From: Burkholderiales bacterium
Lineage (GTDB): Bacteria > Pseudomonadota > Gammaproteobacteria > Burkholderiales > Burkholderiaceae_C
Length of the DNA stretch: 32,011 nt
Direction: 5' to 3'
Assembly: GCA_006227825.1 (NCBI GenBank)
Contig: SBFS01000241.1
Span: 1 to 32,011 of the forward strand
Positions 1 through 32,011 of this stretch are shown one piece after another. Each line of letters opens with the position of its first letter. Within the stretch, counting starts at the first letter, position 1. The notes below the pieces were generated by a model. That model did not search any database and was not told where the DNA came from. It was given only the letters and a program-made list of their open reading frames with translations. A program made the translations under genes and the position numbers.

Positions 1-275
1 CAGTTGCGGGTGATGTAGTCGCCCTTGTAGACATCGGCAAAGCTGTAGGTGGCCATGGCACCGATGTCGGCGCCGGCGGCAAACGCCTTCTCGCTGCCGG
101 TGATGACCATGCACCCGATGTTCTCGTCGGCGTCGAACGCCTTGAGCGCGGCGCCCAGTTCGTTCATCAGCTGGTCGTTGAGGGCATTGAGCTGCTTGGG
201 CCGGTTGAGCGTCACGATGCCGACGCGGCCTTCGGTGCGCAAGGTGATCAGTTCGGGGGACAGGGTCTCGCTCAT
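1..275 (-). CDS. paaF: Enoyl-CoA hydratase PaaF, 5' part only
   Basis: This is the N-terminal 91 residues of a crotonase-fold enoyl-CoA hydratase; the rest runs off the left edge. The start begins MSETLSPELI and is preceded by a strong GAGGAGC ribosome site. Visible crotonase features are the strand IVTLNRP, then ALNDQLMNEL, and the oxyanion-hole segment ITGSEKAFAAGADI. Crotonases bind the acyl-CoA thioester through backbone amides there. PaaF hydrates 2,3-dehydroadipyl-CoA late in phenylacetate degradation. The paa assignment rests on the divergent paaG-paaI-paaK genes, since N-terminal sequence alone cannot separate PaaF from other short-chain enoyl-CoA hydratases. It is transcribed away from paaG across a region holding two palindromes. 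The catalytic glutamates lie beyond the window. Confidence 0.85.
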   Translation of the reverse strand, partial: MSETLSPELITLRTEGRVGIVTLNRPKQLNALNDQLMNELGAALKAFDADENIGCMVITGSEKAFAAGADIGAMATYSFADVYKGDYITRN

Positions 276-314
276 GGTGCTCCTCGGGTGTCTGGAAGGT
301 GACGGGGGACGGAA

Positions 315-330
315 TTGACGTGCACGTCAA
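315..330. promoter_or_regulatory. Perfect 16-bp palindrome upstream of paaF
   Basis: TTGACGTGCACGTCAA is fully self-complementary and lies 40 bp upstream of the paaF start. Its TTGACGT-nn-ACGTCAA form resembles operators I recall for MerR-family acyl-CoA catabolism regulators of the LiuR type; that match is from memory. On the minus strand TATAGT (330-335) overlaps its edge and could be a -10 box, which would place the site at the start of transcription. Confidence 0.5.
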
Positions 331-380
331 CTATAGCCGCAGCCTGCCGGCATCGCATGCGGCCACCACCAAGGGAAAAC

Positions 381-406
381 ATTAACCGACCCATCGGTCG
401 GTTAAT
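381..406. promoter_or_regulatory. TetR-type (PaaR-like) operator between paaF and paaG
   Basis: Perfect 11-bp inverted arms ATTAACCGACC (381-391) and GGTCGGTTAAT (396-406) flank a 4-bp centre, CATC. ACCGACC/GGTCGGT cores are typical of TetR-family repressors, and PaaR, the phenylacetyl-CoA-responsive repressor of paa operons in many betaproteobacteria, is a TetR protein. The site sits in the divergent paaF/paaG region, about 66 bp upstream of the paaG start, where it could control both directions. No regulator gene lies in the window, so the binding protein is inferred. Confidence 0.7.
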
Positions 407-471
407 GGTAAATTGCAGGGATTCCCCGAACACAGGTGCCGCATGTCGAAGGCCCGAGGAGACGATTGCCC

Positions 472-1278
472 ATGAATGCCCCCGCCGCGGGCGCCACCGT
501 GCTCTACGAGGAGCGTGGCGCCGTCGCCCTGGTCACCCTCAACCGCCCCGAGGCGCTCAACAGCTTCACGCGCCAGATGCACCGCGACCTCTGGTCGGCG
601 CTGGACCGCGCCGAGGCCAACCCGGTCATCCGCGCCCTGGTCATCACGGGTGCCGGCCGCGGTTTCTGTGCCGGTGCCGACCTGGCCGAGTTCGATTTCG
701 AGCCCGGGCCCGATCTGGTGCAGCGCGCCGACCCGGGTCCGGTGATCGACCAGGCCTTCAACCCCACCGCGCGACGCATTCAGTCGCTGCGTTTTCCGGT
801 GGTTGCCGCGGTCAACGGCGTGGCCGCCGGGGCGGGTGCCTCGCTGGCCATGACCTGCGACATCGCGATCGCCGCGCCCGGCGCCAGCTTCATCCAGGCC
901 TTCAGCAAGATCGGCCTCATTCCCGACGCCGGTGGCAGCTGGTTCCTGGTCGAGCGGCTGGGCCTGGCGCGCGCCATGGCGCTGGCCATGACCGGCGACA
1001 AGCTGCCGGCCCAGCAGGCCAAGGACTGGGGCATGATCTGGGACGTGGCCGACGACCCGCTGGCCGCCGCGCTGGCCACGGCCGAGAAGCTGGCCGTGAT
1101 GCCCACCAAGGCCCTGGTGGCCACGCGCGCGCTGCTGCGCGACGCCGGCCGGCGTTCGCTGGACGAGCAGCTCGACGTCGAGCGCGACACCCAGTCGGCC
1201 CTGGGCCGCACGCACGACTACATCGAAGGCGTGATGGCCTTCCGGCAGAAGCGCCCGGCGCAGTTCAAAGGCGAGTGA
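472..1278 (+). CDS. paaG: 2-(1,2-epoxy-1,2-dihydrophenyl)acetyl-CoA isomerase PaaG
   Basis: A 268-residue crotonase-superfamily enzyme. PaaG isomerises the ring-epoxide of phenylacetyl-CoA to the seven-membered oxepin-CoA, and also acts on double-bond positions later in the paa pathway. Seen here: GRGFCAGADL at residues 62-71 (oxyanion hole), NGVAAGAG at 115-122, and FSKIGLIPDAGGSWF with D142 where PaaG-type isomerases keep their catalytic aspartate. I chose the ATG at 472 because GAGGAGA lies about 10 bases upstream; a GTG at 436 is in frame but lacks a good site and adds a non-conserved tail. The next gene starts 2 bases after the stop, so paaG, paaI and paaK form one operon. Confidence is high for the family and good for the specific function, from context. 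Confidence 0.9.
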   Translation: MNAPAAGATVLYEERGAVALVTLNRPEALNSFTRQMHRDLWSALDRAEANPVIRALVITGAGRGFCAGADLAEFDFEPGPDLVQRADPGPVIDQAFNPTARRIQSLRFPVVAAVNGVAAGAGASLAMTCDIAIAAPGASFIQAFSKIGLIPDAGGSWFLVERLGLARAMALAMTGDKLPAQQAKDWGMIWDVADDPLAAALATAEKLAVMPTKALVATRALLRDAGRRSLDEQLDVERDTQSALGRTHDYIEGVMAFRQKRPAQFKGE

Positions 1279-1280
1279 AC

Positions 1281-1721
1281 ATGACCCCTGAACAACGCGC
1301 CACCCGGGTCGGCGAGGCCATGTTCGCGGCCGACGTCGCGGCCCGTGAGACCATGGGCATCGAGATCGTCAGCGTGGCCCCCGGCCGCGCCGTGCTGCGC
1401 ATGGCGGTCAGGCCCCTGCACCTCAACGGCCACAAAATCTGCCACGGCGGCTTCATTTTCACCCTGGCCGACACCACTTTTGCCTATGCCTGCAACAGCT
1501 ACAACCGCAACGCGGTGGCCGCCGGCTGCAGCATCGAGTTCCTCAAGCCGGGACTGGAGGGTGACGTGCTGACCTGCGAGGGGGTGGAGCAGGTGCTGCA
1601 GGGCCGGCACGGCATCTACGACATGAAGGTCAGCAACCAGAAGGGCGAGGTGGTCGCGGTGTTCCGCGGCAAGAGCGCGGTCATTCCGGGCAGCATCTTT
1701 CCCGAAGAGGAGGGCGCATGA
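1281..1721 (+). CDS. paaI: Hydroxyphenylacetyl-CoA thioesterase PaaI
   Basis: A 146-residue hotdog-fold thioesterase. PaaI hydrolyses hydroxyphenylacetyl-CoA and related dead-end thioesters, releasing trapped CoA during phenylacetate breakdown. The core motif HGGFIFTLADTTF spans residues 55-67: H-G-G at the helix start and D64 match the HGG...D catalytic region of the PaaI family. The following FAYACNSYN and SIEFLKPG segments are also typical. Length fits the family. It lies directly behind paaG and its TGA overlaps the paaK ATG in an ATGA, which suggests coupled translation. The older literature calls this gene paaD in some hosts. Confidence 0.93.
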   Translation: MTPEQRATRVGEAMFAADVAARETMGIEIVSVAPGRAVLRMAVRPLHLNGHKICHGGFIFTLADTTFAYACNSYNRNAVAAGCSIEFLKPGLEGDVLTCEGVEQVLQGRHGIYDMKVSNQKGEVVAVFRGKSAVIPGSIFPEEEGA

Positions 1722-3013
1722 ACCACTTTCCGCTCGAACCGATCGAGAAGGCCAGCATCGACGAGCTGCGCGCCCTGCAGCTCAAGCGCCTGCAGGGCAC
1801 GCTGCGCCATGCCTATGCCAACTCGCCGGTGTACCGGCGCAAGTTCGACGAGGCCGGTGTGCACCCGGATGACTGCAAGACCCTGGCCGACCTGTCGAAA
1901 TTTCCGTTCACCACCAAGAAGGACCTGCGCGACAGCTACCCGTTCGGCATGTTCGCCGTGCCACGGGAGAAGTGCGCGCGCATCCACGCCAGCAGCGGCA
2001 CCACCGGCAAGCCGACGGTGGTGGGCTACACGCTCAGGGACATCGACACCTGGGCCGGTGTGGTGGCCCGCAGCATCCGCGCCAGCGGTGCCCGGCCGGG
2101 CGACATGGTGCATGTGAGCTACGGCTACGGCCTGTTCACCGGTGGCCTGGGCGCCCACTATGGCGCCGAGAAGCTGGGCCTGACGGTGGTGCCCTTTGGC
2201 GGCGGCCAGACCGAGCGCCAGGTGCAGCTCATGCAGGACTTCCGGCCGGACATCATCATGGTCACGCCCAGCTACATGCTGGCCATTGCCGACGAGTTCG
2301 AACGGCAGGGCATCGACCCGCGCGAGAGCAGCCTGCGCATCGGCATCTTCGGGGCCGAACCCTGGACCAACGACATGCGGGTGGCGATCGAGGCGCGCAT
2401 GGACATCGATGCGGTCGACATCTACGGCCTGTCCGAGGTGATGGGGCCGGGTGTGGCCAACGAATGTGTCGAGACCAAGGACGGCCCGACCATCTGGGAA
2501 GACCATTTCTACCCCGAGATCATCAACCCCGACACCGGCGAGCCGGTGGCCGACGGCGAACTGGGCGAGCTGGTGTTCACCAGCCTGACCAAGGAGGCGC
2601 TGCCGATCATCCGCTACCGCACGCGCGACCTCACCCGCCTGCTGCCCGGCACGGCCCGCACCATGCGGCGGATGGAGAAGATCACCGGCCGCAGCGACGA
2701 CATGATGATCGTTCGCGGCGTCAACGTGTTCCCGACCCAGATCGAGGAGCTCATTCTCAAGCGCCCGGAGCTGACCGCGCACTACCAGTGCATCCTGACC
2801 CGCGAGGGCCCGATGGACAACCTCACGGTGGCCATCGAGACGCGGCCCGGGTTGTCGCCGGACAGCATCGAGGCGCGCGCGGCGGCCGAACTGCTGCGCC
2901 ACGAGGTCAAGGTCTACGTGGGCAGCAGCGTCGAGGTGGAGTTGCGTCCCGAAGGCGGTGTCGAGCGCAGCCAGGGCAAGGCCAAGCGCGTGGTGGACCT
3001 GCGCAAGCGCTGA
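1718..3013 (+). CDS. paaK: Phenylacetate-CoA ligase PaaK
   Basis: A 431-residue adenylate-forming enzyme that activates phenylacetate with ATP and CoA, the first step of the pathway. Motifs in order: the phosphate-binding loop SSGTTGKPT (92-100), FGAEPW (211-216), YGLSEVMGPG (236-245, aromatic-acid-ligase A5-like region), hinge and C-terminal domain from GRSDDMMIVRGVNVFP (324-339), and K421 in the closing RSQGKAKR, the expected adenylation lysine. Length and motifs match PaaK rather than long-chain acyl-CoA ligases. The start overlaps the paaI stop by ATGA, with a GAAGAGGAGG ribosome site inside the paaI end. It is the last gene of the visible paa operon and converges on the minus-strand M61 gene. 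Confidence 0.96.
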   Translation: MNHFPLEPIEKASIDELRALQLKRLQGTLRHAYANSPVYRRKFDEAGVHPDDCKTLADLSKFPFTTKKDLRDSYPFGMFAVPREKCARIHASSGTTGKPTVVGYTLRDIDTWAGVVARSIRASGARPGDMVHVSYGYGLFTGGLGAHYGAEKLGLTVVPFGGGQTERQVQLMQDFRPDIIMVTPSYMLAIADEFERQGIDPRESSLRIGIFGAEPWTNDMRVAIEARMDIDAVDIYGLSEVMGPGVANECVETKDGPTIWEDHFYPEIINPDTGEPVADGELGELVFTSLTKEALPIIRYRTRDLTRLLPGTARTMRRMEKITGRSDDMMIVRGVNVFPTQIEELILKRPELTAHYQCILTREGPMDNLTVAIETRPGLSPDSIEARAAAELLRHEVKVYVGSSVEVELRPEGGVERSQGKAKRVVDLRKR

Positions 3014-3040
3014 CCCCGCAACGCCACAGGAGCAGCCGGC

Positions 3041-4882
3041 TCAGGCCGACGGCGTGTTGCGGAGCCAGCCGGCCAGCAGACCGGCGTCCTTGACGGTCAG
3101 CCGCACCGCCTGGACGGCGGGCGGCCATTCGATCGGAAGCCGCAGCAGCCGGCGATCGCGAGACACGAGCGCGGTGACCCGGCGCCGGCGCCCGCGCAGC
3201 TGCCGAACCTCCTCGAGCTTGCGCACACGCCAGGCTTCCGCAGCGGCTCCCCGGTGCGCTGGCGCCAATTCGATGCCCAGCCATTCGTCGCCGGCGGCCA
3301 GCCCGGCAGCTTCGCCTGCCCCCCCGCGCAGCACTTGCCTGATCACCAGGCCGTCGGTCTCGCTCACCCGCAGCCCCAGTTGCTGGGCCAGCGGCGCCGG
3401 GTCCAGGTTCACCTGCACGCCGTGGCGCTGCAGCAGCTCGGTCACGGGCAGCTCGCCGGTGCCGTGAACCCAGAGGGCCAGCTCGTCCGCGTAGCTGCGG
3501 CCGCCCAAGCGCCGCAGGACCTGGGCCAGGTCGGCTTCGCGCATCGGGCCGCCCGAGGTGCGCTGCCAGAGCGCGCGCATCACGTCGTCCAGGCTGGTGT
3601 GGCCTTCGGCGCGCAGCGTCAGGTCCAGGCACAGGGCCACCAGCGCGCCCTTGGTGTAATAGCTCACGGTGGCGTTGGCGGTGTTCTCGCCGACGCGGTA
3701 GTACTTGACCCAGGCATCGAAGCTGGCCTGGGCCACGCTCTGCACATGCCGGCCCGGCGTCTGCAGGACCTGGTTGAGCGTCTTGGTCAGCAGGCGCAGG
3801 TAGGTGGCGTCGTCGATGAGGCCGGCGCGGCGCAGCACCAGGTCGTCGTAGTAGCTGGTGAAGCCTTCGAAGAACCACAGCAGTCCGGTGTAGTTCTCCG
3901 CGTCGTAGTCGCAGCGCGCCAGCTCGGCCGGGCGCAGCCGCTTGACGTTCCAGGTGTGGAAGTACTCGTGGCTGATCAGGCCCAGCAGCGTGGTGTAGCC
4001 CTCCGGCGGCTTGCCCTTGTTCGCCTGGCCGTTGCCTGCGGCGGGTGGCTCGGCGACCAGCGAGGGCAGGTCGGTGCGGGCGCAGATGAGGGCGGTGGAC
4101 TGCCGGTGTTCCAGGCCACCGTAGCCTTCGCCGCTGGCGTGCAGCATGAACACGTAGCGATCGAACGCAGGCGGCTCCTCGCCATGCCAGAACCGGATCT
4201 GTTCTTCGCAGATGCGGCGCGTGTCCTCCAGCAGCCGCTCGCCGTCGAACCAGCCGCCGGCGCCACTGACCACGAAGCGGTGGGGCACGCCGCAGGCTTC
4301 GAACTGGCCGCTCCAGAAGGTTCCGAGTTCGAACGGGCTGTCGGCCAGCTCGTCGTAGTCGGCCGCCCGGTAGCGGCCGAAGCCGGATGCGTCCGTGCGC
4401 AGCGGCGCCAGGGCGGTGGCCACCTGCCAGCCGGCAGGCAGGCGTTCGGCGCCCAGCTCGATCTCGTGCGGCCTGGCCTCGTGACCCACGGCGCGCAGGC
4501 ACAGGCTGGTCGGGTTGAAGAAGCCGCGCGTGCCGTCCAGGAAGGCCGTGCGCACCGAGGCGTCGAAGGCATAGACCTCGTAGCGCAGCGTCAGCGGCTG
4601 CCCCGGGTCGGCGCGCACCTGCCAGCGGTGCTTGTCGAGCTGCACCAGCGCCAGGGGGCGGTCTTCCTGCATGGCCGTCAGCCGCTGCAGGTGCTGGGAG
4701 AACTCGCGCACCAGGTAGCTGCCGGGTATCCAGACCGGCAGGCTCAGCACCTGCCGTTCACGCGGGCTGGGCAGCTCCATCGTCACCTCGAACAGGTGGG
4801 CCTGCAGGCTTTGGACCGCCACGCGGTAGCGGACGGCACGGTCACCGGTGGCCGGGCGGCGGGAACGTCGGACAGAGGTCAT
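3041..4882 (-). CDS. M61 family metallopeptidase with PDZ domain
   Basis: A 613-residue protein of peptidase family M61 (glycyl aminopeptidase type). The zinc site HEYFH is at residues 305-309 inside LISHEYFHTWN, and E339 in WFFEGFTSYY is the expected third ligand. The N-terminal third is the beta-rich M61 domain, with YRVAVQSLQAHLFEV and WIPGSYLVREFSQH. A PDZ-like domain near residues 480-550 contains GLRVSETDGLVIRQVL and AGLAAGDEWLGI, as is usual in bacterial members. I see no convincing signal peptide; the N-terminus is arginine-rich without a following hydrophobic core. No clear ribosome site precedes the ATG, so a start a few codons further in is possible. The physiological substrate is unknown for most of this family. 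Confidence 0.9.
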   Translation of the reverse strand: MTSVRRSRRPATGDRAVRYRVAVQSLQAHLFEVTMELPSPRERQVLSLPVWIPGSYLVREFSQHLQRLTAMQEDRPLALVQLDKHRWQVRADPGQPLTLRYEVYAFDASVRTAFLDGTRGFFNPTSLCLRAVGHEARPHEIELGAERLPAGWQVATALAPLRTDASGFGRYRAADYDELADSPFELGTFWSGQFEACGVPHRFVVSGAGGWFDGERLLEDTRRICEEQIRFWHGEEPPAFDRYVFMLHASGEGYGGLEHRQSTALICARTDLPSLVAEPPAAGNGQANKGKPPEGYTTLLGLISHEYFHTWNVKRLRPAELARCDYDAENYTGLLWFFEGFTSYYDDLVLRRAGLIDDATYLRLLTKTLNQVLQTPGRHVQSVAQASFDAWVKYYRVGENTANATVSYYTKGALVALCLDLTLRAEGHTSLDDVMRALWQRTSGGPMREADLAQVLRRLGGRSYADELALWVHGTGELPVTELLQRHGVQVNLDPAPLAQQLGLRVSETDGLVIRQVLRGGAGEAAGLAAGDEWLGIELAPAHRGAAAEAWRVRKLEEVRQLRGRRRRVTALVSRDRRLLRLPIEWPPAVQAVRLTVKDAGLLAGWLRNTPSA

Positions 4883-4924
4883 GGCGGGGGGCGGATGCGG
4901 ACCGGAGGCCGGTCGGAAAGGGGG

Positions 4925-5398
4925 TCAGATGGCCGCGGCACCGATGAAGCAGCTCAGGGCGGCCACCGCAGACAGGCGAAAGCGCAGCGTCAGCCAGCCG
5001 GTCAGGCCGGCGCGCCGGTAGAGCTTGCGGTCGACCGCGTAGCACAGCAGCAGCAGGAAGCCCAGCCAGGCCAGCCCGGCCGGGGCGGGCATCAGCAGGC
5101 CGGGCCAGGCCAGCAGCGAGGGCAGCACGCCCCACAGCAGGTGCATGCGCTGTGCGTGCGGCCCGCACGAAGCACCTTCCTGGCGGCCGGCCAGCCAGGC
5201 CAGGCCCCAGTGGATGCCACCCAGAAAGGAGGCGATCAGGGCACCGTAGCCGGCCAGGGCCATCGAGACCCAGCCGCGCAGGTCCGCCTCGACCAGCCAC
5301 AGCAGGACGGCCAGCAGCGCGAACGGGATCAGGCCGGCGTACCCCAGTGTGTGCGCCAGGGCACGGTCTTTCGGGTCGTCGAGCGGATCGCGGTTCAT
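4925..5398 (-). CDS. DUF3429 family membrane protein
   Basis: A 157-residue protein of about five hydrophobic segments: LIPFALLAVLLWLV, then MALAGYGALIASFLGG, LLWGVLPSLLAWPGLL, LAWLGFLLLLCYAVD and SAVAALSCFIGAAA. The stretch YGALIASFLGGIHWG is the signature I associate with DUF3429, an inner-membrane family of unknown function. The ATG overlaps the dsbC stop by four bases (ATGA), so the two are probably translated from one message. An in-frame extension far upstream lies in a shadow frame of dsbC and is rejected. No catalytic residues are evident. The function is not known. Confidence 0.82.
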   Translation of the reverse strand: MNRDPLDDPKDRALAHTLGYAGLIPFALLAVLLWLVEADLRGWVSMALAGYGALIASFLGGIHWGLAWLAGRQEGASCGPHAQRMHLLWGVLPSLLAWPGLLMPAPAGLAWLGFLLLLCYAVDRKLYRRAGLTGWLTLRFRLSAVAALSCFIGAAAI

Positions 5399-6108
5399 GG
5401 TTTGGCTTCGGCCAGCTTGCGTGCGATCTGCTCGACACCCACCGCGCCGGGCATGCGGGTGCCGTCGACGAAGAAGCTGGCCGGAGTCCCGTCGATGCGG
5501 TGCTTGCGCCCGAAGGCGACGTTGCGCTCCAGGGCGGTGGTGTCGCAGCTGGCCGAAGGCGGTGTGACGTTGTTGAGCATCCAGTCCAGATAGGCCTTGT
5601 CCTTGTCCTTGGCGCACCAGATGTGGCGGGACTTGGTGACCGAGTCGGCACCCAGGATGGGGTAGAGGAAGACGTGCACGGTGACGTCGTCGATCTTGAG
5701 CAGGTCGCGCTCGAAGCGCTTGCAGAAACCGCAGTTGGGGTCGCTGAACAGGGCCATTTTGCGTTTGCCGTTGCCGCGCACGATGGTGAACGCGTCTTTC
5801 AGGGGCAGGTCCCTGAAGTCCACGGCGGTGAGCTGCTCGATGCGCTGTTCGGTCAGGTTGACGCGGGCCCGCGTGTCGATCAGCGCGCCCTGGATCAGGT
5901 GGTTGCCCTGGGCGTCGGTGTAGAAGATGTCGCTCTGGTTGATGCGTACCTCGTACAGCCCTTCCACCGGGGTCTTGCGCACCTCGTCGATCGGGGGCAG
6001 GCTGGGCAGGCGCTCGGCCAGGTTCTTGCGGATGACCGCTTCCTGGGCCAGGGCTCCCATGCACAGGGCCGACAGGATGACGAGCAGGGGGAGGCGCAGG
6101 GTTTTCAT
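5395..6108 (-). CDS. dsbC: Thiol:disulfide interchange protein DsbC
   Basis: A 237-residue periplasmic disulfide isomerase. Residues 1-21 form a signal peptide (MKTLRLPLLVILSALCMGAL then AQ), cleaved around A21. Residues about 25-85 match the DsbC dimerisation domain. The thioredoxin-fold domain carries FSDPNCGFCK with the active CGFC at 126-129, and the cis-proline loop GTPASFF near residue 210. A second cysteine pair (HIWCAKD and SASCDTT) corresponds to the structural disulfide of E. coli DsbC. DsbC reshuffles wrong disulfides in exported proteins and is kept reduced by DsbD. The gene lies between ubiH-like and DUF3429 on the same strand and overlaps the latter by four bases. Confidence 0.93.
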   Translation of the reverse strand: MKTLRLPLLVILSALCMGALAQEAVIRKNLAERLPSLPPIDEVRKTPVEGLYEVRINQSDIFYTDAQGNHLIQGALIDTRARVNLTEQRIEQLTAVDFRDLPLKDAFTIVRGNGKRKMALFSDPNCGFCKRFERDLLKIDDVTVHVFLYPILGADSVTKSRHIWCAKDKDKAYLDWMLNNVTPPSASCDTTALERNVAFGRKHRIDGTPASFFVDGTRMPGAVGVEQIARKLAEAKP

Positions 6109-6141
6109 GGACAGTCTCTATGGCAAGTGTGGAATCGGCCT

Positions 6142-7317
6142 TCAGGCGCGAACGCCGGAGGCCTGGCGGGCCAGCCAGTGCTTGAGCGGCCCGAGGCGGT
6201 CGACGCCCCTCATGCCCCAGTTGCGCAGGGCCTGCACGCGGGCATCGTCGTGGCCGAACAGGTTGAACAGTCCGTCCGTGAGCCAGCCCATGGCATGGAC
6301 GTCGGCCTGGCGCGCGCGCTCGTAGCGGCGCAGCAGGCGCCAGTCGCCGGGCTCGCGCCAGTATTCGCGCGCATGCAGCACCCGCGCCAGTTCGGCCACG
6401 TCGGCCAGGCCCACATTCAGGCCCTGTCCGGCCAGCGGATGCATGGCATGGGCGGCGTCACCGGCCAGGGCCACGGTGCCGCTGGCCGTGCGGGCGATCC
6501 AGCGGCGCGCGCGGGAGAGCTCGAGCGGCCAGGCCTGCACCGGGCCTTCGGGTGTCATGTCGCCCAGGGCATGGCCGCAGAAGGCCTGCACCGCTTCGGC
6601 GAAGGCCTGCGGTGCGAGCGCCTGTGCGGCCTCGGCCTGCGCGGTGGGCAGTGACCACACCAGTGCCACGGCATGGCCCGCGTCGCCTTCGAGCGGCAGC
6701 AGCGCCATGATCTGGCCGTCCCGGAACCACTGGCGCGCCTGGCCGCCATGCGGCCTGGCGCAGCGCAGCCTCGCCGCCAGCGCCTTGTGCGGATAGGGCC
6801 GCACGTCGAACTCGATGCCCAGGGCCTCGCGCGTCTGGCTGCGCTTGCCTTCACAGATGATGGTCAGGCCGCTGTCGGGCGCTTCCTCGAGGCGGTCGAT
6901 GCCACTCTGGAAGTCCACGGCTTCGGCCAGGCGGCGCTCCAGGGCCGGCACATCCACGATCCAGGTCAGGGCCGCCGTGCTGTCCCCGTTGGCGTCGAAG
7001 CGCAGCCGTCCTCCGTCGTCGCCGTGCACCTGCATGGCGCGCACCGCCGTGACCGCCGGTGGCCCGGTGTCGTCGCTGGCGGCCTGCGGCCAGCAGCGCA
7101 GCGATTGCAGCAGGTCCCGCGAGGCGCTGTTGAGCGCGTAGGCCCGCACGTCGGTGGACCCGGGCGCTGCGGGTTGATGCGCGGACGGGTCGACCAGTGC
7201 CACGCGCAGGCGGTCCCGGGCCAGCAGCAGCGCCAGCGCCTGGCCGACGATGCCTGCTCCGCGGATGGTCACATCGTGGCGTCGGCGGGTGCCGGCGCGG
7301 TGAGGGGCTGCGCTCAT
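6142..7317 (-). CDS. UbiH/UbiF-family FAD-dependent hydroxylase
   Basis: A 391-residue class A flavin monooxygenase. The FAD ADP-binding loop is GAGIVG (20-25) within VTIRGAGIVGQALALLLA, ending at an acidic VALVDP. The second FAD motif is GDAAHAMHPLAGQGLNVGL near residue 285, which is the signature of ubiquinone ring hydroxylases (UbiH, UbiF, UbiI, UbiM). Members hydroxylate the quinone ring on the inner face of the membrane. Which ring carbon this one acts on cannot be read from sequence by eye, so I give no symbol. It precedes dsbC on the same strand by 33 bases. The divergent MOSC gene starts only 25 to 61 bp away. Confidence 0.87.
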   Translation of the reverse strand: MSAAPHRAGTRRRHDVTIRGAGIVGQALALLLARDRLRVALVDPSAHQPAAPGSTDVRAYALNSASRDLLQSLRCWPQAASDDTGPPAVTAVRAMQVHGDDGGRLRFDANGDSTAALTWIVDVPALERRLAEAVDFQSGIDRLEEAPDSGLTIICEGKRSQTREALGIEFDVRPYPHKALAARLRCARPHGGQARQWFRDGQIMALLPLEGDAGHAVALVWSLPTAQAEAAQALAPQAFAEAVQAFCGHALGDMTPEGPVQAWPLELSRARRWIARTASGTVALAGDAAHAMHPLAGQGLNVGLADVAELARVLHAREYWREPGDWRLLRRYERARQADVHAMGWLTDGLFNLFGHDDARVQALRNWGMRGVDRLGPLKHWLARQASGVRA

Positions 7318-7378
7318 GAGGGCATTTTAGGTTCACGGCACAATGAAAGGTTCCAGCACCGTCTTTGCCACTGCAACC

Positions 7379-8284
7379 ATGTCATCTTCCCCGGCGCCCG
7401 ATTCTCCATCCCGCCTCCAGGCCCGCATCGAGGGCCTATGGGTCTACCCGGTCAAGTCGTGCGCCGGCGTGTCGCTGACCGAGGCCGAACTCACGCCGGC
7501 CGGCCTGGCCTGGGACCGCGCCTGGATGGTGGTGGACGACGAAGGGGAGTTTGTCAGCCAGCGCGAGCTGCCCCGCATGGCCCTCATCCAGCCTTCTTTC
7601 CGGCTTGGCCAGCTCGTGCTGCGGGCCCCGGGCATGCTGGCGCTGCACCTGTCGCTGGAGGCGGCCGAGTGGCCGGTCAAGGTGCGCGTATGGGACGACG
7701 TCGTGCAGGCCTGGGACATGGGCGACGTCGCCGCCCAGTGGTTCAGCGATTTTCTCGGGGCGGACGCGCCGGCCGGACTCAGGCGCCTTCGGCTGGTGCG
7801 TTTCGACCCGGAAGTGCGGCGGCTCTCCAGCCGCCGCTGGACCGCAGACCGCGAGGCGCAGGTGCAGTTCGCCGACGGTTTCGGCGTGCTGGTGACCAGC
7901 AGCGCCTCGCTGGAGGAGCTCAACCGGCGGCTGCAGTCGGCCGGGCAGCCGCCGGTGGACCAGCGCCGTTTCCGCCCCAACATCGTGCTCGGTGGCGTCG
8001 AGGCGCACGACGAGGACCGGATCGGCATCTGGAGGGTCGAGGCCGGTGGCGGGCAGGCCCTGCTGGACAACGTCAAGCCCTGTGCCCGCTGTCCGATCCC
8101 GGATGTCGATCCCGATTCGGCGCAGTCGTCCACATCCGTGGGCGACGCGCTGCGGGCGTACCGGCAGGATCCCCGCCTGGACGGGGCGCTGACCTTCGGC
8201 ATGAACGCCATCGTGCTCGAGGGTGACGGCCTCGTGCTCAGGGTCGGACAGGCGGTGCAGGCCGATTGGCGCTTCGACGCCTGA
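7379..8284 (+). CDS. MOSC domain protein (YcbX/mARC-like)
   Basis: A 301-residue molybdenum-cofactor-sulfurase C-terminal domain protein. The N-terminal beta-barrel begins IEGLWVYPVKSC; the MOSC part has FRPNIVLGG and LLDNVKPCARCPIPDVD, with C235 as the conserved cysteine that ligates molybdenum in mARC and YcbX. Such proteins reduce N-hydroxylated compounds with a flavin/ferredoxin partner. In YcbX the ferredoxin domain is fused; here the chain ends after the MOSC domain, so a separate electron donor is expected. The start is uncertain: ATG 7343 is in frame and adds 12 residues, but neither has a ribosome site. I prefer 7379 because it leaves promoter room beside the divergent gene starting at 7317. 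Confidence 0.85.
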   Translation: MSSSPAPDSPSRLQARIEGLWVYPVKSCAGVSLTEAELTPAGLAWDRAWMVVDDEGEFVSQRELPRMALIQPSFRLGQLVLRAPGMLALHLSLEAAEWPVKVRVWDDVVQAWDMGDVAAQWFSDFLGADAPAGLRRLRLVRFDPEVRRLSSRRWTADREAQVQFADGFGVLVTSSASLEELNRRLQSAGQPPVDQRRFRPNIVLGGVEAHDEDRIGIWRVEAGGGQALLDNVKPCARCPIPDVDPDSAQSSTSVGDALRAYRQDPRLDGALTFGMNAIVLEGDGLVLRVGQAVQADWRFDA

Positions 8285-8344
8285 TGCGCCGGTGCAGGCC
8301 CCTGCCGGGACGGCGGTGGGGTTGATGCCAATTACGATTAGAGA

Positions 8345-8360
8345 AATCAATTTACTGATT
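8345..8360. promoter_or_regulatory. Inverted repeat over the -35 box, possible operator
   Basis: AATCA (8345-8349) and TGATT (8356-8360) form 5-bp inverted arms with a 6-bp spacer in an AT-rich island that stands out from the GC-rich surroundings. It covers the likely -35 box of the monooxygenase gene. The size suits a MarR-type dimer, and MarR repressors often control aromatic-ring hydroxylases, but no such gene is present here. Confidence 0.4.
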
Positions 8361-8379
8361 GTGAATTTTTGGCTATAGT
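8351..8379 (+). promoter_or_regulatory. Sigma-70-type promoter for the monooxygenase operon
   Basis: TTTACT (8351-8356, 4 of 6 to TTGACA) and TATAGT (8374-8379, 5 of 6 to TATAAT) are separated by exactly 17 bp. Transcription would start near 8386, about 54 bases before the ATG at 8440. Confidence 0.6.
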
Positions 8380-8394
8380 CGCTTTCCAACAGCG

Positions 8395-8416
8395 GGCCCG
8401 CCTTGCCGGGCGGGCC
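8395..8416 (+). other. GC-rich hairpin in the predicted 5' leader
   Basis: GGCCCGCC (8395-8402) pairs perfectly with GGCGGGCC (8409-8416) around a 6-base loop. It lies between the predicted transcription start and the ribosome site GAGGAGC of the FAD monooxygenase gene. It could stabilise the message or tune expression. There is no T-run, so it is not a classic terminator. Confidence 0.4.
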
Positions 8417-8439
8417 GCATCCACCCGAGGAGCAGCGAC

Positions 8440-10140
8440 ATGGCGACCTACACCTATCCCACCTTTCCCTACCGTCCACCGGCCGACCTGCTGGAGGCGG
8501 CTGCACGACGCAGGCCGCTGGTGGTCATCGGCGCGGGCCCGGTGGGCCTGGCTGCGGCCATCGACGCCCGCCTGCATGGTCTGGACGTGCTGCTGTTCGA
8601 CGAAGAGGACAGCGTGTCCTTCGGCTCGCGCGCGGTCTGCTACGCCAAGCGGGCGCTGGAGATCCTGGACCGCCTCGGCGTGGGCGACGTGGTCTGCGAC
8701 AAGGGCGTGAGCTGGAACATCGGGCGCACTTTCCTGCGCGAGGAAGAGGTCTACCGCTTCAACCTGGTGCCCGATGCAGGCCACAAGCGCCCGGGCATGA
8801 TCAACCTGCAGCAGTACCACCTGGAGGAGGCTCTGGTCAAGCGGGCCACCGAACTCGGCGCCGACCTGCGCTGGAAGTACAAGGTGGTGAATGTGCAGCC
8901 GCTGGGGCAGGGTGGCAACAGTGGCGCCCGCCTGACGGTGGAGACGCCCGACGGCACGTTCGACATCGAGGCCGACTGGCTGATCGTGGCCGACGGTGCG
9001 CGATCGAACGTGAGGCGCCAGCTCGGCCTGGACATCGAGGGCCACGTGTTCAGGGACCGATTCCTGATTGCCGACGTGATCATGAAGGCCGACTACCCGG
9101 CCGAGCGCTGGTTCTGGTTCGACCCGCCCTTTCACCCCAACCAGAGCGTGCTGCTGCACAAGCAGAGCGACAACGTCTGGCGCATCGACTTCCAGCTCGG
9201 CTGGGACGCCGATCCGGAAGAAGAGAAAAAGCCCGAGAACATCATCCCCCGCGTCAAGGCCATGCTGGGCGACGACCGCGAGTTCGAACTGGAATGGGCC
9301 AGCATCTACACCTTCCAGTGCCGGCGCATGAAGAACTTCCGCCATGGCCGCCTGCTGTTCGTGGGCGACGCGGCGCACCAGGTCTCGCCCTTCGGCGCCC
9401 GCGGTGCCAACTCCGGCTTCCAGGACACCGACGACCTGATGTGGAAGCTGGCGCTGGTGATGAAGCAGCAGGCGCCCGAGGCCCTGCTGGACAGCTACGA
9501 CGCCGACCGCACCTACGCGGCCGACGAGAACATCCGCAACTCCACCCGCTCGACCGACTTCATCACGCCCAAGAGCAAGGTCAGCCGCACCTTCCGCAAT
9601 GCGACCCTGCAGCTGGCGCGCCAGCACCCGTTCGCGCGCAGGCTGGTCAATTCCGGTCGCCTGTCGGTGCCGTCATTCCTGGTGCATTCGGCGCTGAACA
9701 CACCGGATACCGATGCCTTCGAGGGCAACATGGTGCCCGGCGCACCCATGGACGATGCGCCGGTGCGGCGGGAAGGGCAGGACGCCTGGCTGCTGGACCA
9801 GCTGGGCAACCGCTTCGTGCTGATGGTGTTCGCCGACCGCGCCGAGTCTCTCGACCCAGCCCTGCTGGCCCTGTCCGAAGCACTGGCGCAGGAGCCGGTG
9901 CCGGTGCAGACCCTGCTGGTGACCGCCCATGCCGGCTCGGTGCCGCCGGGTCTTCGGGTCGTCCATGACCGCGACGGGCTGGTGGCCCAGCGCTGCGACG
10001 CCCGTCCGGGCACCGCCTACCTGGTCCGACCGGACCAGCACGTGGCCGCTCGCTGGCGCGACCCCCGGGCCCAGGCCGTGCGGGACGCCCTGGCCCGTGC
10101 CACCGGCCAAGCCAGCGCCGCCCGGCTGCAAGCCGCCTGA
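8440..10140 (+). CDS. FAD-dependent aromatic-ring-type monooxygenase (MhpA-like)
   Basis: A 566-residue class A flavoprotein monooxygenase. Motifs: GAGPVG (31-36) for FAD binding, VADGARSNVRRQLG (D185-G186, the DG motif contacting FAD and NAD(P)H), and RLLFVGDAAHQVSPFGARGANSGFQD (the GD motif at 309-310). The C-terminal 150 residues look like the thioredoxin-like domain of phenol hydroxylase and MhpA enzymes; the catalytic cysteines of thioredoxin are absent, as usual there. The family hydroxylates phenolic or benzoate-like rings; the substrate is not evident. The ATG has a GAGGAGC ribosome site. A DUF2783 gene follows after 17 bases, so the two form an operon behind a clear promoter. Confidence 0.88.
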   Translation: MATYTYPTFPYRPPADLLEAAARRRPLVVIGAGPVGLAAAIDARLHGLDVLLFDEEDSVSFGSRAVCYAKRALEILDRLGVGDVVCDKGVSWNIGRTFLREEEVYRFNLVPDAGHKRPGMINLQQYHLEEALVKRATELGADLRWKYKVVNVQPLGQGGNSGARLTVETPDGTFDIEADWLIVADGARSNVRRQLGLDIEGHVFRDRFLIADVIMKADYPAERWFWFDPPFHPNQSVLLHKQSDNVWRIDFQLGWDADPEEEKKPENIIPRVKAMLGDDREFELEWASIYTFQCRRMKNFRHGRLLFVGDAAHQVSPFGARGANSGFQDTDDLMWKLALVMKQQAPEALLDSYDADRTYAADENIRNSTRSTDFITPKSKVSRTFRNATLQLARQHPFARRLVNSGRLSVPSFLVHSALNTPDTDAFEGNMVPGAPMDDAPVRREGQDAWLLDQLGNRFVLMVFADRAESLDPALLALSEALAQEPVPVQTLLVTAHAGSVPPGLRVVHDRDGLVAQRCDARPGTAYLVRPDQHVAARWRDPRAQAVRDALARATGQASAARLQAA

Positions 10141-10157
10141 GAACCGAGGAGACCGAG

Positions 10158-10382
10158 ATGCCCCTGCAACTGCAACCCAACCTGCGCGAGGCGGGTCAGC
10201 GCTATTTCCGCGATTTCACGCCCGGTGACGATTTCTACGAGGCCCTGATCGAAGCCCACCGCGACCTGAGCGACGAGCAAAGCGAGATGCTCAACGCCCG
10301 GCTCATTCTCATCCTGGCCAACCACATCGGCGACATCGGTGTCTTGCGCGAAGCGCTGGTGCAGGCCCGAGAGGGCGTCTGA
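10158..10382 (+). CDS. DUF2783 small protein
   Basis: A 74-residue acidic, probably helical protein beginning MPLQLQPNLREAGQRYFRDF. I recognise it as DUF2783 from DFYEALIEAHRDLSDEQSEMLNARLILILANHIGD. It follows the FAD monooxygenase by 17 bases behind a GAGGAGA ribosome site, and this pairing is common in betaproteobacterial genomes as I recall them. A partner role for the monooxygenase (assembly, stability or control) is inference from that linkage. No cysteine, metal or nucleotide motif is present. Length is normal for the family. Confidence 0.83.
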   Translation: MPLQLQPNLREAGQRYFRDFTPGDDFYEALIEAHRDLSDEQSEMLNARLILILANHIGDIGVLREALVQAREGV

Positions 10383-10407
10383 GCCGGACCGCCGCGCGCA
10401 GGTGCCG

Positions 10408-10436
10408 TTTGCCGATCGGTGAAAAAGAGCGGCAAA
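10408..10436 (+). repeat. Inverted repeat after the DUF2783 gene
   Basis: TTTGCCG (10408-10414) and CGGCAAA (10430-10436) form a perfect 7-bp stem with a 15-base loop, 26 bases after the DUF2783 stop. There is no T-run on the plus strand, so it is at best a weak terminator or a 3'-end stabiliser. Confidence 0.35.
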
Positions 10437-10442
10437 AACCCC

Positions 10443-10469
10443 TCAAGTCTGGCGATCGGCTGCCGAAAA
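10443..10469 (+). promoter_or_regulatory. FliA (sigma-28) promoter for the gene at 10523
   Basis: TCAAGTCT (10443-10450), an 11-base spacer, then GCCGAAAA (10462-10469). The enterobacterial consensus is TAAAGTTT-N11-GCCGATAA, so the -35 matches at 6 of 8, the -10 at 7 of 8 and the spacing is exact. The next start codon is at 10523, giving a leader of about 47 bases. Confidence 0.7.
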
Positions 10470-10522
10470 GCGGGTCAGAACACCGGAAAAGTGTCTGTCC
10501 GGTGCGACCCACGGGGGTAGCC

Positions 10523-11182
10523 ATGATCAACATTCCAAGCACGACCGCAGTCAACTGGAGCACGCCACCGGCCAGCACGGCTGTCAGCCCGGTGCTGGCC
10601 GTACAGCCGGTGAGTGCCACCGGTCGGGAGCGCCAGGCGGGACTGGGCGCCGGCCAGGACGGGCCCGGGCAGCAGCGCCCGGGTGATGGCGGGCGCACGG
10701 CCCGGGCCGCGCGCGAAGAGGCATCCTCTGTCCCTCTGCTGCCGCGGGCTGAGCCGGCCGCCAGGGGTGACGCCGCCGAACCGGCACGCGATGCCGCTGC
10801 CCGCCAGGAGGCCGGGCAGCGGGCCAGCCGGGAGAGGGCCGACCAGGAGGCCGATGCGGCCATGAAGGACAGGCTGCAGACCGTGCTGACCTCCATCTGG
10901 CAGGCCAGTTCCGCGGTCGTCGAGCGGGCGCTGGGCAGCGAGCCTGCGGACACCGTGCCGGCTCAGCCGGCGCCAGGAGGCGCCCTGGCCGTCCGTCGCC
11001 CGCTGCCGCCGGCACCGCCCGAGCCCGCGAAGGCGCTGCCCTGGCCCGTCATGCCCGAGGACTCGCAGCCGTCTTCAGCCGCGCTACCGGTTCCACCCGA
11101 GGAGGTGGTGGCCTACGACGAAAAAGGCAACACCTCCACCGCGCCGCTGGAGGTGGGCGGCCTGGTCGACCGTCGCGTGTAG
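10523..11182 (+). CDS. Unrecognised protein, probable flagellar-regulon member
   Basis: A 219-residue protein I do not recognise. It starts MINIPSTTAVNWSTPPASTA and is low in complexity: residues 30-110 are rich in Ala, Arg, Gln and Gly, followed by a short helical stretch MKDRLQTVLTSIWQASSAVVERALG, a Pro/Ala-rich segment and a more ordered tail EEVVAYDEKGNTSTAPLEVG. There is no signal peptide, membrane segment or catalytic motif. The ATG follows a modest GGGGGTAG site; longer in-frame starts would lie inside the FliA-type promoter at 10443-10469. That promoter and the convergent chemotaxis operon suggest a late flagellar or chemotaxis role. An intrinsically disordered adaptor, or a protein secreted through the flagellum, would fit the composition, but this is inference. 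Confidence 0.65.
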   Translation: MINIPSTTAVNWSTPPASTAVSPVLAVQPVSATGRERQAGLGAGQDGPGQQRPGDGGRTARAAREEASSVPLLPRAEPAARGDAAEPARDAAARQEAGQRASRERADQEADAAMKDRLQTVLTSIWQASSAVVERALGSEPADTVPAQPAPGGALAVRRPLPPAPPEPAKALPWPVMPEDSQPSSAALPVPPEEVVAYDEKGNTSTAPLEVGGLVDRRV

Positions 11183-11202
11183 CGCGGGTCGGCAGACCCG
11201 CG
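11183..11202. terminator. Bidirectional hairpin between convergent genes
   Basis: CGCGGGTC (11183-11190) and GACCCGCG (11195-11202) pair perfectly around a GGCA loop. It begins at the base after the stop of the 10523 gene and ends 7 bases before the cheB stop codon, a natural place to stop both transcripts. No T-run follows on either strand, so termination may need Rho. Confidence 0.55.
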
Positions 11203-11209
11203 CGGTGAC

Positions 11210-12298
11210 TCAGATGCGGTGTCGCACGCCCGCAGGGCTGTCGGCCAGCCGGGCCAGCACGGCAGGGGCGATCTGGCGCAGTGCCAGGATCTCGTGGGCG
11301 GCGCCGGCCTGGATGGCCATGCGTGGCATGCCGAAGACGACGCAGCTGGCCTCGTCCTGGACGTAGTTGTAGCTGCCGGCGTCCTTCATTTCCCGCATCG
11401 CCTGCGCGCCATCGGCCCCCATGCCGGTGAGCATGATGCCGATGGCGTTGGGTCCGATCACCCGGGCAGCAGAGCGGAACAGCACCTCCACCGACGGGCG
11501 GTGGCGGTTGACCGGCTCGCTGTCGTCGACCACCGCGACGTAGTTGGAGCCGCTGCGGTCGATGTGCAGGTGGCGCCCGCCGGGTGCGATGTAGGCATGG
11601 CCGGGCAGGATGCGCTGGCCGTGCACGGCCTCCTGGACCTGGATCTTGCACAGGCCGTTGAGGCGGGCGGCGAAGCTGGTCGTGAAGCCCGGGGGCATGT
11701 GCTGGGTGATGACGATGGCCGGCGCGTCTGCGGGCATCGGCACCAGCACCTCGCGGATGGCCTCGGTGCCACCGGTCGAGGCGCCGATGCAGATCACCTT
11801 CTCGGTCGACATCCGCGGCAACGGCCGGTGATGGCCCTCATGTCCGGCTGCCGGCACGCTGGCGGCCGGGGCAGGGCCTGAGGGCAGCCGGCGCACGAGG
11901 GCCTTGGCGGCGACGCGGATCTTCTCCACGATGTCGCCCGAGAGCTCGTTGAGGCCGCTGGTGACGCCGATGCGGGGTTTGGCCACGAAATCCACCGCGC
12001 CCATCTCCAGGGCGCGCAGGGTGATCTCGGCGCCCTGCTCGGTCAGGGTGGAGACCATGACCACCGGCATCGGACGCAGGCGCATCAGGCGGGAGAGGAA
12101 CTCCAGCCCGTCCATGCGCGGCATCTCCACATCCAGCGTGATCACGTCGGGGTTGAGCTCGCGGATCATCTCGCGGGCCACCAGCGGATCGCTGGCGGCG
12201 CCGACGCACTGCATGTCGGGCTGCCGGTTGATGATCTCCGACAGCAGGCTGCGTACCAGCGCCGAATCGTCCACCACCACCACCCTGATCTTGTTCAT
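11210..12298 (-). CDS. cheB: Chemotaxis response regulator methylesterase CheB
   Basis: A 362-residue two-domain protein. The receiver domain (1-125) has the acidic pair D10-D11, phospho-acceptor D56 in ITLDVEMP, and K107 in VAKP. The C-terminal methylesterase/deamidase has the catalytic triad S174 (GASTGGT), H200 (TQHMPPGFT) and D295 ([10 protein letters not shown]). CheB removes methyl groups from receptor glutamates and is switched on by phosphate from CheA, which resets receptor sensitivity. A 40-residue Pro/Ala-rich linker joins the domains. It is the last gene of the chemotaxis operon, after cheD, and meets the 10523 gene tail to tail at a hairpin. Confidence 0.97.
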
Positions 12299-12331
12299 GG
12301 TCTCCCCCCTCCCTGCGGCCGTTGTCGGTTG

Positions 12332-13027
12332 TCAGAACAGGTCGATCGAGCCGCCGGCGGTGGACTTGGCCACCACCACCGCATTGCCCGCGCGCTCCTG
12401 CGTCTCCAGCGTCTCCGGGTGCGAATGGGCCAGGCGCTTGACCATCGCCTTGCCGCTGGCCGGGAAATAGCAGACCTTGCGCGGGTGGATGTCCAGCACG
12501 TCCTTGGAGACGATCGAGATGCGTTCGGTGTGCAGGTAGTCGAGCACGAACTGGGTGTTGCGCTCGCCGACGTTCATGGTGGTGAACGAGTGCATCACCT
12601 GGCCGCCGCCGAACACCTTGGCCTGCATGGTCTCGCGGCGGGCGCCGAGCTTGATCATCTCGTTGATCAGCAGCTCCATCGCATAGGAGCCGTAGCGACC
12701 GGAGGTGTCGTTGCCTCCCTCCGGGAGCATGAAGTGGTTCATGCCCCCGACCCTGACCTTCGGGTCCCAGATGCAGGCCGCGATGCAGGAGCCCAGCACG
12801 GTCATGATCATCATTTCGTCGTCGGTGACGTAGTACTCGCCTGGCAGGACCTTGACCGCATCGTGCTGGAAGTGGTGGTCGCGGTAGAAGAAGGCGGCCT
12901 GTCCCGGCTTGCGGGGCAGCGCACGCAGGCGCTCGATGCCCGAAACCGCGGAGACGGTGGCGGTGGATCTGGGTGCCATGCCGGCAGCCGCGGAGACCGG
13001 ACGGGAGGAGGCCTCAAAGGCGTTCAT
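12332..13027 (-). CDS. cheD: Receptor glutamine deamidase CheD
   Basis: A 231-residue CheD. The catalytic region shows GSCIAACIWD with the active cysteine and GGMNHFMLP with the histidine; the core runs from about residue 60 to 200 (YYVTDDEMMIMTVLGSC to DIHPRKVCYFP). CheD deamidates receptor glutamines and in some species binds CheC. I start at MNAFEASS (13027), with a GGAAAG ribosome site; a start 8 codons earlier is in frame but deeper inside cheR. The gene overlaps the cheR end by 14 bases. The chain ends GGSIDLF, a tail resembling the GSVELF end of the CheZ-like protein encoded at the front of the same operon. Confidence 0.94.
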   Translation of the reverse strand: MNAFEASSRPVSAAAGMAPRSTATVSAVSGIERLRALPRKPGQAAFFYRDHHFQHDAVKVLPGEYYVTDDEMMIMTVLGSCIAACIWDPKVRVGGMNHFMLPEGGNDTSGRYGSYAMELLINEMIKLGARRETMQAKVFGGGQVMHSFTTMNVGERNTQFVLDYLHTERISIVSKDVLDIHPRKVCYFPASGKAMVKRLAHSHPETLETQERAGNAVVVAKSTAGGSIDLF

Positions 13028-13889
13028 AGACCGTCTTTCCGCGCAGGGCAAACAGGTTGCGTGCGTCGCTGAAGTTCTCGGCGTGACCGACGAACAGCAT
13101 GCCGCCCGGCTTCATCACCCGGTGGATGCGCTCGAGGACCTGGCGCTGGGTCGTCGCGTCGAAATAGATCATGACGTTGCGGCAGAACACGAGGTCGAAC
13201 GGCTCGCGAAACGGCAGGTCGTGGATCAGGTTGACGGTCTGGAAGCCCATGTGCCGCTGCAACTCGGGCTTGACGCGCATGAGCCCCGCATTGGCACCCT
13301 TGCCGCGCATGAAATGGCGCTGCAGGCGCTCCGGACTCAGCCCCTTGATGCCGTCCATCTTGTAGATGCCACGGGCGGCGGTCTCCAGCACCCGGGTGTC
13401 GATGTCGCTGTTGACGATCTCGAACTGCCCTGTGTTGCCCAGCGTCTCCAGCGCCGTCATGGCGATGGAGTAGGGCTCTTCGCCGGTCGATGAAGCGGCG
13501 CACCAGATGCGCCAGGCGCGCCCCCGATCGCTGCGCAGCAGGTCGGCCAGGATGGAGAAATGGTGCTCCTCGCGGAAGAAGGCGGTCAGGTTGGTGGTCA
13601 GGGCGTTGATGAACTCCTGCCACTCGGCGCCGTCGTGATGCTCCAGCCAGTCCAGGTAGGCGCTGAAGCTGCCGTGGCCGGTCTCGCGCAGGCGGCGGGA
13701 AACGCGGCTGTAGACCATCGCGTGCTTGCCGTCGTGCAGGCTGATGCCGGCCTTGCGGTAGATCATCTCCTTGATCCGCCGGAAGTCGGCCGGACCCCAG
13801 ACGAACTCGCGGCCCTCGGCCAGAGGCCCCTGGTCCGCTTCGGGTCTGGCCGGTTGCACGCTGCGCTGGATGCGGGTGGGCTGGAGCAT
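13014..13889 (-). CDS. cheR: Chemotaxis protein methyltransferase CheR
   Basis: A 291-residue S-adenosylmethionine-dependent methyltransferase that methylates receptor glutamates, opposing CheB. The N-terminal helical domain (about 30-100) contains IYRKAGISLHDGKHAMVYSR and LTTNLTAFFREEHHF. The SAM-binding domain has WCAASSTGEEPYSIAM, the acidic NSDIDTRVLETA, and FDLVFCRNVMIYFD. The end HAENFSDARNLFALRGKTVYER is also typical. I see no C-terminal extension such as TPR repeats, so it is the simple class. It lies between cheA and cheD, overlapping cheD by 14 bases. Confidence 0.97.
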   Translation of the reverse strand: MLQPTRIQRSVQPARPEADQGPLAEGREFVWGPADFRRIKEMIYRKAGISLHDGKHAMVYSRVSRRLRETGHGSFSAYLDWLEHHDGAEWQEFINALTTNLTAFFREEHHFSILADLLRSDRGRAWRIWCAASSTGEEPYSIAMTALETLGNTGQFEIVNSDIDTRVLETAARGIYKMDGIKGLSPERLQRHFMRGKGANAGLMRVKPELQRHMGFQTVNLIHDLPFREPFDLVFCRNVMIYFDATTQRQVLERIHRVMKPGGMLFVGHAENFSDARNLFALRGKTVYERL

Positions 13890-13932
13890 GATGAATGGGG
13901 CAGGCAGATGCAGGAATGGCCTGTTGCCGGTG

Positions 13933-16140
13933 TCAGTGCCGGGAGCGGCGAACCAGGCCTGAGGTGTCCAGGATCAGGGCCACCTTGCCGTCACCCAGGA
14001 TGGTGGCGCCGGACACGTTGGGCACCTTGCGGTAGTTGGACTCCAGGTTCTTGATCACGACCTGCTGCTGGCCGAGCAGTTCGTCGACCATCAGGGCGAC
14101 CCGGGCGCCATCGGCCTCGATCACGACCATGATGGGGCTGCTGGCGTTGTGCTCGAAGCGCGGCACCTGGAACACATGCTCCAGCTCGATGACCGGCATG
14201 TACTCCTCGCGCACCTTGACCAGGCGCGCCCCCTGGGCCACGGTGTTGATGTCCTTGGGGTTGATCTGGAACGATTCGATCACCGAGGACAGCGGCAGGA
14301 TGTAGACCTCGTCGCTCACGCGCACGCTCATGCCGTCCATGATGGCCAGCGTCAGCGGCAGGCGCACCTTGACGCTCATGCCATAGCCTTCGGCCGAATC
14401 GATCTCGACCGTGCCGTTGAGCGCGGCGATGTTCTTCTTGACCACGTCCATGCCGACGCCGCGGCCCGAGACGTCGGTCACTTCGGCGGCGGTGGAGAAG
14501 CCCGGGGCGAAGATCAGGTTCCAGACCTCGCTGTCGCTGAGACTGTCGGGCGCATCGATGCCTTTTTCCCGGGCCTTGGACAGCAGCTTCTCGCGCGAGA
14601 GGCCCTTGCCGTCGTCGCGGACCTCGATCAGGATGGAGCCGCCCTGGTGCGAGGCAGACAGGGTGATGGTGCCGTGCTCGGGCTTGCCGCGGGCCCGCCG
14701 CTCCTGCGGCATCTCGATGCCGTGGTCGCAGCTGTTGCGGATCAGGTGGGTCAGGGGGTCGGTGATCTTCTCGATCAGGCCCTTGTCCAGTTCGGTGGCT
14801 TCGCCGTGGGTGATCAGCTCCACCTTCTTGCCCAGCTTGGCGGCGAGATCGCGCAGCATGCGCGGGAAGCGGTTGAACACCACCGACATCGGGATCATGC
14901 GGATCGACATCACGGCTTCCTGCAGGTCGCGCGTGTTGCGGTCCAGGTCGGCCAGTCCGGCCAGCAGTTGCTGGTTCATCGAGACATCGAGCTCGCGGCT
15001 CTTCTGCGCGAGCATCGCCTGGGTGATGACCAGTTCGCCGACCAGGTTGATCAGCTGGTCGACCTTGCTGACGGACACCCGCAGCGTGCTGGACTCGACG
15101 GTCGCGGCGGCCGCCGGGCGGCTCTCGACGCGTGCCGCCGCGGACCGCGGGGCGGCGGCCGTTTGGGCGGCCGTTTGCGCGGGCGTGCCGGCGGGGTCGG
15201 CGGCGACTGCCGGCGAGGGCTGCGGGACTGGCGCGGCCGACGAGGGCGAACCGGGCGCATCGTCGAAGAAGCCGAAATCCTGGCCCTCCCGGCCACCGGC
15301 GGTGGCTGCGGCCGGGGCTGATGCAGGCACCGCCGCGGCCTGGGCGGGCAGTGGCGGCACGCCCGCATCCACGATCCGGATCTGCTCCCGGCTCACATGG
15401 AAGGTGAACAGGTCCAGCAGGTCGCTGTCGCTGGAGGCCGTCTGCACACGGAAGATGCGCCGGTCGGACTGGTCGCAGGGCAGGCTCTCGAGCTGGCCGA
15501 GACCGGCGATGTCGCGGAACAGGTCGACGATGCCGTCGGCCTGCGACGGGTGCTCCAGCGGGCCGATGTGGATTTCCAGCTGTCGCTGGCCGGCGGCGGC
15601 GACCGCCGGCGCGGGTGCCGCCGGGGCAGCGGCGACAGGAACAGCAGGGGCGACGGGGTCATCCGTGGGCGCCGGTTGCTGGGGCACGGGGGCTTGGCTT
15701 GCGGGCGCACCGGCCTGTTCGCCGGAAGCCAGCACGCGGATGCGCTCGACCAGGCTGGCGGTGGCCGGCGTGTCAACCGGCCGGCCCTGGTGGCGGGCCA
15801 GCAGCAGGCGCAGGGCGTCCGATGACTCCAGCAGCACGTCCACCATCGGCGCGGTCGGTGCCAGTTCGTGCCGGCGCAGCTTGTCCAGCAGCGACTCCAT
15901 CTGGTGCGTCAGCTCGGCCACGTCGGCGAAGCCGAAGGTCGCTGCCCCGCCCTTGATCGAGTGGGCGCAGCGGAAGATCGCGTTGAGCTCCTCGTCGTCG
16001 GCCTGCTCCAGGTCGAGTTGCAGGAGCATCTGTTCCATCTGGTCCAGGTTCTCGCCCGCCTCCTCGAAGAAGATCTGGTAGAACTGGCTCAGATCGATGT
16101 TGCCGCCACCGTGCGGCGCTTCATTTGTCATCTCACCCAT
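13933..16140 (-). CDS. cheA: Chemotaxis histidine kinase CheA
   Basis: A 735-residue CheA. Order of domains: one HPt domain with phospho-accepting H60 (AHSIKGGAATFGF); a Pro/Ala-rich linker and a P2-like segment (about 190-275); a second long linker to about 355; the dimerisation helices (VDQLINLVGELVITQAMLAQ); the ATPase domain with the N box HLIRNSCDHGIE and GRGVGMDVVKKN; and a C-terminal CheW-like domain from about 600 (DEVYILPLSSVIESF). CheA phosphorylates CheY and CheB in response to receptor arrays. The ATG at 16140 has AGGAGAG at good spacing; an ATG three codons later is possible. The gene sits between cheY and cheR, and no cheW is present here. Confidence 0.97.
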   Translation of the reverse strand: MGEMTNEAPHGGGNIDLSQFYQIFFEEAGENLDQMEQMLLQLDLEQADDEELNAIFRCAHSIKGGAATFGFADVAELTHQMESLLDKLRRHELAPTAPMVDVLLESSDALRLLLARHQGRPVDTPATASLVERIRVLASGEQAGAPASQAPVPQQPAPTDDPVAPAVPVAAAPAAPAPAVAAAGQRQLEIHIGPLEHPSQADGIVDLFRDIAGLGQLESLPCDQSDRRIFRVQTASSDSDLLDLFTFHVSREQIRIVDAGVPPLPAQAAAVPASAPAAATAGGREGQDFGFFDDAPGSPSSAAPVPQPSPAVAADPAGTPAQTAAQTAAAPRSAAARVESRPAAAATVESSTLRVSVSKVDQLINLVGELVITQAMLAQKSRELDVSMNQQLLAGLADLDRNTRDLQEAVMSIRMIPMSVVFNRFPRMLRDLAAKLGKKVELITHGEATELDKGLIEKITDPLTHLIRNSCDHGIEMPQERRARGKPEHGTITLSASHQGGSILIEVRDDGKGLSREKLLSKAREKGIDAPDSLSDSEVWNLIFAPGFSTAAEVTDVSGRGVGMDVVKKNIAALNGTVEIDSAEGYGMSVKVRLPLTLAIMDGMSVRVSDEVYILPLSSVIESFQINPKDINTVAQGARLVKVREEYMPVIELEHVFQVPRFEHNASSPIMVVIEADGARVALMVDELLGQQQVVIKNLESNYRKVPNVSGATILGDGKVALILDTSGLVRRSRH

Positions 16141-16174
16141 GGGTGCTCTCCTGTCTGTGATGCCAGACCTGTGT

Positions 16175-16537
16175 TCAGCGAATGACCTTCTGGATCACCT
16201 CGATCAGGCGGCCCGGATCGAAAGGCTTGACCAGCCACCCCGTGGCCCCGGCGCTGCGTCCCGCCTGTTTCATGGCATCACTGGACTCGGTGGTCAGGAT
16301 GAGGATGGGGGTCGTCTTGAACTTGGGATGCTCGCGCAGCTTGCGGGTCAGCCCCAGGCCGTCCAGGCGCGGCATGTTCTGGTCGGTCAGCACCAGGTCG
16401 ATGGTGTGGCTCTGCGCCTTCTCGAAGGCGTCCTGGCCGTCCACCGCTTCAACGACGTGGAAGCCGGCTCCCGAGAGGGTGAACGAGACCATCTTGCGCA
16501 TGGAAGCCGAGTCGTCTACGGCGAGAATGGATTGCAT
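16175..16537 (-). CDS. cheY: Chemotaxis response regulator CheY
   Basis: A 120-residue single receiver domain. D8-D9, phospho-acceptor D52 (VLTDQNMP), T83 (LTTES) and K104 (LVKPF) give the full set of receiver residues. Phosphorylated CheY binds FliM and FliN at the motor. I start at MQSILAVDDS (16537), with CGGAGT 6 bases upstream; the reading frame continues 14 codons further up but that part is not conserved. CheY lies between the CheZ-like gene and cheA, and is the natural partner of the CheA and FliM genes in this window. Confidence 0.95.
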   Translation of the reverse strand: MQSILAVDDSASMRKMVSFTLSGAGFHVVEAVDGQDAFEKAQSHTIDLVLTDQNMPRLDGLGLTRKLREHPKFKTTPILILTTESSDAMKQAGRSAGATGWLVKPFDPGRLIEVIQKVIR

Positions 16538-16604
16538 GGAATACTCCGTTTTCGGGCTGGTATCGACAGTGGGCGGCATTTCTTGACAGTTCGGGCCTGC
16601 CGGG

Positions 16605-17048
16605 TCAGAACAGTTCGACGGAACCCGAGTCCATCTCGCTCTGGGTGACCGGGCTGGGGCGTTCGGGCATCGGGTCCAGCCGCAGCGGCTGTTCGTCCCC
16701 TTCGAGTTCCATGGCCTCCTCGGCCAGGCGCCACGCGCAGCCCTGCAGGATCAGGCTGGTGTGGTTGATCAGCTGGGTGGCCATGTCGTGGAACTGGAGC
16801 TCCGTGACCGCCTGCTGGAGCTGGTTGCGGATGACGTGCAGGTCCTCGTTGTCCCGGCCGGCCAGATGTGCCAGGGCGCTTTCGGCGTTGCCAAAGCGCT
16901 CCAGCAGATTGCTGGTGGCGTGGTCCAGCAGACCGACCAGGCGTTGCAGGTCCGTCAATGCCATGAGCAGCGAGTCCTGGACGTCCGCGACCATGTTCAC
17001 GGGCAGGGAGACGGCCGGAGCCGTCTGCAGCGTCGATGCTTGTTCCAT
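16605..17048 (-). CDS. Short CheZ-like chemotaxis protein
   Basis: A 147-residue, mostly helical protein directly ahead of cheY. Residues 83-95, ELQFHDMATQLIN, align with the CheZ active-site helix DFQDLTGQVIK: F-x-D-x-x-x-Q spacing is kept, with D88 and Q92 at the positions of the catalytic Asp143 and Gln147 of E. coli CheZ. The chain ends SEMDSGSVELF, in the place where CheZ carries its CheY-binding tail DDLLDSLGF. It is much shorter than CheZ (about 214). A role as CheY-phosphate phosphatase is my inference from these residues and from location. I start at MEQASTLQ (17048) because the longer frame begins within 3 bases of the FliA -10 box at 17119-17126. No clear ribosome site. Confidence 0.75.
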   Translation of the reverse strand: MEQASTLQTAPAVSLPVNMVADVQDSLLMALTDLQRLVGLLDHATSNLLERFGNAESALAHLAGRDNEDLHVIRNQLQQAVTELQFHDMATQLINHTSLILQGCAWRLAEEAMELEGDEQPLRLDPMPERPSPVTQSEMDSGSVELF

Positions 17049-17118
17049 GGGTCGGTAGGGTTGGGTTAGAAGGGGGAGGGGTGACGGGCAGTACAATTTT
17101 CCCGGTGCCTTCGCAGGC

Positions 17119-17145
17119 TTATCGGCCAATTACCGGGCAAATTCA
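17119..17145 (-). promoter_or_regulatory. FliA (sigma-28) promoter for the chemotaxis operon
   Basis: On the minus strand: TGAATTTG (17145-17138), an 11-base spacer, then GCCGATAA (17126-17119). The -10 is identical to the FliA consensus and the -35 matches 5 of 8. It reads into the CheZ-like gene (ATG at 17048), so the cheZ-like/cheY/cheA/cheR/cheD/cheB run is a late flagellar operon. An A-run upstream (17151-17157 on the minus strand) could act as an UP element. Confidence 0.8.
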
Positions 17146-17204
17146 GGAGCTTTTTTCTCCGCTGGAGTCACCCACCAGCCTGTCCTGTCGAATGCTGACG
17201 CTGC

Positions 17205-18353
17205 ATGAACCACCCTCCCGAGCCTGAGCCGCGGCCAACGGTGCGCATCCTTCACCTCGAAGACTCGCGGGTCGACCACGCCCTGGTCAAGTTCGCCCTG
17301 CAGCGCAGCCAGTTCGCGTGCGAGCTCACCCTGGTCGACACGATCGAGGACTTCCAGCGCGAGCTCGAGGCCGGCGCCTGCGACATCGTGCTGGCCGACT
17401 ACCACCTGCCGGGCTTCACCGGCATGGACGCCTGGCAGCTCTCGCGCGACCTGCGGCCGGACACGCCGTTCGTGATCCTGTCGGGTGCCATCGGCGAGGC
17501 CGCCGCCGTCGAGGCCCTGCACGCGGGTGTCAGCGACTACCTGCTCAAGGACAACATGCAGCGTCTGGCGCATGTGATCGAACGGGCCATCGAGGTCAGC
17601 CAGACACGCCGGGCCAAGGCCAGGGCCGATGCGGAGCTGGCCGAGTCCCGGCAGCGCCTGGGCGAGCTGGCCGAGCACCTGCAGACCAGCATCGAACAGG
17701 AGCGTGCCGACATCGCCCGCGAGATCCATGACGACATCGGGGGGGCGCTGGCGGCGGTCAAGCTGGACCTGGCCTGGGTGGGGCGCCGCGCCGAGGACCC
17801 GGAGATGAAGCGCCATGTGGCCACGGCCATGGAGATGCTGCAGCATGCGCTCGGTGCCAGCCAGCGCATCATGCTCAACCTGAGGCCGCCCATCCTCGAC
17901 CAGGGGCTGGTGGCGGCGGTCCTGTGGCTGGCCGCCAACTTCGAGCGCCGGACCGGGCTGTCGGTGCTCGTGCGGCGTTCGGCCGAGAACATCGATGTGC
18001 CCCGCGATGTCCAGCTGGTGGCCTACCGCACGGCCCAGGAGGCGCTGACCAACGTGTCCAAGCATGCCCAGGCCCGCGCCGTGCAGATCGACCTGAGCGA
18101 TCGCGAGGGCGTGCTCACGCTGGAGGTGACCGACAACGGTCAGGGCATGGGCCCCAACGCCCTGCGCAAGGCCAAGTCCTTCGGCCTGCTCGGCCTCAGG
18201 GAGCGGGCCGCCAAGGTCGATGGCTGGCTGGACATCAGCAGCTCGCCGCGGGGCACCTCGGTGATCCTGTCGGTGCCGCTGGCCGGTTCAGGGATGCAGA
18301 CAGACGCCAACCAGAACAAGGAGGATGCCCATGATCCGGGTCATTTTGTGTGA
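17205..18353 (+). CDS. REC-HisKA_3 hybrid sensor kinase
   Basis: A 382-residue soluble kinase with no membrane segment. Residues 12-130 form a receiver domain with D65 (VLADYHLPG) and K115 (YLLKDN). A coiled linker leads to a HisKA_3 dimerisation domain with phospho-accepting H175 (DIAREIHDDIGG) and an HATPase domain with EALTNVSKHA and DNGQGMG. This is the NarX/UhpB kinase class, which signals to NarL-type regulators, and such a regulator overlaps its end. The input must arrive through the receiver domain or a partner protein, since no sensor domain is present. It diverges from the chemotaxis operon across 156 bp. The last residues overlap the next start and are not part of the ATPase fold. 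Confidence 0.88.
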   Translation: MNHPPEPEPRPTVRILHLEDSRVDHALVKFALQRSQFACELTLVDTIEDFQRELEAGACDIVLADYHLPGFTGMDAWQLSRDLRPDTPFVILSGAIGEAAAVEALHAGVSDYLLKDNMQRLAHVIERAIEVSQTRRAKARADAELAESRQRLGELAEHLQTSIEQERADIAREIHDDIGGALAAVKLDLAWVGRRAEDPEMKRHVATAMEMLQHALGASQRIMLNLRPPILDQGLVAAVLWLAANFERRTGLSVLVRRSAENIDVPRDVQLVAYRTAQEALTNVSKHAQARAVQIDLSDREGVLTLEVTDNGQGMGPNALRKAKSFGLLGLRERAAKVDGWLDISSSPRGTSVILSVPLAGSGMQTDANQNKEDAHDPGHFV

Positions 18354-18960
18354 CGACCACGCGGTGGTGCGCCGCGGCATCCGTGACACGATTTCCGAAG
18401 CCGTGGACATCCAGGTCGTTGCCGAGGCCGGCAGCTACCCCGAACTGCGCGAGCAGATGCGAAAGGTGACCTGTGACGTGCTGGTGCTGGACCTGAACAT
18501 GCCGGGGCGTGGTGGCCTGGAGGTGCTGGCGGCCCTGCGCGAGGAGGGCTCGGACGTCAAGACCCTGGTCGTCTCCATGTACCCCGAGGACCAGTACGCG
18601 ATCCGCTGCCTGCGTGCCGGGGCGCGCGGCTATCTCAACAAGGCCGGTGAGCCGGCCGAGCTGGTGGGGGCCATCCGCACGGTGATGCAGGGGCGCAAGT
18701 ATGTGACGCCCGAGGTGGCCCAGATGCTGGTGGACACCCTCAACAAGCCCGAGACCGAAGAACTGCATGCCAGCCTCTCCGAGCGCGAGCTGCAGACCCT
18801 GCAGAAGATCGCCTCGGGCAAGAAGCTCTCGGAAATCGCCGACGAGCTCATGCTCAGCCCCAAGACCGTCAGCGTCTACCGTGCCCGGGTGCTGGAGAAG
18901 CTGCACCTGGCCAACAACGCCGAACTGACGGTCTACGCCATCCGCAACGGGCTGGTATGA
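18331..18960 (+). CDS. NarL/FixJ-family response regulator
   Basis: A 209-residue regulator. The receiver domain has D8-D9, phospho-acceptor D54 (VLDLNMPG) and the lysine in GYLNKAG. The C-terminal LuxR-type helix-turn-helix is LSERELQTLQKIASGKKLSEIADELMLSPKTVSVYRARVLEKL (described here by its ends, near residues 147-190). I start at MIRVILCD (18331) because AAGGAGG lies 6 bases ahead; an ATG at 18325 overlaps the ribosome site itself. The gene overlaps the kinase by 23 bases, so the two form one signalling pair. Target genes are not evident; its place between the che and fli blocks suggests a motility-linked role, which is inference. Confidence 0.9.
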   Translation: MIRVILCDDHAVVRRGIRDTISEAVDIQVVAEAGSYPELREQMRKVTCDVLVLDLNMPGRGGLEVLAALREEGSDVKTLVVSMYPEDQYAIRCLRAGARGYLNKAGEPAELVGAIRTVMQGRKYVTPEVAQMLVDTLNKPETEELHASLSERELQTLQKIASGKKLSEIADELMLSPKTVSVYRARVLEKLHLANNAELTVYAIRNGLV

Positions 18961-19388
18961 GTCGCCGCCGCTGGCTGCTGCAGGCCTTTCTTGCCTCGGC
19001 GCTGGTGGCTGGCTGCGGCCGCGACGATCCGCAGGCCTCACTCGAGAAGGCGGTCCAGCAGCTGCAGGATTCGCTGGAGGCACGCGATGCGCCGGCGGTG
19101 CTGGCCATGCTCGACGAGCGCTTCCGGGCCCAGGGCGAGCTCGATGCCGAATGGGCCCAGCGCACGCTGAGGCTGGTGTTCCTGCGCTACGCGCAGATCC
19201 GCATCGTGGCGGTGGGCCGGCGCAGCCTGGTCGACCCCCAGGCACCGCACCTGGGCCGCACCGAGGCGCAGGTGCTGGTGGCCGGTGCGCAGGGACTGGT
19301 TCCCGAACGTGTCACCCCCTATGCCGTGGAACTGGAGTGGCGCCGCCAGGGCAGCGACTGGCGCCTGTACGACCTGCGCTGGCAGTGA
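18957..19388 (+). CDS. Predicted lipoprotein of unknown function
   Basis: A 143-residue protein with a lipoprotein signal: basic MSRRR, hydrophobic LLQAFLASALVAG and lipobox LVAGC, giving lipidated C20 followed by GRDD, where Asp is at +4 rather than +2. The mature part starts with a helix (SLEKAVQQLQDSLEARDAPAVLAML) and ends in beta strands (YAVELEWRRQGSDWRLYDLRWQ), a pattern seen in NTF2-like small domains. I do not recognise a specific family. The ATG overlaps the regulator stop (ATGA), so it is translated with the two-component pair and may be the envelope part of that system. It meets fliR tail to tail. Confidence 0.78.
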   Translation: MSRRRWLLQAFLASALVAGCGRDDPQASLEKAVQQLQDSLEARDAPAVLAMLDERFRAQGELDAEWAQRTLRLVFLRYAQIRIVAVGRRSLVDPQAPHLGRTEAQVLVAGAQGLVPERVTPYAVELEWRRQGSDWRLYDLRWQ

Positions 19389-19407
19389 GCCGGCTCGCGG
19401 CGACCGG

Positions 19408-20175
19408 TCAGCCACCCATGAACATCCGGGTCGTCAGCTGCAGCAGGGCCGAGACCGGGCGGTCGAGCATGGGCAGGGTGAAGGCGATGCCGATCAGGCC
19501 GGCGCTCAGTGTCAGCGGGAAGCCGATGGCGAAGGCATTCATCTGCGGCGCGATGCGCGAGACGAAGCCCAGCACGATGTTGATGAAAAGCAGCATGCCG
19601 ATCATGGGCAGGGCAATCCACAGTCCGTAGTGGAACACCACGGCGCCCAGCTCGTGCAGCCGCAGCCGCTGCACCGCCTCGAGGGCGCTGCCCCCGACCG
19701 GGAAGGTCTCGAAGCTGGCGATCACCACCTGCAGCAGCATCAGGTGTCCGCCCATCACCACGAACAGCAGCATGGTGGTGTTGCCGAAGAAGCGGCCCAC
19801 CGTGCTGCTCTGGGCGTTCGTGGCGGGGTCGAAGAAGCCGGCGAAGTTCAGGCCCATCTGCAGGCCGATCAGCTCTCCGGCCAGCTCCACCGCGGAGAAC
19901 ACGATGCGCACCGCCAGGCCGATGGCCACGCCGATGACCACCTGCTGCACCGCGGTCTCGAGGGCGCCAGGGTCGGTCAGGGCCACCATCGGCTGCGGCG
20001 GCAGGCCGGCCTGCGCGCACAGGGCCACCAGCATGGCCAGGGCCACGCGGGTGCGCACAGGCACCGAGCGCGCCGAGAAGATGGGTGCGCTGGAGAAGAC
20101 CGCCAGCACGCGCAGGAAGGGCCAGAAGACCGGCATCACCAGCGCCATGATGTCGGCCTCGGTGAAGGTGGGCAT
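19408..20175 (-). CDS. fliR: Flagellar export gate protein FliR
   Basis: A 255-residue inner-membrane protein of about six hydrophobic segments, part of the FliPQR core complex of the flagellar type III export gate. Recognisable stretches are FLRVLAVFSSAPIFSARSVP near the N-terminus, VIGVAIGLAVRIVFSAVELAGELIG and QMGLNFAGFFDPATNAQSS in the middle, and RIAPQMNAFAIGFPL near residue 210, all characteristic of FliR/YscT/EscT. Length is normal. It is the last gene of the fliLMNOPQR block and follows fliQ by 19 bases. No flhB fusion or flhB gene is visible after it. Confidence 0.95.
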   Translation of the reverse strand: MPTFTEADIMALVMPVFWPFLRVLAVFSSAPIFSARSVPVRTRVALAMLVALCAQAGLPPQPMVALTDPGALETAVQQVVIGVAIGLAVRIVFSAVELAGELIGLQMGLNFAGFFDPATNAQSSTVGRFFGNTTMLLFVVMGGHLMLLQVVIASFETFPVGGSALEAVQRLRLHELGAVVFHYGLWIALPMIGMLLFINIVLGFVSRIAPQMNAFAIGFPLTLSAGLIGIAFTLPMLDRPVSALLQLTTRMFMGG

Positions 20176-20194
20176 GTGGCTGGCCCGCTTGCGC

Positions 20195-20464
20195 TCAGAT
20201 GGCGTAGTTGGGGATTTCCTGGATGGTCTTGCGGATGAATTCGACCATGGTCGTCATCATCCACGGACCGGAGACCGCGAACACCGCGATGGCTGCGATC
20301 AGCTTGGGAACGAAGGACAGGGTGGCCTCGTGGATCTGTGTCAGGGCCTGGAACAGGCTGACCAGCAGGCCGATGCCGAGCACGACGGCCAGGACCGGTG
20401 CCGAGATCATGAGCAGAAGGAACAGGGCGTTCTGTCCGAAGGTCAGGGCGGCTTGGGGGTCCAT
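20195..20464 (-). CDS. fliQ: Flagellar export gate protein FliQ
   Basis: An 89-residue protein with two transmembrane hairpin segments (LFLLLMISAPVLAVVLGIGLLVSLF and LIAAIAVFAVSGPWMMTTMVEF, described by their ends). LFQALTQIHEATLSFVPK between them is the FliQ signature. Several copies surround FliP and FliR in the export gate. The size is typical. It lies between fliP and fliR on the same strand, in the usual order. Confidence 0.95.
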   Translation of the reverse strand: MDPQAALTFGQNALFLLLMISAPVLAVVLGIGLLVSLFQALTQIHEATLSFVPKLIAAIAVFAVSGPWMMTTMVEFIRKTIQEIPNYAI

Positions 20465-20512
20465 GTCAGGGGTCCGTTTCGAAAGAGATGGGGCGTCGCG
20501 TTTGCGGGACGT

Positions 20513-21271
20513 TCAGGAGGTCGCGAAGCTCGCGGCCAGCGAGCCGATCAGCAGGTTCCAGCCGTCGGCCAGCACGAACAGCATCAGCTTGAAGGGCAGG
20601 GCCACCAGCACCGGGGAGAGCATCATCATGCCCAGCGACATCAGGACGCTGGCCACGACCATGTCGATCACCAGGAAAGGGATGAAGATCATGAAGCCGA
20701 TCTGGAAGGCGGTCTTGAGCTCGCTGGTCACAAAGGCCGGCACCAGCACACGGAACGGCGCCTCCTCGGCCGTCACGTCGGCCGGCAGCCGGGCCAGGTT
20801 GGCAAACAGCTCGAAGTCCGATTGCCGCGTCTGCCGGAGCATGAACTCGCGCACGGGCACCTGTGCCTTTTGCAGCGCTTCCTCGAAGCCGATTTCGTTG
20901 GTCGTGTAGGGCCGGTAGGCGTCCTCATAGACCCGGTCCAGCGTCGGTCCCATGACGAAGAAGGTGAGGAACAGCGACAGGCCGATGATCACCTGGTTGG
21001 GAGGCGCCGTCTGGGTGCCCAGCGCCTGCCGGATCAGCGAGAGCACGATGACGATGCGCGTGAACCCTGTCATCAGCAGCAGCAGCGCCGGCAGGAAGGA
21101 CAGCGCGGTGAAGAACAGCAGGGTCTGGATCGGCACCGAGTAGGTGGTCCCGCCGCTGCCCTGTCCGACCATCAGCGGCAGCGAGGGGCCGTCCTGTGCC
21201 CAGGCGGGTGCGGCCAGGAGCAGCAGGGCGAAGGCCAGCAGCGCCCGGGTCCTGGGTTCAAGGCTGGGCAT
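20513..21271 (-). CDS. fliP: Flagellar export gate protein FliP
   Basis: A 252-residue protein. A cleavable signal peptide is visible ([15 protein letters not shown] then QDG), as known for FliP. The core has [49 protein letters not shown], and near the end [28 protein letters not shown], which are hallmark FliP segments. FliP forms the pore ring of the export gate together with FliQ and FliR. Its start overlaps the end of fliO by 14 bases, so translation is probably coupled. Confidence 0.96.
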
Positions 21272-21614
21272 GGCGCACCTTCGTCAGCTGGGCCAGGCGG
21301 GCCGCGAAGCCCGCGGCGCCTTCCTCGGGGACGGCTTGCGCCTGCGCCGATGCGAAGGGCAGCGTGTGCAGGGTCTGCATGGCACCCGGCGCGACCCCCA
21401 GGACCAGGCACACGGCATCGTCGCCGTCGCCCACCTGGACCGTCACCATGCGGTGCTGGGGGCCCAGCGGCAGCGACGACAGCACACGCAGGGCAGGCCC
21501 CTGCTGGCTGCCCACGCGGGGCAGGCGGTGGCGCATGCGCGTGAGCACCACGGCCATGATCACCATGATCAGGAGCAGGCCCAGGGCGGGCAGGGCGTTC
21601 TGCAGCATGTCCAT
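21258..21614 (-). CDS. fliO: Flagellar assembly protein FliO
   Basis: A 118-residue protein: one N-terminal membrane segment ([21 protein letters not shown]) then a cytoplasmic domain with [22 protein letters not shown] and CLVLGVAPG, which is the typical FliO beta region. FliO assists assembly and stability of the FliP ring. FliO is poorly conserved; position between fliN and fliP supports the call strongly. It overlaps fliP by 14 bases. Confidence 0.9.
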
Positions 21615-21626
21615 GTCGCGGGGGTA

Positions 21627-22040
21627 TCAGGCGCGGCTGACGCGGCGCATGCGTTCCGACGGGGTCACGATGTCGGTCAGGCGGATGCCGAACTTCTCGT
21701 TGACCACCACCACCTCGCCCTGGGCGATCAGGTAGCCGTTGACCAGCACGTCCATGGGTTCGCCGGCCAGGGCATCGAGCTCGACGATGGAGCCCTGGGC
21801 CAGTTGCAGGATGTGCTTGATCGGCACCTTGGTGCGACCGAGCTCCACCGACAGCTGGATCGGGATGTCCAGCACCATCTGGATGTCCTGCATGGTGTTG
21901 GCGCCCGAGCGGGTTTCGGCGGGCGTGTCGTTGCTGTCGAAGGCCGGCGCGCTGTCGGCCTGCTCGACCCGCGCCTGTTCCTCCAGTGCCTGGGCCCAGT
22001 CGTCAGCGATGGCGTTCTGGTTCATTTCTTCAGTTGACAT
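21627..22040 (-). CDS. fliN: Flagellar motor switch protein FliN
   Basis: A 137-residue switch protein. The N-terminal 50 residues are acidic and Gln/Ala-rich. The C-terminal SpoA domain has VLDIPIQLSVELGRTKVPIK, LAQGSIVELDALAGEPMDVLVNG and AQGEVVVVNEKFGIRLTDI, which are diagnostic. FliN forms the lower part of the C ring with FliM and helps bind phosphorylated CheY. Its start overlaps the end of fliM by 11 bases. Two possible starts lie close together, MSTEEMNQ and the internal MNQ; the first is used here. Confidence 0.96.
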   Translation of the reverse strand: MSTEEMNQNAIADDWAQALEEQARVEQADSAPAFDSNDTPAETRSGANTMQDIQMVLDIPIQLSVELGRTKVPIKHILQLAQGSIVELDALAGEPMDVLVNGYLIAQGEVVVVNEKFGIRLTDIVTPSERMRRVSRA

Positions 22041-23034
22041 AGCTTTCTCCCAGCCAGTTCATGTCGGACCCGCGCAGGTTGCGCTGGACGCGCAGCGCGT
22101 ACTTGCCCTTGTGCGTGCCGTACTGGCACTCGAAGACCGGCACCCCTTCGATATGGGCCTGGATCGTCGGATTGCGGTCGAGCTCGATGAAGTCGCCCAC
22201 CTGCATCGCCAGCAGCTGTTCGACGGTGGCGTCGGTCCGCGCCAGCTCGGCCACCATGGTCAGCTCGGCGGCCTGGATCTCGTGGCTGAGCACCTTGATC
22301 CAGCGCCGGTCAACCTCGATTGCGTCACCCTGAACGCTCGAATAGAGCACGTCGCGGATGGGCTCCAGCGTGGCGTAGGGAATGCAGATGTGCAGCGAGC
22401 CGGTCAGGTCGCCGATCTCCAGCGTGAAGCTGGTGGACACCACGATCTCGCTGGGGGTGGCGATGGTGGCGAACTGCGGCTGCATCTCGGAGCGCTGGTA
22501 GACCAGTTCCAGCGGGTACACGCCCACCCAGGCCTTCTTGTACTCCTCCGCCACCACGTCGACCAGGCGCGAGATCACGCGCTGTTCGGTGGCCGAGAAG
22601 TCGCGGCCCTCGATGCGGGTGTGGAACTTGCCGTTGCCACCGAAGAGGCTGTCGATCACGCCGAACAGCAGGGTCGGTTCGCACACCACCAGACCGTTGC
22701 CGCGCAGCGGCCGGATGGCCATGATGTTGAAGTTGGTCGGCACCACCAGCTCGCGCAGGAAGGCGTTGTACTTCTGCACCTGCACCGCTCCGACCGAGAT
22801 CTCTGGGCTGCGGCGGATGAAGTTGAACAGGCCCAGGCGCAGGTTGCGCGAGAAGCGTTCGTTGACCACCTCCATGGTCGGCATGCGACCGCGGACGATG
22901 CGCTCCTGGCTGGCCAGGTTGTAGTCGCGGATGGCGCCGGCCGGCACCTCTTCCTTGGCCAGCTTCTGGCTCTCGCCGGTGACCCCCTCGAGCAGGGCGT
23001 CGATCTCGTCCTGTGACAGCAGCGAATCGGACAT
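22030..23034 (-). CDS. fliM: Flagellar motor switch protein FliM
   Basis: A 334-residue switch protein. Residues 2-16, SDSLLSQDEIDALLE, are the N-terminal peptide that binds phosphorylated CheY. The middle domain starts around RIVRGRMPTMEVVNERFSRNLR and the C-terminal SpoA domain around EIQAAELTMVAELARTDATVEQ, with LAMQVGDFIELDRNP. FliM connects FliG to FliN in the C ring and converts CheY binding into a change of rotation. It follows fliL by 16 bases. Confidence 0.97.
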   Translation of the reverse strand: MSDSLLSQDEIDALLEGVTGESQKLAKEEVPAGAIRDYNLASQERIVRGRMPTMEVVNERFSRNLRLGLFNFIRRSPEISVGAVQVQKYNAFLRELVVPTNFNIMAIRPLRGNGLVVCEPTLLFGVIDSLFGGNGKFHTRIEGRDFSATEQRVISRLVDVVAEEYKKAWVGVYPLELVYQRSEMQPQFATIATPSEIVVSTSFTLEIGDLTGSLHICIPYATLEPIRDVLYSSVQGDAIEVDRRWIKVLSHEIQAAELTMVAELARTDATVEQLLAMQVGDFIELDRNPTIQAHIEGVPVFECQYGTHKGKYALRVQRNLRGSDMNWLGESYVN

Positions 23035-23050
23035 GGGTGCTCCCGTCGGG

Positions 23051-23611
23051 TCACTGCACGATGAAGCTGGAGAACAGCACGGCCTGAACCGGGTTGGGCG
23101 GCGCGCGGCGCCGGCGCTCGCTGCGCTCGCCCGCTTCGTCCCCGTACTCGTAGCCCATGATGTCCGAGATCTCGCGGATGATGTCGGCCGACAGCCGGTT
23201 CTTGCCCTCCAGCTGCAGAACCTCCTCGGATGTGCGCTGGGAGATCAGCATCAGGATGGCCGAACGGATGCTGGGCATGTACGCCTTCATGTCCTCGCCG
23301 GTCTTGGCGTCCTGCAATTGCAGCGTGATGCCGATCTGGACGAAGCGGTTGCCACCGGCGTCGGCCAGGTTGACGACCATGTTCTCCAGCGGGAGAAAGG
23401 CAGGCGGTGTCTTGGGCCGCTCCTCGGCCTGGGAGGTTTGCGCATCGTCGCCGTATTCGTCCTCATCCTGGGCGGTGTTCTTCATGAGGATGAAGAGGGC
23501 GGCGCCGGCTCCGATCAGGGCAACGAGCACCACGCCGAGGATGATGAACAGCAGCTTCTTGCTCTTGGGCTTGTCGGCAGGGGCGGCATTGGCCGTGGCA
23601 GCAGCGCTCAT
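23051..23611 (-). CDS. fliL: Flagellar basal body-associated protein FliL
   Basis: A 186-residue inner-membrane protein: a short basic N-terminus (KPKSKK), one membrane segment from LLFIILGVVLVALIGAG to ALFILM, an acidic linker with EDEYGDD, then the periplasmic domain with FLPLENMVVNLADAGGNRFVQIGITLQL and MPSIRSAILMLISQRTSEEV. FliL surrounds the stator and supports its activity. It is the first gene of the fliLMNOPQR block and has its own promoter with the shared early-gene box. A basic GERSERRRRAPPN segment lies close to the C-terminus and is longer than in enteric FliL. Confidence 0.94.
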   Translation of the reverse strand: MSAAATANAAPADKPKSKKLLFIILGVVLVALIGAGAALFILMKNTAQDEDEYGDDAQTSQAEERPKTPPAFLPLENMVVNLADAGGNRFVQIGITLQLQDAKTGEDMKAYMPSIRSAILMLISQRTSEEVLQLEGKNRLSADIIREISDIMGYEYGDEAGERSERRRRAPPNPVQAVLFSSFIVQ

Positions 23612-23679
23612 GTCGGACTCCAGTCTGGGCGGTTTCTTGGACCGTTCCCGATGCGCCTTTCGGCGGTGGAACTGGGGTC

Positions 23680-23736
23680 ATTATTGGGCGCGGGCCCCGG
23701 CGCCATTCGGCCGAAAAGGGCCCGAAAAGCCGCCTT
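23680..23736 (-). promoter_or_regulatory. fliL promoter with shared activator box
   Basis: On the minus strand: half-site CGGTAAAGG (inner AAGG at 23736-23733), 13 bases, inverted half-site CCTTTTCGG (CCTTTT at 23719-23714), 27 bases after CCTTTTC, then a -10 of AATAAT (23685-23680). There is no TTGACA-like -35, as expected for an activator-dependent promoter. The arrangement is the same, base for base in spacing, as upstream of fliF. I propose an FlhDC-type site, centred about 50 bases before the start of transcription. It begins just after the fliK stop. Confidence 0.65.
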
Positions 23737-23744
23737 TACCGCGT

Positions 23745-25067
23745 TCAGACAAACAGGTCCAGCGACGACCTGCCGTTGCCTGCCGAGGACTTGCCCGTGG
23801 GCTGTGTTTCGGGGGACGCGTCGCCCTGCGCGGCTGTGCGTCCGCCGCGGTGCGCCGTGGGCACCGGTGTCGAGGGGTTTGCGGAGGGGCGGTCACCCGT
23901 GGCCTGGCCACCTACCGAAACCTCCCCGAGCTGCATGCCGCTGCGCTGCAGCCATTCGGACAGTGTCTGGCCGGCCTGCGACTGGAGCGTGCTGCGGGCC
24001 TCTGCATGATCGGTCCTGAAGTCCACGCTCACTTCCTGTCCGCGCAGGCTGATGTCGATGTCGATGGCTTCGGCGCTGCCCTGGTCCAGCTTCAGGCTGG
24101 CCTGGCGCAGCCCCGTGGCGGTCCAGCCCCGCAAGTCCTGGTCCTCAAGGCCGCCGGCCCTGTCCAGGTCGAACGGTGTCTCCGGTGCATCCGCTGCAGC
24201 CTCGGTGACGCCGCCGTCGGTGCCGGCCGCCAGGCCGGAGCCGTCGCCGTTCCCGCTTCCGGCACCGCCGTGACCGGACGAGAGTTGACCGGTGCCGGCT
24301 GCGGCAGCGACGCCAGTGGCCGGACCTGTGCCGCCTGCCGGCGCGCCTTCTGCCTGTGCCGCCAGCGCCCGGTCGGCCCCCCGGGCCAGGGCGAAGCGCT
24401 GGTCCAGCGCGACCGTGCTGCGGGCGGCGGCGGTGTTCAGTGGTGTGCCGGCAGCGGCATCGGCGACGGAGCGCGTGGGACCGGCTGTGCGCCAGGCCAC
24501 GCTGTCCCCCTTCTGCAGCATGAGTGCCGTGGGCCTGCCCGGGGCGTGTGACAGCGCCGCCGCCGGACGGGTCCGGGAACCTGCGCCCTGGGCGGCCGCG
24601 GCGTTCGTGGCGGTCGCCTCCTGCGGCACAGCTGCTTCGCCCGGGTCGGCCTGCTTCGTGTTCTCGCCGGCCTGGAGTGTCTCGGTGCGAACCGGCCCGG
24701 TCGCCGCATCGGCGCGCAGGGCAGGTCCGGCGCCGGTCTGCTGTTGATGTTCGAACCGGGTCGGCATGTCTGGGCCGTCTGCGCCGGCCGCTGCGATGGA
24801 CGGGTCCGCGGCCGCCGGCATGGTGTCGGCCTGCACGAGCCCCGGCATGGCCGGTGGTGTTTCGTCGCCCGCGCTGGCGGGCGCCGGCCCGATGTCGCCG
24901 GGCGCAGGGCCGGTCCGGGTGTCTGCGAGCAGGCCCAGCAGGTTGGCGAACAGGTCGGAGGGTCCGTCGGCCTCGGACTGCGGGCGCCGCGCCGTGGCGT
25001 GCTGGCGTCCCTGGGCGGCCTGCGTCGGGGTGCTGGATGAGGATGCGGCGCTGGCCGTGGTGCTCAT
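23745..25067 (-). CDS. fliK: Flagellar hook-length control protein FliK
   Basis: A 440-residue protein. The N-terminal 280 residues are Ala/Gly/Thr/Pro-rich and poorly ordered, as is usual for the ruler part of FliK. The conserved C-terminal domain follows: LKLDQGSAEAIDIDISLRG, VSVDFRTDHAEARSTLQSQ and LSEWLQRSGMQLGEVSV (near residues 310-390), matching the Flg_hook domain (L..LRLDP..LG.v.v). FliK is exported during hook growth and switches FlhB from hook to filament substrates. The chain ends SSLDLFV. The start overlaps the fliJ stop (ATGA). Long antisense frames across it reflect GC bias and are not genes. Confidence 0.9.
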   Translation of the reverse strand: MSTTASAASSSSTPTQAAQGRQHATARRPQSEADGPSDLFANLLGLLADTRTGPAPGDIGPAPASAGDETPPAMPGLVQADTMPAAADPSIAAAGADGPDMPTRFEHQQQTGAGPALRADAATGPVRTETLQAGENTKQADPGEAAVPQEATATNAAAAQGAGSRTRPAAALSHAPGRPTALMLQKGDSVAWRTAGPTRSVADAAAGTPLNTAAARSTVALDQRFALARGADRALAAQAEGAPAGGTGPATGVAAAAGTGQLSSGHGGAGSGNGDGSGLAAGTDGGVTEAAADAPETPFDLDRAGGLEDQDLRGWTATGLRQASLKLDQGSAEAIDIDISLRGQEVSVDFRTDHAEARSTLQSQAGQTLSEWLQRSGMQLGEVSVGGQATGDRPSANPSTPVPTAHRGGRTAAQGDASPETQPTGKSSAGNGRSSLDLFV

Positions 25068-25540
25068 GTGGGAAGTCCTCCGGTTCGGGCGGCCTCGATC
25101 TGCCGCTGCCTGAGATAGATGCCCAGGGCCATTTCGTCGGTCTGTTTCTGCTCCCGGCGCAGGGCCTGGCTGGCCAGGTGCTGACGCTGGCGGTCGGTGT
25201 AGCGGCGCAGCCCTGCGAGGTCCCGTTCGGCCGATTGCACCTGGGCCTGCTGCTGGTCGATCTGGCTCTGGCGGCTGGCCAGCACGCTGCGCTGGAAATC
25301 GATGGCGTGCTCGATCTTCTGCATGAACTGCCGGTGGTGGCCGAGCACCGCCGGGTCGACCGTGCTGCCCTGCCGTGCGGTCCAGCGCTGCCTGGCCTCG
25401 CTGGCGTAGGACTCGAGCTGCTCCATCTGGTCGCGGGCCTGCTGCATCTCGCGCTCCAGCCGGGCCAGCGCGGCCAGCGCCGAATCACGGCGCTGCTCGG
25501 CCAGCTCGACCACCTTGCCCAGGGTCTCGATGCGGTTCAT
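25064..25540 (-). CDS. fliJ: Flagellar export protein FliJ
   Basis: A 158-residue, almost entirely helical coiled-coil protein: [20 protein letters not shown], then [21 protein letters not shown] and [16 protein letters not shown]. FliJ sits in the centre of the FliI ring, like the gamma subunit of F1-ATPase, and couples ATP hydrolysis and chaperone recycling to export. Length and position between fliI and fliK are standard. It overlaps both neighbours by four bases (ATGA at each end), so fliI-fliJ-fliK are translationally coupled. Confidence 0.93.
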
Positions 25541-27015
25541 GTGCGTGCCCCTTCGGTGCCCTGTCGTTCATGGGCCGCCGTGCTGCGGCGGTTCGAAGAC
25601 CCCTGGCCGTCCTGCAGCGAGGCCGACAGGGCCTGCAGGCTCGCCGGAAGGCTGGCCGCCTCGTGCATGCCCTGTGCCAGGAACGCCTGCAGGGCGGGGT
25701 ACAGAAGGATGGCCCGGTCGGTCTCCGGGTCGCTGCCGTGGGCGTAGGCGCCCAGCTGGATCAGGTCGCGGACCTTCATGTAGCGTGAATAGAGGCTGCG
25801 AAAGCGCCGTGCCATGTCCAGGTGCTCGGGCCGGGCAACGTTGTGCATGACGCGGGACGCCGAGGCCTCGATGTCGATGGCCGGGTAATGTCCCGCCTCG
25901 GCCAGGCTCCGGGAGAGCACGATGTGTCCGTCCAGGATGGCGCGCGCCGCGTCCGCGATCGGGTCCTGTTGGTCGTCGCCCTCGGAGAGCACGGTGTAGA
26001 AGGCGGTGATCGATCCCACGCCGTTGAGTCCGTTGCCGCTGCGCTCGACCAGCTGGGGCAGCTTCGCGAAGCAGGATGGGGGGTAGCCCTTGGTGGCCGG
26101 TGGTTCGCCGATGGCCAGCGCGATCTCGCGCTGGGCCATGGCGTAGCGGGTGAGCGAGTCCATCAGCAGCAGCACATGCAGGCCGTCGTCGCGGAAGCGC
26201 TCGGCGATCGCGGTCGCGTAGGCCGCGCCCTGCATGCGCACCAGCGGCGGGGCATCGGCCGGCGCCGCCACCACCACCGAGCGCCGGCGCCCTTCCTCGC
26301 CGAGGATGTCCTCGATGAACTCCTTGACCTCGCGTCCCCGTTCGCCGATGAGGCCGACCACGATCACGTCCGCCCGCGTGTAGCGCGCCATCATGCCCAG
26401 CAGGACGCTCTTGCCGACCCCGGAGCCGGCGAACAGGCCAATGCGCTGTCCGCGGCCGACCGTCAGCAGCGCGTTGATGGCCCGCACGCCCGTGTCCAGC
26501 GGTTCCCGGACGGGATCCCGGTCCATCGCGTTCAGCGGTGCACGCTCCATCGGCAGCGAATCGACGTCGGCGATCGGACCCAGGTGGTCCAGAGGCCGGC
26601 CATGCGAGTCCACCACGCGCCCGAGCAGGCCGCTGCCCAGCGGCAGTCGCAGCAGGCCGCGGTCGCCTGGCGAAGGCGCGCGGTTGGGCATGCCCAGACG
26701 GGGAATCGGGCGGTAGGGCGCCAGGGGCGTCACCAGGGCCCCGCTGGCCAGACCGTGGGTGTCACCGGCCGGCATCAGGTAGGCGCGGTCGCTGGAGAAT
26801 CCGACCACCTCGGCGAGCACGGGCTCCTTGTCGCCGTTGGCGATCAGGCACTGCGAGCCGACCGGCACTTTCAGGCCCACGGCCTCGAGCACCAGGCCGG
26901 CCAGACGGGTCAGTGTGCCGCTGACCTCCAGCGGTGTGTGGACCCGGGCGTTCTCGCGCAGGTCGTCCATGAAGCGGGACCAGCGCTCGGGGTGGGCCAG
27001 TGCCTGGTCAGACAT
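25537..27015 (-). CDS. fliI: Flagellum-specific ATPase FliI
   Basis: A 492-residue F1-type ATPase. Walker A is [11 protein letters not shown] (193-203), Walker [14 protein letters not shown] near 283, and [24 protein letters not shown] follows as in all FliI/YscN proteins. The N-terminal 130 residues are the beta-barrel domain. FliI hydrolyses ATP to release substrates from chaperones and unfold them for the export gate, with FliH as regulator. The last 25 residues (from [11 protein letters not shown]) form a polar tail not usually conserved. The start overlaps the end of fliH by 8 bases. Confidence 0.97.
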
Positions 27016-27709
27016 CCGCGTTCTCCGGGTTCCAGGGGTTGTCCAGGCCGAGATTGCCGATGGCCCGGGCCCAGCGCTTCTCGATCGATGCGTCCACGGT
27101 GGTGCTGGCGGAACTCACGATGCATCCGCCGGGCGACACCGACGCGTCGGCGACCAGCTCGGGCAGGCCGTTGGCCCCGCCTTCGGGCAGGCTGCCGGCC
27201 AGACTCGCCAGGTCCTGCGGGTGCAGCCGCACGGTCGCCGGAAGGCCGTCCTCGACGAGCTGGGCGACCGCCTCGGAGATGACGGGCCGCAGGGCGTCCG
27301 TGCTGTGCCGCAGCTCCTGGCGGACGACCTGGCGGGCCAGGTCGCAGGCCAGCTCCAGCAGCTGGCGCGCAATCAGGTCTTCGCTGCGGGTGAGCTGGTC
27401 CCGGGTGTCGTGCAGCAGTTGCGCCATGCGTTGCGCGGTCTCTTCCATGGCCTGCCGCATCGGGGCCTGCAGCGCCTGGTGCGCCTCCTGGCTGCCGGCC
27501 TCGTGCCCGTGGCGGAAACCCTCCGCGTAGGCCCTGTCCAGCAGTTCCTGGTCCGCCGCCGGTTCATCTGCAGGCGCCACCCCCACCGCGGCCTCGGCCG
27601 GCACCGCATCACCCTCGTCCATGGAGGAGAAATGCCAGGCGGACACCCCCTCGATCTCCTCGCGCGGGACGAAGCGGGAATAGGGGTTCGCCTTAGATGA
27701 GGCTTTCAT
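27008..27709 (-). CDS. fliH: Flagellar assembly protein FliH
   Basis: A 233-residue protein that binds FliI and restrains its ATPase until docking at the export gate. The N-terminus [21 protein letters not shown] is of the known FliH type. An acidic, Pro/Ala-rich segment follows (about 30-55), then [21 protein letters not shown] with the GxxxG-like repeats, a long helix, and the C-terminal domain with [16 protein letters not shown] and [23 protein letters not shown] start at the ATG 27709, with GGAGG 5 bases ahead; a GTG 5 codons further up is in frame. It overlaps the end of fliG by 17 bases. Confidence 0.93.
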
Positions 27710-28691
27710 CCTCGCCTCCGCCACCGATCACGATCTGGCCTTCGTCTGACAGGCGCCGCACGACCTTGAGGATCTCCTTCTGCTGGGCCTCGACCTCCGA
27801 CAGGCGCATGGGGCCGCGCGATTCGAGGTCTTCGCGCAGCGCTTCGGCTGCCCGCGTGGACATGTTGGACAGCACCAGGTTGCGAAGCTCCGTGCTGGCG
27901 CCCTTGAGGGCCACCACCAGCATGTCGGTGGACACCTCCTTGAGGATGAGCTGCACCGACTTGCCGTCGAGCTTGAGCAGGTCCTCGAAGGTGAACATCT
28001 TGTCCATGATCTTCTGGGCCAGCTCGGGGTCGTGTTCGCGGATGGCGTCCAGCACCGAACTCTCCAGCTGTGTGCCCAGCAGGTTGATGATCTCGGCGGA
28101 GGTCTTGACCCCGCCCATCGAGGTCTTGCGGATCTTGTCGCCGCCGGCCAGCACCTTGTAGAGCACCTCGTTGAGGTCTTTCAGGGCCGTCGGCTGTATG
28201 CCCTCGAGCGTGGCGATGCGCAGCATGACCTCGTTGCGGGTTCGCTCGGTGAAATTCTTGAGCACGCCGGCCGTCTGGTCGAACTCCAGGTGCACCAGGA
28301 TGGCCGCGACGATCTGCGGATGCTCATTGCGAAGCAGCTCCGCGATCGACAGCGGATCCATCCATTTGAGGCTCTCGATGCCGGAGACGTCGCCTCCCTG
28401 CAGGATGCGGTCGATGAGCAGCGAGGCCTTGTCGTCGCCCAGGGCGCGTTTGAGCACCGAGCGCACATAGTTGTCGGTGTCCGAAACCAGCAGGCGCTGG
28501 GAAGCGGCGGCCTCGGTGAAACGGTTCATCACCTGGCTGACCCGCTCGTTGGAGACCGCGCGGGTGCGTGCAATGGTCTCGCCCAGCTTCTGCACCTCCT
28601 TGGGGGAGAGATGCTTGAACACCTCGGCTGCTTCTTCCTCGCCGAGCGACATCAGAAAGATGGCTGCGTCGTTGACTCCGTCGTCTTCCAT
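27693..28691 (-). CDS. fliG: Flagellar motor switch protein FliG
   Basis: A 332-residue switch protein. Three domains are recognisable: the N-terminal FliF-binding part (AIFLMSLGEEEAAEVFKHLSPKE), the middle domain with the EHPQ motif in LLRNEHPQIVAAIL, and the C-terminal torque domain with TFEDLLKLDGKSVQLILKEV and LVLSNMSTRAAEALREDLESRGP, whose charged residues face the stator MotA. FliG links the MS ring to the C ring. It lies between fliF and fliH in one operon and overlaps fliH by 17 bases. Confidence 0.97.
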   Translation of the reverse strand: MEDDGVNDAAIFLMSLGEEEAAEVFKHLSPKEVQKLGETIARTRAVSNERVSQVMNRFTEAAASQRLLVSDTDNYVRSVLKRALGDDKASLLIDRILQGGDVSGIESLKWMDPLSIAELLRNEHPQIVAAILVHLEFDQTAGVLKNFTERTRNEVMLRIATLEGIQPTALKDLNEVLYKVLAGGDKIRKTSMGGVKTSAEIINLLGTQLESSVLDAIREHDPELAQKIMDKMFTFEDLLKLDGKSVQLILKEVSTDMLVVALKGASTELRNLVLSNMSTRAAEALREDLESRGPMRLSEVEAQQKEILKVVRRLSDEGQIVIGGGGEDESLI

Positions 28692-28735
28692 GGGACTTCT
28701 TTCCGTCGGTCTGGATCAGGTCTCGGGTGTCGGGC

Positions 28736-30409
28736 TCAGGCCGGTGCCTCGCCGTTGACCCAGCTCTTGACGATGTTGGCCACCGCAGCCGGGTTGTCCA
28801 GCGCCAGGCGGCGCGCTTCGGTCAGGCGGTGCTGATCCGGGTCGTCACGTGTCTGCTCGGTCGGCATGGGCAGGCCGGGTCGCTCGGGCGTGTCGTTGAG
28901 CAGCGCGTCGAGCTGGGCCGCAGGCGCAGGCAGGGCCGGCGGCGACCGCATCGCCTTGATGGCGGGCCGCACCAGTCCCATCAGGACCAGCAGGCCCATG
29001 GCCAGCAGGCCTGCCGGCCACGCCAGGCGGGTTGCCAGGTCTTGCACACGGGCATCCTGCCACCACACCACCGGTTCGGCGGCTGGCGCCTCGACCGCGG
29101 AGAAAGCGGCGTTGACCAGGTTCACCGAATCGCCGCGCTCGCGGTCGAAGCCGATGGTCTCGCGCACCAGCGCGGTCATCTGCTCGAGCTGTTCCGGCGG
29201 GATCGGTGCGGTGGTCTCGCGGCCGCTGCGATCGGTGCGCGTCACATGGTTGATGACCACGGCCGCGTTCAGTCGCCTGACCGTGCCGGTGGCCTCGCGC
29301 ACGACCTTGACCGTGCGGTCGACCTCGTAGTTGATGACCGACTCGCGGCGCGTGTTGCCCGTGCGGTCGGCAGCGCCGGCCGCTGCCAGGGCCGCCGCGT
29401 CGCCGTTGATCGGCGCGCCCGCGGCTCCCGGCGGCTGGTTGGTGAGGGCGCCCGGCACGCCGGCCGGCAGGGCGCTGCCGCCGCTGCTGTCCTCGACGAC
29501 CTGCTGGCTGCGCACCGTGCCCGGTTCACCGCCCTGGTTGGGCCGGTGCTGCTCCGAGGTGGACTCCACGGTCGAGAAGTCGACCTGGGCCGTCACCTGC
29601 GCCTTGACATTGCCCCGGCCCACCAGCGGCTCGAGGATTTCCAGGATGCGCCGGGTGTGCAGCTGCTCGATCTGCTGCACGTACTGCAGCTTCTGCAGGT
29701 CGGCGCCCTGCGAATGGCCGTCCGGCGTGCCCGAGAGCAGATTGCCGGCGTCGTCGATCACGCTGACCGCCTTCGGGTTCATCTCCGGGACGCTGGAGGC
29801 CACCAGGTGCACGATGCCGGCGATCTGGGCCTTGTCCAGGGTGCGCCCCGGGAAGAGGGAGACCAGCACCGAGGCCGAGGGCTTCTGCTGCTCGCGGAAA
29901 AAGCCGTTCTGGTTGGGCAGCGCCAGGTGCACGCGTGCGCTCTGCACCGACGACAGGGACTGGATGGAGCGGGTGAGCTCGCCCTCCAGGCCGCGCTGGA
30001 AGGTCAGCCGCTCCTGGAACTGGGTCATGCCGAAGCGGTTGGACTCCATCAGCTCGAAGCCCGTCACCGAGCCGCGCGGCAGGCCCTGCGAGGCCAGGCG
30101 CAGGCGGGTGTCGTGCACCTTGTCGGCCGGAACGAGGATGGCCTGCCCCCCGTCGGTGTACTGGTAGGGCACGTTCATCTGGGACAGCTGGGCCACGATG
30201 GCACCGCCGTCGCGGTCGCTCAGGTTGGCATACAGGACCCGCCAGTCGGACTGGCGTCCCATGAAGAACAGGGCCAGCACCAGCGCCAGCAGGGCCAGCA
30301 CACCCAGCCCCAGCTTGATCTTCTGGGAGGCATCGAGGCGGGAAATACCTTCGGCCAGCGGGTTGCTGCGCGCGGGCTTGAGGTCCATTTCGGCAACGGT
30401 GGTGCTCAT
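28736..30409 (-). CDS. fliF: Flagellar MS-ring protein FliF
   Basis: A 557-residue double-pass membrane protein. TM1 is LGLGVLALLALVLALFFM (about 33-50) and TM2 is AGLLAMGLLVLMGLV (near 455-470). Between them are the ring-building motifs: LYANLSDRDGGAIVAQL, PRGSVTGFELMESNRFGMTQFQE, LPNQNGFFREQQKPSASV and HLVASSVPEMNPKAVSVID. The C-terminal tail binds FliG. A Gly/Ala/Pro-rich loop around 320-355 is variable in the family. FliF nucleates basal-body assembly, and it heads the fliFGHIJK operon. The promoter carries the shared box that also serves fliE in the other direction. Confidence 0.97.
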   Translation of the reverse strand: MSTTVAEMDLKPARSNPLAEGISRLDASQKIKLGLGVLALLALVLALFFMGRQSDWRVLYANLSDRDGGAIVAQLSQMNVPYQYTDGGQAILVPADKVHDTRLRLASQGLPRGSVTGFELMESNRFGMTQFQERLTFQRGLEGELTRSIQSLSSVQSARVHLALPNQNGFFREQQKPSASVLVSLFPGRTLDKAQIAGIVHLVASSVPEMNPKAVSVIDDAGNLLSGTPDGHSQGADLQKLQYVQQIEQLHTRRILEILEPLVGRGNVKAQVTAQVDFSTVESTSEQHRPNQGGEPGTVRSQQVVEDSSGGSALPAGVPGALTNQPPGAAGAPINGDAAALAAAGAADRTGNTRRESVINYEVDRTVKVVREATGTVRRLNAAVVINHVTRTDRSGRETTAPIPPEQLEQMTALVRETIGFDRERGDSVNLVNAAFSAVEAPAAEPVVWWQDARVQDLATRLAWPAGLLAMGLLVLMGLVRPAIKAMRSPPALPAPAAQLDALLNDTPERPGLPMPTEQTRDDPDQHRLTEARRLALDNPAAVANIVKSWVNGEAPA

Positions 30410-30468
30410 GGCGGAAGAGGTGGGTCGGCAATCGGATCGGGGAAGGGCGGATGCCCCTGTTGCGATCG

Positions 30469-30474
30469 ATTATT
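30469..30474 (-). promoter_or_regulatory. -10 box for fliF
   Basis: AATAAT on the minus strand, identical to the -10 upstream of fliL and at the same distance (27 bases) from the CCTTTTC of the activator box. The leader to the fliF ATG at 30409 would be about 53 bases. The TTGACA-like -35 is missing. Confidence 0.6.
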
Positions 30475-30502
30475 CGGCCCGCACCACCGCCGCATAGCCG
30501 GG

Positions 30503-30525
30503 AAAAGGCCGCGCTTTGGGCCCTT
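30503..30525. promoter_or_regulatory. Bidirectional activator box between fliE and fliF
   Basis: Plus strand: AAAAGG (30503-30508), 13 bases, CCTT (30522-30525); extended half-sites are GGGAAAAGG and, from the other strand, GGAATAAGG. The core is symmetric, so it presents the same element to both genes. Downstream of it on either side at 27 bases lie AATAAT for fliF and TAGCAT for fliE. The fliL promoter has the same N13 and N27 spacings. An FlhDC-type early-gene activator is the likely ligand, inferred from architecture and target genes. Confidence 0.7.
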
Positions 30526-30555
30526 ATTCCCGCTGCGCACCCGGCCTCATCGCCC

Positions 30556-30561
30556 TAGCAT
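30556..30561 (+). promoter_or_regulatory. -10 box for fliE
   Basis: TAGCAT (4 of 6 to TATAAT) starts 27 bases after CCTTATT of the shared box, counted as for fliF and fliL. Transcription would begin near 30568 and the fliE ATG is at 30596, preceded by a GGAAGGAA ribosome site. The position was predicted from the fliF and fliL spacing before looking. Confidence 0.5.
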
Positions 30562-30595
30562 CGCTTCCATCTGCCTTGCGTGGAAGGAACACCCC

Positions 30596-30916
30596 ATGGA
30601 CAACCGCATCAGCCCCCTGACCAGCCAGGCCCTGCAGGCTTCGGGCATCGGCTTCAAGCGACCTGCTTCGTCGTCCGCCACCGGGGGCGTGGGCACCGGC
30701 TTTGCCGACAACTTCAAGACCGCCCTGAAGGAAGTGAGCAAGGCCCAGAACGAAGCCTCGCGTCTGCAGACCCAGGTGCAGCTGGGCAACCCCGAAGTCA
30801 GCCTGGAGGAAACCATGCTGGCCATGCAGAAGGCCCAGATCGGCTTCCAGGCCACACTGCATGTGCGCAACCGCATGGTCCAGGCCTACACCGACATCAT
30901 GAACATGTCGGTCTGA
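30596..30916 (+). CDS. fliE: Flagellar hook-basal body protein FliE
   Basis: A 106-residue rod-base protein. The C-terminal half is characteristic: FADNFKTALKEVSKAQNEAS, NPEVSLEETMLAMQKAQIGFQ, and TLHVRNRMVQAYTDIMNMSV. FliE joins the MS ring and export gate to the proximal rod and is among the first proteins exported. It stands alone, divergent from the fliF operon and convergent with fliT. The ribosome site GGAAGGAA lies 6-13 bases ahead of the ATG. The first 35 residues are variable and Ser/Gly-rich. Confidence 0.96.
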   Translation: MDNRISPLTSQALQASGIGFKRPASSSATGGVGTGFADNFKTALKEVSKAQNEASRLQTQVQLGNPEVSLEETMLAMQKAQIGFQATLHVRNRMVQAYTDIMNMSV

Positions 30917-30924
30917 GCCCCGCC

Positions 30925-30939
30925 GAGCCCCGGGGGCTC
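30925..30939. terminator. Hairpin between convergent fliE and fliT
   Basis: GAGCCCC (30925-30931) and GGGGCTC (30933-30939) are complementary around a single G; a realistic structure is a 5-bp stem with a 5-base loop. It follows the fliE stop by 8 bases and overlaps the first two bases of the fliT stop codon (TCA on the plus strand). It has no T-run, so at best it is a Rho-assisted end. Confidence 0.4.
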
Positions 30940-31234
30940 AGTGCACGTTCCCCTTGCTGTCCATCAGCTGTTCCAGGTCGTTGAGCCAGGGCTCTGCCAG
31001 GCAGCGGATCTCGGCATCGGTCCGCAGGATGCGCTGCATGATCTGCGCCTTCTCCTTGCGTTCGGCAGGCGCCAGCTGGTCGGTGCGGCTCTTGGCGCGC
31101 AACTGCGCGATCAGCACCGCGCAGGCGCCTTCCAGGCGCACCACCTGATCCCAGTTCTCGGCCTGTGCCGCGGCCAGCATCTTCTGGCTCGCGTTCTCGA
31201 TCGCCTTGTAGTAGTCCAGCAAGGTGTGCTCCAT
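30938..31234 (-). CDS. fliT: Flagellar protein FliT (FliD chaperone)
   Basis: A 98-residue all-helical protein: LLDYYKAIENASQKMLAAAQAENWDQVVRLEGACAVLIAQL (given by its ends) is the FliT pattern of YxxI...ML.AA....WD.v..LE. FliT binds the cap protein FliD and, in enteric bacteria, also inhibits FlhDC. It starts 2 bases after the fliS stop, and fliS-fliT share a FliA-type promoter. FliT sequences are weakly conserved; the call rests on this pattern plus its place after fliD-fliS. Confidence 0.87.
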   Translation of the reverse strand: MEHTLLDYYKAIENASQKMLAAAQAENWDQVVRLEGACAVLIAQLRAKSRTDQLAPAERKEKAQIMQRILRTDAEIRCLAEPWLNDLEQLMDSKGNVH

Positions 31235-31236
31235 GG

Positions 31237-31671
31237 TCAGGCTCCAGCGGCCGCGACGGGTTGCAGGTAGGCAGGGCCGGGGCCCCTGATCTGTTTCCAG
31301 GACTCGGCCACAGGCTCGATCAGGGCGATCACCTCGTCCAGTGCCTGGCGGTCGTTGCGCAGGTTCGCTTGCGTGAGGCGGAGCACGCAGTACTCGTAGA
31401 GGCTGCGCAGGTTGGCCGCGATCTCGCCGCCCTCCTGAATGTTCAGGCCCGCCTTGAGTCCTTCCTCGATGATGCGCACCGCTTTGCCCAGGGCTACGCC
31501 CTTGGCCGCAGCGTCCCTGCGCTCCAGTGCTCCGCGGGCGGCCAGGATGTGGCGCACCAGCGCCTCGAACAGCAGGCTCACGAGCTGGTGCGGGTCGGCA
31601 CCCTGGATGCTGGTGTCGGCGGCCACACGGCGGTAGGCGGCGGCGGCTCTTGAGGGGACAGAGGTGAACAT
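31237..31671 (-). CDS. fliS: Flagellar export chaperone FliS
   Basis: A 144-residue helical protein. Hallmarks are AAYRRVAADTSIQGADPHQLVSLLFEALVRHI at the N-terminus and ANLRSLYEYCVLRLTQANLRND with IALIEPVAESWKQI near the end (each named by its ends). FliS binds the C-terminus of flagellin and keeps it unfolded in the cytoplasm. I start at MFTSVPSR (31671), with AAGGAA ahead; the longer frame begins inside the FliA promoter at 31703-31729. It lies after fliD and directly before fliT. Confidence 0.94.
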   Translation of the reverse strand: MFTSVPSRAAAAYRRVAADTSIQGADPHQLVSLLFEALVRHILAARGALERRDAAAKGVALGKAVRIIEEGLKAGLNIQEGGEIAANLRSLYEYCVLRLTQANLRNDRQALDEVIALIEPVAESWKQIRGPGPAYLQPVAAAGA

Positions 31672-31702
31672 GGTGTCGGTTCCTTGTGCCTGATGCCTTG
31701 TC

Positions 31703-31729
31703 ATATCGGCCATGGCGCTGCGGACTGAA
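31703..31729 (-). promoter_or_regulatory. FliA (sigma-28) promoter for fliS-fliT
   Basis: On the minus strand: TTCAGTCC (31729-31722), an 11-base spacer, GCCGATAT (31710-31703). The -10 matches 7 of 8 to GCCGATAA, the -35 4 of 8, and the spacing is exact. Transcription would start near 31697, about 26 bases before the fliS ATG. Confidence 0.65.
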
Positions 31730-31803
31730 GTCCCTCAGGCGCCGAAATGAATGCCAAAGCCCGACATTTCAACGACACGGCATTGGGAAGGCGCAGCAGG
31801 CAG

Positions 31804-31849
31804 AAAGCCTGTGAAGAAGCACACCTCGGGGTGGTTCGACACAGGCTTT
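31804..31849 (-). terminator. Nested hairpin between fliD and fliS
   Basis: AAAGCCTGTG (31804-31813) and CACAGGCTTT (31840-31849) form perfect 10-bp arms. Inside the loop, CACC/GGTG with a TCGG loop makes a second small stem. On the minus strand the outer stem ends in CTTTCTG, only a short T-run. It lies 43 bases after the fliD stop and before the fliS promoter, so it probably ends or attenuates the fliD transcript. Confidence 0.5.
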
Positions 31850-31891
31850 GGCGGGTTCATCGGACGGACCGTTCCGGTCTGGGCAGCAGAC

Positions 31892-32011
31892 TCATCCCGT
31901 GTTCTTGTTCCACAGTGTGATTTGCTGGAGGACGAAGGCATTGAGCGAATTGAGCTGTCCGACCGCCGCATCCATGGCGTTGTACTGGGCCAGATAGCGG
32001 GCCTCGGCCCG
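31892..32011 (-). CDS. fliD: Flagellar filament cap protein FliD, 3' end only
   Basis: The last 39 residues of a protein whose start lies beyond the window: the frame reads ARYLAQYNAMDAAVGQLNS, followed by LNAFVLQQITLWNKNTG and a TGA stop. The pattern R-Y..Q...MD..v..LN....fL..Q...W.. is the C-terminal coiled coil of FliD (HAP2), which forms the cap on which flagellin subunits are added. The frame stays open to the window edge. Position before fliS and fliT supports it. Confidence 0.9.
   Translation of the reverse strand, partial: RAEARYLAQYNAMDAAVGQLNSLNAFVLQQITLWNKNTG

Follow-up and report, generated by a model that had tools for sequence, protein, structure and literature searches.

The fliF/fliE spacer and its promoter signals

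The window, which is the whole stretch of DNA analysed here (32,011 nucleotides), contains two divergent flagellar genes, fliF and fliE, separated by a spacer of 186 bases (30410-30595). Downstream of fliF, fliG, fliH, fliI and fliJ were identified by NCBIfam models and fliK by Pfam PF02120. The genes and the elements located between them are as follows:

28736-30409, minus strand: fliF (NCBIfam TIGR00206, E 2.8e-109), heading the fliF-fliK run
30469-30474, minus strand: predicted -10 of fliF, AATAAT, 28 bp from A30503
30493-30497, no strand assigned: outer conserved block CATAG, flanking the box towards fliF
30502-30508: fliF-side arm of the box, GAAAAGG
30503-30528, no strand assigned: predicted FlhDC box, 26-bp core A1-T26 (E. 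coli consensus ANNA-N18-TNWT)
30515-30517, no strand assigned: central TTT of the box, at the dyad centre and within the N18 of the published consensus
30522-30529: fliE-side arm of the box, CCTTATTC
30556-30561, plus strand: predicted -10 of fliE, TAGCAT, 27 bp from T30528
30596-30916, plus strand: fliE (NCBIfam TIGR00205, E 3.7e-24)

A first-pass annotation of this DNA had proposed that a symmetric inverted repeat between fliF and fliE is bound by FlhDC and drives both genes. The NCBIfam names agree with it on the two genes, and the repeat lies where it had been placed, at 30503-30525, as AAAAGG (30503-30508), 13 bases and CCTT (30522-30525). When the pattern was searched with at most one mismatch, the 32-kb window gave 4 matches against 0.36 expected, and none of 100 shuffles reached 4, indicating that the repeat is beyond chance. 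These four matches are two places read on both strands, namely the fliF/fliE spacer and 23714-23738, upstream of fliL.

Both -10-like hexamers that had been named are present on their respective strands. The two -10s are preceded, 17 bases upstream, by the hexamers CTATGC and CTGCGC, both poor -35s, and a scan of the spacer found no sigma-70 -35/-10 pair on either strand, in line with the earlier statement that a usable -35 is lacking. Each side of the spacer therefore carries a predicted -10 of the sigma-70 type but no good -35, as is typical of class II promoters. The annotation had also put the two -10s at an equal distance of 27 bases from the box. This is true with 30502 and 30528 taken as the ends of the arms; counted from the edges of the repeat as annotated, the distances are 28 and 30. 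Measured from A1 (30503) and T26 (30528), they are 28 on the fliF side and 27 on the fliE side.

We considered whether these promoters are read by a sigma-28 or sigma-54 holoenzyme instead of sigma-70 with FlhDC. The sigma-28 (FliA) class III consensus is TAAA-N15-GCCGATAA, and that of sigma-54 is TGGCAC-N5-TTGCW. On the fliF side, GCCGAATAAT does resemble the sigma-28 -10, GCCGATAA. Against this, no sigma-28 match in the spacer has fewer than 4 mismatches, with 133 of 200 shuffles equal or better, and the best sigma-54 match has 3 mismatches, with 78 of 200 shuffles equal or better. We rejected both promoter readings of the spacer and regard control by either holoenzyme as extremely unlikely.

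Conservation of the box and of its spacing

Named genomes supplied the FliF relatives, of which 80 of 294 were kept; Hydrogenophaga and Rhodoferax make up most of their titles, and Curvibacter and Acidovorax are among the rest. A fliE match is divergent to fliF in 79 of these 80, some of them truncated at contig ends; the remaining one (L030) was dropped because it lies too near a contig end and its stretch lacks fliE. At 445 bases, the spacer of another relative, L062, was too long for the alignment, which thus comprised 79 spacers (the window and 78 relatives). This longer spacer holds two boxes; the fliF hexamer gives its best score with one of them and the fliE hexamer with the other, which looks as though a duplication had split the shared switch.

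Three elements and the spacing between them are nearly fixed in the 79 spacers, which bears out the expectation that the box is conserved in relatives. Invariant in all 79 are 30469, 30471 and 30473 in the fliF hexamer, A30503, A30506 and T30528 in the box, and T30556, A30557 and T30561 in the fliE hexamer, where A30560 is kept in 76. We compared the box with the E. coli FlhDC consensus, ANNA-N18-TNWT-N6-WT, as given in PMC12888815. With A1 set at 30503, A1, A4, W25 (30527) and T26 were each found in 79 of 79 spacers and T23 (T30525) in 47, and the window itself carries all five of these core positions. The tail of the consensus was not kept in the alignment (W33 and T34 occur in 28 and 23 of 79 spacers, respectively). 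This is not decisive, because the known E. coli motif is itself degenerate and, according to the available text of PMC4183435, present in 7 of 11 bound sites.

These positions also changed the picture of the box. The half-site SSRWAAAGG, which had been proposed for scanning relatives, does not describe the conserved core; closer is an A, two mostly A/T positions, an A, and then WT 20 bases on. Nor is the box symmetric as had been claimed: it is oriented, scoring far better one way round, and the repeat belongs to a larger unit, the 26-bp box with its central TTT and outer bases such as C30493. In the outer block, C, A and T at 30493-30495 are kept in 77, 61 and 64 of 79 spacers. The three central positions are T in 73, 72 and 68 of 79 spacers, and in 26, 28 and 28 of the 36 spacers from other families described below. 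We found no description of a central element of the FlhDC box in the largely open-access literature searched.

The stretch between the fliF hexamer and A1 (30475-30502 in the window) is 28 bp long in 41 of the 79 spacers and 27 bp in 38, the box is 26 bp long in 78 and 27 bp in one, and between the box and the fliE hexamer (30529-30555 in the window) there are 27 bp in 52 spacers and 28 bp in the other 27. Both hexamers therefore stand 27 or 28 bp from one box in every spacer, as a bidirectional promoter with a shared site demands. The commonest base accounts on average for 93% at the fliF hexamer and 89% at the fliE hexamer, and for 58% and 47% across the 28 positions on the fliF side and the 27 positions on the fliE side that lie between hexamers and box. 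Positions at or below 50% number 13 of 28 on the fliF side and 19 of 27 on the fliE side. With its mean of 58%, the fliF-side stretch is thus partly conserved too, around C30493.

The inverted repeat could instead be an RNA hairpin or a terminator whose likeness to an operator is accidental. By eye, the arms could pair, AAAAGGCC with GGCCCTTATT. The repeat, however, lies upstream of both starts, and what is conserved are its A/T bases and the distances to the hexamers. A terminator scan of the spacer found no terminator-like site, and we discarded the terminator reading; the chance that the repeat acts as a hairpin or terminator appears negligible.

A matrix of 46 columns was built from the 78 relatives, leaving the window out. 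On this matrix the site scored 46.8, followed by a place upstream of fliL with 17.4 and the next match in the window with 10.3, whereas the best of 20 Markov shuffles reached 8.6.

Occurrence in other families of the order

In 250 genomes drawn from the order, FlhC was found in 88 and fliE in 167. Among the matches listed, we chose by hand 60 FlhC-positive genomes (E 5.1e-60 or better) and 40 FlhC-negative genomes, all 100 from families other than that of the window, and examined the sequence upstream of fliE in each. Divergent fliF, searched for with two FliF queries in tblastn and so possibly missed in some genomes, was found in 44 of the 60 FlhC-positive genomes versus 1 of the 40 FlhC-negative ones. 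With gaps of 25-30 allowed and 200 shuffles for each spacer, 36 of the 44 FlhC-positive divergent spacers passed at p ≤ 0.01 and 8 failed; the 36 span 16 family labels by hand count. Among those that passed, both gaps are 27 or 28 in 28 spacers, TA---T is present on the fliE side in 33 and absent in 3, and the strict A(T/G)TAT is present on the fliF side in 28 and absent in 8.

The strict whole pattern was detected in 27 of the 44 FlhC-positive genomes with divergent fliF, versus 1 of the 16 FlhC-positive genomes without it, where it lies far from fliE. None of the 39 FlhC-negative genomes without divergent fliF carries it, and it is present in the sole FlhC-negative genome with divergent fliF, G024. 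In this exception the layout lies in L210 (contig C5; also L233), and no FlhC or FlhD match was found when the genome was searched. In two genomes of the same genus flhDC adjoins motA, and in G024 the motA frame is broken about 100 bases short of the contig C5 end; its flhDC may have been truly lost or may lie on the far side of a junction missing from the assembly.

A one-sided box by fliE was also sought in the genomes without divergent fliF. At p 0.01 it was found in 1 of the 16 FlhC-positive and 3 of the 39 FlhC-negative genomes, with two more FlhC-negative ones at 0.02. This one-sided test does not discriminate, indicating that FlhC does not always act on fliE in this way. Since 15 of the 16 FlhC-positive genomes lack the one-sided box at p 0.01, other control of fliE is likely there. 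The 16 loci are L128, L135-L137, L140-L142, L144, L147, L148, L150, L158, L160, L161, L167 and L168.

FlhD, FlhC and further boxes in the same genome

The genome encodes flhD and flhC as neighbours on contig C166 (FlhC, E 1.9e-82; FlhD, E 4.0e-38). A second, partial FlhD-like match at a contig start (G000:C8:1-102, L084; E 2.5e-11) may represent another flhD gene or a duplication introduced by the assembly.

The box recurs at other class II operons of this genome, namely at flgB/flgA, fliL, flhB and motA. The second box within the window is:

23704-23749, plus strand: box upstream of fliL, with A1 at 23714, matrix score 17.4, and AATAAT on the minus strand at 23680-23685 after a gap of 28

The fliL gene itself was assigned by NCBIfam with an E of 1.5e-34, under the cut-off of the model. 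On the contigs around flgB and flhB, the matrix scored 22.0 between flgB and flgA, 10.3 upstream of flhB, and 19.1 between flhC and motA. The last of these lies on the minus strand of contig C166 of the genome (G000), in the region 5061-5130 of L095, with the matrix match at 5085-5130 (the same as 1385-1430 of L001). By the matrix scan, the 5-kb stretch of fliA (contig C134) has no box except the one between flgB and flgA.

Two matrix matches in the window, at 10413 (10.3) and 17119 (6.9), fall on sigma-28-like sequences and were not counted as FlhDC boxes. One of these sequences is a sigma-28-like promoter on the plus strand at 10443-10469, TCAAG-N14-GCCGAAAA, upstream of a frame starting at 10523 without a Pfam match. 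The other, on the minus strand at 17119-17145, reads TGAA-N15-GCCGATAA and lies upstream of a frame (ATG at 17048, minus strand) that also has no Pfam match.

We applied a composite scan for both hexamers and the box, with 500 shuffles and hence a p floor of 0.002. The left hexamer was found 28 bp from the box at flgB, fliL and flhB (p 0.002 each), and the right hexamer of flgA likewise at 28 bp (p 0.002). At motA, TAGAGT stands 28 bp from the T26 position of its box. The right-hand block at fliL and flhB is not a -10, and there only the left side of the box faces a gene. Five boxes would thus serve seven genes, with fliF, flgB, fliL and flhB on the A-rich side and fliE, flgA and motA on the other.

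The match between flhC and motA was also considered as a terminator and this reading was rejected: the terminator scan found none there, the next gene is motA, and TAGAGT is 28 bp away. From its sequence, the site reads as one more FlhDC box. By eye, its arms form a near-perfect hairpin, and it might also serve to terminate flhDC, although the terminator scan calls none.

The box centre differs elsewhere in the genome, reading GAAAAG at fliL and GGCAAC at flhB and being G/C-rich at motA. A T-rich centre is thus not universal, and may be a feature of two-way boxes or of the lineage.

We weighed the alternative that the spacer site serves mainly one gene, with the other transcribed from elsewhere, or that two one-sided sites overlap. 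An oriented box fits this alternative: the composite score of the flgB/flgA box of this genome is 25.0, compared with 2.4 when reversed, and that of the E. coli fliF/fliE spacer is 11.5 (gaps of 27 and 27; p 0.002, the floor of the test), compared with -14.2 when reversed (p 0.45). The boxes at fliL and flhB, which face a gene on their left side only, point the same way, as do the two boxes of L062, of which the fliF-side scan prefers one and the fliE-side scan the other. What argues against it is that both hexamers keep 27 or 28 bp from a single box in all 79 spacers, and 27 bp in E. coli, and that the fliE hexamer is conserved nearly as well as the fliF hexamer (89% versus 93%). We consider service to one gene, or a pair of overlapping sites, quite improbable.

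A proposed two-way switch

The sequence of the box, its conservation, its spacing, the presence of flhDC and its recurrence at other class II promoters are the basis of the switch proposed here; binding by FlhDC, the two start points and activation in both directions are what we infer from them. It is highly likely that the spacer acts as a class II flagellar promoter in both directions, in which one FlhD4C2 on the 26-bp box would activate both fliF and fliE. The site is very probably a docking site from which FlhDC would turn on both genes. The register, the presence of flhDC, the conservation and the E. coli counterpart all favour the earlier suggestion of one FlhDC-bound site between two weak promoters.

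In the proposed mechanism, one FlhD4C2 would bind the oriented box at 30503-30528. Transcription would be expected to start near 30462 for fliF and near 30568 for fliE, 6-8 bases past the hexamers. With these predicted start points, the box would cover each promoter from about -41 to -66, and FlhDC would stand where the -35 is absent, just upstream of the position at which region 4 of sigma in each polymerase would contact it. FlhDC would thereby recruit sigma-70 RNA polymerase to AATAAT for fliF and to TAGCAT for fliE, and fliE would be coupled to the fliF operon through the shared site. For activation by FlhDC, contacts with the C-terminal domain of the polymerase alpha subunit are described as important in the available text of PMC4183435.

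A more detailed reading is tentative and, in our judgement, rather unlikely. Here the box would be an oriented unit of three parts: towards fliF an A-rich arm, in the middle the T-rich triplet, which could act through indirect readout or bending, and towards fliE a WT arm. Given the rigid 27/28-bp register to both -10s that beta- and gammaproteobacteria share, one FlhD4C2 could hold two polymerases simultaneously in a fixed geometry, and the orientation of the box could determine the proportion of fliE to the fliF operon. This reading is weakened by the different orientation of flgA/flgB in E. coli and by the lack of a T-rich centre in the motA box.

The comparison of genomes supports the E. 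coli-type two-way FlhDC switch as an old and rigid arrangement in Burkholderiales, and it yields a usable model of the FlhDC box for this order. The orientation and the T-rich centre are two testable details outside the quoted E. coli consensus.

Comparison with E. coli and other known systems

The spacer resembles that of E. coli fliE/fliF, in which the orthologous genes are also divergent and share one box, with AATAAT facing fliF and TAGGCT facing fliE at 27 bp each. The fliF-side arm differs, reading AATAAAC in E. coli and GAAAAGG in this genome. When our matrix was run over the 1 kb of E. coli K-12 that surrounds fliE/fliF, its best match fell inside the spacer with a score of 16.3. The available text of PMC4183435 reports one FlhDC ChIP-seq peak between fliE and fliF in E. 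coli and lower expression of both genes in flhD and flhC mutants. The centre of the E. coli box found here is at about 2013091 in NC_000913.3, and the centre of the ChIP peak is given as 2011110. A shift of 1,977 bases between record versions, which we assume, would put the centre of the box within about 5 bases of that of the peak. A gSELEX peak of FlhDC in the same spacer is described in the accessible part of PMC9962212, which prints a different FlhDC box, near the fliF start, and so disagrees with the box given here.

A second likeness is to the E. coli flgAMN/flgBCDEFGHIJ spacer, where, as far as the available portion of PMC12781870 goes, two divergent sigma-70 promoters are both activated in vitro from a single FlhD4C2 site. 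The spacer analysed here likewise has two opposed sigma-70 promoters and one FlhD4C2 site, all predicted. The E. coli spacer differs in its genes and in that, according to the same portion of PMC12781870, it also carries a MarA site and sigma-28 promoters that overlap. The best matrix match in the 1 kb of E. coli K-12 surrounding flgA/flgB lay in the spacer (14.2). In the composite scan, placing flgA on the A-rich side gave a score of 4.2 (p 0.004), compared with -4.7 when reversed (p 0.036). In this genome it is flgB that stands on the A-rich side, which indicates that the orientation is not conserved at flgA/flgB and weakens a general role for it.

Acidovorax delafieldii is, we presume, a related bacterium. 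The available text of a paper on its strain LR140 reports FlhDC motifs upstream of fliE and of fliF; within that text these are motifs predicted gene by gene, with neither a footprint nor a description of one box with two hexamers. The FlhDC set given there includes fliA, whereas no fliA box was found in this genome.

The kind of switch proposed here is thus already known, and its E. coli ortholog has already been mapped. What this analysis adds is the orientation of the box, its usually T-rich centre, and a geometry common to beta- and gammaproteobacteria.
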